Assembly (NCBI RefSeq): GCF_003351745.1
Contig: NZ_CP031222.1
Location: 850,207-914,206, forward strand
Origin: Aquirhabdus parva
GTDB lineage: Bacteria > Pseudomonadota > Gammaproteobacteria > Pseudomonadales > Moraxellaceae
Direction: 5' to 3'
Length of the DNA: 64,000 bases
Shown here piece by piece: positions 1 through 64,000 of this stretch. Made by a program: the position numbers and the translations under genes. The notes beneath the pieces were generated by a model, which saw only the letters and a list, made by a program, of their open reading frames with translations, did no database searches and was not told where the DNA came from. The number at the start of each line of letters is the position of its first letter. Position 1 is the stretch's first letter.

Positions 1-69
1 CTCAAGCCCCGTGAGTATGTGGGTGGGATGATGTCTGAGATTGGTATCCGGACTGATGGTTGTGCATAA
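1..69 (+). CDS. C-terminal end of an unidentified gene
   Basis: The first 22 codons read open from the left edge and stop at TAA 67-69; the visible end of the protein is GIRTDGCA. The other two forward frames stop within the first 30 bases, so this is the best frame if a forward gene enters here. The fragment is too short to assign to a family. In related genomes a gene such as truA often precedes trpF, but these residues do not let me call it. Confidence 0.4.
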   Translation, partial: LKPREYVGGMMSEIGIRTDGCA

Positions 70-359
70 CCATTTACCGTTGCGGGGTGCAGTGCTGGCG
101 TTTAACCAGCTTCCCATTCGTCCAGCTCATTCAAATGGCATTGAATATGGCGACGAATCATCAAAGTGACGTTTAATCAAGATGAATGCTCAGAACGCGG
201 CAAGTATAGCCAGAATGTAAACGGAATGTAATTGATTTGTGATATGACTATAAGAGATTGCCAAATATCTAAAATATCGGTGAGTAATTGCTACTACTTT
301 AGCGCTTAACTTGCGTTAGAATACTTTTCATTAAAATTTTAGTCTTTAAGAGATTTACG
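70..359 (+). other. Non-coding stretch upstream of trpF
   Basis: About 290 bases without a convincing ORF. The right half is AT-rich. A TAGAAT hexamer near 318 could be a -10 element for the trp genes, but its -35 partner is poor. I see no tryptophan-codon leader peptide and no clear terminator for the upstream gene. Confidence 0.4.
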
Positions 360-1058
360 TTGTCCAACTCCTCATCTCCTTCTACGTCGACACGGGTTAA
401 AATCTGTGGATTAACACGCGTCGTCGATGTGCAAGCTGCCATAGAGGCGGGTGCAGATGCAGTGGGCTTTGTCTTCTATCCACCTAGTCCGCGTGCGGTG
501 ACTGCTGCACATGTGGCGACTTTGATTTCCTATGTCCCGCCTTTTGTGCAAGCGGTCGGTTTGTTTGTGAATGTCGGTGCGCATGAATTACAGGATATCC
601 TGAGCCATGTTTCCCTGGATTTGCTGCAATTCCATGGTGATGAAACGCCTGAACAATGTCAGCAATTGGGTGCACTTACGGGGAAACGCTGGATTAAAGC
701 ACTACAAATGAAACCTGATATGAATATTCAAACTGAAATCAAAAACTATAAAGATGCTGGCGCCAGCGGCGTGCTTCTGGATGCTTGGCATCCCGATTTA
801 CATGGCGGGACTGGGCATGCATTTGATTGGAAGCGCTTTCCGAAACCAGAAGATTTTGATGCACCTTTTGCATTGATCTTGGCTGGTGGTTTGACGCCAG
901 AGAATGTTGCAGAGGCGATTGAGCAGACTCACGCCTATGCGGTTGATGTCAGTGGCGGAGTTGAAGCCTCTAAAGGCATAAAAGATAAGCAAGCCATAGA
1001 AAAATTTGTTGCACAGGCTAAACGACCCTCTCAACATGCTGAGCGATGGCGTCACTAA
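360..1058 (+). CDS. trpF: Phosphoribosylanthranilate isomerase TrpF
   Basis: Converts N-(5-phosphoribosyl)anthranilate to CdRP, the third step of tryptophan synthesis, in the cytoplasm. The 232-residue protein carries the family signature VKICGLT at residues 13-19 with catalytic Cys16, the FHGDE strand near 91-95, LLDAW with the second catalytic Asp, and the GGLTPENV and DVSGGVE phosphate-binding loops of the TIM barrel. It is slightly longer than the usual 205-215 residues because of a Ser/Thr-rich N-terminal tail. The start is TTG at 360, preceded by AAGAG seven bases upstream; no ATG lies before the conserved core. trpB and trpA follow on the same strand. Confidence 0.95.
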   Translation: MSNSSSPSTSTRVKICGLTRVVDVQAAIEAGADAVGFVFYPPSPRAVTAAHVATLISYVPPFVQAVGLFVNVGAHELQDILSHVSLDLLQFHGDETPEQCQQLGALTGKRWIKALQMKPDMNIQTEIKNYKDAGASGVLLDAWHPDLHGGTGHAFDWKRFPKPEDFDAPFALILAGGLTPENVAEAIEQTHAYAVDVSGGVEASKGIKDKQAIEKFVAQAKRPSQHAERWRH

Positions 1059-1156
1059 TCTCAATTTGAGTCAATTAAAGACTTTTATACAGCAATGAAA
1101 AGCCAGTAAACACATGGCTTAGAACATTATTTTGAAAGAATACGTGGAGTAACGTA

Positions 1157-2434
1157 ATGGGCAGTTTAGATGTGAAAGCAGACGAAAAAAATAGCTTGAA
1201 AGATCAGTTAAAAGATGTGGATTTTAGTGCGATAGATTTTACTCAATATCCTGATAACAAAGGTCATTTTGGTGTACATGGCGGTCGCTTTGTTTCTGAG
1301 ACCTTAATGGCTGCGCTTGAAGATCTGGAAAATCTGTATAACCGCATGAAAAATGATGCGGAATTCATACGTGCGTTTGACTATGACTTGGCGCACTTTG
1401 TCGGACGTCCATCACCGCTGTATCACGCGGAGCGCTTAAGCCGGGAATTGGGCGGCGCACAAATTTATTTGAAGCGCGAAGACTTGAACCATACGGGTGC
1501 GCACAAGGTAAATAATACGATAGGTCAGGCACTGCTGGCTAAGCTCTCGGGTAAAACACGGATCATCGCTGAAACTGGCGCGGGTCAGCATGGCGTGGCG
1601 ACCGCAACGATTGCTGCCCGTTTAGGAATGGAGTGTGTGATCTATATGGGCGTGGATGATGTTCATCGTCAATCTATGAACGTCTATCGCATGAAACTGT
1701 TGGGTGCGACCGTGGTGCCTGTCACCAGCGGTTCACGTACGCTTAAAGATGCATTGAATGAAGCTATGCGCGATTGGGTCACCAATGTGGATACGACGTA
1801 CTACATCATCGGTACGGTTGCAGGACCGCATCCTTATCCGATGCTGGTCCGTGATTTTCAGTCGATCATTGGCCGTGAAGCACGCGAACAAAGCTTAAAG
1901 CAAATTGGTAAATTACCCGATGCGTTGGTGGCTTGTGTGGGCGGTGGATCAAATGCGATAGGCCTGTTCTATCCTTTTTTAAATGATAAAGCCATCAAGA
2001 TCTATGGTGTTGAGGCTTCTGGCTACGGTGTTGAAACCGGTAAGCATTCTGCACCACTCACTGCGGGTAAAATTGGTGTGCTGCATGGCAATCGCACCTA
2101 TGTGATGGCGGATGATGAAGGTCAGATCATTGAGACTCATTCAATTTCTGCAGGTCTGGATTATCCGGGCGTGGGCCCAGAACATAGCTTCTTAAAAGAC
2201 GTGGGCCGTGTGCAATATGTACCGATCAATGACGATGAGGCACTGCAGGGCTTTCGCGATTTAACGCTGATTGAAGGCATCATCCCTGCGCTAGAGAGTA
2301 GCCATGCGATCGCTTATGTCAAAAAATTGGCACCGACCATGTCACCAGATCAGTCCATTGTGGTTTGTTTATCTGGACGCGGTGATAAAGATTTGCTGAC
2401 TGTTGCGAAGCTCGATGGGATTGTGATCAGTTAA
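1157..2434 (+). CDS. trpB: Tryptophan synthase beta subunit
   Basis: PLP enzyme that condenses indole with L-serine to give tryptophan and works as an alpha2-beta2 complex with TrpA. The PLP lysine is K117 in HTGAHKVNN, and the phosphate loop GGGSNA lies near residue 262. At 425 residues it is about 28 longer than the E. coli enzyme because of a charged N-terminal extension before the conserved [11 protein letters not shown] region. ATG 1157 has GTGGAG upstream. A 98-base gap separates it from trpF and 102 bases from trpA, so the three probably form one transcription unit. Confidence 0.97.
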
Positions 2435-2536
2435 CGCTATTTTTAGGAAATAGTGACTGAATCACATGAGGTCGATGTGAACTTATATTTGCGTTATTGC
2501 TGACGACAGCGAAAATTAATTTGGAATGATTTAATT

Positions 2537-3337
2537 ATGTCTCGTATTGCATCTTGTTTTGCTAGTTTAAAATCGCAAAACCGTAAGGCTTTGATTCCTT
2601 ATATTATGGCAGGTGACCCTGCACCTGAAGTGACCGTTCCTTTGCTGCATGCGATTGTTGCAGCGGGTGCTGATTTGATTGAGTTGGGTTTACCGTTTTC
2701 TGATCCGATGGCCGATGGTCCAGTGATTGCCTTGGCGGCTGAGCGTGCCTTGGCTGGAGGCACCAGTACTTTTCATGCAATCGATATGGTTGCGGAGTTC
2801 CGTAAAACGAACACCACGACACCGATTGTACTGATGGGATACCTTAATCCAATCGAGATCATCGGTTATGAGGCTTTTGCTGCACGCGCTGCTCAGGCGG
2901 GTGTTGATGGGCTACTGTTGGTTGATCTTCCGCCAGAAGAAGCTGGAGAGTTAGGCGATATTTTAGCGAAGCATGAAATTGATCCCATTTTCTTACTCGC
3001 GCCTACCACGACAGATGCACGGATTGAGCATGTGGTGAAAGCCGCACGTGGCTATGTGTATTATGTGTCACTGAAAGGGGTTACAGGCTCATCGGCACTG
3101 GATACGGATGAAGTTGCCCAGCGTATTCGCACCATTAAGCAAAAAACGGATTTGCCGATCGGCGTGGGTTTTGGTATTCATGATCGTCAAACGGCGCAAG
3201 CAGTGGGTGCTGCGGCTGATGGTGTCATTGTGGGGACGGTACTCGTTCGTGCATTTGCTGAAAATGACGTAACCGAAGCACAAGCGAAAATTGTAGCAAA
3301 GGTTCAAGAGTTACGACTCGCTTTGGATGACCTCTAA
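2537..3337 (+). CDS. trpA: Tryptophan synthase alpha subunit
   Basis: Cleaves indole-3-glycerol phosphate to indole and glyceraldehyde 3-phosphate and channels indole to TrpB. The 266-residue TIM-barrel protein has both catalytic acids in place: E49 in [11 protein letters not shown] and D60 in PMADGP. The GVTGSSA loop and the phosphate-binding GVGFGIHD segment are also present. Length is normal for the family. The stop is 17 bases before the preferred accD start, indicating co-transcription with accD. Confidence 0.97.
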
Positions 3338-3354
3338 TAATGTCGGAGTTGACA

Positions 3355-4239
3355 ATGACAAACGGAAATCAAGTTCAAAATGATCAATCGAATTGGCTGA
3401 ACCGTCCAGTTCCAGGTATACATAAGCATGCCGTGGTGAGCAGTGAACGCCCGAATATCCCTGTCATTGTCTGCCCAGCTTGTGATAATGAGATTATCAA
3501 AAGTCGCCTCCCTGAACTGCTCTATGTGTGCCCGCATTGCGATGAACATCTCAAAATGTCGGCGCGCATGCGTTTAGAAACACTCTTTGATCAAGTGGAT
3601 GCCGAACTGGGTCAAGAGTTTAATACCAGCGATCCGCTGCATTTTGTAGACAGCCAGCCTTATCCTGCACGTACCATTGCGATGCAGAAGAAGACTGGTG
3701 AAAGCGAAGCATTAGTCGTGATGCAAGGAGCGATTGGTTCGCTCAAGTTAGTTGCATGTGCCTTTGAGTTTGACTTCATGGGCGGCTCTATGGGGTCGGT
3801 GGTGGGAGATCGTTTTGTACTTGCTGCTGAGACGGCACTTGCGGCACGCCAACCTCTGGTGTGTTTTGCGGCTTCTGGTGGCGCGCGGATGCAAGAAGGA
3901 CTGTTGTCCCTCATGCAAATGGCGCGTACCGCTGCAGCCATTCAGCGTTTACGCGAGGCGGGTATTCCTTACATCGTGGTGCTGACCCATCCTGTCTATG
4001 GCGGTGTGACCGCATCACTTGCGATGTTGGGTGATATCCATTTGTCTGAGCCTAAGGCTATGATTGGTTTTGCAGGTAAGCGTGTGATTGAGCAGACGGT
4101 ACGCGAAGTGCTCGAAGAGCCGTTCCAACGTGCTGAGTATCTGCTTGAGCATGGCGTTGTTGATCAGATCGTTCATCGCCGAGAAATGAAAACAACAATT
4201 GCACGATTGCTCAGCAAACTGCTCAATGTGACTGTTTAA
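3355..4239 (+). CDS. accD: Acetyl-CoA carboxylase carboxyltransferase beta subunit
   Basis: With AccA it transfers the carboxyl group from carboxybiotin to acetyl-CoA, giving malonyl-CoA for fatty-acid synthesis. From the chosen start the 294-residue protein has a four-cysteine zinc ribbon (CPAC at 40-43, CPHC at 59-62) followed by the crotonase-like fold with the FMGGSMGSVVG and SGGARMQEG segments. An in-frame ATG also lies at 3340, but GGAG at 3345-3348 is six bases before ATG 3355, which favours the later start. It sits between trpA and folC, the usual order in Acinetobacter and Pseudomonas. Confidence 0.95.
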   Translation: MTNGNQVQNDQSNWLNRPVPGIHKHAVVSSERPNIPVIVCPACDNEIIKSRLPELLYVCPHCDEHLKMSARMRLETLFDQVDAELGQEFNTSDPLHFVDSQPYPARTIAMQKKTGESEALVVMQGAIGSLKLVACAFEFDFMGGSMGSVVGDRFVLAAETALAARQPLVCFAASGGARMQEGLLSLMQMARTAAAIQRLREAGIPYIVVLTHPVYGGVTASLAMLGDIHLSEPKAMIGFAGKRVIEQTVREVLEEPFQRAEYLLEHGVVDQIVHRREMKTTIARLLSKLLNVTV

Positions 4240-4245
4240 GACTTT

Positions 4246-5604
4246 ATGAGCGATTCTACTTTATCCTCAAACTCTCCTCCTAATGCACAAAGTTCTTTAG
4301 TTCAGTGGCTTGAATATTGGCAAAATATTCATGCCACTGCGATTGATATGGGGCTAGAGCGTGTTCGTCCTGTGGCTGTTCAACTGGATGTGCTAAAGCC
4401 TAAGGCATCCGTTATTACGGTGGCTGGAACCAATGGCAAAGGATCCACAACCACAGTCATTGCTTCTATCTATAAAGCTGCCGGTCTGCAAGTCGGTTTA
4501 TACCAATCCCCTCACATCCAATACTTTAACGAACGCGTGCGTTTGAATGGCACGCCTGTAGATGACCAGCTATTGATTCAGGCTTTTGTGGAGGTCGAGG
4601 CAGCACGTCATGTGTGTGGTCTAACCTTATCCTTTTTTGAAGCAACGACATTGGCGGCTTTTTTAATCTTTGAGCAACAAAACTGTGATGTATGGGTGCT
4701 TGAGGTTGGATTGGGTGGTCGTTTAGATGTGGTGAATTTGATTGATCCAGATGTTGCGGTGATTACCAATATCGGCGTCGATCATGTGGAGTGGCTCGGG
4801 GATAACCGAGAAGCCATAGGGTTTGAAAAAGCTGGAATTCTGCGTCAAGGGATTCCATTTGTCTTTGGTGAACTGGATATGCCAGCGAGTGTCCAGTTAC
4901 GCGCAAGTGTGCTGGATTGTTCGGTCTATCAAGTGGGGCGTGATTTCCAGTGGGGGAGCGTGGCGCCCTTGAATCTGGATATGACTCCAAATACGACAGA
5001 TGAACATGTAACGTTTTTTGAGTCTCCTTATTTTTATACGAATGCCGCTCAAACTTTACGGTTACCTGTAGCAAATCTTGCACTGAATAATGTGAGCGTT
5101 GCTATTACAGCTGTTTTATTGAATAAAATTGATGTTTCATATCATGCAATAAATCAAGGAATTGAGTCTGCTAGACTGGCAGGACGCTTTGAGTTACAGA
5201 CTTATCAATGGCGAAGGTTGATCGCGGATGTTGCTCATAATCCCCATGGCGTAGATTTTTTACTAAAGCAGTTGACAGTTTATTGCAAAAAACATGTAAC
5301 GCGTCATATTCATGCTATATTCTCTATGCTGGCGGACAAAGATATTGCCACTGTGGTCGATATGGCTAAGGGCATTATTGATCATTGGCATGTTGCGGTA
5401 CTGGATGTGCCGCGAGCTGCGTCTATGGAGCAGCTTCGTGCGGCCTTAGAAAACGTGCAAGTCACTTTTTATCCGAGTATCGCCGCTGCACTAGAAGGTG
5501 CACGAGCAGCCGTGGAAGATGATGATCTGATGCTGGCATGGGGATCATTTCACACGCTTGAAGAAGTGTATGCACAGCGTAATGGTGTTGAGCTTTTGAA
5601 TTAA
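4246..5604 (+). CDS. folC: Dihydrofolate synthase / folylpolyglutamate synthase
   Basis: ATP-dependent Mur-ligase-like enzyme that adds glutamate to dihydropteroate and then to folates. The P-loop GTNGKGST is at residues 61-68, followed by the SPH and FNERVRLNG segments, the VGLGGRLD loop and the ADVAHNPHG motif of the C-terminal domain. At 452 residues it is slightly longer than the family norm. It begins six bases after accD and is surely co-transcribed with it. Confidence 0.95.
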   Translation: MSDSTLSSNSPPNAQSSLVQWLEYWQNIHATAIDMGLERVRPVAVQLDVLKPKASVITVAGTNGKGSTTTVIASIYKAAGLQVGLYQSPHIQYFNERVRLNGTPVDDQLLIQAFVEVEAARHVCGLTLSFFEATTLAAFLIFEQQNCDVWVLEVGLGGRLDVVNLIDPDVAVITNIGVDHVEWLGDNREAIGFEKAGILRQGIPFVFGELDMPASVQLRASVLDCSVYQVGRDFQWGSVAPLNLDMTPNTTDEHVTFFESPYFYTNAAQTLRLPVANLALNNVSVAITAVLLNKIDVSYHAINQGIESARLAGRFELQTYQWRRLIADVAHNPHGVDFLLKQLTVYCKKHVTRHIHAIFSMLADKDIATVVDMAKGIIDHWHVAVLDVPRAASMEQLRAALENVQVTFYPSIAAALEGARAAVEDDDLMLAWGSFHTLEEVYAQRNGVELLN

Positions 5605-5650
5605 TTTCCAATTGGAATAAACAACAAATGTGGGTGGGGAGGCTGCAATC

Positions 5651-7018
5651 ATGAGTGCGAATCAACAACGCTGGATGGGCGGTATTATCCTGCTCGGTGG
5701 CAGTGCGCTGCTGGCAAGTTTTTTATTCCAAGGGAATGGACAGAAAAGTACAGTCCCGCATGTTGCGCCTGTCGATAAAACCTTAAATCTTGAACCGACA
5801 CATCGGTTGGCACCGCCAACCAATGGCGTCAGTAATCAACCGATAGATAACCAACCTGTTCAACTCACACCACTTGCGGTTGATGTTGATACTGAGCGTA
5901 AACTGCTTGCCGCACAGCATGATATGCGCGAGAAGAAAGTCGCTGAACAAGAAGCCCGAACCGCAGAGTTTTTAGCACGTCAGCAACAAGCAGAAGCCAA
6001 CTCAGCAAATCGTGTCGCCGCGGAGCAATCAGCTCGATTAGCAGCGCGTAAAGCAAAAGAAGACGACGCGCTTAAATCTACAGACCCTGCTGCACCCGAT
6101 ATCGCTGCGCCAGATGATGACGCTTCCAAAGCCGCAGCGCTTAAAGCTGAACAACGCCGTCAAGATGCAAAGGATCGTGAAGAACAATCCCGTTTGCGGG
6201 CTCAGAAAGCTGCAGAAAATCATGAAAATGCGCAAAAGCTAGTTGCACAAGCCGCAGAAAAAACCGCGCAGGCAAAAGCCGCTCGTGAAGCGGCCGAGAA
6301 GAAACAAGCTCAAGAACAAAAAGAGCAGCATGATTTACAAGTGAAACAGCATAAAGAGAAGCTAGAGAAAGAAAAGCAAGCAAAACTTGATGCTGAAAAA
6401 GAGAAAAAAGCGCTTGAAGCGAAACAGCATAAAGAGAAGTTAGAAAAAGAGAAGCAAGACAAAGAAGATGCCGCGCAGGCTAAACTGGATGCCGATAAAG
6501 CGGCAAAACTGAAGATTGCACAAGCCGAAAAAGCTGAGCGTGCGCGCCTGAAAGCCGCCTCTGACGATGCTGACAACAAAGAAGCACTACAAGCTCAAGT
6601 TGAGAAGAATAAGAAAGAAGCTGCAATCTTGAAGGCTAAGCTTGATAAGTTAAATGGTACGGGTACAGATACAGCCACTGCCAAAGATTCACAAAAAGCC
6701 AAAGATGCAGAACGCGCACGCGCTTTGCTAGAAGGGACACCAACGACCGCGACAGCAGTATCTCCAGCACCGGCTCCCCTCGTTATGGTGCAAGTAGCCA
6801 TGGCTGAATCGCAAGCCAAGGCCGATGCCATGGTCTCCCAACTGCGTGCTAAAGGCTATAAGGTCCGAACCAGTACCACGACCAAAGGTGTACGGGTATT
6901 GGTTGGTCCTGAAAAAGACGCGGCAGCCGCAACTGCGACTAAACATAAAATCGAGCAGGACGGCAGCTTGAATGTTAAGGGAGCTTGGGTTTCAAATTGG
7001 CAGCCACCTACATCTTAA
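5651..7018 (+). CDS. SPOR-domain inner-membrane protein with long coiled coil
   Basis: A predicted single-pass inner-membrane protein of 455 residues. It has a short cytoplasmic N-terminus, a membrane segment at about residues 8-28 (GGIILLGGSALLASFLF), a long Ala/Lys/Glu/Gln-rich helical rod resembling TolA, and a C-terminal SPOR domain (about 375-450) that should bind denuded septal peptidoglycan. The rod contains the 12-residue unit KQHKEKLEKEKQ twice, encoded 78 bases apart (from 6344 and 6422). An in-frame GTG exists at 5630, but GGGGAGG at 5636-5642 places the start at ATG 5651. Proteins of this type follow folC in Acinetobacter. The exact cellular role is inferred from the domain. Confidence 0.85.
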   Translation: MSANQQRWMGGIILLGGSALLASFLFQGNGQKSTVPHVAPVDKTLNLEPTHRLAPPTNGVSNQPIDNQPVQLTPLAVDVDTERKLLAAQHDMREKKVAEQEARTAEFLARQQQAEANSANRVAAEQSARLAARKAKEDDALKSTDPAAPDIAAPDDDASKAAALKAEQRRQDAKDREEQSRLRAQKAAENHENAQKLVAQAAEKTAQAKAAREAAEKKQAQEQKEQHDLQVKQHKEKLEKEKQAKLDAEKEKKALEAKQHKEKLEKEKQDKEDAAQAKLDADKAAKLKIAQAEKAERARLKAASDDADNKEALQAQVEKNKKEAAILKAKLDKLNGTGTDTATAKDSQKAKDAERARALLEGTPTTATAVSPAPAPLVMVQVAMAESQAKADAMVSQLRAKGYKVRTSTTTKGVRVLVGPEKDAAAATATKHKIEQDGSLNVKGAWVSNWQPPTS

Positions 7019-7551
7019 TTGCGGTACTCGCACTTTTATTTATTCTCGTATTGTCAGGAAGTCGGCGCTCCCAACTTCCTGAAGTCAAACCTGTTCGTGG
7101 TGATGATCTGGCGATTTGGCCATTTATGCCACGGATATTCATGACTGATGCTGAAGTTCGTTTCTTTCATCAACTCAAACAAGCCGTCCCTGAATTCCTG
7201 ATTTTTTCTCAGGTTGGGCTCTCTCGTTTGATTGAATGTACCGATGAAGAGGATGAAAAATTCTGGTTCAATCGGATTAATCGTATGAGTGTTGATTACG
7301 TCCTCGTGGATCAGGATGGACAGCGTGTTTTAGTTGCCATAGAGCTCGATGACTGGTCACATGAGCACCATTCAAGACAACGTGCAGACCTAAAAAAAGA
7401 CAAAGCCTTGGTCAGTGCAGGTATTCCGATTGTTCGTTTTCACGGTGAAGATCCAGTGACTGCAATTGAGATTCGTCGGGAGTTATTGAGTGCCTTGCAG
7501 ACCCAACAAGAGTGGCTTGCCGAATCACGGGCACAGTTTGCCGAGTATTAA
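6985..7551 (+). CDS. DUF2726 protein with N-terminal membrane anchor
   Basis: About 188 residues. A hydrophobic segment near residues 6-24 should anchor it in the inner membrane. The rest matches what I know of DUF2726: FFHQLKQAVPE, VDYVLVD, VAIELDDWSHE, and a C-terminal KDKALVSAGIPIVRFH. This resembles a PD-(D/E)XK nuclease-like core, with E and D in IELDD and K in KDKAL, though nuclease activity is not established. It overlaps the SPOR gene by up to 34 bases. The start is unsure: TTG at 6985 or TTG at 6997, both near AAGGGAG at 6977-6983. In Acinetobacter cvpA and purF usually occupy this place. Confidence 0.75.
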   Translation: MGFKLAATYILIAVLALLFILVLSGSRRSQLPEVKPVRGDDLAIWPFMPRIFMTDAEVRFFHQLKQAVPEFLIFSQVGLSRLIECTDEEDEKFWFNRINRMSVDYVLVDQDGQRVLVAIELDDWSHEHHSRQRADLKKDKALVSAGIPIVRFHGEDPVTAIEIRRELLSALQTQQEWLAESRAQFAEY

Positions 7552-7673
7552 TTCATTCTTTCCAAGACTCCAAATGACTGAATTTATTCTTTCATTTTTT
7601 ATGAAACCACATCTTTAGAGTTTTCATTTTTTTGCCCGCCAGATTTGGCATATCCATGCTCAGGGATAGTGAT

Positions 7674-8843
7674 ATGTTACCGCCATCAAAGATGCACCAA
7701 AGCAGTCGAGTGAATGGGCTTGATACGCTACGCGCTGCCGCGATCATTCTGGTCTTCATGTATCACTATATGGTTTTTGTGAGTCATGAACAGACTTTTG
7801 GCTGGCTGAGTGAAGTTGGTTGGATGGGGGTAGACTTATTTTTTGTCTTAAGCGGCTATTTAATTGCCAATCAATTATTCAAGGGCATTAAACGGGGACA
7901 GCACATTAGTGCTAAGCATTTTTATGCACGCCGCGCCTTGCGCACATTGCCGATATTTTGGATTGTATTAGCGGCTTATTTTATCTTTCCAGCGGTCATG
8001 GGTGGTAAAACACCGCCGCCACTCTGGTCCTTTCTGACCTTTACTCAAAATTATCACTTGCAGCCGGGGACGGCCTTTTCACATGCATGGTCGCTGTGTA
8101 TCGAAGAGCAATTCTATTTAATTTTTCCATTAGTCCTGATTGTTGGAATGCGTTTTCGATTCAATCGGATATATGGTTGGATTCTACTCTTTGGCTTGAT
8201 ACTGGTGGGTGTCATTGCCCGAATCCTATTGTGGCAAACCTATGGCCGTGAAAGCCTAGGGCAGGTGAGTGGTTATTATCCCCATATTTATTACGCAACC
8301 TTATGTCGTTTTGATGAGTTCCTGCCTGGTATTGCGGTCGCGTTGGTCAAGAATTTTTATCCCGCTTTTTGGCTACGCATAACACGCCATGGTCAATTAT
8401 TATTGGGATTGTCGGTCTTGGCGTTGAGTAGTATTTTTTATTCTGCCTATCATTTTTACTATATTGATGAATATGGCTATGGTTTCTTTATGACCGCCTT
8501 TGGCTACTCAATGATTGCATGGGTATTCGCACTGTGTGTGGTGACAGCACTCTGTCCGTCTTCATGGCTTTATAGAGTTCGTGTTCCGGGTGCAGCGAGT
8601 ATTGCTTTATGGTCATATTCGATTTACCTGTCTCACAAGCCCCTTGCATATATCCTACAAAAACTGCTGGCAGAAAGTCAGTGGATTACGGTGCAGTGGT
8701 TACCACTGTTGACTTTGATCGTCATCGTGCTGGCATGCGTGATCATGGGTGCTGTGCTGTATCAAATCGAAGCATTTTTTATGCGAGTCCGCGATCGACG
8801 CTTTCCTTCAAACTTCGCTACAGACGCAAATACCGCCCAATAA
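7674..8843 (+). CDS. Acyltransferase family 3 (OafA/YrhL-like) membrane protein
   Basis: Integral membrane O-acyltransferase with about ten hydrophobic segments, 389 residues from the chosen start. Typical elements are GLDTLRAAAIILVFMYHY near the N-terminus with the conserved His, the LFFVLSGYLIA loop, YARRALRTLPIFW, and HAWSLCIEEQFYLIFPL. The family O-acetylates surface sugars or peptidoglycan; the substrate here cannot be read. TTG 7632 and ATG 7656 are earlier in-frame starts, but AGGGA at 7662-7666 sits seven bases before ATG 7674. No glycosyltransferases adjoin it, so it does not look like part of a polysaccharide locus. Confidence 0.85.
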   Translation: MLPPSKMHQSSRVNGLDTLRAAAIILVFMYHYMVFVSHEQTFGWLSEVGWMGVDLFFVLSGYLIANQLFKGIKRGQHISAKHFYARRALRTLPIFWIVLAAYFIFPAVMGGKTPPPLWSFLTFTQNYHLQPGTAFSHAWSLCIEEQFYLIFPLVLIVGMRFRFNRIYGWILLFGLILVGVIARILLWQTYGRESLGQVSGYYPHIYYATLCRFDEFLPGIAVALVKNFYPAFWLRITRHGQLLLGLSVLALSSIFYSAYHFYYIDEYGYGFFMTAFGYSMIAWVFALCVVTALCPSSWLYRVRVPGAASIALWSYSIYLSHKPLAYILQKLLAESQWITVQWLPLLTLIVIVLACVIMGAVLYQIEAFFMRVRDRRFPSNFATDANTAQ

Positions 8844-8929
8844 TCAGATTACAAATTTGCCATCATTTCATGCCTAGAAAGACGCACTTTGCCCTTGAAA
8901 GACAGCATATATCTCTGCACTCTAGGATG

Positions 8930-8952
8930 AGTCATGTATACATTGCATGACT
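8930..8952. repeat. Inverted repeat upstream of the 9006 gene
   Basis: AGTCATG and CATGACT, separated by nine bases, form a perfect 7-bp inverted repeat 53 bases before the next start codon. No T-run follows on the plus strand, so an operator or mRNA hairpin is as likely as a terminator. Confidence 0.35.
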
Positions 8953-9005
8953 TAAAAAAACGACAAAAACTCAAAGTGAATATATCGATATTATAAGGAA
9001 ATAGT

Positions 9006-9722
9006 ATGTCTCATCATGATCTAGATGCCTATAAAGCAAAACATGAGCTAATTGCTTGCAAGAAAATACTCGTGAATAAAGTGTTGAATAACTCTCATGT
9101 TAAATCCTCGCAAGCCCTCGTTGATAAGATCAAGCAAATCTCTTTAGAGCTCGAAGAGTGCATGGCTGCTATCAATACCGTACTTTATAGTCAAGATAAA
9201 ACAGCGAATAGTTCGACCATCGCCTTGGATGAGTTCAATGAGCATTATTGGCGACTCAAGCCGGAAGGCACGACCCATGTGATTTTCGATGAAAAAGACA
9301 ATACCGTGTATTGGGGAAAAACATCGAAGGTCAATGCACAGGCGATCAAAGACATTCAATATATCTGGTCACTGTCGAGCTGGTCAGACCATCACCATCT
9401 TTTGAAAAAAGAAGGTGCAGATACAAGCCACACCATAAATCCACAGCTCAGAATTGTGAAATTTCCGCGTATCGACCAGATCGCTATTCGTTATAACGGT
9501 CAAGTGAATGCATTACCGATGCCGAGTGAATATGGCGCGATTTATGAGAATCTCTATAAGCGTGGTTTTGAACCAACCCCTTTTGATGCTGAACAAGGAT
9601 TTATTCACCCCCTGACGCATGAGTTTATCGATGCAAAAGAAGCGATTATTTATGCCAAATATATCGGCATGCTTCCTGAAGACAGTGACGTGTCTCAGCT
9701 TGTGCCTGCGATGATTGTTTAG
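9006..9722 (+). CDS. Protein of unknown function
   Basis: I do not recognise this 238-residue protein. It is hydrophilic, with no signal peptide or membrane segment. Residues 1-60 look helical and possibly coiled-coil; a mixed alpha/beta region follows with VIFDEKDNTVYWGKT near residues 92-106, and a SWSDHHHLL His cluster is near 125-133. ATG 9006 has AAGGA six bases upstream and codon use matches the neighbours, so it is a real gene. It stands alone between the acyltransferase gene and the convergent birA. Confidence 0.7.
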   Translation: MSHHDLDAYKAKHELIACKKILVNKVLNNSHVKSSQALVDKIKQISLELEECMAAINTVLYSQDKTANSSTIALDEFNEHYWRLKPEGTTHVIFDEKDNTVYWGKTSKVNAQAIKDIQYIWSLSSWSDHHHLLKKEGADTSHTINPQLRIVKFPRIDQIAIRYNGQVNALPMPSEYGAIYENLYKRGFEPTPFDAEQGFIHPLTHEFIDAKEAIIYAKYIGMLPEDSDVSQLVPAMIV

Positions 9723-9838
9723 ATTCTTATCGTGCTATGTCATCTATTTAACCCACTCTGTTTTATTGTGCGATTGCCCAATAAACCAGAGGTTAAGTGA
9801 AGTCATTTTCTGTTTAGCGCACCAATCAGTCGACTCAC

Positions 9839-10642
9839 TTAGCTGATCAAACTTACTTGTCCGCTATACAAGCGCTCGCTGCCTTTCTCAGTGAGTATTT
9901 GTAGACTGCCGTCATCAGCGATACCGATTGCGCGGGCATGCTGCACGGCTTGATCAGGTTGAATAATCTGGATGGTTTGATTGACCAGAGCATCCCAAGC
10001 CATAAAGCGTTCTTGCAATTTAGGACTATCCTGTAAAAATAAATCGATGGCCTGATGCAGGGCATGCACAACTGCAACGGTAAGAGTGAGGCGATCGATG
10101 TTCTGCTTTAATAAGGTCGCAAGATCGGTCACCGTACGATCCGCTACCAAATTTTGCATGGGTTGCAGATTGATCCCAACCCCGATGATTGCGCCGTGTT
10201 CCATATTGTGACTGGTGATAGGTTCGATCAGAATCCCACCCCATTTCGCGCCTTCAAAATAAAGATCATTGGGCCACTTCACGGAAACATTCAATGCTTT
10301 TAAGAGCGGCATATTTACCAATGCCAATGCCACTTCCAAAGCAAGCCTCCCATCTAATGGCGACGGCAATGTACTTAATAATGATAAATACAGATTCCCT
10401 GTCGGAGACTGCCAAGTTCGATTGGCTTGACCACGCCCTGCAGTTTGCTGGTTACTGATCGATAACGCATGGGTTGCGCCGCGTGCAGCCCAGAGACGGC
10501 AGTCATCATTGGTGGAGGTGGTGGTTTGTTGCCAATCAATCATGTCGAATGCTGGCAGTGCCGATGCATTTAAGTGTTGGTGAAGCTGGTCACTGAGCAT
10601 GAGATGATCAATATTGCTTAATTCTGAAGTATTCGTCGTCAT
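9839..10642 (-). CDS. birA: Biotin-[acetyl-CoA-carboxylase] ligase, monofunctional
   Basis: Activates biotin to biotinyl-AMP and attaches it to the AccB lysine. The 267-residue protein begins almost directly at the catalytic domain: TTSTND, the biotinyl-AMP loop TAGRGQANRTW, KWPND, and WGGILIEP are all visible. It lacks the N-terminal winged helix of E. coli BirA (321 residues), so it should not repress biotin genes. A small C-terminal SH3-like domain is present. The start has AGGCAG upstream. In Acinetobacter birA lies beside coaX; here coaX is about 8 kb away, beyond smc-zipA-ligA. Confidence 0.93.
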   Translation of the reverse strand: MTTNTSELSNIDHLMLSDQLHQHLNASALPAFDMIDWQQTTTSTNDDCRLWAARGATHALSISNQQTAGRGQANRTWQSPTGNLYLSLLSTLPSPLDGRLALEVALALVNMPLLKALNVSVKWPNDLYFEGAKWGGILIEPITSHNMEHGAIIGVGINLQPMQNLVADRTVTDLATLLKQNIDRLTLTVAVVHALHQAIDLFLQDSPKLQERFMAWDALVNQTIQIIQPDQAVQHARAIGIADDGSLQILTEKGSERLYSGQVSLIS

Positions 10643-10809
10643 TGTTTTTCTGCCTTGTATCTCTGTTCTATTGTCTGGTGTTTACGCAATCACTGTAAAG
10701 TGAGATTTGGTGCGTTCCGCTCACTTGCTAGGGTGATTTTTGCCTTCGGTTTTCTGGGGTTGCTGCGAACAATATAAGATATTGAAATGTGTTTATAAAT
10801 GAAGTCCTC

Positions 10810-10825
10810 TATACGATAACGTATA
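10810..10825. promoter_or_regulatory. Palindrome TATACG-N4-CGTATA
   Basis: A perfect 6+6 inverted repeat with a 4-base spacer, TATACGATAACGTATA, in the birA-GntR intergenic region. It looks like a regulator-binding site, but I cannot name the protein. TTGTACAA follows at 10832-10839. Confidence 0.3.
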
Positions 10826-10886
10826 TCGGTTTTGTACAATTCATACGCCATAATTGCATGTTATTTCATCGGAAATAGCGATTTAG

Positions 10887-10895
10887 TGCTAGTAT
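10887..10895 (+). promoter_or_regulatory. Extended -10 promoter element
   Basis: TGCTAGTAT matches the TGn-TATAAT extended -10 pattern with one change in the hexamer. The -35 region is poor, as is common for extended -10 promoters. The operator-like palindrome at 10905 would cover the transcription start. Confidence 0.35.
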
Positions 10896-10904
10896 TCTAA
10901 AAAT

Positions 10905-10919
10905 AATTGTCTGACAATT
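10905..10919. promoter_or_regulatory. GntR/FadR-family operator-like palindrome
   Basis: AATTGTCTGACAATT is a perfect 6-3-6 palindrome whose core TTGTCTGACAA fits the T-N-G-T-N3-A-C-N-A pattern known for FadR-subfamily GntR regulators such as PdhR and FadR. It lies about ten bases after an extended -10, where a bound repressor would block transcription, and upstream of a gene encoding just such a regulator. Autoregulation is inferred. Confidence 0.5.
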
Positions 10920-11219
10920 GTACATGAAGTAGTGCGTTGTCGAAGAGATATTGGTAAAGTTCAATTGAGCGTGGTTTGTGACAGTTATTTTAAAGTCAAA
11001 TATCTGATTTCAAAACAGTGTTCTTTATATGAATTATATCTCAAGTATTCAAAAAAATTATTTAGTGGATTGATGTGATCCTGCTAAAAGAGATGAATAA
11101 ATTGACGATCACAATGAGATTGACTTAAGTAAGTTCAATGAATTGGTGTTTTTAGTGTCATTGACGCTGAATTGGGATTTTGTTCGTTTGCCCAGCACAT
11201 GTACCGTAGGGGTAATAGT

Positions 11220-11921
11220 ATGGCATTTTTGGCGGCAGAAAGTTTGTCAGAACAGATTGCAAGACATATCGGTGAGCAAATTATCACTGGTGAGTTGGTC
11301 GAAGGTGAGAGGATTCAAGAGCTTAGAATCGCAAAAGACTTAAATGTCAGCCGTGGATCGGTACGCGAGGCATTACTGATTCTTGAACGTAGCTATTTAA
11401 TCAAGATTTATCCTCGCCGTGGTGCAATGGTTTCGGAGCTTTCTGTTCAGCAGATTAAGTCATTGTTTGAAGCAGGTACATTAATGTTGGGAGCGATGGT
11501 TCATCGTACCAGCGAAGCGTGGCGTCAGCCTGATAGTGAGCGAATGAATCAACTGATTCAGGATTTGTCGCTACAAGTGAAAGTCGGTGATATCGAAAAA
11601 TTTTATGACAGTGTTTTTGAGTTTTTGCAGAGTACGCATACCTTAGTCGGTAATACCTATTTACGGGATATTTTTGATAATTTACTTCCCGCATTTCGCC
11701 GCAGTTATTTTTTAACGCTCAATACCTCACGCCGTGAATTACAAGAGGCGTTTGATCTGTTTAAGCCCGTTATCGATGCGATTTTGATCCGCAAAGGGGA
11801 GCAGGCTGCTGTCTTTATGGAAGAGTTTTGCCGCCATTTACGTAATTTGGTTCTGGATTCTCTTGCACGTATGAAGCAAATCGAATTGGCGTGGGCACAA
11901 CGTTCACGACGTGGAAAATAA
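11220..11921 (+). CDS. GntR-family (FCD-type) transcriptional regulator
   Basis: A 233-residue regulator with an N-terminal winged helix (EQIARHIGEQIITGEL, SRGSVREALLIL) and an all-helical C-terminal FCD ligand domain. ATG 11220 has AGGGG seven bases upstream; an upstream in-frame ATG at 11172 lacks a good ribosome site. Two of the three His residues that bind metal in many FCD domains seem replaced: Leu in FEFLQSTHTLVGN and Phe in DLFKPVIDAI. In this it is more like FadR, which binds acyl-CoA and no metal. The ligand is unknown. The gene is translationally coupled to smc and occupies this place in Acinetobacter too. Confidence 0.88.
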   Translation: MAFLAAESLSEQIARHIGEQIITGELVEGERIQELRIAKDLNVSRGSVREALLILERSYLIKIYPRRGAMVSELSVQQIKSLFEAGTLMLGAMVHRTSEAWRQPDSERMNQLIQDLSLQVKVGDIEKFYDSVFEFLQSTHTLVGNTYLRDIFDNLLPAFRRSYFLTLNTSRRELQEAFDLFKPVIDAILIRKGEQAAVFMEEFCRHLRNLVLDSLARMKQIELAWAQRSRRGK

Positions 11922-14900
11922 TGCGGCTTCGTAGTCTTCGTCTGGCGGGTTTTAAATCTTTTGTCCATCCAACGACTCTAAATTTTAAGCAAGATCTCAC
12001 GGCGGTTGTGGGCCCAAATGGCTGCGGCAAGTCGAATGTGATCGATGCAATTCGTTGGGTGATGGGTGAGTCTTCTGCGCGTCAACTGCGCGGTGAAGCA
12101 ATGAGTGACGTCATCTTTGCGGGGACGGTCAATAAGAAACCGATTGGACAAGCCAGCGTTGAACTGCATTTTGAAAATACCTTTGGTAAATTAGGTGGTG
12201 CCTACAACGCCTATACCGAACTGTCGATTCGCCGCCAAGTCAGTCGTGACGGCCGCTCCGACTATTTCTTAAACGGCACGCGCTGCCGTCGTCGTGATAT
12301 CACTGACATTTTCTTAGGGACGGGTCTGGGACCACGTTCTTATGCCGTGATTGAGCAAGGCATGATCAATCGTCTGGTTGAAGCGAAGCCCGATGATTTG
12401 CGCGTGTTTTTGGAAGAGGCCGCAGGCGTATCGCGCTATCAAGCCCGCCGCCGTGAAACACAGCAGCACCTTGAAGATACGCGGTTGAACTTGTCCCGTC
12501 TGCAAGATCTTGCCGATGAGCTGGGTCGCCGTCGACGTGCACTGGAGCGTCAGAGCCAAGCGGCTTTGAAGCATAAAAAACTCGTAGAAGATCGCCGTGT
12601 GGCTCAGTTAGAGCTATGGACTGTTCAACATGTAAATGCAGCAAATCGCCAAGCCATCCATACCACTAAACTGACTCAACTGGGTGATGATTACCGTCAA
12701 CTACGCAGTCGGTTGAATGACTTGGATCATGCTGTTCAACAGCAATCTGTACGCTTATCACAGTTGCTTGCAGAAGCCCAGCCAATGCAAAGTGCATGGC
12801 AAGATGCTGAACGCGTGCGTCAAACAGCCGTCGCCAATCTCAGCCAACAGCAGCAAGCCGAATCTAGGCTGCTTGAGCGTAGTACCAGCGTTGAAGCTCA
12901 ACATGCGGCACTGACCCGTCAGATTGAGCATGATCAAACGGTATTGGCGGAGTTGATCGCGGTTCATGACCTGAGTCAGCCCAGACGACAAGAGCTGATT
13001 CAGACGATTTCGGCACTTGAAGTTCAATTGCCCAGTGTTCAAGAGCAAGCGCGCCAGACCCATACTGAACTACAAGACTTGCGGACACGCATTCAGAGCG
13101 CACAGCAAAAACGTGCGGATCTTGAGCGGGAACAAGATCATATCTCTCGTCAGCATACACGTCAGGCTGCACAAATCGCACAGCTTGAAAATGCACTTAA
13201 TCAGTTGGATCAAACGGCCTTGGCTGATGAGCTGCTGGATATCGATGATCAATTGGTTGAAGTGACTCAAACACTTTTGCGCCTTCGCCATGAAGCAAAT
13301 AGTGCACTGGAGAGTGTACAGACCTCTGAGCAATCACGGATCACATTGCGGGCTCAGCAAAGAGAATTGAGTCAAGTGTTTGACGGTCTGCGGGGGGAGC
13401 AGCGTGCATTGCTGGCACTACAAGAAAAAACCGATGCTAAGCAGGTCAATGCGCAAAAGAATGGTAACAAAAATGAACCGCAATATGTTGAACCTGAAGG
13501 AGCTCGTTTATTAGAGCAACTTCAGGTCAGTACAGTAGGGCAGCCGCATCTTGCACTTATTGAATCGGTACTGGGTCAATGGCTTAAGGCGCATATTAAT
13601 GCTGATGCGCCAGTTGGGCGTAATTTATTCGTATCAGGGCATCCCTTACAACCCGATATTCTAGCGGGAACAACTGCTTTTTCTTCGTGGTTGACTGAAC
13701 CGCAATCATCGGTGTGGCAACACTGGGGTGTTGTGGATACGCGTACCGATGCACTTGAACGACAGTCAGAATTAAAACCTTATCAATCACTTGTCACGCT
13801 TGATGGGCATTGGGTCGGCGCTGATTGGGCTATTGATCTGGCACGTGACGCAGTGTCCCGTTCAGGAGCCGAGAATACAGGCTTATTGGCACGTCGTATT
13901 CGTTTAGAGACTTTAAATGCAGAGCTACTCGCGAGTGAGGCGGCGTTACTTGAAGCAACCAATGCGCTGAAAGAAGCTGAGCAATTCCATACGCAGAGTG
14001 TCCAAGCCCAACAGGGTTTAGCCGCTCAGATTAATCAAGCCGAACGTAGTCAGCAAACGATAGAGCTTGCCCGTGCACGTCTTGACAGTAAGTTGCAGTC
14101 ACAGCAGGGACAGATCGAACAACAACGTCAGCAGCTATCGCTATTGAGCGCCAGTCAAGAAGAGGACATGGAGCGCTTGAACGATGTGCATATGGAGCAG
14201 GCGGCGCTTGAGCTTCGTCTAAATCCGTTAATCGCTCAAGTGGGATCGCGTGAACAAGAAGCCAGTACTGCTCAGCAGAATTTAAGTCAAACGACTTTAC
14301 AGATTCAACAACTGCGTATGCAGCAGCAGAATGCCGAGCTGGAAACGCAGACCCGGCAAATTCGGATTGAAGCGTTGCAAACAACCAGTGATCGCGCTGT
14401 TTTTCAACAAAGCCAATTAGAGGGTGAGCAGCATCAGATTCAAACAGAATTAGCGCAGGTTAGAGCGGAGATCCCAGCGCTGACCCTTGCGCTTGAAGTG
14501 GGTGAGCAAGAGGCTTTGGCTGCGGATCAACGCTGGCAGGCCCGCCAAGTCGAACTCAAAGAGGCGCAAGCTGCGGTACAGCAGCTTGAGCATGATCGTC
14601 ACAGTCAGACTCAGGCAGAAAACACACTGCGTGACGAGCTTGAGAACACACGCCTTGCATGGCAGGTTGAAAAAAGTAATTTGGCGCAACTTGCTGAGCA
14701 ATTTGCAAGTTTAGAGGCGCCTGTGCCAGATGCGACACAGTTGAATACTCAAACGCACAAGTCCGAACAAACATTACATGCAGATCTGGCACAATTGGAT
14801 AGTGCAATCCAGCGGCTGGGTGAGTTAAATTTAGCGGCGCCGGCTGAACTTGCGGAGGTCACGGAGCGCTTTGATGAATTGAATCATCAGATGGATGATT

Positions 14901-15433
14901 TGAATCAGACGCTCGCTCAGCTCGATGATGCGATGCAAACCATCGATCGGGAAACCCGTAGTCTGTTTATGGATACCTTTGATCGGGTTAATCATGAATT
15001 ACAGCAATTATTCCCTAAAGTGTTCGGCGGTGGTGAAGCACGCTTGATTTTGGAAGATGGCTGGCAGTCTGGGGTACGCTTTATGGCGCAGCCGCCCGGA
15101 AAGCGTAATAGCAGCATTGCTTTATTATCCGGTGGCGAAAAAGCACTAACTGCTTTATCCTTGGTTTTTGCGATTTTTAAACTGAATCCCGCACCATTTT
15201 GTCTTTTAGATGAAGTGGATGCACCATTAGATGATGCAAACGTTGCAAGATTTTGTCGATTGGTAACAGACCTGTCTAAAAGTGTGCAATTCATTTACAT
15301 TACCCATAATAAGTTAGCAATGATGATGGCAGGTGAATTAATGGGCGTGACGATGCCAGAAGCAGGTATTTCTAAGTTAGTAGCCGTGAATTTGGACGAA
15401 GCCGAGACCCTCGTCGCGTCAACAGGAGCTTGA
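11921..15433 (+). CDS. smc: Chromosome condensin subunit SMC
   Basis: ATPase that forms the SMC-ScpA-ScpB ring and compacts and segregates the chromosome. The 1170-residue protein has the Walker A motif GPNGCGKSNV at 31-40, two long Gln/Glu/Ala-rich coiled-coil arms, a hinge at about 520-650, the ABC signature LLSGGEKALTA near 1068-1078, and Walker B CLLDEVDAPLDD with D1097. The ATG overlaps the stop of the GntR gene (TAATG), so upstream in-frame codons are not used. Its partners ScpA and ScpB are encoded at 24507-26007; I see no MukBEF in the window. Confidence 0.96.
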   Translation: MRLRSLRLAGFKSFVHPTTLNFKQDLTAVVGPNGCGKSNVIDAIRWVMGESSARQLRGEAMSDVIFAGTVNKKPIGQASVELHFENTFGKLGGAYNAYTELSIRRQVSRDGRSDYFLNGTRCRRRDITDIFLGTGLGPRSYAVIEQGMINRLVEAKPDDLRVFLEEAAGVSRYQARRRETQQHLEDTRLNLSRLQDLADELGRRRRALERQSQAALKHKKLVEDRRVAQLELWTVQHVNAANRQAIHTTKLTQLGDDYRQLRSRLNDLDHAVQQQSVRLSQLLAEAQPMQSAWQDAERVRQTAVANLSQQQQAESRLLERSTSVEAQHAALTRQIEHDQTVLAELIAVHDLSQPRRQELIQTISALEVQLPSVQEQARQTHTELQDLRTRIQSAQQKRADLEREQDHISRQHTRQAAQIAQLENALNQLDQTALADELLDIDDQLVEVTQTLLRLRHEANSALESVQTSEQSRITLRAQQRELSQVFDGLRGEQRALLALQEKTDAKQVNAQKNGNKNEPQYVEPEGARLLEQLQVSTVGQPHLALIESVLGQWLKAHINADAPVGRNLFVSGHPLQPDILAGTTAFSSWLTEPQSSVWQHWGVVDTRTDALERQSELKPYQSLVTLDGHWVGADWAIDLARDAVSRSGAENTGLLARRIRLETLNAELLASEAALLEATNALKEAEQFHTQSVQAQQGLAAQINQAERSQQTIELARARLDSKLQSQQGQIEQQRQQLSLLSASQEEDMERLNDVHMEQAALELRLNPLIAQVGSREQEASTAQQNLSQTTLQIQQLRMQQQNAELETQTRQIRIEALQTTSDRAVFQQSQLEGEQHQIQTELAQVRAEIPALTLALEVGEQEALAADQRWQARQVELKEAQAAVQQLEHDRHSQTQAENTLRDELENTRLAWQVEKSNLAQLAEQFASLEAPVPDATQLNTQTHKSEQTLHADLAQLDSAIQRLGELNLAAPAELAEVTERFDELNHQMDDLNQTLAQLDDAMQTIDRETRSLFMDTFDRVNHELQQLFPKVFGGGEARLILEDGWQSGVRFMAQPPGKRNSSIALLSGGEKALTALSLVFAIFKLNPAPFCLLDEVDAPLDDANVARFCRLVTDLSKSVQFIYITHNKLAMMMAGELMGVTMPEAGISKLVAVNLDEAETLVASTGA

Positions 15434-15436
15434 TCC

Positions 15437-16522
15437 ATGGATATTCTGGTTGTAGCAGGCGTCATAGTCGCGGTTATCCTTATTTTAGTGGGTCTTTTCC
15501 TGATCTTTCGTCGTGCACCACAGCCGACTGCTGAAAAGGTGGTCGCAAGTGAAGAAACGCCGTCGCCACAAATTGAACTACCTTTAGATGCGGTTGAAAC
15601 CGATTCCGCACCGACAGAACCTGTCATCTCTGCCAATGATTTCATCACGCAGACGATTCATCAGCATGCTGCGCAGCATGCGAGTCAATTACATGCTGAA
15701 CATGTAGATAAACCTCAGCAAGTTCAAGGTTTTGATGAAGACCAACCTGCGGTTTTAGCGACTGCACATCATGCATTTAAGGCACCGATTCAGCCTGAGG
15801 TTTCCGCTGAGCCTGTTTCTCCAACGATCACGCTAGAGCCCGAGTCCCTTGCCCCGCAGAAAGGCGGTTTGGATGCAATGCTGGATGATCTGGAACAAGC
15901 CACCTCTTTATCCCCTCATTCACATCATCTGGATGTGGGGGCACCACTACACCATACTGAATTGGAATTAGAGTCTGCCATACCCTCGATTTCCGCAATT
16001 GACACGGCAGAATTAACCGAGTGGCAAGGGGATAGTATCCTGCTTGATGAGCATCTTGCAGATCATAGCCGCAGTGAAGAAGACAGCATTTTGGTTCAAG
16101 CTGAACAGATCATCGCCATTCATTTATTGCCAAAGAGCGGGCGCCCGCTGGAAGGCAAGATGGTATTGCGCCTCTTGCGTAAACATGGTTTACGTTTTGG
16201 CGAAATGTCGCTCTTTCATCGTTTTGAAGAAGCAACGGGTCAGGGACCAATGATGTTCAGTGTCCTGAAGTACACGCAAGAAGGCCCAGCAGGTTTTGAT
16301 CTGGATACCATGGAAAATGAAAATTTTGATGGGCTCTCGTTCTTTCTGGCCTTACCCGGTATCCGCCCGCTGCAAGGTTTTGATATGATGATGAGCACTG
16401 CACAACGCTTATGTCTAGACTGCTATTCACAATTGTTCGATGAAGAAATGAATCAATTGAGCGAGCAGTTGAAAGGGCATTATCGTCATCAAGTCTTGGA
16501 TTTTAGACCAACGCGTCTGTGA
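15437..16522 (+). CDS. zipA: Cell-division protein ZipA
   Basis: Bitopic inner-membrane protein that tethers FtsZ to the membrane at the division site. It has 361 residues: a very short periplasmic N-terminus, a membrane helix at about 2-24 (VAGVIVAVILILVGLFLIF), an acidic Pro/His-rich linker of about 200 residues, and a C-terminal FtsZ-binding domain (about 218-350, with FGEMSLFHRFEEATGQG and FFLALPGIRPLQGFDMM). CAGGAG is eight bases before ATG 15437, three bases after smc. The smc-zipA-ligA order is common in Moraxellaceae and Pseudomonas. Confidence 0.93.
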   Translation: MDILVVAGVIVAVILILVGLFLIFRRAPQPTAEKVVASEETPSPQIELPLDAVETDSAPTEPVISANDFITQTIHQHAAQHASQLHAEHVDKPQQVQGFDEDQPAVLATAHHAFKAPIQPEVSAEPVSPTITLEPESLAPQKGGLDAMLDDLEQATSLSPHSHHLDVGAPLHHTELELESAIPSISAIDTAELTEWQGDSILLDEHLADHSRSEEDSILVQAEQIIAIHLLPKSGRPLEGKMVLRLLRKHGLRFGEMSLFHRFEEATGQGPMMFSVLKYTQEGPAGFDLDTMENENFDGLSFFLALPGIRPLQGFDMMMSTAQRLCLDCYSQLFDEEMNQLSEQLKGHYRHQVLDFRPTRL

Positions 16523-16552
16523 GATATCGTCATGAGATCGCGATAAGATAAG

Positions 16553-16577
16553 AAGCACTCGATTGAGTGCTTTTTTT
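16553..16577 (+). terminator. Rho-independent terminator after zipA
   Basis: AAGCACTC, loop GATT, GAGTGCTT, continuing into a run of seven T. It lies 30 bases after the zipA stop and should separate zipA from ligA transcription. Confidence 0.85.
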
Positions 16578-16620
16578 GATCCAATGTATTTAGTCAGTTT
16601 TTAGAAAATAGAGTGGTTGA

Positions 16621-18705
<2,085 letters not shown>

Positions 18706-18772
18706 GCATGATTTTTAATGCTTTGAATTTAGTTTTATTATCAGGCGATTAAATCAGGCTTCTTGGATGTAA

Positions 18773-19513
18773 ATGCATATGACGACTCCGCGTAAACTGT
18801 GGCTAGACCTTGGCAATACGCGTTTGAAGTATTGGCTGACTGAGGGTGAAGAGATCATCACCAGTGGTGCTGAGTTGCACTTACAATCGCCTGCTGATTT
18901 ATTGCTGGGCTTAGTCGATCGATTTAGCAATTTTCAGCCATCATTTGTGGGTGTATCTTCAGTGCTGGATAGTCAGGCCAATCAACGAATCAAAAAATCG
19001 CTAAAGCCTCTGAATACCCCAATTGAGTTCGCTCAAGTCCTTGCAACATCACATGGTTTGATTACGGGTTATGATCACATCGAAAAGCTAGGGATTGATC
19101 GCTGGCTACAGGTGCTTGCGTTATCGGGACAGCAGAAGAAATTTTGTATCGTGGGTTGTGGCACGGCATTAACACTCGATTTGCTGGATGATGAAACTCA
19201 CCTCGGTGGATATATTTTGCCCAGTTTTTATTTACAGCGTGAAGCTCTAGCTCAGGGGACACGGCGTGTGCAAGTCCCTGATGGTGCATTTAGTAATCTT
19301 GGCGCAGGGCGTAATACGCAAGATGCCGTGCATCATGGCATTCTCTTGGGACTCGTCGGTGCGATTGAAAAATTAGTGCGTTCTGATCCTACCCGTGAAC
19401 TGGTGTTGACTGGCGGAGATGCGGTACTGATTCGTTATTTTCTGGATATTCCTAATCCGATTACGGTCGAAGATGATTTGTTGTTGAGAGGATTAAGGCG
19501 CTATTTCTCTTAA
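18773..19513 (+). CDS. coaX: Type III pantothenate kinase
   Basis: Phosphorylates pantothenate, the first step of coenzyme A synthesis, using the type III (ASKHA-fold) enzyme. The 246-residue protein has the phosphate motif DLGNTRLK from D12, the GIDRWLQVLAL segment, and the VGCGTALTLDLLD core followed by LGGYILPS. The first residues are ambiguous because ATG occurs at 18773 and again at 18779. It is usually adjacent to birA in this group; here it follows ligA. Confidence 0.92.
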   Translation: MHMTTPRKLWLDLGNTRLKYWLTEGEEIITSGAELHLQSPADLLLGLVDRFSNFQPSFVGVSSVLDSQANQRIKKSLKPLNTPIEFAQVLATSHGLITGYDHIEKLGIDRWLQVLALSGQQKKFCIVGCGTALTLDLLDDETHLGGYILPSFYLQREALAQGTRRVQVPDGAFSNLGAGRNTQDAVHHGILLGLVGAIEKLVRSDPTRELVLTGGDAVLIRYFLDIPNPITVEDDLLLRGLRRYFS

Positions 19514-19531
19514 ATTATTTTTTAAATGGGC

Positions 19532-19559
19532 TTGTATTTATTTTTTTTGTGTTTAAAAT
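19532..19559 (+). promoter_or_regulatory. Sigma-70-like promoter of the 19566 transcript
   Basis: TTGTAT (19532-19537) and TAAAAT (19554-19559) with a 16-base T-rich spacer. Each hexamer has one or two changes from consensus. The predicted start is about 19566. Confidence 0.55.
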
Positions 19560-19619
19560 CTGCCCACATTAGTTCAGACATTGTGTCTGGATCCCTCAAA
19601 TTCTACAGGAGCACTTGCA

Positions 19620-19646
19620 ATGGTTAAAGACGGTATTTTTGCTTAA
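19620..19646 (+). CDS. Eight-codon mini-ORF (MVKDGIFA)
   Basis: ATG GTT AAA GAC GGT ATT TTT GCT TAA, preceded by AGGAG with a spacer of eight bases. The spacing and SD are as good as those of real genes nearby. It is not rich in any one amino acid, so a classical attenuation leader for an amino-acid operon is unlikely. Translation would disturb the stem formed by AGGAGC and GCTCCT. Confidence 0.4.
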   Translation: MVKDGIFA

Positions 19647-19713
19647 CGGCAGTCGCTCCTGATTCGGACCGCTGCCCAAAGCATACGGTTCGAATGCACA
19701 GATCTTTAAAGAG

Positions 19714-19737
19714 ACCCTAGCATTCGCTAGGGTTTTT
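19714..19737 (+). terminator. Rho-independent terminator of the 19566 transcript
   Basis: ACCCTAGC, loop ATTC, GCTAGGGT, then TTTT. The 8-bp stem is perfect. It lies upstream of rtcB with no other gene before it except coaX, whose stop is 200 bases away. Confidence 0.8.
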
Positions 19738-19881
19738 CGTTTTTGGATCGCTGATTTTATGCGATTCCAATTTCTAAAAGCCCCACAACCGTATCTACTG
19801 ACGTGATTTGTAGTCTCTATCCATAAGACCACAGATCAAAACGCGCTTATCCAGCGTATATTTTTTAGTGTTAGAAACATC

Positions 19882-21087
19882 ATGGCTATACAACTGACTT
19901 TAAACGCCAATTCTGGTTACGGCGTCCCTGTAAATATTTTTACCCGAGATATTGATGACGCTGCAATCGAGCAACTCAAAAAAGTGGCTCAGTTGCAGTT
20001 TATTTATCCCCATGTCGCCGTGATGCCTGATGTGCATCAAGGCATTGGTGCCACGGTGGGCTGTGTGATCCCCACCAAAAACGCCATTATTCCTGCGGCT
20101 GTCGGTGTGGATATTGGCTGCGGCATGAATGCGATTAGGCTAGGTCTGAAAGCAGCGCAGTTACCAGATGACTTGCGCAAGATTCGCAGTGACATCGAGC
20201 GGACTGTGCCTGTGGGCTTTAATCATCACAGTCAAATTAAAGCCCGTGCGTCAAGCATTGATCCCTTAGCTCGACGCTTAGGCGTGATCACAGATAAACA
20301 CCCGGGCTTATTGCGCATGCTCCGCAATTTTGACCGCACGTGGCAAAAGCAATTGGGTACGTTAGGCGGCGGTAATCACTTTATTGAGCTCTGTATTGAT
20401 GAGCAAGATGACGTATGGGTAATGCTGCACTCTGGCAGTCGAGGATTGGGCAACTGTATTGGCACGTACTTTATTGAACGTGCCAAGAAAGAAGCCCAGA
20501 GCCGATTTGGTCATGTACCCGATAAGGATTTGTCCTATTTCGCCGAAGGGTCTGCAAACTTTGATGATTACGTTGAGGCGGTGCATTGGGCACAGGATTA
20601 TGCGATGGAAAACCGTCGGGAAATGATGCGTCTGATACTGGCTAAGCTGCGAGTACATTTACCGCCATTCCAATTGACCAAAGAGGCGATTAACTGCCAT
20701 CACAACTATGTGCAGCAAGAACGTCACTTTGGGGAAAATGTCTATGTCACGCGCAAAGGGGCGATCAGTGCGCAAGCGGGTGAGTTGGGAATCATCCCCG
20801 GTTCAATGGGTGCGAAGTCCTATATTGTGCGCGGCAAAGGCAACGAGATGTCGTTTTGCTCCTGTTCTCATGGAGCAGGTCGGCGTATGAGCCGGAATAA
20901 GGCCAAAGATTCATTTACTTTGGACGATCTGGCTCAGCAAACAGCAGGCATTGAATGCCGCAAAGACAAAGGCGTTATGGATGAGATTCCAGCCGCTTAT
21001 AAAGACATTGATCAAGTCATGGCAAACCAGACCGATTTGGTTGAGGTGATCCATACCTTGCGTCAAGTCATGTGTATCAAAGGTTAA
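19882..21087 (+). CDS. rtcB: RtcB-family RNA ligase
   Basis: GTP- and Mn-dependent ligase joining 2',3'-cyclic phosphate (or 3'-phosphate) and 5'-OH RNA ends, used in tRNA and rRNA repair. The 401-residue protein shows the metal and guanylate motifs VGVDIGCGMNA, GGGNHFIEL, MLHSGSRGLG, NCHHNYV and SCSHGAGRRMSR, with the guanylated His at about 330, and ends in VMCIKG as the family does. It belongs to the shorter RtcB group. No archease or RtcA gene adjoins it. The only ribosome signal before ATG 19882 is a weak AGAAA. Confidence 0.93.
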   Translation: MAIQLTLNANSGYGVPVNIFTRDIDDAAIEQLKKVAQLQFIYPHVAVMPDVHQGIGATVGCVIPTKNAIIPAAVGVDIGCGMNAIRLGLKAAQLPDDLRKIRSDIERTVPVGFNHHSQIKARASSIDPLARRLGVITDKHPGLLRMLRNFDRTWQKQLGTLGGGNHFIELCIDEQDDVWVMLHSGSRGLGNCIGTYFIERAKKEAQSRFGHVPDKDLSYFAEGSANFDDYVEAVHWAQDYAMENRREMMRLILAKLRVHLPPFQLTKEAINCHHNYVQQERHFGENVYVTRKGAISAQAGELGIIPGSMGAKSYIVRGKGNEMSFCSCSHGAGRRMSRNKAKDSFTLDDLAQQTAGIECRKDKGVMDEIPAAYKDIDQVMANQTDLVEVIHTLRQVMCIKG

Positions 21088-21099
21088 GGAGGCCTAGAT

Positions 21100-21288
21100 A
21101 TGAAACAGAAGAAAGCAAATGTGTTTAAGGAGCGCAATCATTTGGCACTGCATCCGCTGCTGCATAAGGGCGGTGTCAATCACAACGAAAAAGTTGATGT
21201 TGCGCGGCAACGTGAGCGCAGAGCATTGCGCCAATCGTTGAATCATACGGATTGGTTAGGCCAGCACCCTCATGGTGCTGAGTCTTAG
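21100..21288 (+). CDS. Small basic protein downstream of rtcB
   Basis: A 62-residue, strongly basic, soluble protein that starts 12 bases after rtcB with an excellent SD (AAGGAGG) in front of ATG 21100. Its central HLALHPLLHKGGVN segment resembles small conserved proteins I have seen in Pseudomonas and Acinetobacter genomes, but I cannot name a family with certainty. Many Arg, Lys and His residues suggest nucleic-acid or ribosome binding. Co-transcription with rtcB is likely. Confidence 0.75.
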   Translation: MKQKKANVFKERNHLALHPLLHKGGVNHNEKVDVARQRERRALRQSLNHTDWLGQHPHGAES

Positions 21289-21323
21289 TCTATCTATTAT
21301 TCTGATTTTTAGGAGTTTACCTG

Positions 21324-21476
21324 ATGTTTAACCAGATATTGAGCATGGTTTCTAGATTGTCCAGTGGGCATAACGCAAGTCGTCTTAGTCAAGAAGGCTT
21401 GCTGATATTTGATTTTTATCGACAGCGATTTAAAAATAGAGTTTCAACACATTATGAAAACAGACGAACTGAATGA
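21324..21476 (+). CDS. Small ORF of 50 residues, possibly coupled to the next gene
   Basis: ATG 21324 has AGGAG (21311-21315) eight bases upstream and opens a 50-codon frame ending at TGA 21474-21476. The product would start MFNQILSMVSRL, with an amphipathic N-terminal helix and a basic C-terminus. It overlaps the start of the next gene (ATG 21454) by 23 bases in another frame. That gene lacks its own SD, so the small ORF could act as a coupling leader. It may be non-functional as a protein. Confidence 0.4.
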   Translation: MFNQILSMVSRLSSGHNASRLSQEGLLIFDFYRQRFKNRVSTHYENRRTE

Positions 21477-22401
21477 AATTTTGGCATGCCTGCCACATGG
21501 GCGTACACTCTTCCATTATCAAAAAGACCAGCATATCCCGTTGGTGCTAAAGACACTGATTCGCCATGGTCAACTGCAGACCATTGCTGACTTAAAGCAG
21601 AGTCACTATGCCAAATGGGCTGGGCATCCTTGGGTCAATCAATTTCTGGCTCAGCAACCGAATTCAAAAGCGACGCTTTTACCTCTCATGGATAGCCTCC
21701 TTCATACTGAAACACTCGACTTTCCCTTTATTCTGACGGCGGGACGTTGGGGTTCTGAGCGACAATATCACTGGTGTCAGACGACTCGGCGGGGTGAGAA
21801 TCTTGTTTTGCATTTGAATTTGCCACACTCGGTAAAAATGGCATTTGAGCAAGTCGGCGTTGAGGATGTGGGCCAGTACGGTTTCCATCCCCATGACACG
21901 GTTAGACCCACTTTAGCATGGGCACGTTTGGATATCGATTTAGAGCATGGGCAGGTGCTGATTGAAGAAATTCAAAGTGATTTGATTCGTGATATTGCAT
22001 CAAGTATTCAACGTGCCGCACGATTCCAAGACTATGCTGATCGAAGGGTATGGTTGATGGGCAACCGGATTCATCCCGGCCAATTTTTGGTAGCGATCAA
22101 ACCTTTTTATGATGCACTCTATCGGCTATGGTCTGAAGCTATGCTCACAGCGACTCTGCATTTTATCTTTGATGAGCTGGGTATTTATGATGTGTATTAT
22201 CATACTTGGGAAGGCGGCAAGCGCTTAAAGAAATTGCATAAATATGGTGCACCGCCAAGATCACTTTATAGCCAACTTCCAGAACGTTTCGGTTTTGCTA
22301 CAACGAATATCGGTCCTGTGATGCTTGAGCACGATCCTCAGGTTACGCGCCGTATCAAAGCGGGCGAGGGCGATCTGCGTTGGTATCGGCTGAATGTCTA
22401 A
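21454..22401 (+). CDS. Unknown protein with an EIQSD motif
   Basis: A soluble protein of 315 residues from ATG 21454, or 330 from TTG 21409. I do not recognise the family. A central acidic segment VLIEEIQSDLIRDI resembles the EIQSD motif of large polyvalent phage and plasmid proteins, but that resemblance is from memory. Other conserved-looking parts are AGRWGSERQYHWC, the aromatic YDVYYHTWEGGKRLKKLH, and the C-terminal PRSLYSQLPERFGF. No signal peptide or membrane helix is present. Its stop lies inside an inverted repeat shared with the convergent gene. Confidence 0.7.
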   Translation: MKTDELNEILACLPHGRTLFHYQKDQHIPLVLKTLIRHGQLQTIADLKQSHYAKWAGHPWVNQFLAQQPNSKATLLPLMDSLLHTETLDFPFILTAGRWGSERQYHWCQTTRRGENLVLHLNLPHSVKMAFEQVGVEDVGQYGFHPHDTVRPTLAWARLDIDLEHGQVLIEEIQSDLIRDIASSIQRAARFQDYADRRVWLMGNRIHPGQFLVAIKPFYDALYRLWSEAMLTATLHFIFDELGIYDVYYHTWEGGKRLKKLHKYGAPPRSLYSQLPERFGFATTNIGPVMLEHDPQVTRRIKAGEGDLRWYRLNV

Positions 22402-22404
22402 TTC

Positions 22405-22461
22405 AAGAGGTTCTCAAGTTTGACATCAATCAAATGTTTGCTTTCGAACTTGAGAACTCTT
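22405..22461. repeat. Long inverted repeat between convergent genes
   Basis: AAGAGGTTCTCAAGTT (22405-22420) pairs with AACTTGAGAACTCTT (22447-22461) with one bulged G and a 26-base loop. It lies exactly between the ends of two convergent genes and could terminate both or protect their mRNA ends, but no T-run follows on either side. Confidence 0.5.
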
Positions 22462-23350
22462 AATCAATTACCACAAGTACTCTGAGCAATTCCGAGTCAC
22501 CACCATCACTATCGGTAACCAGTAAAAACTCCTCACCAGAAGGATGCGTGTTAAGCCATGTGATGCCTTCGACTTTGATCGGAGTCGGATGACCTTGATC
22601 ATCCGTAATCACTTGTGCATCTAGGGTTTTACCATCTGTAGAGAGCAGCACGATCAAACTGCCCAGTACGGCTCCATCATCATAGGTATTGATGGTTTGT
22701 TCAACGGAAGCCACTGCCGCAATAATAGATCGATGCTTCAAAAAGCAGGCATCGGAGATTCCACTGGCGGAGCCGTCGATATCAGGAAGGTGTAGGCTCA
22801 GCACACTCACCAAAGTACTTCGTAAATCATGAGTATCCGCGAGCAGCTTTAAATCAAAGACCAATACCCCGTGATGACGGTTTATATTCCCGCGCTGAAA
22901 AATATAGAGATGTTGGTCATCACTGCAAACCGCTTCAATATTGAGCTCTGCACCTCCCGTTAAGTTCTGGTTAGATTCCAGAAAATCATAATTCGGAGTG
23001 TCCAAGAACGGACCGACTTGCTGTGTGAGCGGGTTAAACAATAATGCCGTTTTACGATTGGCTTTAGAACCAGAACCCATGATGAGCAATTGCGCTTGTC
23101 CATCCACATTGACGATCGTCATAGATTCAAAGTCAGGTTTTTCGGCTTTGGATAGAGGTGTCAGTGGTGTATGAGTGAGTAGAGGCACTTTCTCAAAATC
23201 GATGATCTGATTCAGTGTCTGATGGAGAGACGTTTTCAATAGGTAGCCTGCATCATCACCCACCACATACAGGGTATTTGCATGGGTGGCTACTCCCGAA
23301 AGTGCACCAATCCCTTTTAATGCTCGTCGTTCAAGAATGTTGATTTTCAT
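22460..23350 (-). CDS. Predicted beta-propeller protein of unknown function
   Basis: A 296-residue protein without an obvious signal peptide. Repeated strand patterns such as NTLYVVGDDAGYLLKT, EAVCSDDQHLYIFQRG, KVEGITWL and EFLLVTDSDGGDSELLRV are typical of propeller proteins of the SdiA-regulated or esterase-like phytase type; I recall DUF6929 proteins as similar. Conserved Asp and Glu (DFESM, NIEAV, KVEGI) recur at blade positions. Function and localisation are unknown. It is followed by the inverted repeat at 22405-22461. Confidence 0.7.
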   Translation of the reverse strand: MKINILERRALKGIGALSGVATHANTLYVVGDDAGYLLKTSLHQTLNQIIDFEKVPLLTHTPLTPLSKAEKPDFESMTIVNVDGQAQLLIMGSGSKANRKTALLFNPLTQQVGPFLDTPNYDFLESNQNLTGGAELNIEAVCSDDQHLYIFQRGNINRHHGVLVFDLKLLADTHDLRSTLVSVLSLHLPDIDGSASGISDACFLKHRSIIAAVASVEQTINTYDDGAVLGSLIVLLSTDGKTLDAQVITDDQGHPTPIKVEGITWLNTHPSGEEFLLVTDSDGGDSELLRVLVVID

Positions 23351-23393
23351 CTTGGAATACTCTCATGGCGGGTAGTGAATGAATGCAGAAGAC

Positions 23394-23421
23394 AAAAAAA
23401 GGCTAGGGGAAAGCCTAGCCT
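23394..23421 (-). terminator. Rho-independent terminator after rluB
   Basis: On the minus strand, AGGCTAGG, six-base loop, CCTAGCCT, then a run of T. It lies 21 bases beyond the rluB stop. Confidence 0.85.
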
Positions 23422-23441
23422 ATTTTGCCATTCAAGACGGA

Positions 23442-24293
23442 TCATTCTTCGCGTTTTTGTTGACGCAAGTATCCACCACGACGTGCTGGAAGCGGATTCT
23501 CTTGTTGACGCTCTGCACGGCGTTTTGCCATGCCGTATAAGCCTGTGCCAACGCGTGGTTTTAGCTTGACGCTTTGCACGAGGTTCTCGATGTCATGCTT
23601 ATCCAGTTCCATCCAGCGACCTGTGCGTAATTCACGAGGTAGGATCACCGTGCCGTAACGGGTACGCAGCAAGCGGCTGACTTTCAGCTCTTGTGATTCG
23701 AATAGACGACGCACTTCGCGATTACGTCCTTCTTTCACCACAACTTGATACCAGCGGTTGATACCTTCACCACCGATCTCACTAAATGACTCAAACTTCG
23801 CAGGGCCATCTTCCAGTTCTACACCATCGGTCAGTGTCTTGATGATTTTTGGCGTGACTTCACCCATGACCCGTACGGCATATTCACGTTCGATTTCACT
23901 GGATGGGTGCATGAGTTTGTTGGCAAGCTCACCATCATTGGTAAACATGAGTAGGCCGGTACTATTGATATCGAGACGACCGACCATGACCCAGCGATCA
24001 TTCGGGATCTGTGGCAACTGCTCAAATACAGTGACACGTCCTTCAGGGTCAGTGCGTGAACAAATTTCGCCTTCGGGTTTGTAATAGACTAAAACACGGC
24101 GACGCGTTTCCTCTTCGGATTGATGCGCGATTTTACGGCCATCAATCCGAATTTCATCGGTCGGTTCTACACGTTCGCCCACAGTCGCAATCTTTCCATT
24201 GATACTGACACGACCCGCAGCGATCACTTCTTCCATAAACCGACGTGATCCCAAGCCAACACGGGCGAGGACTTTTTGCAGCTTTTCACTCAT
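23442..24293 (-). CDS. rluB: 23S rRNA pseudouridine synthase RluB
   Basis: Isomerises a uridine of 23S rRNA (U2605 in E. coli). The 283-residue protein has an N-terminal S4 RNA-binding domain (LQKVLARVGLGSRRFMEEVIAA) and the catalytic GRLDINSTGLLMFTNDG segment with the essential Asp, then an EREYAVRV core and a basic C-terminal tail. An in-frame start 33 bases upstream (24326) exists, but GGGG lies before ATG 24293, where the conserved MSEKLQKVLA begins. The scpA-scpB-rluB order is common in Proteobacteria. Confidence 0.92.
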   Translation of the reverse strand: MSEKLQKVLARVGLGSRRFMEEVIAAGRVSINGKIATVGERVEPTDEIRIDGRKIAHQSEEETRRRVLVYYKPEGEICSRTDPEGRVTVFEQLPQIPNDRWVMVGRLDINSTGLLMFTNDGELANKLMHPSSEIEREYAVRVMGEVTPKIIKTLTDGVELEDGPAKFESFSEIGGEGINRWYQVVVKEGRNREVRRLFESQELKVSRLLRTRYGTVILPRELRTGRWMELDKHDIENLVQSVKLKPRVGTGLYGMAKRRAERQQENPLPARRGGYLRQQKREE

Positions 24294-24388
24294 TTTTACA
24301 ACCCCAATTACTTCATTCTCAATCAAGTCTTTAAACTAAATCAATCTATTATCATCAGTGCTGGTGCGCTGATACGAAAAAACATGTT

Positions 24389-24423
24389 GTCCTCCGGCGT
24401 CTATTTATTACAGGCCGGAGGAC
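24389..24423 (-). terminator. Terminator-like hairpin after scpB
   Basis: GTCCTCCGGC and GCCGGAGGAC form a perfect GC-rich 10-bp stem with a 15-base loop. Read on the minus strand, a run of six T begins six bases after the stem. It would end scpAB transcription before rluB. Confidence 0.55.
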
Positions 24424-24506
24424 CATAGAGCAATTCTATTGCAATATTTTGACCACATTTGAAAAAAGCAGGTGTGCTAGACCAGATATTTTCGTAAAAA
24501 CGGTCT

Positions 24507-25160
24507 TCATTCTGCTGTCGAAGATGTTAAACCTTGTGCAATCTTTTCAAGTTCTTGCAGCTCTGGTAAATGCTCCAATGACTCCAAACCAAACGCATCT
24601 AAAAAGTGTTTGGTCGTGACGATCAGTGCGGGCTTACCAGCTACTGGGCGGAACCCATCTTCTGCGATCCATTGCCGCTCAAATAGTGTACGCAAAATCT
24701 GACTATTCACCGTCACCCCACGCAGTTGTTCGATGTCCGCACGCGTAACAGGTTGACGATAGGCGATCACACTCAGCGTTTCCAGCAAGGCTTGTGAGAG
24801 TCGCGTAGGGCGTTCGGGCCAAAGTCGCGCAACCACCACAGCATATTCTGGTCGAACCTGAATCCGGTAACCACTCGCAGTCTTGGCCAATTCAAGTGCG
24901 CTATCAACCAGTTTGATTGAAAGCTGATTCAGCCATGATTCGATTTGAGCATTCGTCAGCTTTTGACCATTTTGCTGATCATATTCCCCTTCAAGGGCTT
25001 GTCTTAGCATCAACAATGATACTGGTGTCTCACTGGCGAATAGCACCGCTTCCAGTATGCGCAAAACATGTCCAGTGTCCATGTAGGATACCGTTGAACC
25101 GTGTGGTTCATGATCAATATTGTCAGACGGGATTGAGGTATTCAGTTCATCATGCGGCAC
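24507..25160 (-). CDS. scpB: Condensin subunit ScpB
   Basis: Winged-helix kleisin-associated subunit of the SMC complex, binding ScpA as a dimer. The 217-residue protein contains LRILEAVLFASETPVSL, the ETLSVIAYRQPVTRADIEQLRG signature and a final FLDAFGLESLEHLPEL. The first 26 residues precede the usual ScpB start (MDTGHVLRILEA), so ATG 25082 is a possible alternative; the longer form overlaps scpA by 11 bases, implying coupled translation. Confidence 0.92.
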   Translation of the reverse strand: MPHDELNTSIPSDNIDHEPHGSTVSYMDTGHVLRILEAVLFASETPVSLLMLRQALEGEYDQQNGQKLTNAQIESWLNQLSIKLVDSALELAKTASGYRIQVRPEYAVVVARLWPERPTRLSQALLETLSVIAYRQPVTRADIEQLRGVTVNSQILRTLFERQWIAEDGFRPVAGKPALIVTTKHFLDAFGLESLEHLPELQELEKIAQGLTSSTAE

Positions 25161-26007
25161 GTGGAAGCCCTCTGACGGTTAAAAGTTTTTCAGAACCATC
25201 GTCTACAATTTCAATTTCTTGCTGGCGCAGCAACTCTAAAATCGCCATAAACGTGACGACAACACCCATCCGCCCTTGGCTGCTGACCAGTAAACGGTCA
25301 AAGCGCACGCTGTGACCATCAGCAAGCGCATGTCGGACTGCCATAATGCGATCTTCAAGAGGCACTTCTTCAGCAATAATTCGGTGCTCAATCACGGGTG
25401 GGCGAGTGAGCAATGCACGCATGGCGAGCCATAAAATTTCAGCATCAAAGCGTGCGATATCCGGCTCTGCATCCGCAGGCAGTACGCTGGATACACCCAC
25501 CGTTACTGCAAACACATCCCGCCCTTCAATTAATTGATCATTTAATGCCGCGGCGCCACTCTTGATCCGAGCATATTCTTCCAGTCGCGCCAGCAAGTTT
25601 TTACGTGGATCATCTTCAACGGTCAGCGTTTTTGGCGCGGGTAGTAAGAGCCGCGACTTCAAATCTGCTAACAGTGCAGCCATGACCAGATAATCACCAG
25701 CCAGCTCTATATCCAACTGTTGCATCAGGCGAATATACGCAAGATATTGGGTTGCTATCGGGGCAATATCCAGTTTGACCAAATCCAAGCCATTTTTTCG
25801 AACGAGGTACAACAAGAAATCCAGAGGCCCTTCAAAACGCTCAAGCATGATGGCAAATGCTTCAGGCGGGATATAGAGGTCTTCGGGGAGTTCAGAAAAC
25901 CACTCATCGTTGACACGCGCAAGATTAACCTGATGTTGTTCTGCTTCTGATTCAGCAAGTTGATTCATATTCGGGCTGTCTGTCGTATCGAAGTGGTCAT
26001 GTCGCAT
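25150..26007 (-). CDS. scpA: Condensin subunit ScpA (kleisin)
   Basis: Kleisin that bridges the SMC heads. In 285 residues it shows the N-terminal FEGPLDFLLYLVRKNGLDLVKLDIAPIATQY signature region (positions 58 on), the LAGDYLVMAALLADLKSRLLLP helix, and a C-terminal winged helix (GRMGVVVTFMAILELLRQQEIEI). An alternative ATG lies 39 bases in (25968); neither start has a strong SD. SMC itself is encoded 10 kb away in the same window. Confidence 0.93.
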   Translation of the reverse strand: MRHDHFDTTDSPNMNQLAESEAEQHQVNLARVNDEWFSELPEDLYIPPEAFAIMLERFEGPLDFLLYLVRKNGLDLVKLDIAPIATQYLAYIRLMQQLDIELAGDYLVMAALLADLKSRLLLPAPKTLTVEDDPRKNLLARLEEYARIKSGAAALNDQLIEGRDVFAVTVGVSSVLPADAEPDIARFDAEILWLAMRALLTRPPVIEHRIIAEEVPLEDRIMAVRHALADGHSVRFDRLLVSSQGRMGVVVTFMAILELLRQQEIEIVDDGSEKLLTVRGLPRAA

Positions 26008-26202
26008 GTATTCATAATTTTATATCAAGCCAATGCTCATAACGATTTTCGTCATGCCGCACGTACTTTGATGAAATGAGTATAGCAAGAATTGAGCCTG
26101 TCTAGGCTTGATGTCCAGAAATAGTCGAGCTTTTTTTCATTTGGTCAATTGCAAGAGTGTTTTTTCATCCAAAACATCGATTCGTTAGCAAAAAAAATCA
26201 TC

Positions 26203-26219
26203 TTTACACCGTTTTTACA
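26203..26219 (+). promoter_or_regulatory. Predicted KdpE-binding site
   Basis: TTTACA-CCGTT-TTTACA is a direct repeat with an 11-base period. It closely resembles the E. coli KdpE site (TTTATA-N5-TTTACA) and lies 119 bases upstream of kdpF. The site itself is seen; KdpE binding is inferred. Confidence 0.6.
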
Positions 26220-26337
26220 CCCCAGGTGATTCTTTCTATACCGTCTTAATAGCCATTTTTCTAAGCTGTCACATTAGATTTAACCGATCAACTTCTATTT
26301 TAGTGGCACTGTTTCATTACTCAATCTGGGGACGGTT

Positions 26338-26427
26338 ATGAGCATCAACTATGGTTTGGCAGGCTTAATTGCACTGGGTTTATTGATTTATCTGATCTAT
26401 GTCTTGATTAAACCGGAGGCATTTTAA
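26338..26427 (+). CDS. kdpF: Potassium-transporting ATPase accessory peptide KdpF
   Basis: A 29-residue, single-helix peptide ([20 protein letters not shown], then YVLIKPEAF). It stabilises the KdpABC complex in the membrane. GGGGA lies five bases before ATG 26338, and the stop overlaps the kdpA start (TAATG). The ending KPEAF or KPE(R/K)F is typical of KdpF. Confidence 0.92.
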
Positions 26428-28151
26428 TGAATATTCAAGCCTTAGGGCAGGTGACCCTGTATCTGGTCGTACTATTTGCCTTAGCACAGCCATTAGGCCG
26501 CTATTTAGTCGCGGTATTGGAAAAAGGACTTCCTGCAAAAGCTGCAGGCGTCGAATCCAAAGTCTTTGCTTTATTTGGGATCAAATCAGGCGCTGCGCAT
26601 GAGATGAACTGGATTGCTTATGCAGTCGCAATCATTCTATTCAATCTCTTTGGTGTGCTTGCTGTGTTTGGTATCCAAATGCTGCAAGGACATTTACCGT
26701 TTAATCCACAGCATTTCGGTGCGCCAACATGGGATTCCGCACTCAATACCGCTGTGAGCTTTGTGACTAACACCAACTGGCAAGGTTATGCTGGTGAGAG
26801 CACGATGAGTCACTTTACTCAAATGACCGCGCTCACCGTGCAGAACTTTGTCTCGGCGGCGACAGGTCTTGCCGTTGCTTTTGCCTTGATTCGAGGCTTT
26901 GTGCGTCGCTCTTCGAAAACCTTGGGCAACGCCTGGGTTGATCTATGGCGCGGCACCATTTACGTCCTTATTCCTCTGTCTATCATCATTGCACTACTAT
27001 TTGCAGGACAAGGCGTGATTCAGAACTTTTCGCCTGATGTCACGGTTACCACTTTACAAGGTGCAAAACAAACCTTGGCGATGGGTCCTGTTGCATCTCA
27101 AGAAGCGATCATGATGGTGGGCACGAATGGTGGTGGCTTCTTTAATGCGAACGCAGCACATCCATTTTCGAATCCGACGCCATTCAGTAATTTCATTCAC
27201 ATGCTTTCGATCTTCTTGATTCCTGCCGCACTGTGCTTTGCACTGGGTCGGATGAGTGGAGATCAACGTCAGGGTGGTGTGATTGTGGGTGCGATGACAT
27301 TGATGTTTGTTGTCGCTTTTGGTGTTGCTGTTCATGCGGAACTGGCAGGTAATCCATTGCTGACCCATACCGATCAGGTGGCTAGTGTCTTGCAAGCGGG
27401 CGGCAATATGGAGGGTAAAGAAACACGCTTTGGTGTTGTGACTTCTTCATTATTTACCGTTATTACCACTGCTGCATCATGTGGTGCGGTGAACAATATG
27501 CATGACTCGTTGACTCCAGTTGGTGGACTCGTTGCCATGCTACTCATTCAGTTAGGTGAGGTGGTGTTTGGTGGTGTTGGTTCAGGTCTTTACGGCATGT
27601 TGCTCTATGCAATCTTGGCGGTGTTTATCGCAGGTCTTATGATCGGTCGTACTCCTGAATACTTGGGTAAGAAGATCGAAGCCTTTGATATGAAAATGGT
27701 TGTCATTGGCATGTTGGTCACCCCGCTGATTGTGCTCGTGGGTACTGCGATTGCGGTCATGACTGAAGCAGGCCGCGCTGGGATTGCCAATCCACAAGCG
27801 CATGGTTTTAGCGAAATTCTGTATGCATTCAGTTCTGCGGCCAATAACAACGGCAGTGCTTTTGGTGGTCTCTCAGCAAATACGCCTTTTTATAATCTGA
27901 TGCTGGCCTTTGCGATGTTCTTTGGTCGCTTTGGGGTGATTTTACCCGTATTGGCTTTGGCTGGCTCTCTTGCAAATAAACAACGTCTAACTGCCACGTC
28001 AGGCACATTGCCTACCCATACCTTGTTATTTGTATTTCTGTTGGTTGGCACGGTGATTTTGGTCGGTGCTCTGACATATGTACCAGCGCTTGCGCTTGGA
28101 CCTATTGTTGAGCAAGTCCAATTGGCACTTCATGCAGTGTCAGGTCAATAA
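26427..28151 (+). CDS. kdpA: Potassium-transporting ATPase subunit KdpA
   Basis: The K+-selective channel-like subunit of the high-affinity Kdp pump. The 574-residue protein has about ten membrane helices and the pseudo-selectivity-filter repeats [42 protein letters not shown] and [13 protein letters not shown]. Length fits the family (557 in E. coli). CGGAGG is seven bases before the ATG. Confidence 0.97.
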
Positions 28152-28168
28152 GGTCAATCAGGAGAATA

Positions 28169-30301
28169 ATGATGAATGCTTCAACTCATGATGTGCAACA
28201 TAGCCATCAGACCCATGCAAAAAAACGTACTTTGTTTGATAAAGAATTACTGACCCCCGCACTGATCAGCACCTTTAAAAAGCTGGATCCACGGATTCAG
28301 TGGGCTAATCCTGTCATGTTTGTGGTCTATGTCGGTAGCTTGTTGACCACCGTATTGGCTGTTCAAGCGGCATTTGCTCCGAGCAGTAGTTTTATGCATG
28401 GGGAGGATACCTTTGGCTTTATCGCAGCGGTCACTGTTTGGTTATGGTTTACGGTGTTGTTTGCCAATTTTGCCGAAGCCATTGCCGAAGGTCGCAGCAA
28501 AGCTCAAGCAGCCAGTTTGCGCAGTGCTCGTCAAGACGTTATGGCGAATAAAATCAGCAGCCCTATACAGACGTCTGTTGCAACTAGAGTCTCAGCAACC
28601 ACACTGCGTAAAGATGACTTTGTTTATGTGATCGCGGGTGAGGTGATTCCAGCCGATGGTGAGGTTGTTGATGGCATGGCATCGGTTGATGAGTCGGCCA
28701 TTACGGGGGAGTCCGCGCCAGTCATTCGTGAAGCGGGTGGTGACTTTTCTGCAGTGACTGGCGGAACGCGTGTGCTTTCGGATTGGCTGGTGATTCGCGT
28801 GAGCAATAATCCCGGTGAAGGTTTTTTGGATCGCATGATTGCGATGGTGGAAAGCGCCAAACGCCAAAAAACACCAAATGAGATTGCATTGACGATTCTG
28901 CTGGTTGCGTTGACCCTGATCTTCTTGATGGCGGTTGTCACCTTGCTTCCGTTCTCAATCTTCGCTGTGCATGTCAGTCAAATGGGTACACCCGTCAGTC
29001 TGACTGTATTGGTTGCTTTATTGGTGTGTTTGATTCCAACAACCATCGGTGGTTTGCTCTCGGCGATTGGCGTGGCTGGGATGAGCCGCATGATGCAAGC
29101 CAATGTGATCGCTACCTCTGGCCGTGCGGTTGAGGCAGCAGGTGACGTGGATGTTCTTCTGCTGGATAAAACTGGAACGATCACCTTTGGTAATCGTCAA
29201 GCTTCAGCCTTTTTTCCGGCACCAGGCATTACTCAAGAACATCTGGCGGATTATGCGCAGCTTGCATCCCTCGCTGATGAAACCCCAGAAGGTCGCAGTA
29301 TCGTGGTCTTGGCAAAGCAACTGTTTAACATCCGTGAGCGTGATTTGCAGTCCTTGCAGGCGGTTTTTGTGCCATTCACTGCACAAACTCGCATGAGTGG
29401 CGTCGATCTGCCAAACCATCAAGCGATCCGTAAAGGGTCAGTCGATGCGATTGCCAAACATATTGAAAGCTTGGGTGGTCAAGCACTGCCTAAAGCCGTA
29501 CGCCAAATGGCGGATGATATAGCCCGTCGTGGCAGCACACCGTTGGTCGTGGCTGATGGCAACGTGGCATTGGGTGTCGTTGAGCTTAAAGACGTGGTGA
29601 AGGGCGGTATTAAAGAGCGCTTTGCTGAATTGCGTCAAATGGGGATCAAAACCGTGATGATCACTGGGGATAATCCATTGACGGCGGCGGCGATTGCGGC
29701 AGAAGCCGGCGTGGATGATTTCATGGCCGAAGCGACTCCAGAGCAAAAACTGGCACGTATTCGTCAGTATCAAAGCGAAGGCAAACTGGTTGCGATGACG
29801 GGTGATGGCACCAACGACGCACCTGCGTTGGCCCAAGCCGACGTAGCGGTTGCGATGAATACCGGAACGCAAGCGGCAAAGGAAGCCGGCAATATGGTGG
29901 ATTTGGACTCCAATCCAACTAAATTGATTGAAATCGTGGAAACCGGTAAGCAAATGCTGATGACACGTGGCTCACTCACGACATTCAGTATCGCCAATGA
30001 TATTGCGAAGTATTTTGCAATTATCCCAGCAGCATTTGCGACGACTTATCCTGCGTTGAATGCACTCAATGTCATGCATTTAGGCAGCCCAGCCAGCGCG
30101 ATTTTATCAGCGGTGATCTTCAATGCATTGGTGATCATTGCCTTGATTCCTCTGGCATTACGCGGTGTGAAGTATCGCCCTGTAGGCGCTGCAGCATTAT
30201 TACGCCGTAATCTGGGCGTCTATGGTTTGGGCGGTATTATTATCCCCTTTATCGGGATCAAAGTGATTGATGTTGTGTTGAATTCAGCGGGCTTGATGTA
30301 A
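28169..30301 (+). CDS. kdpB: Potassium-transporting P-type ATPase subunit KdpB
   Basis: Catalytic P-type ATPase of the Kdp pump. It has the actuator motif AITGESAPV, phosphorylated D333 in [12 protein letters not shown], the TPEGRSIV nucleotide-domain segment, and the hinge [21 protein letters not shown]. The 710 residues include about 20 extra polar residues at the N-terminus relative to E. coli (682). Two adjacent ATG codons (28169, 28172) follow AGGAG; the second has the better spacing. Confidence 0.97.
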
Positions 30302-30351
30302 GTCGTAGATGTTGATCAACACCATTTAATAGATGCTTTAAGGAGTAAGTC

Positions 30352-30948
30352 ATGAGTACGTTGACACAATCGATCCGTCCGGCAGCCAGTTTATTTGTCG
30401 TCCTGACCATCCTAACGGGTCTTGCTTACCCACTGGTCGTGACGGGCATTAGCCAAGCGATTTTACCTGCATTGGCCAATGGCAGCTTGATTCAAAAAGA
30501 TGGTCAGAATATCGGTTCAAACCTGATCGGGCAAAGCTTTACCAATCCTGCTTACTTGTGGGGTAGACCTTCAGCGACTACACCGACGACCTATAATGGT
30601 CAGGCATCTGGTGGATCTAACTTAGGTCCATTGAATCCAGATTTGGTTAAAGCTGTCAATGAGCGGATCGCCACTTTGCAAAAAGCCGATCCAACCAATA
30701 CCGCGCCAGTGCCGATTGATTTGGTCACTGCTTCAGGCAGTGGATTAGATCCACAGATTTCGCCAAATGCCGCAAAATATCAAGCAGCGCGTATTGCACG
30801 GTTACGAGGCTTGACCGTGGCTCAAGTACAAGCTGTGATTGACAAAAATACTGAAGGTCGCCAAGCTGGATTATTTGGTGAGCCTCGGGTGAATGTGTTA
30901 CAAGTGAACCTTGCATTGGATCAATTGGCTGCACTGCCTAAGTCGTAA
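30352..30948 (+). CDS. kdpC: Potassium-transporting ATPase subunit KdpC
   Basis: Single-span subunit that raises the affinity of the Kdp complex. The 198-residue protein has an N-terminal membrane helix (LFVVLTILTGLAYPLVVTGI) and the conserved NPAYLWGRPSAT, GGSNLGPLNP, DLVTASGSGLDPQISP and LGEPRVNVLQVNLAL-like segments. AAGGAG precedes ATG 30352. Confidence 0.96.
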   Translation: MSTLTQSIRPAASLFVVLTILTGLAYPLVVTGISQAILPALANGSLIQKDGQNIGSNLIGQSFTNPAYLWGRPSATTPTTYNGQASGGSNLGPLNPDLVKAVNERIATLQKADPTNTAPVPIDLVTASGSGLDPQISPNAAKYQAARIARLRGLTVAQVQAVIDKNTEGRQAGLFGEPRVNVLQVNLALDQLAALPKS

Positions 30949-30981
30949 ATGTTGTGTGGTGAGGATACCTACCTCACTGCT

Positions 30982-31016
30982 GCCACCCCCCCCTTTCAGA
31001 TTGAAGGGGGATTGGC
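30982..31016 (+). terminator. Hairpin between kdpC and kdpD
   Basis: CCCCCTTTCA pairs with TGAAGGGGG (one bulged T, loop GAT), enclosed by GCCA and TGGC. Only GTTTTA follows, so termination may be partial. It could lower kdpDE expression relative to kdpFABC, or stabilise the pump mRNA end. Confidence 0.45.
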
Positions 31017-31059
31017 GTTTTATGAAGTCAGTTGAATCAAAACAAACCAGAGTGCCCCT

Positions 31060-33789
31060 ATGATTGAACGCCCCAATCCCGATGACTTGTTAGTCCGACT
31101 GCAACAAGCGGATGAACGTGCCAAACGAGGAAAGTTAAAGATTTTCTTTGGTAGCTCGGCTGGGGTCGGGAAAACCTACGCAATGCTCGCGGCAGCCAGA
31201 CGGCAGCTTGCAGATGGCGTGGATGTGCTGGTAGGGGTGGTTGAAACCCATGGTCGGCAGGAAACTGCAGCGCAGCTTGAAGGTCTCACCGTACTTCCAT
31301 TACAGCAGGTTGCTTATCGTGGGCAAACCCTCTTAGAGTTTGATCTAGATGGAGCGCTTGAGCGTCATCCCACTTTAATTCTGATGGACGAGTTGGCGCA
31401 TAGTAATGTTGCTGGCTCGCGTCACCCCAAGCGCTGGCAGGATGTCGATGAGCTTTTAGATGCCGGGATAGATGTTTATACCACCTTGAATGTACAGCAT
31501 TTAGATAGTCTGAATGATGTCGTGGGGCAGGTCACAGGCATCAGGGTACGTGAGACACTACCTGATGCGTTTTTTGAAGGCGCTGACGATGTCGTCATGG
31601 TGGATTTGCCCCCAGATGAGCTCTTGCAGCGCTTAAGCGAAGGTAAAGTCTATCTGCCGCAACAAGCGGCACGCGCGGCAAAGAACTTCTTTCGTAAAGG
31701 CAATCTGATCGCGCTTCGTGAGTTGGCACTGCGTCGCACTGCCGATCGTGTTGACGCACAAATGCGTGATTATCGCAGTACCGAATCCATCAGTCCGATC
31801 TGGCAGACCAATGAGCGAGTCTTGGTATGTATTGGTGCCAATGCCAATGCTGAGCGTCTAATTCGCCGCGCCGCACGGCTTGCCAGTGCTTTGCGCAGTG
31901 AGTGGCAAGTGTTATATGTCGAAACGCCAGAGCTTCTCAGACTGTCAGAAGCTCAGCGGCATGAGGTGTTAGAGCGGATACGCTTGGCACAAAGTTTAGG
32001 CGCGACTGTAGAGACCGTAGCTGGTACGGATCTGGCCAAGCAGATAGTGGATTATGCCAAGCTGCATAACATCTCTCGGGTGATCATTGGACGCTCTTCC
32101 GAGCGCCATTGGTTCCGCGGTAGAAACAGCTTGGTCAATGAGTTGGCGACACGTGCGGTAGGGATTGATCTGGTTCTAGTGGGCGATGATCAGGTCGTGC
32201 CTGCCAAAGCGGAATTACCCGATTTTCCACTGTTTAATAATATTAACTTTTACTCGAAAGGGTATCTGTGGGCCATCGCAGGTTGTGCGCTGGTCACGCT
32301 GGCTTTGACTGGTCTGACTTATTTATTCGACCTTGCCAATGTGGTCATGCTCTATCTGTTGGTTGTGGTCGTGGTTTCAGCGCGTTTTGGTCGCGGTGAG
32401 GGGATCTTTGCTTCGATCCTGAGTGTCTTTTGTTTTGATTTCTTCTTTGTGCCGCCGCATTTTTCTTTCACGATTGCCGATACGCAGTATTTGCTCACCT
32501 TTGTGATCATGCTGTTTGTTGCTTTAGTCATTGCAAATCTTGCCGCAAATCTCCGTTTTCAGGCGCGTATATCCACCCATCGTGAGCAGCGCGCCAATCG
32601 ACAGTCTAACTTTAGTCAGTCTTTGTCAGGTGCATTAACCGCAGGGCAGATTGCTCAAATCACAGTAGAGCAAGTGGCGCAAGTTTTTCACTGTCAGGTG
32701 GTACTGCTCTTGCCCGATCGTGAGGATAGCTTGCATATCGCGCGTGACCAGCAAGAAAAAGTGATGGTTCTGCCCCCTGAGCTTTCCGCTGGATTGGATA
32801 TGGGTACTGCACAGTGGGTCTATGATCGTGAGACCGCCGCAGGGTTACAAACCAATACCTTACCTGCCAGCCCACTGCTGTATCGTCCACTGCGCGCACC
32901 AATGCGTACACGCGGCGTGTTGGGGTTATTGCCCAGCGATGTCAATGCACTGTTTCAACCCGAACAGCAGCGTATGCTTGATACCTTCGCTGCACAGATT
33001 GCTTTGGCACTGGAGCGAGTCCATTTCGTAGAAATTGCCCAAGAGGCATTGATTCGGATCGAAGGGGAACGCATGCGTGGCACGTTGTTATCGGCGTTAT
33101 CCCATGACCTACGCACCCCCGTCACAGCACTGGCCGGTCTGGCAAATACCCTAAACCGAGCCGACGTGACACCAGAGCAGCATAAGGAACTGGCGCTGGC
33201 GATTGAAGATCAAGCCGATGCGATCCATGCCTTAGTGATTAACCTGCTGGATATGGCAAAGCTGCAATCTGGCGGTCTAAATCTCAACCGACAGTGGGTG
33301 CCTCTGGAGGAGGTGATTGGCAGTGTGCTGCGTAGTATGAGCAGTCGTTTAGCGAAGCATCAGGTCACGACATCCTTGCCTTTTGATTTGCCCTTGGCAC
33401 AAGTGGATGAACTGTTGATTGCGCGCATACTCAGTAATTTACTGGAAAACGCAGTGCGCTATACGCCAGCAAATAGTCATATTAATATCTCTGCACGCCT
33501 ACATATTGCCGCCTCACATCAACAAGAGATGGAGCTGGTTGTCAGTGATGATGGTCCGGGATTGCCCGTTGGCATGGAAGAAAAAATCTTTGAGCGTTTC
33601 ACCCGAGGGCAAGCCGAATCGGCGACGACGGGGATTGGCTTGGGATTAACCCTCTGCCGTGAAATGATTCAGGCGCATGGTGGAAGCATCCATGCCGAAT
33701 CCAATGTGCCTCATGGTGCAAAATTTATCGTGCGCTGGACCCAAGACTCGCCGCCAGAGCCGCCTGAAAGCGAACTTGATACACTGTAA
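31060..33789 (+). CDS. kdpD: Osmosensitive K+ channel sensor kinase KdpD
   Basis: Membrane sensor kinase for the kdp operon. The 909-residue protein has the N-terminal KdpD domain with Walker A (GSSAGVGKT near residue 31), a USP-like domain (about 250-380), four membrane helices (about 400-500), a GAF region, the HisKA box LSALSHDLRTPVTAL with H682, and the ATPase motifs NLLENAVRYTP, DDGPGLP and GIGLGLTLC. It lies 111 bases after kdpC and 38 before kdpE. Confidence 0.97.
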   Translation: MIERPNPDDLLVRLQQADERAKRGKLKIFFGSSAGVGKTYAMLAAARRQLADGVDVLVGVVETHGRQETAAQLEGLTVLPLQQVAYRGQTLLEFDLDGALERHPTLILMDELAHSNVAGSRHPKRWQDVDELLDAGIDVYTTLNVQHLDSLNDVVGQVTGIRVRETLPDAFFEGADDVVMVDLPPDELLQRLSEGKVYLPQQAARAAKNFFRKGNLIALRELALRRTADRVDAQMRDYRSTESISPIWQTNERVLVCIGANANAERLIRRAARLASALRSEWQVLYVETPELLRLSEAQRHEVLERIRLAQSLGATVETVAGTDLAKQIVDYAKLHNISRVIIGRSSERHWFRGRNSLVNELATRAVGIDLVLVGDDQVVPAKAELPDFPLFNNINFYSKGYLWAIAGCALVTLALTGLTYLFDLANVVMLYLLVVVVVSARFGRGEGIFASILSVFCFDFFFVPPHFSFTIADTQYLLTFVIMLFVALVIANLAANLRFQARISTHREQRANRQSNFSQSLSGALTAGQIAQITVEQVAQVFHCQVVLLLPDREDSLHIARDQQEKVMVLPPELSAGLDMGTAQWVYDRETAAGLQTNTLPASPLLYRPLRAPMRTRGVLGLLPSDVNALFQPEQQRMLDTFAAQIALALERVHFVEIAQEALIRIEGERMRGTLLSALSHDLRTPVTALAGLANTLNRADVTPEQHKELALAIEDQADAIHALVINLLDMAKLQSGGLNLNRQWVPLEEVIGSVLRSMSSRLAKHQVTTSLPFDLPLAQVDELLIARILSNLLENAVRYTPANSHINISARLHIAASHQQEMELVVSDDGPGLPVGMEEKIFERFTRGQAESATTGIGLGLTLCREMIQAHGGSIHAESNVPHGAKFIVRWTQDSPPEPPESELDTL

Positions 33790-33827
33790 CGCGAGATATT
33801 TAGTTCATAATATCAACTCAATATGGA

Positions 33828-34523
33828 ATGCCAATATTTATGGATGCCCCCAATATTCTTGTGATTGAAGATGAACCTCAAATTCGCCGTTTTGTTCGTA
33901 CGGCTCTGCAAGCTGAAGGTTGGCAAGTGTTTGAAGCGGAACATGGTCAGCGCGGATTGATTGAAGCGGCGACCCGTGCCCCCGATCTGGCGATTGTCGA
34001 TTTGGGTTTACCGGATATGAGTGGCATTCACGTGATTCAGGATTTACGGACATGGTCCGCTATGCCGATCATCGTCTTGTCTGCACGTAGTGATGAGAAA
34101 GATAAGATTGAGGCGCTGGATGCAGGGGCGGATGATTATCTGACTAAGCCGTTTAGTGTCGGTGAGCTGCTTGCACGAGTCCGCGCGCATTTACGTCGCC
34201 GAGAGACGGGTAATGGTGCGACTTCCCAGTTTATCTTTGGCGATGTCGTCGTTGATCTGGCGCGGCGTACGGTTGAGCGTGAGGGGCAACAGGTACATTT
34301 GACCTCAACCGAGTATCGTTTACTCTCAGTACTCATTCGTCATGCAGGACGAATACTGACCCATACTCAACTCTTGAAAGAGGTCTGGGGTCCTAATCAT
34401 AGTGAGCATAGCCACTATGTACGGATCTATATGGCGAATCTACGTCAGAAGCTGGAGAAAGACCCGACACAGCCCGAGTATTTATTGACTGAGATTGGGA
34501 TGGGGTATCGGTTGATGGTTTGA
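33828..34523 (+). CDS. kdpE: Response regulator KdpE
   Basis: OmpR/PhoB-type regulator that activates kdpFABC under K+ limitation. The 231-residue protein has the receiver acids EDE (14-16), phosphorylated D58 in IVDLGLPD, K107 in DDYLTKPF, and a C-terminal winged helix (LTSTEYRLLSVLIRHAGRILTHTQLL; RIYMANLRQKLE). A second ATG lies 12 bases in. The likely target is the direct repeat at 26203-26219. Confidence 0.96.
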   Translation: MPIFMDAPNILVIEDEPQIRRFVRTALQAEGWQVFEAEHGQRGLIEAATRAPDLAIVDLGLPDMSGIHVIQDLRTWSAMPIIVLSARSDEKDKIEALDAGADDYLTKPFSVGELLARVRAHLRRRETGNGATSQFIFGDVVVDLARRTVEREGQQVHLTSTEYRLLSVLIRHAGRILTHTQLLKEVWGPNHSEHSHYVRIYMANLRQKLEKDPTQPEYLLTEIGMGYRLMV

Positions 34524-34554
34524 GATGGGGTGTCTAGTCAGGAGCTTTATACGA

Positions 34555-34983
34555 TTACTCTTTCTCCTCCCAGTGCCCTCCGATTAACAGGTTTAATGTT
34601 ACGTCAATAGTGGATTCGAATGCTCCTGCTTCTCCCGCAAGATAAGCTTTCTTCCACATTCTATAACCCTCGTCGAAGTCAGGTATTTTTGTTTTTTTGC
34701 GGTTTAGCTCAGTGACACTCTTCTCAATCGCACCGTATTTAAAGGGTAGGTGAGGTATGTCCGTAACGATGTTTCCCTTTAATGGATTTTTCAGTCTTAT
34801 CCCTTCTACTCGGATATGAACAACTTTGCCTAGATCTGGATAGTTCTCGATCTTAAGAATAGTAATTGTGGAGTCTTCTTCATGAACTCTTGTTTTATAT
34901 GTCCATACTTGGCCTTCTTGTAATTCAACGGCGAAAGAAGATGCGCAAACGAGAAGTAATAGGGAGAAAATAAAAATACGCAT
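34555..34983 (-). CDS. Small exported protein of unknown function
   Basis: From ATG 34983 the protein has 142 residues and a clear signal peptide (MRIFIFSLLLLVCASSFA, cleavage after SFA). The mature part starts VELQEGQVWTYKTRVHEEDS and has alternating strands followed by a helical C-terminus. A longer frame from 35016 would put 11 polar residues before the signal peptide. I do not recognise the family. It converges with kdpE, 31 bases away. Confidence 0.7.
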   Translation of the reverse strand: MRIFIFSLLLLVCASSFAVELQEGQVWTYKTRVHEEDSTITILKIENYPDLGKVVHIRVEGIRLKNPLKGNIVTDIPHLPFKYGAIEKSVTELNRKKTKIPDFDEGYRMWKKAYLAGEAGAFESTIDVTLNLLIGGHWEEKE

Positions 34984-35031
34984 GTAAGACGTCCGTTCTA
35001 CAGAATTAAAGATCACTTGATTTTTTAATAT

Positions 35032-35454
35032 TCATTTATTATCGCTAATCAATCGCTTCCCCAAACAAACCACATCATCTTCCACATAACCCAAACGGTG
35101 ATAAAACACGATCACATCGCTATTTGACGTGCGGATTTGTAGATTGATCTTCGGGCAGCCCATTTCTTTTAATAACCGCTCTGCTTCAAGCATAAGCTGT
35201 CGCCCATAGGCGAGTTTACGATGCTCAAGGCTTACGGCCAGATAGTTTACCCAGCCGCGATGACCATCAAAGCCAATCATGGCTGTCGCCATGAGTTGCC
35301 CATCAATCTCACCGACAACAAATAGTTCGGGTTGCACGTTAAGTTTACGTTCAATATCCAGATGAGGATCATTCCACGGACGTGTCAGACCGCAAGCTTG
35401 CCATAGTGCAATAACAGCAGACTCATCCTCAGGGTGGAAGGGGCGAATCTTCAT
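35032..35454 (-). CDS. ypeA: GNAT acetyltransferase YpeA
   Basis: A 140-residue GNAT-fold N-acetyltransferase close to E. coli YpeA in length and sequence: LTRPWNDPHLDIERKLN, ATAMIGFDGHRGWVNYLAV, the acetyl-CoA loop EHRKLAYGRQLM, and a final RLGYVEDDVVCLGKRLI. The acetyl-CoA loop has K-L-A-Y-G rather than the usual R/Q-x-x-G-x-G/A, a mild departure. The substrate is unknown. It lies 24 bases upstream (in map order) of yciO on the same strand. Confidence 0.88.
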   Translation of the reverse strand: MKIRPFHPEDESAVIALWQACGLTRPWNDPHLDIERKLNVQPELFVVGEIDGQLMATAMIGFDGHRGWVNYLAVSLEHRKLAYGRQLMLEAERLLKEMGCPKINLQIRTSNSDVIVFYHRLGYVEDDVVCLGKRLISDNK

Positions 35455-35478
35455 GGTATTAATGTTGATTGAATGACC

Positions 35479-36096
35479 TTAGACAAACTCACTGACATCT
35501 CCCAATCCTTCACGCACGACAACGGCTTCATCGCCCGATAGGTCAATCACGGAAGTTTCACCCAGTGTCCCCATGCCGACATCAATAAAGACATCAATCA
35601 GCTTTTCAAGCCTATCTGCAATCTCAAAAGGATCATCTAATGGAGTTGTCTCATCAGGTAAGGTCAGGGTTGTCGTGAGCATGGGCTCGCCGAGTGCCTC
35701 AAGCAGTGCCTGACAGACCGGATTGGTCGGCACGCGAATCCCGATGGTCTTACGCTTTGGATGCATCAGCCGTTTAGGAACTTCACTGGTTCCGGTCAGG
35801 ATGAAGGTATATAAACCGGGTGTGTGATTCTTGAGTAAGCGATAAGTGGCATTATCCACTTTGGCATAGGTCGAGATTTCAGAGAGATCACGACAGATCA
35901 AGGTGTATTGATGCTGATCGGGGAGCCTACGAATGCGGGTGATACGTTCAACGGCATCTTTATTACCGAGTTGACAGCCTATGGCATAGGTGGAATCAGC
36001 GGGATAGACAATGACATCACCCGCACGAATCCGTGCCGCTGCTTGTTGAATCAAGCGGTCTTGCGGATTTTCAGGGTGGACATAAAGATGGAGCAT
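35479..36096 (-). CDS. yciO: YciO, Sua5/YrdC-family protein
   Basis: A 205-residue member of the threonylcarbamoyl-adenylate synthase fold. The match to E. coli YciO is strong across the length: VYPADSTYAIGCQLGNKDA, RLPDQHQYTLICRDLSE, NHTPGLYTFIL, KRKTIGIRVPTNP and a final VVVREGLGDV. The KRKTIG loop binds nucleotide or RNA in the family. Whether YciO makes t6A is less certain than for TsaC. ATG 36096 is chosen over TTG 36102. Confidence 0.92.
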   Translation of the reverse strand: MLHLYVHPENPQDRLIQQAAARIRAGDVIVYPADSTYAIGCQLGNKDAVERITRIRRLPDQHQYTLICRDLSEISTYAKVDNATYRLLKNHTPGLYTFILTGTSEVPKRLMHPKRKTIGIRVPTNPVCQALLEALGEPMLTTTLTLPDETTPLDDPFEIADRLEKLIDVFIDVGMGTLGETSVIDLSGDEAVVVREGLGDVSEFV

Positions 36097-36114
36097 GATC
36101 AATTATCCCGCTGC

Positions 36115-36133
36115 GTACCTCAAAGCGAGGTAC
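36115..36133 (-). repeat. Hairpin in the yciO leader
   Basis: GTACCTC and GAGGTAC with a five-base loop form a perfect 7-bp stem, 18 bases upstream of the yciO start on its coding strand. No T-run follows, so it is more likely an mRNA structure than a terminator for pip. Confidence 0.35.
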
Positions 36134-36309
36134 ATCTGCATAAAAATCAGGTCAGGTGATTCAATTAGAGAAACACGTGTCGACTTGATTCTATCGGATA
36201 TTAAGCCTTTTATCGGGAATTGTCATATAAATGCTGATGATACGAGGGATTAGAAAAACCATATGTTCTAGTCCCTCAAAAGCAGTACGAGTTTTGATGA
36301 AATGAATTG

Positions 36310-37248
36310 TTAAAAACGATCCGTCGCCTCAACTAAAGCATCTGTGATGCCGACTTCAGAGAGCGAGTGCCCAGCATCCGCAATAATTTTAAGCTCTGCT
36401 TCAGGCCAAGCGCGATGGAGATCCCAAGCACTCTCAGCAGGGCAGACGACGTCATAACGTCCCTGTACAATGATCGCCGGGATATGGCGTATTTTGTTGA
36501 CCTGATTGAGCAGGTAGTTATCCTCAGTGAAGAAGCCTTTATTGATAAAGTAATGACACTCAATGCGGGCGAAGGCTTCAGCAAAGACATCATCACCGTA
36601 ATGAGCGATCACATCGTCATCAGGAATCAGTTTGGAGGTAGATCCCTCCCATGTGGCCCATGCCTTTGCTGCACTGCTGCGGATATGCGCATTGGTGGAG
36701 GTTAGGCGCTGATAGTAAGCTTCTACCATATTGTGACGTTCAGTTGCAGGTATTGGTTTTAGATAGCCTTCCCATGCATCAGGATAGAGTCTGGATGCGC
36801 CATCTTGATAAAACCAGTCAATTTCACGCTTACGCAAGAGGAATATTCCGCGCAAGAAGAATGCGGTGCAGGCATGCGGATGGGTAACGCCATAGGCTAA
36901 TGCGAGAGTTGACCCCCATGAACCGCCAAAAACCGCCCACTTTTCAATATGCAGGTGTTTACGTAGTTTTTCGATATCTTCAACCAAATCCCATGTTGTA
37001 TTCTCGCGAAGTTCAGCAAAAGGAGTACTTTGCCCGCAGCCGCGTTGATCAAACAGGATCACACGCCATTTTTGCGGGTCAAAGTAACGAAGGTATTGGG
37101 GTTGTCCACCACCGCCTGGTCCACCATGGAGAAAGACTACAGGGCGACCTTGTGGGTTGCCCGATTCTTCGTAGTGCAGGGTATGGAGGTCAGATACTTT
37201 GAGTTTATCAGTGCGATAAGGGGTGATTTCTGGATACAGGGTACGCAT
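36310..37248 (-). CDS. pip: Proline iminopeptidase
   Basis: Alpha/beta-hydrolase that removes N-terminal proline from peptides, cytoplasmic. The 312-residue protein has the oxyanion motif HGGPGGG at 41-47, FDQRGCGQS at 66-74, nucleophile S110 in GGSWGSTLAL, the acid in QGRYDVVCP and catalytic His in DAGHSLSE. GGA is eight bases before the ATG. Length and motif spacing match family S33. Confidence 0.95.
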   Translation of the reverse strand: MRTLYPEITPYRTDKLKVSDLHTLHYEESGNPQGRPVVFLHGGPGGGGQPQYLRYFDPQKWRVILFDQRGCGQSTPFAELRENTTWDLVEDIEKLRKHLHIEKWAVFGGSWGSTLALAYGVTHPHACTAFFLRGIFLLRKREIDWFYQDGASRLYPDAWEGYLKPIPATERHNMVEAYYQRLTSTNAHIRSSAAKAWATWEGSTSKLIPDDDVIAHYGDDVFAEAFARIECHYFINKGFFTEDNYLLNQVNKIRHIPAIIVQGRYDVVCPAESAWDLHRAWPEAELKIIADAGHSLSEVGITDALVEATDRF

Positions 37249-37526
37249 AATTTTTCCACGAGAATGATTTTGACGTCACAGCTCTACATGAATGGCTAAA
37301 AGATTAGTCGTGACATGGTGTGAGCCTTGTCTTTCATTGGATTATTTGTGTTTTTTTTACTTTTTAGTATGTGCATTGCGTAATCTGAAATCCCCATTTT
37401 CTGTCATATACGTCATGAACCAAAATGTAAGGCAAATATATCTCATTTTTATGCCAATCTGCTTTGACACAGGGCGCGTAACTTTGTACAATTCGCGCCC
37501 TATTTGTGTTCGTTATGGGGTTTGAC

Positions 37527-38156
37527 GTGGCAGAGACTCAATTGCCAAGCAGTAGTATTCTTACTGATCTTGCGTCCAATACCGTAAGTACATCGTCAAG
37601 TGCGATGTCGCCTCATGTGTTCCCAACACAAATAGAACCGTTCAAATGGGCGGAACTCGGATTTGTGTGGCAAGGGAAGGTTGAGTTATCGCGGTTTGCG
37701 CGTGTCGCAGCTGAGGTGGTTCCACCGCATGATCATCAAGCGATCGCCCTTGATTGTAAGTTGTATGTAGATGAGCGCCATATTGCTTGGCTTGATGCCA
37801 CAATGTCAGCGACACTGCCGCTCACTTGTCAACGTTGTTTGAATCAGTTGGATTTTGTTTTAGATACACACGTTCATCTAGCAATGTTTACTGAAGAAAA
37901 ATATGCTGAAAAGCTAGGCCGTGATAAAGACGAAATCGATTATGTGATTTTGAGCGAAGCTCAAGTTGCCCATGGTGCAGCCACAATCGATGTCCTTGAT
38001 CTGCTGGAAGATGAAATATTACTTGCGATGCCTTTGTCTCCAAAACATGAGCATTGTGAATTGAAAGTTGCTGGTGCTGTACAAGCGGACGAGGTGGTTA
38101 CTGAACCAAAACGTAATCCGTTTGATGTTTTGGCTGGTTTGAAGCTTAAAGACTAG
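37527..38156 (+). CDS. yceD: YceD / DUF177 ribosomal-RNA accumulation protein
   Basis: Homologue of YceD (DUF177), co-transcribed with rpmF in most bacteria and needed for normal 23S rRNA levels. The family Cys pair is present in LPLTCQRCLNQLDF, along with the acidic DEIDYVI and LDLLEDEILLAMPLSPKH segments and the C-terminal KRNPFDVLAGLK. The start is unsure. GTG 37527 follows GGGG with a six-base spacer (209 residues); GTG 37506 or ATG 37515 would add up to seven residues but lack an SD. Confidence 0.88.
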   Translation: MAETQLPSSSILTDLASNTVSTSSSAMSPHVFPTQIEPFKWAELGFVWQGKVELSRFARVAAEVVPPHDHQAIALDCKLYVDERHIAWLDATMSATLPLTCQRCLNQLDFVLDTHVHLAMFTEEKYAEKLGRDKDEIDYVILSEAQVAHGAATIDVLDLLEDEILLAMPLSPKHEHCELKVAGAVQADEVVTEPKRNPFDVLAGLKLKD

Positions 38157-38270
38157 ATGTTTTAAAGATCATATTTGTTCTTGTATAGCTGATTGACCTT
38201 GCGTTGTAAGAGTATGAACGCAAAGCCATTTTAGATTTTTTATGTACGATTTATTGCAAAGGAGGCTCTC

Positions 38271-38456
38271 ATGGCCGTTCAACAAAACCGAAAAAGCCGC
38301 GCACGTCGTGACATGCGCCGTTCACATGATGCGTTGACCACTGCTGCGCTCAGCGTGGATCAAACCACTGGTGAAACACATCTGCGTCACCATGTGACCA
38401 AAGATGGTTTCTATCGTGGTCGTCAACTGTTCGCAGTTGCTGCAATCGACGAGTGA
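38271..38456 (+). CDS. rpmF: 50S ribosomal protein L32
   Basis: The 61-residue protein begins [21 protein letters not shown], the canonical L32 start, and ends with [10 protein letters not shown]. It has a strong SD (AAAGGAGG). It lies 114 bases after yceD, the standard arrangement. Confidence 0.96.
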
Positions 38457-38777
38457 TTTGATTCTTTTGCGGGAAAGAAACCGTTTTATGCGGTTGATTT
38501 CTAATGCAGAATGAATTATTTCGTTTGCGTGAAAGCAAAAGATAGACTTGAAGCTGCTTGTTTATCTCATCGGAATGATCGATATCATGATCTCCTATGA
38601 GTAAATAAGCGGCTTTTGTCGTTTTTTGCAAATACGGATCATTTTCTGTTGTGATAAATTGTCGGATCATTTTTTTATTAAATTGTTTCATTAAATTGAA
38701 GTAATACCGCGCGATCATACGCTGTACTGTTTTTATGTGGTGTTGAGGCATAGAAGACGTAGAGTGAAATATAAAAA
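38457..38777 (+). other. Intergenic region between rpmF and fabD
   Basis: About 320 AT-rich bases. Just after rpmF is a weak hairpin (AACCG 38479-38483 with CGGTT 38491-38495) without a T-run. plsX and fabH, found here in many Gammaproteobacteria, are absent, and no remnant of them is visible. Confidence 0.5.
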
Positions 38778-39803
38778 ATGATCAGTGTGCCTTTGATGGA
38801 TATTCAAACTGTTATGACTGCATTCAATAAAACGACTACTGCTCAGCGTCGCACCAGAACCGCATTAGTCTTTCCGGGGCAAGGATCTCAAAAAGCGGGC
38901 ATGCTGGCGGAATTAGCACAACAATTCCCGCAAATTACCGAAACATTCGCAGAAGCATCGACAGGTCTTGATTTTGATCTTTGGCAAATCGCACAAAGCG
39001 GTGAGCGCTTAGATCAGACTGAATATACACAGCCAGTTCTTTTGACAGCCAGTATTGCGCTCTGGCGTTTATGGCTGGATCTCGGTGGTGTTGCTCCTGT
39101 TGCCCTCGCTGGGCACTCTTTAGGAGAATACTCCGCACTCGTTGCTGGCGGTGCGCTCAGCCTCATCGACGGCGTACGCTTGGTTCATTTACGTGGTCAG
39201 TTGATGCAGCAAGCCGTGCCGCAGGGTACGGGTAGCATGGCTGCAGTACTGGGGTTGACAGATGAGCAAGTCGAAGCATTGTGTGCCAAGGTGAGTACAG
39301 ATACTGGCGAGATTGTTGACCCAGCAAACTATAATGCACCGGGTCAAGTGGTTATCGCAGGGCAAAGCAGTGCAGTGCAGGGTGTTGTCGCTTTGGCAAA
39401 AGAAGCGGGCGGTAAAGTGATTAATTTACCTGTCAGTGTCCCTTCGCACTGCCGTCTCATGCAGCCAGCGGCAGAGTCCTTGGCTGAGGTGTTGACCGCA
39501 ACAGCAATAAAAATGCCGAATATCCCCGTGATACAAAATGCCAATGCACTGATTGAAGCTGATTTAGATCAGGTGAAAGCGGCCTTGATTAGCCAACTTT
39601 ACCGTCCTGTGCGCTGGACACAAACCTCTAAGACATTAGAGACGTTAGGGGTGAGTCAACTTGTTGAGTGTGGTCCGGGTAATGTCCTGACCAACCTCGC
39701 AAAACGGATGACAACACCTATGGTATCCTACCCGATAGACACGCGTAGTCGTATGGACGATGCGTTGACCCATATCGCCGTTGCAGAAGGGAAGCTTGCA
39801 TGA
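38778..39803 (+). CDS. fabD: Malonyl-CoA:ACP transacylase
   Basis: Loads malonyl groups on to ACP for fatty-acid elongation. The 341-residue protein has FPGQGSQKAGM near residue 32, nucleophile S114 in GHSLGEYSALVAGG, catalytic His in VPSHCRLMQPA, and the GPGNVLTNL end. It is about 25-30 residues longer than E. coli FabD because of its N-terminus; ATG 38796 or 38814 are alternatives, and none has a clear SD. Confidence 0.95.
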   Translation: MISVPLMDIQTVMTAFNKTTTAQRRTRTALVFPGQGSQKAGMLAELAQQFPQITETFAEASTGLDFDLWQIAQSGERLDQTEYTQPVLLTASIALWRLWLDLGGVAPVALAGHSLGEYSALVAGGALSLIDGVRLVHLRGQLMQQAVPQGTGSMAAVLGLTDEQVEALCAKVSTDTGEIVDPANYNAPGQVVIAGQSSAVQGVVALAKEAGGKVINLPVSVPSHCRLMQPAAESLAEVLTATAIKMPNIPVIQNANALIEADLDQVKAALISQLYRPVRWTQTSKTLETLGVSQLVECGPGNVLTNLAKRMTTPMVSYPIDTRSRMDDALTHIAVAEGKLA

Positions 39804-40552
39804 ATGAAGTCGTAAACTCACAACAACCGCGTCAAGTTGCACTGGTGACCGGTGCTAGTCGCGGTATTGGCGCAGCAATTGCTGCACAATTAGTTGCTCA
39901 AGGTTGTTTCGTGGTCGGTACAGCAACCAGCGAAGCGGGTGCTCAGCAGATTGCTGAAGCGCTAGGGGATTCTGGTGCGGGTCGAGTGCTTGATGTCCGT
40001 GATGTTGCCGCAATGGATGCTTTATTGAAGTCGATTGAGGCTGATTTTGGTGCGATCAGTGTTTTGGTGAATAACGCAGGCATTACCAAAGATAATTTAC
40101 TGATGCGTATGTCAGAAGCTGATTGGCAAGACATTTTGCAAGTGCATTTAAATGCGGTGTTCCATCTGTCCAAAGCGGTGCTTCGCAATATGAGCCGCGC
40201 TCGTTTTGGTCGTATCATTAACATTACCTCTGTTGTCGCACAGATGGGGAATGCGGGTCAGGTCAATTACGCCGCTGCAAAAGCAGGGGTGGAAGGCTTT
40301 AGCCGCGCGCTGGCGCGCGAAATGGGTGGTCGTAACATTACCGTGAACTGTGTAGCCCCGGGTTTTATTGCCACTGATATGACTGATGTATTAGATGAAA
40401 AAGTTCGTGCATTGATGTTGTCTCAGATTCCATTGGGTCGCTTGGGTGAGGCTCGTGATGTCGCAGCAGCGGTTGGCTTTCTTGCTAGCGCACAAGCGGG
40501 TTATATCACTGGAACCGTACTACCTGTGAATGGCGGTATGTATTTAGGTTAA
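39800..40552 (+). CDS. fabG: 3-oxoacyl-ACP reductase FabG
   Basis: NADPH-dependent reductase of the FASII cycle. The short-chain dehydrogenase of 250 residues has the TGASRGIG cofactor loop (18-25), the NNAGI motif (91-95), and catalytic S144, Y157 and K161. Its ATG overlaps the fabD stop by four bases, so translation is coupled. Confidence 0.96.
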   Translation: MNEVVNSQQPRQVALVTGASRGIGAAIAAQLVAQGCFVVGTATSEAGAQQIAEALGDSGAGRVLDVRDVAAMDALLKSIEADFGAISVLVNNAGITKDNLLMRMSEADWQDILQVHLNAVFHLSKAVLRNMSRARFGRIINITSVVAQMGNAGQVNYAAAKAGVEGFSRALAREMGGRNITVNCVAPGFIATDMTDVLDEKVRALMLSQIPLGRLGEARDVAAAVGFLASAQAGYITGTVLPVNGGMYLG

Positions 40553-40740
40553 TTATTGATTACACAGGCAATGACTTAATGTTGGCTGTGTCTTTTAAAA
40601 ATGAATCCTGTGCTGTTTTGGTAACCTGTTTATTGATTATATCTAGATACTTCAAGCAGTAACCCAATGATTGGTCATGTAAATTGCTTTGAGATCCCAC
40701 TCAAATGTATTAAATTGACTGATTAGGGCAGATTCAGCAA

Positions 40741-40768
40741 TTGTATTTTTTATTCTTTACTTTACACT
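40741..40768 (+). promoter_or_regulatory. Candidate promoter of acpP
   Basis: TTGTAT (40741-40746), 16-base spacer, TACACT (40763-40768), 49 bases before the acpP start. Both hexamers are close to consensus, and a separate strong promoter for acpP is expected. Confidence 0.5.
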
Positions 40769-40817
40769 AGCGTTTATCTAATTTTATTAAGATGCCACAA
40801 CCTGAAGGAGATTTTCG

Positions 40818-41054
40818 GTGAGCGATGTCGAACAACGTGTCAAGGCTGCCGTAGCAGAACAACTCGGAATCCGTGTTGAAGAAATCAAGAACGAAGCATC
40901 GTTTATGGATGATCTGGGTGCAGATTCTCTTGATTTGGTTGAGTTGGTCATGTCTTTTGAGAATGATTTCAATATCACCATCCCTGATGAAGATTCAAGC
41001 GTAATCACCACTGTTCAATCAGCGATTGATTATGTGACTGCAAAATTAGCATAA
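40818..41054 (+). CDS. acpP: Acyl carrier protein
   Basis: Carries growing acyl chains on a phosphopantetheine arm. The acidic 78-residue protein has the attachment site S37 in [13 protein letters not shown]. The start is GTG 40818 with GAAGGAG seven bases upstream. Confidence 0.97.
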
Positions 41055-41122
41055 GCATCGTTTTATAAGCTTTTCTTAGCTTTTAGAATTACATAGTCGG
41101 AATTGATTTGGCGACTATGCTA

Positions 41123-41153
41123 AAAACCGCATCTTTATCCATGCGGTTTTTTT
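41123..41153 (+). terminator. Rho-independent terminator after acpP
   Basis: AAAACCGCAT, eight-base loop, ATGCGGTTTT, continuing in T to 41153. Perfect 10-bp stem, 69 bases after the stop. Confidence 0.88.
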
Positions 41154-41333
41154 ACGCCTGTCCTTTTTCAATCTTACAAAATCCTCTGAGTTAGTCACTT
41201 AATCATCTAATAGAAGTGTGATTTATATCTCATAAATTACATATTTACTGCATTATTTTAGCCACTGAGTGCGTAGTCTTGTTTGGTCAGTGTTAGCGCT
41301 GACCCAAACTACAAAACAAATGGAGCGAAGAAA

Positions 41334-41807
41334 ATGGGCGTATTTAGTTTTATTAAAGGCGTAGGCGAAAAGATTTTTGGTCACGATGAAGCCCCTGCAA
41401 ATGCAGCACCTCCTGCGGCATCGGCTCAAGATATTGCTAATGCGTTGTTGAAACGCGTGCTGGACCTTGGTTTAGGCATTGATGGCTTATCTGTGACTTA
41501 TAATACGGATACCGATACGGCAACTGTAGCGGGCACGGCAAAGACCCAAGCAGATCGTGAAAAAGTTATTCTTGCAATTGGCAATAACTCTAATGTTGCG
41601 AAGACGGTTGTTGATAACATCACTGTTGATAGTGGCGAGCCAGAAAGCCAAATTTATGTGGTGAAATCTGGTGACACACTGTCGCATATTTCTAAAGAAT
41701 TTTATGGTGATGCAAATCAATATAATAAAATTTTTGAAGCCAACAAACCGCTGCTGTCTAGTCCAGATAAGATTTATCCAGGCCAATCCTTACGCATTCC
41801 TGCGTAA
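41334..41807 (+). CDS. kbp: Potassium-binding protein Kbp (BON-LysM)
   Basis: Homologue of E. coli Kbp/YgaU, a cytoplasmic K+-binding BON-LysM protein. In 157 residues it has MGVFSFIKGVGEKIFG, a BON domain (about 38-100), a LysM domain (VVKSGDTLSHISKEFYGD) and the diagnostic end YNKIFEANKPLL with SPDKIYPGQSLRIP. GGAG at 41322-41325 supports ATG 41334 rather than an upstream in-frame start at 41283. Confidence 0.93.
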   Translation: MGVFSFIKGVGEKIFGHDEAPANAAPPAASAQDIANALLKRVLDLGLGIDGLSVTYNTDTDTATVAGTAKTQADREKVILAIGNNSNVAKTVVDNITVDSGEPESQIYVVKSGDTLSHISKEFYGDANQYNKIFEANKPLLSSPDKIYPGQSLRIPA

Positions 41808-41829
41808 TGTATAAGCAAGTTGTAGATGT

Positions 41830-41858
41830 AAAAAAGAGTGACTAGTGCACTCTTTTTT
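41830..41858. terminator. Bidirectional terminator between kbp and queG
   Basis: AAAAAAGAGTG, a seven-base loop, CACTCTTTTTT. Arms carry A and T tracts, so it can serve both convergent genes. Confidence 0.85.
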
Positions 41859-41873
41859 ATGCTCGTGATTTAG

Positions 41874-43031
41874 TTAATGCGTCACATCAATGCGTTTGGC
41901 TTTTTGTTTTTGTTCTTCAATAGCCCAAAGAATATGTTCATCGACAATGTCACCCAATTGACCTAAACGGGCATGGAGTGCGTTGAGGATGGTTGGGTCA
42001 GCAGGTGCATTACCCAGCCCGACAGCCACATTACGCATCAGATTGGCATAGCCTGTGCGCCGGAGTGGGCTTCCTTCGGTGAAGGATAAAAAGTCTTGCT
42101 CTGACCACTGCCACAAGTCGAGTAGGCTTAAACGGTCAAGCTGATGACGCGCCTGAAAATCAATTTCTGCAGAGAGTTTAGCAAAACTATTCCATGGACA
42201 AATCAACTGACAGTCATCGCAACCAAAGACACGATTGCCGATTCCATGGCGTAAATCAATCGGAATAATGCCTTTAAATTCAATCGTAAGGTAGGCAATG
42301 CAACGACGAGCATCTAAGCGATAAGGCGCAACGATGGCTTGAGTGGGGCAAATGTCGATACAGGCAGTGCATGAGCCACAATGGGCTGTTGCGGGGCTAT
42401 CGAAAGGTAAATTGAGATCTGTTAACAGCTCACCCAGAAAAAAAAATGACCCCGCTTTTTTATTAATCAGGAGCGTATGCTTACCTGTCCAGCCGAGTCC
42501 ACTGCGTTCAGCCAATGGTTTTTCTAAAATGGGCGCAGAGTCAGCAAATGGACGCCACTGGAAGGGTCCAATTTGTTCTTCTATGCGTAGGGCGAGTTGT
42601 TTGAGTCGTCCACGCACGACTTTATGATAGTCGCGTCCTTGTGCGTATCGGGAAACGATGGCTTGATTGGGAGCTTCAGGGACATAACGATGCGGTGGCG
42701 GTTCCGCGAGATAATTCATCTGTACGCATAGCACACTGGTCGTGCCTTCAAGTAATAAGCTAGCATCCCCGCGCTTTTCGATATTTTCAGCCAGATAGTG
42801 CATATCACCCGCAAAACCATCAGCCAGAAACTGCTTTAGAAAAGGTAACTGATCACTGACATTTGGAGAGGTAACCCCTAGATTAGCAAAACCCAGTGTC
42901 TTTGCTTCGTGCTGTATCCATGCTTTTAACGCAATAGGATTATCGCGGAGGTCGGGATTGCGAGGGAGTTTTGCGCGGGTCATGGGAGTGATCTTAAGCG
43001 TACTGTGTTGTCCAGCGTTCGAAAAAGGCAA
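41874..43031 (-). CDS. queG: Epoxyqueuosine reductase
   Basis: Cobalamin- and [4Fe-4S]-dependent enzyme that reduces epoxyqueuosine in tRNA to queuosine, the last step of the pathway. The 385-residue protein shows both cluster motifs: CGSCTACIDICP and the later CDDCQLICPWN. Also present are the RYAQGRDYH region and the GWTGKHTLLI loop. An alternative ATG lies 48 bases in (42983), giving the more usual length. It is 15 bases after ruvC on the same strand. Confidence 0.95.
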   Translation of the reverse strand: MPFSNAGQHSTLKITPMTRAKLPRNPDLRDNPIALKAWIQHEAKTLGFANLGVTSPNVSDQLPFLKQFLADGFAGDMHYLAENIEKRGDASLLLEGTTSVLCVQMNYLAEPPPHRYVPEAPNQAIVSRYAQGRDYHKVVRGRLKQLALRIEEQIGPFQWRPFADSAPILEKPLAERSGLGWTGKHTLLINKKAGSFFFLGELLTDLNLPFDSPATAHCGSCTACIDICPTQAIVAPYRLDARRCIAYLTIEFKGIIPIDLRHGIGNRVFGCDDCQLICPWNSFAKLSAEIDFQARHQLDRLSLLDLWQWSEQDFLSFTEGSPLRRTGYANLMRNVAVGLGNAPADPTILNALHARLGQLGDIVDEHILWAIEEQKQKAKRIDVTH

Positions 43032-43046
43032 GTCATTGCTGTTTAA

Positions 43047-43586
43047 TCAACCGGGCAAGCGCCAGCGACCGCGACCACGAGACATGCCTGTACTTTGCAG
43101 CATCAGCATTTTGTTGTTACTACTCGCGGCATGGGCATGGCAGATGGCTGTCGCGAGTGCATCCGCCGCATCGGCTTGTGGGGTAATGCTTAAGTTGAGT
43201 AAGCGCATCACCATCATCTGGACTTGCTCTTTTTCAGCTGCGCCATAGCCGACGACAGAGAGTTTGATTTGACGGGCCGTGTATTCGGCCACGGAAAGAT
43301 TCTTAACCACCACCGCTGTCATTGCGGCGCCTCGAGCCTGTCCAAGCTTAAGGGCAGAGTCTGGGTTGTTCGACATAAAGACTTGTTCGATTGCCGCTTC
43401 GGTTGGCTGGTAAAAATCCACTATACTGCTGATGCCTTCAAAAATGCGTTTTAAGCGTTCCGGCATGGTCGGTGTTTCTGTGCGTATCGTGCCGGCATCA
43501 ATGAAAGTCAGCTTGCTGCCTTCCTTCTGAATGATGCCGTAACCCGTTAGGCGGGAGCCTGGGTCTATGCCGATAATCAATGACAT
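43047..43586 (-). CDS. ruvC: Holliday-junction resolvase RuvC
   Basis: Cuts Holliday junctions during recombination repair with RuvAB. The 179-residue protein has the acidic active-site residues D8 (IIGIDPGSRLTGYG), E67 (AAIEQVFMS) and the C-terminal Asp pair in PQADAADALATAI. Length is close to E. coli (173). AGGT precedes the ATG. ruvAB are not in the window. Confidence 0.96.
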   Translation of the reverse strand: MSLIIGIDPGSRLTGYGIIQKEGSKLTFIDAGTIRTETPTMPERLKRIFEGISSIVDFYQPTEAAIEQVFMSNNPDSALKLGQARGAAMTAVVVKNLSVAEYTARQIKLSVVGYGAAEKEQVQMMVMRLLNLSITPQADAADALATAICHAHAASSNNKMLMLQSTGMSRGRGRWRLPG

Positions 43587-43753
43587 ACAGATTACCTAGT
43601 GAAATTTTAGAATTAGCCCATATATTGACATAACCATCAAGGTAAATCATCAAAGTCAGCAGATGATTCTTGGTCCTGCGTGATTATGGTACTGCGTTTA
43701 AGACGATATTGACGTAATTAGTTTTAGGTATGACCTTTTTTAGGAAGATGAGA

Positions 43754-44320
43754 ATGAATAAAGTCCTCTTGTGGTTGCTGCTTTTGCCGCCCATTGAGAT
43801 TTTTTTATGGATTTGGCTCGCGCATTTTGTCAGTGGCTGGTGGATTTTTTTGTGGACGGTTGCCGCATTCTTTATCGGCGTCACGTTGATGCGGACAAGT
43901 CTTGCCAGTGTGATGCCGCAGCTACGTGGTCAACAGGGTGGGGCGAATTTTCAGTTAGACCCAAGTACGGATCTTGCAGTCGCGTTATCACGTGCTTTAG
44001 CAGGTCTGTTGTTAGCGATCCCTGGTCTATTGTCTGACGTGTTTGCAGTTATTTTACTGCTGCCACCGATTCAGCGCTGGGTACAAAAAACCGTCGTGCA
44101 AGTATTGGCACGTCGTCAGCAGGCGATGATGGCACAAATGCAAAGTCAGGGTTTTGGTGGAGGTGTTTTTGGGGAAAGTCCGTTTGGAGACAGTCCTTTT
44201 TCATCAGGCGGTTTTGGCCAGCCTTCTCGCGGCACTGTTGTTGAAGGTGAGGCGCGAACCGTAGAACCCGCTACGGAGAAACCCAAACAGATTGGACCTG
44301 CATCAGCCAATGATGAGTGA
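43754..44320 (+). CDS. fxsA: FxsA-family membrane protein
   Basis: A 188-residue protein with three to four hydrophobic segments in the first 110 residues (LLWLLLLPPIEIFLWIWLAHFV; WWIFLWTVAAFFIGVTLM; GLLLAIPGLLSDVFAVILLLPP), as in FxsA, known in E. coli for modulating exclusion of phage T7 by F plasmids. The tail is Gly/Phe/Ser-rich. AGGAAG at 43742-43747 supports ATG 43754. The normal cellular role of the family is unclear. Confidence 0.88.
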   Translation: MNKVLLWLLLLPPIEIFLWIWLAHFVSGWWIFLWTVAAFFIGVTLMRTSLASVMPQLRGQQGGANFQLDPSTDLAVALSRALAGLLLAIPGLLSDVFAVILLLPPIQRWVQKTVVQVLARRQQAMMAQMQSQGFGGGVFGESPFGDSPFSSGGFGQPSRGTVVEGEARTVEPATEKPKQIGPASANDE

Positions 44321-44351
44321 TGAGAAGATCTACTTGGACATATTGAACAGA

Positions 44352-44372
44352 GCCGCTCGTTGATCGAGCGGC
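44352..44372. terminator. Hairpin between convergent fxsA and crp
   Basis: GCCGCTCG, loop TTGAT, CGAGCGGC: a perfect 8-bp GC-rich stem between the ends of convergent genes, without a T-run. Confidence 0.5.
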
Positions 44373-44384
44373 ATCCATGTTTAA

Positions 44385-45056
44385 TTAAGCTTCAGTTCTG
44401 TAGATTAAAATCGTTTTACCATTGGTTTTAATCGTATGCTGGTCTTCCAGCGTTTTGAGTACGCGACCCACCATCTCACGTGAACATCCTACTAATTTAC
44501 CAATCTCTTGACGGGTAATGTGGATTTGGGTGCCTTCAGTTTTTGGAATGGCGTCAGGTTGGGTTGACAGGTCCAGTAAGCAACGTGCAATACGTCCAGT
44601 CACATCCAAGACAGTCAGATCGGTGACTTTACGCGTCGTTTGTTTGAGACGAATCGATAATTGCGAGCAAATGTCGAATAGCAACTCAGGGTAGAGTTTG
44701 GTAAATGAGAGGAATTGATCATAACTGACTTCGACGATGTCACAGCGTGAACGCGTGCGAACGAGTGCGGTACGAGTCGGTTGTTTCTCGAAAAGACCCA
44801 TTTCACCAAAGAAAGAACCTTCATTGAGATAGGCGAGAACAATGTCACGCTTACCGGACTCTTGACTAATGATCGCGACAGACCCTTTTACGATAAAGAA
44901 CATAGATGATGAGGTATCACCCTTGTTCACAACCGTAGTTCTGGCGGCATACGTTTTGATTGGAATGTGATTGAGCAACGCATGCAATGACGGAGATAAA
45001 TCCGCTGGTAGAGCCGGAGTATTACGCTTTTTCGTGGTGCTTGGAAAGTTGGTCAT
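44385..45056 (-). CDS. vfr: cAMP receptor protein, Vfr/Crp type
   Basis: Global regulator. The 223-residue protein has a cyclic-nucleotide-binding beta roll (about 25-130) with the phosphate cassette EGSFFGEMGLFEKQPTRTA, a dimer helix, and the helix-turn-helix ITRQEIGKLVGCSREMVGRV, which is nearly identical to E. coli Crp, so the same TGTGA-N6-TCACA-type sites are expected. It carries about 20 extra N-terminal residues, like Vfr of Pseudomonas. It is divergent from an OsmC gene, as in E. coli (crp/yhfA). Confidence 0.93.
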   Translation of the reverse strand: MTNFPSTTKKRNTPALPADLSPSLHALLNHIPIKTYAARTTVVNKGDTSSSMFFIVKGSVAIISQESGKRDIVLAYLNEGSFFGEMGLFEKQPTRTALVRTRSRCDIVEVSYDQFLSFTKLYPELLFDICSQLSIRLKQTTRKVTDLTVLDVTGRIARCLLDLSTQPDAIPKTEGTQIHITRQEIGKLVGCSREMVGRVLKTLEDQHTIKTNGKTILIYRTEA

Positions 45057-45397
45057 TTTGAAAAGTCACTAGATATGGAGAGGACAGGTTAGTGCCTCTG
45101 TGATTAATATCAGTTGATTAAAAAAGCGCGAATGGGAATACATACAGGAACCTGCACCAATAAAATGGTGTGGGGAGCTCTTATAAACATCATCCTTGTT
45201 CGGCCTTCAAGTATCATCCCTCTGTCTTTTAACGTAAACTGATTTCCTGATTTGACGCAATTTCTGAGCTGTTTTTTGCATCAATGCTGCACAAACAAAT
45301 CGCTCTTGGCAAAATCATATTTGAGCCATGATTTTGAATCACAGTTTGCTCATGTATGATCAGTGCTTTTGTATTATAGACCATAGAAGGATGCAAC
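45057..45397. other. Divergent intergenic region between crp/vfr and the OsmC gene
   Basis: About 340 bases without a convincing ORF. TGTGA-N6-TCAGT at 45099-45114 is a half-matching Crp box that could mediate autoregulation. TATTAT at 45372-45377 is a possible -10 for the OsmC gene. Confidence 0.4.
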
Positions 45398-45838
45398 ATG
45401 CAAGCAAGTATTCAGTGGGTTGGAGGCGTTGCATTTGATGCAAAGTCGGAAAGTGGGCACCAGGTCACAATGGACGGTTCACCAGCCTACGGCGGTGAGA
45501 ATCGAGGTGCCAGACCGATGGAATTAATTCTACTGGGCTTGGGTGGTTGTGCTGCTTTTGACATCGTGACGATCCTCAAAAAAGCACGTCAGGAGGTTAC
45601 TGATGTCCGCTGTGAGCTTAAAGCGGAACGTGCAGATGAGATTCCAGCAGTATTCACCAAGATCCATTTACACTTTACTGTGGTCGGTCATGGTGTCAAA
45701 GACAAGCAAGTTGAAAAAGCTATTCATCTGTCTGCAGATAAATATTGTTCTGCCAGCCGTATGCTCAGCCAAGGCGGTGTTGAAATCACCCACAGTTTTG
45801 AGGTGGTTGAAGACGCTACGGCAGCGCAATCAGTTTAA
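45398..45838 (+). CDS. yhfA: OsmC-family protein (YhfA-like)
   Basis: A 146-residue OsmC-fold protein matching E. coli YhfA: GHQVTMDG, RPMELILLGLGGCAAFDIVTILKKARQEV with the redox Cys, and DKYCSASRMLSQ with the second Cys. OsmC proteins reduce organic peroxides; YhfA itself is less studied. GAAGGA precedes ATG 45398. Confidence 0.9.
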   Translation: MQASIQWVGGVAFDAKSESGHQVTMDGSPAYGGENRGARPMELILLGLGGCAAFDIVTILKKARQEVTDVRCELKAERADEIPAVFTKIHLHFTVVGHGVKDKQVEKAIHLSADKYCSASRMLSQGGVEITHSFEVVEDATAAQSV

Positions 45839-45854
45839 ATAAAATGGGCGTTTC

Positions 45855-46868
<1,014 letters not shown>

Positions 46869-46920
46869 TCAAGCTGGCCCAGTTCTCCAATCCCCGTTGC
46901 AAAGATATAGAGATATTCCC

Positions 46921-49005
46921 ATGCACTATAAAGTCCATCCGTTATCACTAGCCATTATGCTGGCTCTTGTTCCGCTCACTGCGAGCGCTGTAGATACGAC
47001 AAATACCGATTCCGCTGTCTATGAAGATAGTCATGAAGGCACATTGCAGACCATTGTTGTAACTGCAAATCCATTGAAATCCAAACTCACCACATCACCT
47101 TCTACAGTTTTAGCTGGCCGAGAATTAGTGATTAATCGCGCAGGGACCTTAGGTGAGATGCTTAATGGATTGCCCGGTGTTTCAACAACAGGTTATGGCC
47201 CATGGGTCGCGCGTCCGATTATTCGCGGCATGGATGGTGACCGTATTCGCTTATTGCAGAATGGGGTGGGCATAGTTGATGCATCATCACTATCGTACGA
47301 CCACGCGATCCCACAGAACACATTGACGATTAATAAGGTTGAAGTGGTACGTGGCCCCGCCGCGCTGATGTATGGGGGAAATGCGATTGGTGGAGTCGTG
47401 AATACTTTTGATAATCGAATTCCTGATCAACCTGTAGATGGCGTGCATGGCTCGGCTGAAACGAGTCTTGCCAGTTCAAACGATGATCGTAAGGGTGCCT
47501 TTACTGTAGAAGGTGGGCTGGGTAATTTTGCGCTGCATGCGGATGCATTTGCTGAAAAAAGTGGTGAACTGCGGATTCCAGATTTTGCACGCTCTGCACG
47601 TCAGCGTGCGTTAGATGCACCTGATGCAGAGCAACCTGAAAAGCGTTTGCCAAACAGTGATGGCCGAGCTCAAGGCGGATCACTCGGTGGGTCATATTTC
47701 TGGAATGATGGCTATGCAGGTCTATCTGTCTCTACTTTTGATTCAAACTATGGATCAGTCGCCGAAGAAGGCGTGCGTTTGAAAATGGACCAAACCAAGG
47801 TTGCTTTTGCATCAGAGATCAAAAATATCGACGGCCCAATCAATAATGTGAAAGTGAATCTGGCCTATACCGATTATGAGCATAAAGAAATTGAAGATGG
47901 TGCGGTGGGTACAACCTTTAAGAATGAAGGTTATGAAGGTCGTATCGAAGCACATCATGCCAAAATAGGACCTTTAGATGGTGTGTTTGGTCTGCAGTTT
48001 TCGGATACCAAGTTCTCAGCACTAGGCGATGAGGCATTGGTGCCAGAGACTGAGACTAAGTCAGCGGGTTTATTTTTTCTTGAAAACTGGGCAGTTAGTG
48101 CACCCTTGACGTTAAGTGCTGGCGGGCGAGTTGATTACACATCACTGTCTCCAGCAGGGGGGAGTAATCCACGTTTTATCGGTGCTGAAGATCGTGATTT
48201 TACTGCGGGTAGTGGATCGATTGGTGCGGTGTATAAGCTTAATCCATTCTGGTCAGTGACCGCAAATGGTAGCTACACAGAACGTACGCCGACTTTCTAT
48301 GAGCTATATGCCAACGGTCCCCATGGTGCAACGGGTCAATATCTGGTTGGCAATCAAAATTTGCAGAAAGAAAAAGCGTTTTCTACCGATTTAGGTCTGT
48401 TGTTTGAAAACGGTCCGTATCGTGCGCATACCAGTGTGTATTACACCCGATTCCGCAATTATCTGGCAGAGCTCAATACCGGTAAATTCCGCAATGATGA
48501 CGGCGATTTTGTAGAGCGGAATGATGACGGTGCTTTACCAGAAGCGATTTATAGCGGTGTTTCTGCTCAGTTCTATGGGGCTGAGTTTGAAGGGAAGGCA
48601 CGCTTATGGCAGACGGATGTGAATGCCCAGCAAGTCAATGTCGATTTGCGGGGGGATTACACCCATGCTGAAAATCGTACCACAGGTCAAGCACTCCCGC
48701 GGATTTCGCCGCTACGCTTAAGCGCAGGGATTGATTATCACGTGAGTGACCTCGTGACCCGTGCTGAAGTGACGCATGCATGGGCGCAGAAGAGAGTTCC
48801 CGAAAATGATTTACCGACTGATGGCTATACCAGCTTTAATATGATTGCATCCTATCCATTCAAATTTAGTCAGCATGCATGGCTGGCTTATGTGCGTGCA
48901 GACAACATTACCAATGCCAACATCCGTTACGCCAGTTCGGTGCTACGTGATATTGCGCCTGAGGCAGGGCGGAGTGTGAAAGCTGGGTTACGCATATCGT
49001 TCTAA
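46921..49005 (+). CDS. znuD: TonB-dependent zinc receptor ZnuD
   Basis: Outer-membrane receptor expected to import zinc (haem has also been reported for the family). The 694-residue protein has a signal peptide (LSLAIMLALVPLTASA), a TonB box-like TIVVTANP, a plug domain with GLPGVSTTGYGPWVARPIIRG, NKVEVVRGPAALMYGGNAIGG, and a C-terminal barrel strand ending in RISF. The plug and PLSYDHA-like SLSYDHAIP segments match ZnuD of Acinetobacter and Neisseria. The first in-frame start is 46897, but the signal peptide begins at ATG 46921. A Zur-like box precedes it. Confidence 0.88.
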   Translation: MHYKVHPLSLAIMLALVPLTASAVDTTNTDSAVYEDSHEGTLQTIVVTANPLKSKLTTSPSTVLAGRELVINRAGTLGEMLNGLPGVSTTGYGPWVARPIIRGMDGDRIRLLQNGVGIVDASSLSYDHAIPQNTLTINKVEVVRGPAALMYGGNAIGGVVNTFDNRIPDQPVDGVHGSAETSLASSNDDRKGAFTVEGGLGNFALHADAFAEKSGELRIPDFARSARQRALDAPDAEQPEKRLPNSDGRAQGGSLGGSYFWNDGYAGLSVSTFDSNYGSVAEEGVRLKMDQTKVAFASEIKNIDGPINNVKVNLAYTDYEHKEIEDGAVGTTFKNEGYEGRIEAHHAKIGPLDGVFGLQFSDTKFSALGDEALVPETETKSAGLFFLENWAVSAPLTLSAGGRVDYTSLSPAGGSNPRFIGAEDRDFTAGSGSIGAVYKLNPFWSVTANGSYTERTPTFYELYANGPHGATGQYLVGNQNLQKEKAFSTDLGLLFENGPYRAHTSVYYTRFRNYLAELNTGKFRNDDGDFVERNDDGALPEAIYSGVSAQFYGAEFEGKARLWQTDVNAQQVNVDLRGDYTHAENRTTGQALPRISPLRLSAGIDYHVSDLVTRAEVTHAWAQKRVPENDLPTDGYTSFNMIASYPFKFSQHAWLAYVRADNITNANIRYASSVLRDIAPEAGRSVKAGLRISF

Positions 49006-49058
49006 GCTGAATCGCACGATATCCATATCTCGCCGAATGTAGTCAACCGATTAATCAA

Positions 49059-49095
49059 AAAAAGAGACTTTGAAGTGAATTCAAAGTCTCTTTTT
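49059..49095. terminator. Bidirectional terminator between znuD and the peroxidase gene
   Basis: A perfect 16-bp stem (AAAAAGAGACTTTGAA with its complement) and loop GTGAA, with A and T tracts on either side; serves both convergent genes. Confidence 0.92.
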
Positions 49096-49096
49096 A

Positions 49097-50422
49097 TTAT
49101 TTGGTCGCTTTAACGACATAGCCGTCATTGAGCGTCTTTAAAAACACCACCATATCTCGAATCTCTTGATCATTCAGCGCAGGTTTATCTCCTGGTTTAC
49201 GATTAAAAGGGCGGTCAAAATTGATATTAGCCTGATATTGCTTTGGTAAGTCATCAAACTTATGCACACTGCCGTCTTTGTTCTTCGGATACCATTTTGC
49301 AGGATTAGTATCCCGAGTGACATAAAATTCAATGACTTGTTCAAGAGTATTGAATTTTCCGTTGTGAAAGAAAGCTTTGCGTAAGGCTACGTTGCGCAAG
49401 CTGGGTGTGCGGAAGGTGCCACAATATTGTGGCTTATCTTTGAGGTCTTGACGCTCAGGGCCACAGGCTCCGAGATCAAAGTACTCAGGATTTTGATTCA
49501 CCGTCAGTTGGTTGTTACGCGGGACGCCAATCGCAATTAAGCCAAAATCAGAGAATGCGGGGAAGCCACCAGTGTTGCTAATTCGGCTGACATGGCAGGA
49601 TGCACAGTTACCTTTTTGCGGATCGTTAAACGCTGCAAGTCCGCGCTGCTCTTGTGCACTGAGTTTGATTTGTCCACGCAGAAAAGCATCATATTTGCTG
49701 TTATAGGGGTAGAACTCTTGTGGATCTTGCAGGAACATTTCCAGTGCCAGTGTAGTCCATTTAAAGGCTTTGCTATCATCATCTAAAGCATCAGATCCGA
49801 AAGTGTCGCGGAATTGTGCGGCATAGGGTGCTTGGCGTAATTTTGTTGCAACTGCTGCTTGGCTAGGGTTAGCCATCTCATTTTTTGCTAAGAGCGGCAA
49901 GGCTGATTGGGCGTGCAGAGTAGCGGCGCGTCCATCCCAGTCATGCCCACCAACGGCACCCTGATCAATGCTCTCATCAATATCCTCGTCAAAATGATGC
50001 TCGGTAAATGGCGGAACATTTTGTTGGTAGCGTAGCGAAGGTACAGCACGTGCGCCCATCAGTTTTAAATCTGCACCACCCATTTGCGTTGCGAGGCTAT
50101 TAGGTGAGCCATAGGCAAACTTAGGGTCATGACAACTGGCACAGGACATCGTTCCGGAAGCGGAAAGACTCTTATCAAAGAAGATCTGACGACCTAGAGT
50201 CTGCATTTTTTTAAAATCAGGTTTAGCTTTCATCTGCATGGTGTAGACGTCATCTTGATCGACGTTACTTGCCTTGCTTGGCGCCAGATTCTCGGTTTTA
50301 TTGGCGATCTGTTGTGTCGATGACGGTGTCTCTTTGGAACTTTGTTTATCGCTACAGGATATCAGACTCATGCTGACCAGACACAATATAGCAGTTGATG
50401 AGGCATTAAGTGAGATGGGCAT
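49097..50422 (-). CDS. Lipoprotein dihaem cytochrome c peroxidase (MauG/CcpA family)
   Basis: From ATG 50422 it has 441 residues with a lipoprotein signal (LVSMSLISC, lipidated Cys near 22), then two c-type haem sites, SCASCHDP and NCASCHVS, as in bacterial cytochrome c peroxidases and MauG. GTFRTPSLRNVALRKAFFHNG near the C-terminus is a family signature. It should reduce H2O2 in the periplasm with electrons from cytochromes, or oxidise an unknown substrate. The lipid anchor is less usual for the family. Confidence 0.87.
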   Translation of the reverse strand: MPISLNASSTAILCLVSMSLISCSDKQSSKETPSSTQQIANKTENLAPSKASNVDQDDVYTMQMKAKPDFKKMQTLGRQIFFDKSLSASGTMSCASCHDPKFAYGSPNSLATQMGGADLKLMGARAVPSLRYQQNVPPFTEHHFDEDIDESIDQGAVGGHDWDGRAATLHAQSALPLLAKNEMANPSQAAVATKLRQAPYAAQFRDTFGSDALDDDSKAFKWTTLALEMFLQDPQEFYPYNSKYDAFLRGQIKLSAQEQRGLAAFNDPQKGNCASCHVSRISNTGGFPAFSDFGLIAIGVPRNNQLTVNQNPEYFDLGACGPERQDLKDKPQYCGTFRTPSLRNVALRKAFFHNGKFNTLEQVIEFYVTRDTNPAKWYPKNKDGSVHKFDDLPKQYQANINFDRPFNRKPGDKPALNDQEIRDMVVFLKTLNDGYVVKATK

Positions 50423-50583
50423 AGCGGCATCATATCTAGAGCGGTTTAATCTCACAGATTATTTCAGAATTATTGCAGCAGAATGACAACGCTAAGAGAT
50501 GCAGGGGAATAGGAACAGTGGTTTTACTTAAGAATAAAAGAGTTAGACCTCTAGGTAAAATTTTGTCGTCAAATTTAATATTT

Positions 50584-50601
50584 TTGTCACCAAACTGACA
50601 T
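50584..50601 (+). promoter_or_regulatory. Candidate Pho box
   Basis: TTGTCAC-CAAA-CTGACAT matches the PhoB consensus CTGTCAT-N4-CTGTCAT at 11 of 14 defined positions, with the right 11-base period. AGAATA about a dozen bases downstream could be the -10. It precedes a phosphatase gene by 89 bases. Confidence 0.5.
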
Positions 50602-50690
50602 GCAAAGGGGAAAGAATAACCCAGTTAATTGATTCGCTCGATAGCCAAGCTGATCCCTCATCTTGCTCGCTAAGTATACGGAATAATTCT

Positions 50691-52382
50691 ATGAATCCAG
50701 TTTATCGCTTACTCCCCATTGTTGTTTTAATGTCATCTATTTTCCTTGCCGGATGTGGTAGTGAAGATGATGCCAACGATGCTGTTCCAGCCGAAACACA
50801 AGTTACGACAGGTTTGCAATCCAATATTAAAAACGTGGTTGTGATTTATGCGGAAAACCGTGGTTTTGACAATATCTATGGTCTGTTCCCAGGAGCAGAT
50901 GGTATCCCGGGCGTTAACCCAACGGCTGTGGGTAGCTATATCCCTCAGACTGATCGCGACGATGCAAATACGGTCTTCGGAAAGTTACCCAGAGTATGGG
51001 GTGGGGTCACTGCACCAGCACAATCTGTAACTATTGCGGAGGGTAATACGGCTTATCAGGATAACGTACCCTTCCAAATTGATTCACCAAAAGGTTTCCA
51101 AAATACTGGTACCGTAGTAGACCAAAGCGTTATCACGCGTGATCTGTATCATCGTTTCTATAACAATCAGATGCAGATCAATGGTGGTAAGAATGATAAG
51201 TTTGCAGCCTATGCCGATTCCGGTGGTTTGGTCATGGGTTACTACGATGGCAGTAAAATGGCATTGTGGAATCTGGCAAAACAGTATGTGCTTGCCGATA
51301 ATTTTTTCCAAGGTGCCTTTGGTGGTTCGTTCTTAAATCATCAATATTTAATCTGTGCGTGTGCCCCTGTTTATCCAGCAACAGGTGCAGCGGTGACATC
51401 GGCATCTAACTCAATTTCTGTACTGAATAAAGATAGCAACGGTAATTACTTACCTGTATTGACTCAAAGTGCACAATCTTCTAAATCGGCACTAAATGAT
51501 AATGGTGCACCAAAATTTGTGAATGATAGTGCGCTGACACCGCTGAATTATGCGGGCGATAATCTCTATCATGGTATCAATACCATGCAACCACCTTACC
51601 AACCAAGTGCTGTTGCCACTGCTGCCGGTGCAAATCCTGCAACTGCGGATTTGGGTAATAAAAGTACTTTATACCCACAAACAACCACAACCATTGGCGA
51701 TTTACTGGATAAAAAGAATGTTTCTTGGGCTTGGTATGCTGGTGCATGGAATGCTGCAATCGCTGATGCACCAAATACAAAGCGTACTGTGATCGGTACT
51801 GGCAAAATTCAATTCCAAACACATCACCAACCATTTAACTACTTCTCAGAGTTTGACCCAACGCAGCCAACAACATTGGCATACCGTAATCAACATTTGA
51901 AAGACTTTGATGCCAGTTTCTTACAGGATGCTGCAGCAGGAACATTGCCGGCGGTTTCTTTCTACAAGCCACAAGGCAACTTAAATCAACATGCGGGTTA
52001 TGCTAGTATTGCTGATGGTGATAAGCATATTGCTGATGTGGTTGCACAATTGCAAAAGAGCCCACAATGGAAAAACATGGCAATCGTGATCACTTACGAT
52101 GAGAATGGCGGCTTCTGGGATCATAAAGCCGTGCCTAAAGGCGATGTCTGGGGTCCAGGTACACGTATTCCAGCAATCGTGATATCCCCATGGTCGAAGA
52201 AAGGCTTTGTTGATCATACACAGTATGACACTGCATCGATCCTACGCTTCATTACTCGTCGCTTTGGTCTCGATACTCTGCCAGGTTTGGCACAACGTGA
52301 TGATGCACTTGTGAAAAATGGTGGCGTGAAGATGGGTGATTTGACAAAGGCATTTGACTTCAATCAAACACCAACGCCTTAA
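50691..52382 (+). CDS. AcpA-like acid phosphatase / phosphoesterase lipoprotein
   Basis: Member of the phospholipase C/acid phosphatase superfamily (PF04185). The 563-residue protein has a lipoprotein signal (VLMSSIFLAGC, lipidated Cys 22), the metal and nucleophile segment IYAENRGFDNIYGLFPGADG, HQYLICACAPVYP, and the C-terminal metal site TYDENGGFWDHKAVP with GPGTRIPAIVISPWSKKGFVDHT. It resembles AcpA more than haemolytic PLC, since it starts with ENRGFDN rather than ENRSFDH. It is probably exported to release phosphate. The Pho-like box supports this. Confidence 0.87.
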   Translation: MNPVYRLLPIVVLMSSIFLAGCGSEDDANDAVPAETQVTTGLQSNIKNVVVIYAENRGFDNIYGLFPGADGIPGVNPTAVGSYIPQTDRDDANTVFGKLPRVWGGVTAPAQSVTIAEGNTAYQDNVPFQIDSPKGFQNTGTVVDQSVITRDLYHRFYNNQMQINGGKNDKFAAYADSGGLVMGYYDGSKMALWNLAKQYVLADNFFQGAFGGSFLNHQYLICACAPVYPATGAAVTSASNSISVLNKDSNGNYLPVLTQSAQSSKSALNDNGAPKFVNDSALTPLNYAGDNLYHGINTMQPPYQPSAVATAAGANPATADLGNKSTLYPQTTTTIGDLLDKKNVSWAWYAGAWNAAIADAPNTKRTVIGTGKIQFQTHHQPFNYFSEFDPTQPTTLAYRNQHLKDFDASFLQDAAAGTLPAVSFYKPQGNLNQHAGYASIADGDKHIADVVAQLQKSPQWKNMAIVITYDENGGFWDHKAVPKGDVWGPGTRIPAIVISPWSKKGFVDHTQYDTASILRFITRRFGLDTLPGLAQRDDALVKNGGVKMGDLTKAFDFNQTPTP

Positions 52383-52430
52383 TCAGGTGTAGGTCGATTT
52401 AAGAAAGCTTCATTCGTTTTTAAGCTGATA

Positions 52431-52461
52431 AAAAAAACGCGCATTTAATGCGCGTTTTTTT
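52431..52461 (+). terminator. Rho-independent terminator after the phosphatase
   Basis: A perfect 14-bp stem around CGCGCAT-TTA-ATGCGCG, flanked by A7 and T7 tracts. Confidence 0.92.
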
Positions 52462-52530
52462 ATTTTTGGTGTTATTTAACTTTAGTAAAGAGTATCGGTA
52501 GAATATTAATAATAATTGTTCACATATTGC

Positions 52531-52549
52531 AAATGAGAACTATTCCTGT
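52531..52549 (+). promoter_or_regulatory. Predicted Fur box upstream of piuA
   Basis: AAATGAGAACTATTCCTGT has the AATGAGAA-x-x-ATTC core typical of Fur sites in Acinetobacter and Pseudomonas, though its right arm is imperfect. It lies 102 bases before the receptor start. Confidence 0.55.
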
Positions 52550-52651
52550 TATTGTTAGTAACGTCTTGTAGCACTTTGTATCAATTCGTTCTTTTTGACT
52601 CAGGTTGATCGTGCTGGTTTTTCTATTTAAGAGTTTTGGTTTGGGGATAAG

Positions 52652-55132
52652 TTGATGATTTTACGCGCCACTCATAAGCATGATGTGATCTTTACCTATA
52701 AAAAAGTATCGACCGTGGCCTCGATGCTCGCGATGACTCTACCGAGCATGGCGATGGCAGCGGAGTCGCAAGAGTCTGTTTTACCAACGATTAAAGTGGA
52801 AGCAACTAAAGAAAAACCCGTATATCAAACCAAAAAAGTCCAATCTCCAAAGTATACCGAACCACTTCGCGATACCCCGCAGACCATTACCGTTGTCAAT
52901 AAAAAAGCCATTGAAGATCAGAGCCTGTTGTCGCTACGTGAAATCCTCAGCACTGTTCCCGGTATTACCTTTGGTGCAGGTGAGGGTGGTGGTGGTTATG
53001 GTGACAAAATCAATATTCGCGGGTTCAATGCCAGCAATGACATTACCTTGGATGGCTTAAGAGAGAGTGCATTATTTTCACGCACAGATCCTTTTAATAT
53101 CGAACAAATTGAAGTAGTGAAGGGGTCAAACTCCGCAGTTTCAGGTTCAGGTGCGGTCGGTGGTTCAGTCAATTTAGTCAGTAAAATGCCTGAAAATAAG
53201 AACTTCGTAGATCTGGGTGCAAGCTTAGGTACAGACCATTATTACCGGACGACTGTTGATGCTAATCAGAAGATTGACGACACCACTGCGGTTCGTTTAA
53301 ATCTGATGGCGCACAAAAATGATGTGCCAGGACGTGATGTCGAAGAGTTAAAGCGTTGGGGTTTTGCACCTTCTATTACCTTTGGTCTAGGAACGCCTAC
53401 GCGCTTCACGCTGAGCTATCTTTATCAAACTGATAATAATACACCGCAATATGGTGTGCCGTATTATAACGGTCGCCAAGTAGATGGTATTGATCCTGCT
53501 AACTATTATGGTTATGCCAATGTCGATAAACAAAAAAGTACAGTAAACGAAATCACAGCGCTATTTGAGCATGAATTCAATGATAGCCTGTCTGTGCGAA
53601 ATATCACCCGTGCCGCAAAAGTTGAGCAATATACACTTGTCGATCCTCCGCAAGCAGCAGCTGGCGGACTATGTCTAGCGAATGGATTGGCACCATCGGG
53701 CTGGAGTCAGACTGCAAGTGCTACAGGCGTGATTACCACAAATATGTCAGGCTACCAGAGCTGTGCCAAAGGGGTGACACCTGGGACGTATGTTCCTTCT
53801 GGCCCACGTGGAAACGTCCGTGATACCGTCAATAAACTGCTCACCAATCAGACTGATGTGACTTGGAAGTTTAATACGGCTGAGATTGAACATACCTTGG
53901 TGACCGGACTATCGTTGTCTCATGAGTCTTTTGACTTAAGTACGGGGAACTCATTCCGTAATGCGGGCGGTGCGTTACCAAATCCGGTATTACCGAATAT
54001 CAATGTCTATGCGCCGGACACGGATTACACCGGGCCATTGAACTATATTCAAACATCGACGACTTCCGGTACCTTAGACAATCAGGCGGTTTATGCATTT
54101 GATACCCTCAAATTTAATGAACATTGGTTAGCGAACGTCGGTGTGCGTTATGACCATAGCGAAGGAGAGTCGACAGCTCTTACGTATGCGACCCCTGCGA
54201 CAGGTGGTGCAATTACTGCAATATCGCCTTTGAAAGACAAAGCCAACACATGGTCTTATAAAGCCGGTCTGGTTTATAAGCCAATCGAAACTGCAAGCTT
54301 CTATGTATCGTATGGCAACTCTAAAACGCCTTCAGATGCTACGGTCACTGGCACAGCGTGTACCATCACGGCAGCTTCAGCCACGACTGCTGCATCATCA
54401 ACATGTAATGTCAAACCAGAAACCGCAGTCACCTATGAAATTGGTACCAAATGGGATGTGCTAGACAGCAAGCTGTCACTGACAGCGGCACTGTTTGATA
54501 CGGAGCGCAGTAATTACAAGGTGGCTGACCCTGCTAACCCAGATAACCCAACAGGAACACAAACACTGGACGGTAGCGCACGCGTTCGTGGTTTGGAGCT
54601 GGGCGCAGCGGGATTAATTACCCATAACTGGTCGGTCTTTGCAAACTTGACCGCGCAGCGCAGCAAAGTTTTGCAAGGGGCTTCTGATTTTGTTGCGGCA
54701 GGCGGTGTTAACGGCACTCAAGGCGATTTCACCAAAGGTGATCCTCTGCTTAATGTTCCAGAGCTTGCAGCGAGTGTATGGACGACCTATGACGTAACCC
54801 GTAAATTGCAGTTAGGCTATGGCGTGACCTATACAGGCCCAATGTACCTGACTCAACATGCGGGGATCTTGGTCGATGGCACAGGTGTTGTGGTAAACGG
54901 TAAACTGGTGCCAGCAGCCTATGCGGGTCAGACCACCATTCCGCTTGTACAGTCACAAAGTATTGTCATGCATAACCTTGCTGTAACGTATAAGTTTAAT
55001 CGTCAGTTGAGCGCGCAGATCAATGTGAAGAATATTTTTGATAAAGAATATTACACAGCGATTCGTAACAATGGCTGGGCGGTTCCGGGTGATGGTCGCT
55101 CAGCGGTATTGAACCTGACGTATCATTTCTAA
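52652..55132 (+). CDS. piuA: TonB-dependent catecholate siderophore receptor (PiuA/Fiu type)
   Basis: Outer-membrane receptor of 826 residues. It has a long n-region and signal peptide cleaved near MAMA (residue 35), the TonB-box region VLPTIKVEATKE, a plug (DTPQTITVVNKKAIEDQ, INIRGFNASNDITLDGLRE, IEVVKGSNSAVSGSGAVGGSVNLVSK written here in parts by function) and a barrel ending in LNLTYHF. PiuA/Fiu receptors take up monocatechol iron complexes. piuC follows, as in Pseudomonas and Acinetobacter, which supports the subgroup. The substrate is inferred. Confidence 0.88.
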   Translation: MMILRATHKHDVIFTYKKVSTVASMLAMTLPSMAMAAESQESVLPTIKVEATKEKPVYQTKKVQSPKYTEPLRDTPQTITVVNKKAIEDQSLLSLREILSTVPGITFGAGEGGGGYGDKINIRGFNASNDITLDGLRESALFSRTDPFNIEQIEVVKGSNSAVSGSGAVGGSVNLVSKMPENKNFVDLGASLGTDHYYRTTVDANQKIDDTTAVRLNLMAHKNDVPGRDVEELKRWGFAPSITFGLGTPTRFTLSYLYQTDNNTPQYGVPYYNGRQVDGIDPANYYGYANVDKQKSTVNEITALFEHEFNDSLSVRNITRAAKVEQYTLVDPPQAAAGGLCLANGLAPSGWSQTASATGVITTNMSGYQSCAKGVTPGTYVPSGPRGNVRDTVNKLLTNQTDVTWKFNTAEIEHTLVTGLSLSHESFDLSTGNSFRNAGGALPNPVLPNINVYAPDTDYTGPLNYIQTSTTSGTLDNQAVYAFDTLKFNEHWLANVGVRYDHSEGESTALTYATPATGGAITAISPLKDKANTWSYKAGLVYKPIETASFYVSYGNSKTPSDATVTGTACTITAASATTAASSTCNVKPETAVTYEIGTKWDVLDSKLSLTAALFDTERSNYKVADPANPDNPTGTQTLDGSARVRGLELGAAGLITHNWSVFANLTAQRSKVLQGASDFVAAGGVNGTQGDFTKGDPLLNVPELAASVWTTYDVTRKLQLGYGVTYTGPMYLTQHAGILVDGTGVVVNGKLVPAAYAGQTTIPLVQSQSIVMHNLAVTYKFNRQLSAQINVKNIFDKEYYTAIRNNGWAVPGDGRSAVLNLTYHF

Positions 55133-55198
55133 TCAGCAGCGCGGCAAAGATACCATTTGCTTAGCGGTCACGATTTAACATGACGATGACATTCAATT

Positions 55199-55236
55199 AA
55201 CATCAGTTTTGCTCAAGCAAAGCTGATGTTTTTTTT
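55199..55236 (+). terminator. Rho-independent terminator between piuA and piuC
   Basis: AACATCAG...CTGATGTT with an inner TTTGC-TCAA-GCAAA stem and eight T. It would limit read-through from piuA into piuC, so piuC may have its own promoter. Confidence 0.85.
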
Positions 55237-55316
55237 CGAAATAGATCAATGAAATGTGTTAAAAGTAAATTTATAACGGATCAATGCTTTGCAGATACAG
55301 CAAGAGAGAGTTCTTT

Positions 55317-56012
55317 ATGTTGCTACAAATCCCCAATGTATTAAGCCCTGAGCAGGTCCAAGCTTGCCGAACTGCACTGATACAAACCGAATGGGCTGAT
55401 GGCAAGATTACGGCGGGCTATCAGTCTGGAAAAGCAAAACATAATCTTCAACTCTCAGAGGATAATCCCATCGCACGTGAGTGGTCTGCCCTGATTCTTA
55501 AAGCGCTTGAGCAACACCAGTTGTTTATTGCTGCGGCCTTACCGCTCAAGATATTTCCGCCACTTTTTAATTGTTATCAAGGAGGTGGTCATTTTGGTCT
55601 TCATGTCGATAATGCTATTCGCGATATCCGCGCGGAGGGTTTTGGTCCTGTAGTAGATCGGGTGCGTACCGATATTTCTGCGACTTTGTTTTTAAGTGAG
55701 CCTGAGGAATATGAGGGTGGGGAACTCTTGATCGAAGATACTTATGGGGCAAAGAGTGTCAAATTACCAGCAGGGCATATGATTCTTTATCCTTCAACCA
55801 GTTTGCATAAAGTGAATCCTGTCACTCAAGGTGCACGCATTGCATCCTTTTTTTGGATTCAAAGTTTAGTGCGGGATGATGCACAGCGCACTGTTTTATT
55901 CGATCTTGATCAGTCGATACAGCATCTTACTTTGGCTACACCTGATCATCCATCCCTCGTCCAATTGACAGGTGTTTATCATAATTTGCTAAGAATGTGG
56001 TCGAATGCGTAA
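55317..56012 (+). CDS. piuC: Fe(II)/2-oxoglutarate-dependent dioxygenase PiuC (PKHD type)
   Basis: YbiX/PiuC-type PKHD hydroxylase of 231 residues. The iron-binding residues are in [11 protein letters not shown] (H and D) and TSLHKVNPV (second H); the 2-oxoglutarate Arg is in [13 protein letters not shown]. The family is iron-regulated next to catecholate receptors; its substrate is unknown. An earlier in-frame start (55284) exists, but AGAGAG precedes ATG 55317 and homologues start MLLQIPNVL. Confidence 0.93.
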
Positions 56013-56186
56013 AAAATGTGATTTAAGTCACTAAAATGTAAAAAGATATGTGTCACAGGGAGTCTGGTTATACTTTTTTGATTAAAATCAATAGCGCAAA
56101 AATAAAATATTCTCTATTTAAGGCTTTGACTTCCCCCCGCTTTTTGTGTCCTAATCCGTTGTAGGAATAATAAAATTGTAGATGAC

Positions 56187-56771
56187 ATGATTCAGCCTCT
56201 CAAGTCTCGCCTATCTCATTGGTTTTTAAGTATAGTGCGTTCAAGTCTGGCTTTTTCTAGTTTACAACGGCATGGAGCCCTCGTTGTTGCACTTGCTTTA
56301 CACGCCACGTGTAATCCAGTGTTTGCAGATGACGCTTTACCATCCCCGAGTAATCTTGAAGACGCCAAGTCAGATGTACTGCAGCTTGATCGCGATTTAG
56401 CGCATCTCAAGCAGCGTATGCTGCTGCCTGAACGTACCGTACTCTTATTTGGTTTAACGCCACGTAGCCAGCTCAGTGTGCAAAGTGTGCAAATCAGTAT
56501 TGATGGTAAGGCACTGCCAATTCGTCAGTATGATCAGAGTTCTTTGGCTGCTTTACTCAAAGGCGGTATGGATACCGTGATGGATGCAAACTTGAAAACA
56601 GGCATTCATATGATCGATATTGAGGTTGTGCAAACGAATCGCCCTAAGCTAACTCAGCGTATTGAGTTTACAAAGACCATCTCTAAAGATATTTTGGCAG
56701 TGCAATTGCTTGAGCACCCTGGAGTGGGTGAGCGTCCGCTTCGCTTGGTTGAATGGAGTCAGCATGATTAA
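56187..56771 (+). CDS. Exported protein of unknown function, first gene of the ExbB/TPR cluster
   Basis: A 194-residue protein with an N-terminal hydrophobic stretch (HGALVVALALHATCNPVFA, likely signal cleaved after VFA near residue 47). The mature part begins with an acidic helical region (SNLEDAKSDVLQLDRDLAHLKQRML) and then a beta-rich domain (VQISIDGKALPIR; GIHMIDIEVV), like a small Ig or carboxypeptidase-regulatory-like fold. I do not recognise a family. Its end overlaps the next gene by eight bases, so they are coupled. Confidence 0.75.
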   Translation: MIQPLKSRLSHWFLSIVRSSLAFSSLQRHGALVVALALHATCNPVFADDALPSPSNLEDAKSDVLQLDRDLAHLKQRMLLPERTVLLFGLTPRSQLSVQSVQISIDGKALPIRQYDQSSLAALLKGGMDTVMDANLKTGIHMIDIEVVQTNRPKLTQRIEFTKTISKDILAVQLLEHPGVGERPLRLVEWSQHD

Positions 56772-58512
56772 ACGCAATACGGCTCTTGCTTCTAGATCTA
56801 CATTCTTGTCTGTCGATATTCAGCCAAAATCGCTTTTAAAGACTACCCAGCTTCTGACCGCTTTGGTCTTGGCGAGTTTCAGTATTGCGCATGCAACTCC
56901 TTTAGAGATTCGTCGTGATGCACGCGAGCCTGGGTTTGCTCAGGTCATGTATGCCTATTATCAAGATAAACCCTATGAAGCTTTGACCACGCTGCTTGCC
57001 AATCGTCAATTGGCCTTTAATGCGGCAGGGACAGGCAATGTCCTACTCAGTAATTTATATACCCGTTACGGACTCCCTCGTGAGGCGGAGGCCGCTCTAA
57101 CTCGGGCAGGTTTTAGCGATGTGACCGCAGGAAATCGCAACGATCCGTGGCTGAGCTATGGCAAATTGGTCTATCAGACGGGTCAGGATTCGTTAGCACT
57201 GAATTTTTTACGTGACCCACCAGCATTGTTATCTCCGAAGCAGGAAAGCGAGCGTATGGTCATGGTGACCAATATTCTGGCAAGAACCGAACGGGCTGAC
57301 GAAGCCGTTGCGGTTTTACAGAGTTTTGAAACACCTATTTATTACTATCGTAAACTGGCACGCTATAACCTTGCGCTATCGCTGCTCACCAGAAAAAAGA
57401 CAGAATCAGCGCGCCCAGTCAGTGACGAAGATAAGCAACACGAGTTACTGGCGACACGGATCTTAGAAGATCTGATGTTGGATAAGATTCCACCCTTGAA
57501 GCCGATCATCAAGGTTGATGAGCGTGGTCGCACGAAAGACATTAGTCTGGGTGACAAAGACGGGGATGGCAAAGGTCTGTTTAGCTGGTTCCGTGGTAAA
57601 AGTGACAGTGCTACGCGTCAGAATAGCTTGATTGAGAATCGTGAGATCGGCAATGCATCAACTTTTACCAAAAGTGCCTTAATCGGCGGTGATGTCAAAG
57701 ATGATTCAATCACGCCACGTGATCTCTCAAATCTGAATGATAAAATTGCATTATCGCTGGCTTATCTACGCTTGATCCGTAATGAGCCTGAGCTTGCAAA
57801 ATCTGCCTTGCGTGGCGTACAGCTCGATAGCCCTTATAGTAATCAAGCCTTGCTAACCAGTGCCCATATTTATTATCGGTTGAATGATTTTAAGCGCAGT
57901 TATAACTTTTCCAATGAATTGACCAAGCGAAATGCAGCCGATCCATTGGTTCAGGAAGGTTGGTTGTTATCTGCAAGTGCGCTGGAAGAACAGCATGATC
58001 CAAATGCCTTGGATCGCTATCGTGCGGCGATTCAGATTTATAAAGAGCAAACGGCAGCTATTAGCCAGTTTGATCGTGATCTTGAAAAGCTGGATGTCCT
58101 ACGCTTATTCCCTGTTGAGGCATTAGATCCCATTTTATTAGGATTACCACAAATCCCTCAGACGCCTCAGGCGGGCCTTTGGGCGCAGTTGCTGGAACGC
58201 AGCGAAATATTGGCGATATTGCAACAAGTTCAGCAAACGCAATTACTGGAAAGCAAGTTAGCAGGCTATGACAAGCAGCTATCAGTACTTGAAGCCGTAA
58301 ATACCAGTAATAAAGATGATCGAACCGATCTTAAAGCAACACGTGTACTGCTTGAAAAAGTGAAAAGTGATTTTCAGAAATCGGAAGCCCAAGATCGTAA
58401 GGCGTTGCTTGCTCAGATTCGTGTGTCGTTGAAGCAAAAGCAATTCCAATTGGATCACTACTTGACCGAATCGTTGCTTGGATTGCAGCGGGTTGGTGGC
58501 AGCAAACGCTAG
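56764..58512 (+). CDS. Exported TPR-like protein (582 aa)
   Basis: From ATG 56764, preceded by GGAG with a six-base spacer, it has 582 residues, a long basic n-region and a signal peptide (LLTALVLASFSIAHA, cleaved near residue 45). The mature protein is alpha-helical with TPR-like repeats, for example AQVMYAYYQDKPYEALTTLL, NVLLSNLYTRYGLPREAEAAL, and NQALLTSAHIYYRLNDFKRSY. A GDKDGDGKGLFSW acidic insertion lies near 260. The last 100 residues are coiled-coil. An upstream in-frame ATG at 56662 would lie inside the previous gene and is unlikely. Probable periplasmic scaffold of the cluster. Confidence 0.8.
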   Translation: MIKRNTALASRSTFLSVDIQPKSLLKTTQLLTALVLASFSIAHATPLEIRRDAREPGFAQVMYAYYQDKPYEALTTLLANRQLAFNAAGTGNVLLSNLYTRYGLPREAEAALTRAGFSDVTAGNRNDPWLSYGKLVYQTGQDSLALNFLRDPPALLSPKQESERMVMVTNILARTERADEAVAVLQSFETPIYYYRKLARYNLALSLLTRKKTESARPVSDEDKQHELLATRILEDLMLDKIPPLKPIIKVDERGRTKDISLGDKDGDGKGLFSWFRGKSDSATRQNSLIENREIGNASTFTKSALIGGDVKDDSITPRDLSNLNDKIALSLAYLRLIRNEPELAKSALRGVQLDSPYSNQALLTSAHIYYRLNDFKRSYNFSNELTKRNAADPLVQEGWLLSASALEEQHDPNALDRYRAAIQIYKEQTAAISQFDRDLEKLDVLRLFPVEALDPILLGLPQIPQTPQAGLWAQLLERSEILAILQQVQQTQLLESKLAGYDKQLSVLEAVNTSNKDDRTDLKATRVLLEKVKSDFQKSEAQDRKALLAQIRVSLKQKQFQLDHYLTESLLGLQRVGGSKR

Positions 58513-58671
58513 GATTGGTAGAGGTTTCTCTCTGCTGATTTTAGCCAGCTGTGAGTGTTACAGGTCAACGTAAAATAACGCTTTATTTGCTTAACTCGAT
58601 GCTCAAGCTGTGATGCTTGAGATCATCATCTGGTTCGCATAAGCGAAGGTTATAAATCAAGGATAGTTCTT

Positions 58672-61600
58672 ATGCGTCGTGCGGTATCCAAGCTGTTGTT
58701 AGCGCTATTAAGTATAGAAGCAGTGTCAATGTCATCCTTTGCGAAGACAGGGACGCTTGCTGACTTGGAAAATATCACGCCCGATACAACGACGCCTAAG
58801 ATTATCAATACGCCGCAACTTTCTTCTGCTGAAGAGACCCGTATCGATAATCAGCTTTATGACCGCATGATGAAACAAGCGCACGAATCGCGGGACCCTA
58901 AAGCGATTAATGCCTATTTAGATCTCGCTCGTAAAATCAAAAGTAAACAGCTTGGCGGGACCGATGAAACCAGCGAACTTAAAAGCCGCGTAGAATTTTA
59001 TCAAGAACAAATTAAAAACTTACCGGCGAATGAACTGCGTGATGATCTATTTTATGAACTGGCGAGCAGTCAGGATCGTTTAGGTCGCCCAGAAGCTGCA
59101 GCTGTAGCATTGTCTGATTTGCTCAAGCGATTCCCAAAATCGAGTTTTGCCCCTGAAGCCCATTTCCGTATTGCTGAAGACGCTTTTAATCGTAAGCAAT
59201 ATCGCGTTGCGACCCAAGAGTATCAAGCGGTATTGGCACTCGGTGATAGTAAATATAAGCAACAAGCCCAGTATTTCTATGCATGGTCCATGTACAAAGA
59301 TGGTCGTTTTGAAGAGGCGATTGTCCCTTTTCAGGATTTGATCAATGGCTTGCAAGCGAGTAACCGTCAGTCAACGTTGAACAAACGTGATGCATTGCTC
59401 TTGCAAGACAGCTATCGTACTTTGTCGTCTATCTTTGTCCAGTTGGGCGGACCGCCTGCGCTGGCAAAATACTATAATGGCAAGCCGCTTAGTGATGAAG
59501 AGCTCCTGATGTATCGTCAAGTGGGTGATCGTTATCGTGAGCAGAAGCAACTGCTTGATACCGCAAAAGTATATGAAAGCTTTGTGCAGCGTCATCCGAA
59601 AGATGAGCAGGCAGCGATCTTTAGTCGTGATGCGATTGCCGTATATAACGAAGCGGGATTCGCGCAAGATATTATTCGTGCTAAAAATGATTATGTGGCG
59701 CGTTATGACGTAGAGCAAAGTTTCTATAAATCTGCTTCACCTGTGCAGCAAGAAACCTTACGTCCGATCCTGAAGTCACAATTGGATGACTTGGCTAAGC
59801 ACTATGATGCGATGGGTCAGACCCAAAAGTCGACTGCAGATTATTTACATGCGGCTGATCTGTATCAGAAGCAGTTGGTCCTTGCGACAGAACCTGCGGA
59901 TCAAATTCGGATTCAGGAGCGTCTTGCAGAGGCGCTGTATAACGGCGGACAGTTTGAGCGCGCGATTCCTTATTTTGAAACGCTTGCCTATAAAACCCCA
60001 GCAGCTAAACCTAGCGAAATGGGCTATTTTGCACTGTTATCTTATCAAGCCCGCGCGAAAGAGCTCAGCAGTCAATCGGCTCAGGTTCAAAGTGACTGGC
60101 TTGATCAGCAGCGGGTGAGTAGTCAGCGTTATGCAAAGACTTTCCCAACCGACAAGAGTTCCGCATCGGTATTGCTGGCCATGGCAGGGCAGTACTTAGA
60201 TCGTAAACGTTTTGATATTGTTGAAAGTCTGGCAGCGCAAGTATTGAGCTTGCCCAATGTTCCTGCGAGTGATGTCAAAACAGCGAGTATTCTGAAAGCC
60301 AATGCAGAATTTGACTTAAGTCATTGGGCTGACGCCGAGGCGAGTTATCGTCAGGTACTGGCTTTATCGAATCTGAATGACGCCGAGCGAACTCGTTACC
60401 TCAATCAGCAAGCTGCAAGTTTATATAAACAAGCCGATACACTGCGCGCTGGTCAGTCTAATGATGAGGCGTTAAAGCTCTATCAACAAGCTGCAACAGT
60501 CACGCAAGATACGGCGGTGAAAGTGGATAGTAGCTATCAAGCGGCGATGATTTATGGTGAAACGCCGAAAGCACTCCCTTTACTGCAAAGCTTCTACAAA
60601 CAATATCCGAATAGTCCGCAAGCCGAAGGTGTGCCTGAGCGCATCGTGAAGTTACAAGAGAGTGTGCAAAATTGGTCTGGTGCTGCTGAGACCTATTTAA
60701 CGATTTATCATCGTGATATTGCAAAGCCAGATGGCGCTAAACAAGATAATGCATTGATTGCATTGTGGTTATCTGCTGAAAGCGAACGTAAAGCCAGTCA
60801 GAATAGTGCAAAAGAACTTGCACTGTATCAGCAGTACTTGAAAGAGCCGCGTGCTGTGCTGGCACAAAGTGTTGAGGCCAGTGAGCGTTTATATCAAGCT
60901 GCAGTACTTAAGCAAGATGTACCAACTCAGAAACAAGAACTGGCAAGACAACTGCAGTTTTATCAGCAGAAGTTTCAGACCGCACCAGCAGCAGTTCAGC
61001 CTAGACTGCGTTATTTAGCTGCGCGCAGTTTGACCGAGCAAGCCACTCCGCTTGTTGAGCAATATCGTGCAGCCGCCTTGACCCAACCTCTAAAAGACAG
61101 TGTCGCGCGTAAACAGGCCCTTCTACAGAAGTTAATCGCAAGTCAGCAAGCGATCATTGATCTAAAGGTGGCGGATTTCGTCACGGAGTCACAATTCGTG
61201 CTCGGCGATAGTTTTGCGCAGTTCTATGAAGGCGTATTGAAGACTCCAGCACCGACGGGGATGAGTGACCTTGAGACGGAGCAATACCAAATTGCTTTGG
61301 AAGAACAAACTCAGCCACTAAAGGATAAGGCGATTGAGTGGCATAAAGCCAACGCGAGTTTAGCGCTTGATTCATGGGACCAGTGGGTTGCAAAAAGCTA
61401 TAGCGCTCTTGCAAGCTTATCTTCAGGTCGTTACCTACGTCCGATCAAAGCGCCTGCAATCCCAGCAAGCAATCCTGAGCTTGCACGTATTGCAGCAAAA
61501 ATTGATCAAAGCCCAGACAAAGCGCTTACAAGTTTAGATCAGCTTTTAGCAGCTACACCTGCAAGCAAGGCTATCGCACAGCCTAAAACAGAGAGTCAAT

Positions 61601-62298
61601 CGATCCTAGGTAAGCTCACCAGTAAAGTTACTGGTAAAACGCCTAACAATGATTCAAAAGCCGTTCCTGTTTCTAGTAGTGTAGACACCATGCAGTTGAT
61701 CCAGAGTTATCGCGGCATTGCCTTGATGCGTTTAGGGCAGTTTAAAGATGCTGCTACGGCATTTACTAAAGCGGATGCCGTTAACGATCAAGTTCAAGGT
61801 GTGACCAAACAAGCAGAGCCGTCTTATATGCTGGGTGTGGTGAATGATTTGTACTTAAACGATCAACCGACCGCATTGGCTGCTTACCAGAAGTATTTGG
61901 CACTCAATCCTGAAGATAAGTCAGTGCAAAAATGGGTGAATTTGCTGCAAAAGCAACTTAAACTGCCGTTAACGGTCTTTAGTAAGCCTGTCGTTGCTCC
62001 TGCGGCAAGTGCGCCAAGCGACGCAGTCGTCGCCGTAGCGCCGGGCACTTCAGTGGAGCCCGCAGCGGCTTCGACGGCAAATGTTCCTGCTACAGCAACA
62101 ACTCCAGTGGTAAAGAGCGATTCTACAGCCACAAGTTCAACGGCAGTGGTTACGCCACCGTCGTCAGCAGTGGCTGAGCAGAAAACTGCTGAAGCACCAA
62201 CTCCGGCTCCTGCAAAAGCAGATCCGGCGACAACCTCTCCTGCGGATAATCCAGTGACGAAGAGTCTGCTCGAGCAAGTTTTAAGGCAGCAGCACTAA
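58672..62298 (+). CDS. Large exported TPR protein (1208 aa)
   Basis: A 1208-residue protein with a signal peptide (KLLLALLSIEAVSMSSFA, cleavage near residue 24). It contains many TPR-like helical pairs from about 110 to 1100, for example YELASSQDRLGRPEAAAVAL, RIAEDAFNRKQYRVATQEY, AEALYNGGQFERAIPYFETL and YRGIALMRLGQFKDAATAF, then a low-complexity Ala/Pro/Thr/Val tail (about 1112-1195) ending KSLLEQVLRQQH. AAGGA lies before ATG 58672. It resembles TPR proteins linked to ExbB/ExbD clusters (TtpC- or GltE-like by layout only). Likely periplasmic or outer-membrane associated. Confidence 0.82.
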   Translation: MRRAVSKLLLALLSIEAVSMSSFAKTGTLADLENITPDTTTPKIINTPQLSSAEETRIDNQLYDRMMKQAHESRDPKAINAYLDLARKIKSKQLGGTDETSELKSRVEFYQEQIKNLPANELRDDLFYELASSQDRLGRPEAAAVALSDLLKRFPKSSFAPEAHFRIAEDAFNRKQYRVATQEYQAVLALGDSKYKQQAQYFYAWSMYKDGRFEEAIVPFQDLINGLQASNRQSTLNKRDALLLQDSYRTLSSIFVQLGGPPALAKYYNGKPLSDEELLMYRQVGDRYREQKQLLDTAKVYESFVQRHPKDEQAAIFSRDAIAVYNEAGFAQDIIRAKNDYVARYDVEQSFYKSASPVQQETLRPILKSQLDDLAKHYDAMGQTQKSTADYLHAADLYQKQLVLATEPADQIRIQERLAEALYNGGQFERAIPYFETLAYKTPAAKPSEMGYFALLSYQARAKELSSQSAQVQSDWLDQQRVSSQRYAKTFPTDKSSASVLLAMAGQYLDRKRFDIVESLAAQVLSLPNVPASDVKTASILKANAEFDLSHWADAEASYRQVLALSNLNDAERTRYLNQQAASLYKQADTLRAGQSNDEALKLYQQAATVTQDTAVKVDSSYQAAMIYGETPKALPLLQSFYKQYPNSPQAEGVPERIVKLQESVQNWSGAAETYLTIYHRDIAKPDGAKQDNALIALWLSAESERKASQNSAKELALYQQYLKEPRAVLAQSVEASERLYQAAVLKQDVPTQKQELARQLQFYQQKFQTAPAAVQPRLRYLAARSLTEQATPLVEQYRAAALTQPLKDSVARKQALLQKLIASQQAIIDLKVADFVTESQFVLGDSFAQFYEGVLKTPAPTGMSDLETEQYQIALEEQTQPLKDKAIEWHKANASLALDSWDQWVAKSYSALASLSSGRYLRPIKAPAIPASNPELARIAAKIDQSPDKALTSLDQLLAATPASKAIAQPKTESQSILGKLTSKVTGKTPNNDSKAVPVSSSVDTMQLIQSYRGIALMRLGQFKDAATAFTKADAVNDQVQGVTKQAEPSYMLGVVNDLYLNDQPTALAAYQKYLALNPEDKSVQKWVNLLQKQLKLPLTVFSKPVVAPAASAPSDAVVAVAPGTSVEPAAASTANVPATATTPVVKSDSTATSSTAVVTPPSSAVAEQKTAEAPTPAPAKADPATTSPADNPVTKSLLEQVLRQQH

Positions 62299-62371
62299 TG
62301 TGCATAACGATGATTTTAACGTTGCAATGTCGTTGTGTTTGGTTATGTTGCGACATCGTGTGTTTGGAGGA

Positions 62372-62770
62372 ATGATGAAAAATCATTTAATGACGCTACG
62401 TGTATTGATGACTGTCAGCATCATGTTTGCTACAGGCTATGCCTCAGCAGCACCATCGGCCGATGAAAGTTCTGCGGATGCGACAGCTGTGCAAACTCAA
62501 GCAGTCAGTACTGTGAAAAGCAAAGCAAAAGTGAAAACTGCGCGTAAAGCCAATGATAGTAATATTGCGGGTCAAACAGATATTGTGGCGAATGTCGATA
62601 TGCCGATGGTCACTAATATTCTACCTTGGCAAGAAAAAGAGGGGAAAATTCCAAAGGATATCCTTGAGTTTTCTGCCTTGAAAGATTCATTGACCCCCAC
62701 TGATCGCGATCGCTTGGCGAGTGAAATCCGCTACACGGCAATCCTGAATGAGCCAGTCAATCGTAAATAA
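62372..62770 (+). CDS. Small exported protein of the ExbB/TPR cluster
   Basis: A 132-residue protein (131 from the second ATG at 62375) with GGAGG just upstream and a signal peptide (LRVLMTVSIMFATGYASA). The mature part has a disordered Ser/Ala/Lys-rich region and then VDMPMVTNILPWQEKEGKIP and a helical DRDRLASEIRYTAIL end. No known family recognised. It lies 73 bases after the large TPR gene and before the channel gene. Confidence 0.75.
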   Translation: MMKNHLMTLRVLMTVSIMFATGYASAAPSADESSADATAVQTQAVSTVKSKAKVKTARKANDSNIAGQTDIVANVDMPMVTNILPWQEKEGKIPKDILEFSALKDSLTPTDRDRLASEIRYTAILNEPVNRK

Positions 62771-62854
62771 GTCAGAAGCTTGTATGCGTGGGCGAGCTTA
62801 CGTTTGTCACGAGGACAAGCGGCAGGACTTACGCATGAGTAATTCTTAAAATAT

Positions 62855-62873
62855 TGATATGAATATCATTATT
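62855..62873 (+). promoter_or_regulatory. Fur-like box upstream of the ExbB-type gene
   Basis: TGATATGAATATCATTATT matches the 19-base Fur consensus at 12 positions, including a perfect ATCATTAT right half, and contains the palindrome TGATAT-GA-ATATCA. It lies 51 bases before the start codon. Iron control of this cluster is only a suggestion. Confidence 0.35.
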
Positions 62874-62924
62874 TTTTTAGCTATGAAGAAGTATACTTAA
62901 ATCACGTAAATAGGAGTTTTTAAA

Positions 62925-63560
62925 ATGGAATTTATCAAGTTTATTCAAGTGGGTGGCTTTTTCATGTACCCGATCATGCTGGTGTTCTTTGCTGGCATGG
63001 CGATCTTCTTTGAACGTCTCTATGCATTGGGTAAAGCTCGCGCACGTAGCCGTGAGATCTGGTCAAAAGTCCAACCTGATGTACAAGCGGGTCGTTTGGA
63101 AACTGCATTCAGTGCCGTGAAAGATGACACCAGTGAAGCGGGTCGTATTCTGGATTATGGTCTAGGTGCAGCGGCAAGTGGTGCAGACATGCCCCATGTA
63201 GAAGGCGCGCTTGAAGAAGGTTTACTTGAAGTGATTCCACGTCTAGAAGCCCGTACCAGCTATATTGCGACACTGGCAAACGTTGCGACCTTGCTGGGAT
63301 TGCTCGGAACCGTTCATGGTTTGATTCTCGCATTCGCGTCAGTTGCCAATGCTGATCCAGCACAAAAAGGTGATTTGTTATCTGCTGCACTTGCAGTGTC
63401 GATGAATACCACCGCATTTGGTCTGGGTGCTGCGATTCCACTCGTTCTCGCATTTACTTTCTTGCAAAACTATACCCAGCAAGTCATTGAAAGTTTAGAG
63501 ATGATTGCGATGAAAGTACAAAACTCTATCCGCCGTACATTTCCAACCCTCACGAACTAA
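62925..63560 (+). CDS. MotA/TolQ/ExbB-family proton channel protein
   Basis: A 211-residue inner-membrane protein with three membrane helices: about 8-28 (GGFFMYPIMLVFFAGMAIFF), 115-140 (ATLLGLLGTVHGLILAFASV) and 160-188 (NTTAFGLGAAIPLVLAFTFL). The GLLGTVHG and TTAFGLGAAIP motifs, including the conserved channel Thr residues, match the family. The position of E176 of E. coli ExbB appears to hold a non-acidic residue (AVSMNTTAFGL). AGGAG precedes ATG 62925. It is expected to power the TPR assembly with the ExbD-type protein. Confidence 0.92.
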   Translation: MEFIKFIQVGGFFMYPIMLVFFAGMAIFFERLYALGKARARSREIWSKVQPDVQAGRLETAFSAVKDDTSEAGRILDYGLGAAASGADMPHVEGALEEGLLEVIPRLEARTSYIATLANVATLLGLLGTVHGLILAFASVANADPAQKGDLLSAALAVSMNTTAFGLGAAIPLVLAFTFLQNYTQQVIESLEMIAMKVQNSIRRTFPTLTN

Positions 63561-63636
63561 TGCTCTTTCTTTCCCATCATTCATTGAGGGAAAAATAGAA
63601 GGGTAGGAGCGATGAGGGCGATAAGGAGGAAGTGTT

Positions 63637-64000
63637 ATGTCGATTCGTAGACGTCGTCACCGAGAGACCAACACCGAGTTGGATCTCACTGCATTTATGA
63701 ATTTGATGGTGATTATGATCCCATCATTGCTCATCAATGCTGTTTTTACACAAGTGAATGTTTTAAATGTTGATCAGCCGGGTGATGGTGCACCGCAAAC
63801 GGCAGCCGCAGCGATCAAGCCACCGCTGACTCTGGATGTCGGTGTTTATCCTGATAAGTTCGTGATTAATAATCGTGGTCATGGGCAGTTGGCCGAAATT
63901 GCTGGGCATGATTATGCGAAGCTCAATGCCGCACTGGTGGATATCAAACGACAATATCCTGCGGTGAGCAGTGCAACATTGCGGATCGATGAGACCGTTA
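63637..64000 (+). CDS. ExbD/TolR-family protein with Asn at the proton-carrier position (partial)
   Basis: ATG 63637 has AAGGAGG upstream and opens a frame that runs past the right edge (121 codons seen). The N-terminus MSIRRRRHRETNTELDLTAF leads into a single helix FMNLMVIMIPSLLINAVF and then a periplasmic domain. ELDLTAFMNLMVIM aligns with ExbD EINVTPFIDVMLVL without gaps, which puts N22 at the essential proton-binding Asp (D25 in E. coli ExbD, D23 in TolR). So this subunit probably cannot carry protons alone; a partner ExbD may lie just beyond the window. Confidence 0.85.
   Translation, partial: MSIRRRRHRETNTELDLTAFMNLMVIMIPSLLINAVFTQVNVLNVDQPGDGAPQTAAAAIKPPLTLDVGVYPDKFVINNRGHGQLAEIAGHDYAKLNAALVDIKRQYPAVSSATLRIDETV

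Follow-up and report, generated by a model that had tools for sequence, protein, structure and literature searches.

The stretch analysed here (the window) comprises 64,000 nucleotides of the 3.78 Mb genome of Aquirhabdus parva, of the Moraxellaceae, the family to which Acinetobacter also belongs. Between coaX (18773-19513) and the RNA ligase gene rtcB, it carries at 19554-19738 a leader RNA, in which a Shine-Dalgarno sequence (SD) and a mini-ORF of 8 codons are followed by a terminator and then by rtcB (Table 1). Five ordered segments account for the pairings 1:2, 2:3, 3:4 and 4:5, the fifth segment being the 5' side of the terminator. The folding energy of the stretch is -60.9 kcal/mol compared to -41.1 kcal/mol for shuffles (z -5.6; 0/200).

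Table 1 Features of the leader region and of the genes behind it, in window positions.
Feature	Position	Strand	Basis or remark
Candidate promoter	19532-19559	+	TTGTAT 19532-19537, 16 nt, TAAAAT 19554-19559; sequence
Expected transcript start	near 19566	+	from the promoter candidate
5' hairpin	19572-19592	+	predicted fold
Segment 1, CAGGAGCACTTGC, holds the mini-ORF SD	19606-19618	+	pairs with segment 2
SD, AGGAG	19607-19611	+	sequence
Mini-ORF, 8 codons, MVKDGIFA	19620-19646	+	ATG 19620 to TAA 19646
Segment 2, CGGCAGTCGCTCCTG	19647-19661	+	partner is segment 1 or 3
Segment 3, ATTCGGACCGCTGCCC	19662-19677	+	partner is segment 2 or 4; predicted fold, swap test
Segment 4, GCATACGGTTCGAATGC, candidate antiterminator	19681-19697	+	pairs with segment 3
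CGAATGC of segment 4	19691-19697	+	complementary to terminator GCATTCG 19720-19726
Intrinsic terminator	19710-19737	+	terminator scan; kept in relatives
Segment 5, terminator 5' arm and loop	GCATTCG at 19720-19726	+	sequence
rtcB, RNA ligase, controlled gene	19882-21087	+	Pfam RtcB PF01139 match; NCBIfam
Small basic gene, 62 aa, probably co-transcribed	21100-21288	+	follows rtcB

A preliminary description of this DNA had reported promoter-like hexamers with 16-base spacing, an SD with an 8-codon ORF, a strong terminator and complementary segments in the order A-B-A'-B', and all of these are present, the last as AGGAGC (19607), GGCAG (19648), GCTCCT (19655) and CTGCC (19672); segment 4 was absent from it. 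The 5' hairpin that it called perfect is indeed uninterrupted over 9 pairs, two of which are G-U and thus not strictly Watson-Crick. This hairpin is not evident in the leaders of relatives and is therefore probably not essential. A sigma-70 consensus scan made no promoter call at TTGTAT/TAAAAT because the -35 hexamer is weak in the window; in Acinetobacter the -35 reads TTGAC(A/C), and by eye the -10 TAAAAT lies at the same place in the sister genomes and in Acinetobacter. At the curated gathering score no Rfam family was found at the locus, AbsR28 having the terminator alone in common (18.9 vs 50 bits). GGTTCGAATGC had suggested a remnant of a tRNA or tmRNA, but ARAGORN found none. Elsewhere in the window, a cobalamin riboswitch (Rfam RF00174, 43.4 bits) lies at 22-177 on the minus strand.

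We compared the regions upstream of rtcB, or of the small gene that follows it, among relatives. The leader was found in 4/4 sampled genomes of the genus, two of them devoid of rtcB; the three others and two genomes of a second Moraxellaceae genus share its layout with changed letters, and in one sister (G002) both the ATG start of the mini-ORF and rtcB are lost. A plain DNA similarity search recovered mostly the terminator and little beyond, because the sequence diverges faster than the pairing. The Acinetobacter leaders before rtcB show an SD, a short ORF, segments that end with TCCGAATGC, and a terminator of the form CCTAGCATTCGCTAGG; many other Gamma- and Betaproteobacteria keep this order of features with unrelated sequence. 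Of the regions upstream of rtcB, a strict layout search (SD, ORF of 7-13 codons, terminator 45-75 nt later) retrieved 65/76 in Acinetobacter and 21/66 elsewhere; it retrieved none of 398 dinucleotide shuffles and none of 28 regions upstream of coaX. A looser, hand-corrected set holds 124 leaders, some Acinetobacter species being represented twice; mini-ORF positions misplaced by automatic annotation (e.g. L084, L165, L168, L203) were corrected by hand before the tests, and locus L210, whose genome has a leader, was left out. Several genera contain rtcB loci with no detected leader. Among them, other Moraxellaceae genera (L042, L044; L046, L066, L067; L047, L048) have an rtcB 71-75% identical with no leader detected, which argues that leader control is gained or lost within the family.

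The covariance search proposed in the preliminary description was made with a model trained on Acinetobacter leaders alone. In the window genome it gave one match only, at window 19602-19735 (E 1.2e-4), and it also recovered the leaders of the sister genomes and of the second Moraxellaceae genus. The recurrence of the paired segments and of the promoter in relatives, on which that description had made its reading depend, was observed for the segments and, by eye, for the -10. The window genome also holds a second rtcB paralog (G000:C1:3454886-3456073, 57% identical) without such a leader, and the model detects the leader of the first rtcB, not one before the paralog. When 149 Acinetobacter genomes were searched, each of the 68 with a full-length rtcB match had one leader (68/68). 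Seven further genomes had a leader match without full-length rtcB: the gene was split between two frames in one, reduced to short remnants in two, and missing in four, where the leader lies directly before the small gene. This persistence of the leader before a broken or deleted rtcB and the small gene argues that it is part of a leader-rtcB-small gene operon.

The pairings were examined by a swap test on 49 leaders less than 80% alike, in which the duplex energies of a leader's own segments were compared with those of segments exchanged between leaders. Own segments paired better for 1:2 (-12.5 vs -7.8, z -12.2), 2:3 (-14.7 vs -8.4, z -14.1) and 4:5 (-11.6 vs -7.4, z -10.5), with 0/5000 permutations as good in each case. 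The control pairs 1:3, 2:5 and 3:5, which share the base composition and have no predicted pairing, showed no effect, and 1:4 a weak one (z -2.3). The swap result for 3:4 is in-sample, this pairing having been used for defining the segments; within Acinetobacter the 3:4 helix shows paired changes. Within Moraxellaceae, CGAATGC and GCATTCG hardly vary, so that 4:5 (z -1.5) is conserved there rather than covarying, and the GCATTCG loop is also found in other terminators of this family; outside Moraxellaceae 4:5 covaries (z -8.4). Segments 1-3 differ wholly in sequence between families and retain their pairing.

Mutually exclusive conserved hairpins therefore lie 3' of the mini-ORF, as in ribosome-mediated transcription attenuators, and the leader has the other parts of such a device, an SD-bearing short ORF upstream of a structural gene and an intrinsic terminator between this ORF and rtcB. 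The comparative evidence strongly supports the two-state switch suggested earlier, in which A:A' and B:B' would be alternative states, and the pseudoknot offered beside it becomes unneeded.

The mini-ORF has 7-13 codons in 121/124 leaders and exactly nine in 68 of them. In Acinetobacter its three codon positions are equally variable (1.23, 1.27 and 1.19 bits), with no selection seen at the protein level, which makes the peptide an unlikely signal; nor is there any shared codon run, such as the repeated codons of trp/his leaders, in MVKDGIFA and its relatives. Segment 2 starts at a median of 3 nt past the mini-ORF stop. With an ORF of about nine codons, the position of the ribosome would thus determine whether segment 2 is covered: from typical footprints, a ribosome at the start would leave it free and one at the stop would cover it.

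These observations bear on the idea, already raised in the preliminary description, of an independent trans-acting or dual-function sRNA (a peptide plus a base-pairing RNA) that stands before rtcB by chance. Its own candidate promoter and strong terminator lead one to expect a short stable transcript, and termination in the leader should indeed still yield an sRNA-like RNA of ~170 nt. Nevertheless, the strict linkage, in the genomes searched, to rtcB or to a remnant or former partner of its operon, the preservation of four internal pairings through matching changes and the unconstrained peptide make such an sRNA improbable.

We then modelled the ribosome in 48 leaders, folded up to the terminator loop with or without a ribosome at the start or the stop. 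With a ribosome at the start, 2:3 rose from a median of 0 to 7.4 expected pairs and 3:4 fell from 9.3 to 1.7, while with a ribosome at the stop 3:4 returned to 10.3 and 2:3 was gone. For the window leader with a ribosome at the start, the predicted minimum contains 2:3 together with CGAATGC:GCATTCG. Pairing 4:5 is predicted to be partly formed in all states, rising in only 26/48 leaders relative to no ribosome, so that antitermination would be the weakest step of the model, its outcome depending on timing during transcription.

Taken together, the comparative and folding data make it highly likely that the element acts as a ribosome-mediated transcription attenuator of the rtcB operon, with five segments of which the fourth would be the antiterminator; control of rtcB by attenuation, the other option in the preliminary description, is strongly supported by the comparison of leaders. 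By default, the mini-ORF would be translated quickly to its stop, or not at all, and segment 2 would be covered by the ribosome at the stop or held by segment 1. Pairing 3:4 would then form, segment 4 would be occupied, and the terminator would fold, leaving as product only the leader of ~170 nt. Under induction, a ribosome held at the start or the early codons would cover segment 1 and leave segment 2 free, 2:3 would form, and the released segment 4 would pair through CGAATGC with the terminator 5' arm and loop; termination would fail, and rtcB and the small downstream gene would be transcribed. Since induction would come from a ribosome held early on the mini-ORF, the signal would be impaired ribosomes or a shortage of usable tRNA, close to the damage that RtcB repairs.

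A leader attenuating in the opposite direction, or one that answers to a bound ligand (a small molecule, or a protein, for instance RtcB itself) with the mini-ORF merely tuning the response, would also display strong conserved hairpins, and the direction of the response is a prediction of the model. Such a signal is about as improbable as the sRNA: across families there is no conserved unpaired pocket beyond the pairing segments, the first three of which keep nothing but their pairing, the SD within segment 1 and the fixed ORF length point to the ribosome, and the published inducers are ribosome-binding drugs (PMC7652931, PMC9741440). Least probable of all is a terminator serving as a mere insulator, with the leader a separate unit and rtcB read from its own promoter past it, for which the 144 nt from terminator to rtcB in the window and the variation of this distance among species would leave place, but many Acinetobacter have only 35-50 nt before the rtcB start, with little room for a promoter, and insulation has no need of the 1:2, 2:3 and 4:5 complementarity.

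The proposed attenuator can be set beside known systems. In the trp and his attenuators of enterobacteria, a leader ORF, mutually exclusive hairpins and a terminator are combined so that the position of the ribosome sets the outcome, as is proposed here; the rtcB leader differs by its lack of a regulatory codon run and of peptide conservation, its extra segment, its separate terminator and the SD inside segment 1. The erm and cat leader ORFs for the most part affect how the following gene is translated, and frequently need a specific arrest peptide. As in our proposal, a ribosome halted within a short leader ORF rearranges the downstream RNA, but in the rtcB leader the target would be a transcription terminator and no arrest peptide is conserved. 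The rtcBA operon of E. coli is under RtcR/sigma-54 control, with a protein activator and a sigma-54 promoter; there too rtcB is inducible in connection with RNA or translation damage, by a protein in that case and, as proposed here, by a cis-acting leader RNA.

The closest precedent, by analogy, would be PA5471.1/armZ of Pseudomonas aeruginosa, where the RtcB-like armZ (PA5471) is controlled via the leader peptide PA5471.1 and ribosome stalling leads to read-through (PMC12057347, PMC13041342). Both systems place a short leader ORF before the gene of an RtcB-like RNA ligase, the gene controlled here being of the RtcB family by Pfam and NCBIfam, and the terminator read-through caused there by ribosome-targeting drugs or stalling is what we propose here. 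Compared through published descriptions of PA5471.1 rather than its sequence, the two differ in that the terminator there is described as being the 3:4 hairpin, while in the rtcB leader it is a hairpin apart from 3:4, with segment 4 as candidate antiterminator; furthermore, ArmZ is an RtcB-like anti-repressor of mexXY, whereas the genes here are rtcB proper and a small basic gene.

Tigecycline treatment of A. baumannii raised rtcB and its immediate downstream neighbour, perhaps the small gene described here, more than any other gene, at 252-fold; a toxin-antitoxin link or a blockage of tRNA is put forward by the authors (PMC7652931). With minocycline, rtcB was 2.6-fold up within 10 min (PMC9741440). 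A literature search, with subscription journals mostly outside its coverage, returned no paper describing an attenuator for rtcB itself. Ribosome-mediated attenuation is known as a kind; what appears new is that it would act on rtcB proper, that the terminator stands apart and has an antiterminator strand, that the peptide is not conserved and that the leader is so broadly distributed.

More tentatively, and with the odds somewhat against it, the leader could be a peptide-independent gauge of ribosome health across Gamma- and Betaproteobacteria, a five-segment antitermination device in which the setting of rtcB would depend on a ribosome moving off the start of a decoy ORF of nine codons. With the SD as its segment 1, such a leader might also sense whether the anti-SD end is still present on 16S rRNA, a reported repair substrate of RtcB.

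The small basic gene, of 52-62 aa and without a Pfam match (window 21100-21288; L266, L268, L270, L271, L272; L005 and L006 on the reverse strand), lies behind rtcB in many gammaproteobacteria; of the Acinetobacter loci checked, 28/40 have it there, as do many other loci. Where rtcB is deleted or broken it stays directly behind the leader. As it outlives rtcB in this position, its product may have a role of its own in translation stress. A different leader was observed in a Pseudomonadaceae genome (G492; L239, ~1330-1500) before an rtcB of the TIGR03073 (release-factor-linked) type: it has a mini-ORF MTFNNSFAGSAAYS and no T-run, its hairpin CCAATTCC/GGAATTGG would mask the gene's SD, and it looks like translational control.

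The proposed leader switch offers a testable mechanism for an unexplained result, the 252-fold induction of rtcB and its neighbour in A. baumannii under tigecycline (PMC7652931), and may account for rtcB being the top gene induced there by a ribosome-blocking antibiotic. It likewise points to the small conserved gene behind rtcB, still present in several genomes after the loss of rtcB, as likely to encode a translation-stress protein. Across many proteobacteria, it would tie RNA repair directly to ribosome stalling, with no need of a protein activator of the E. coli type.
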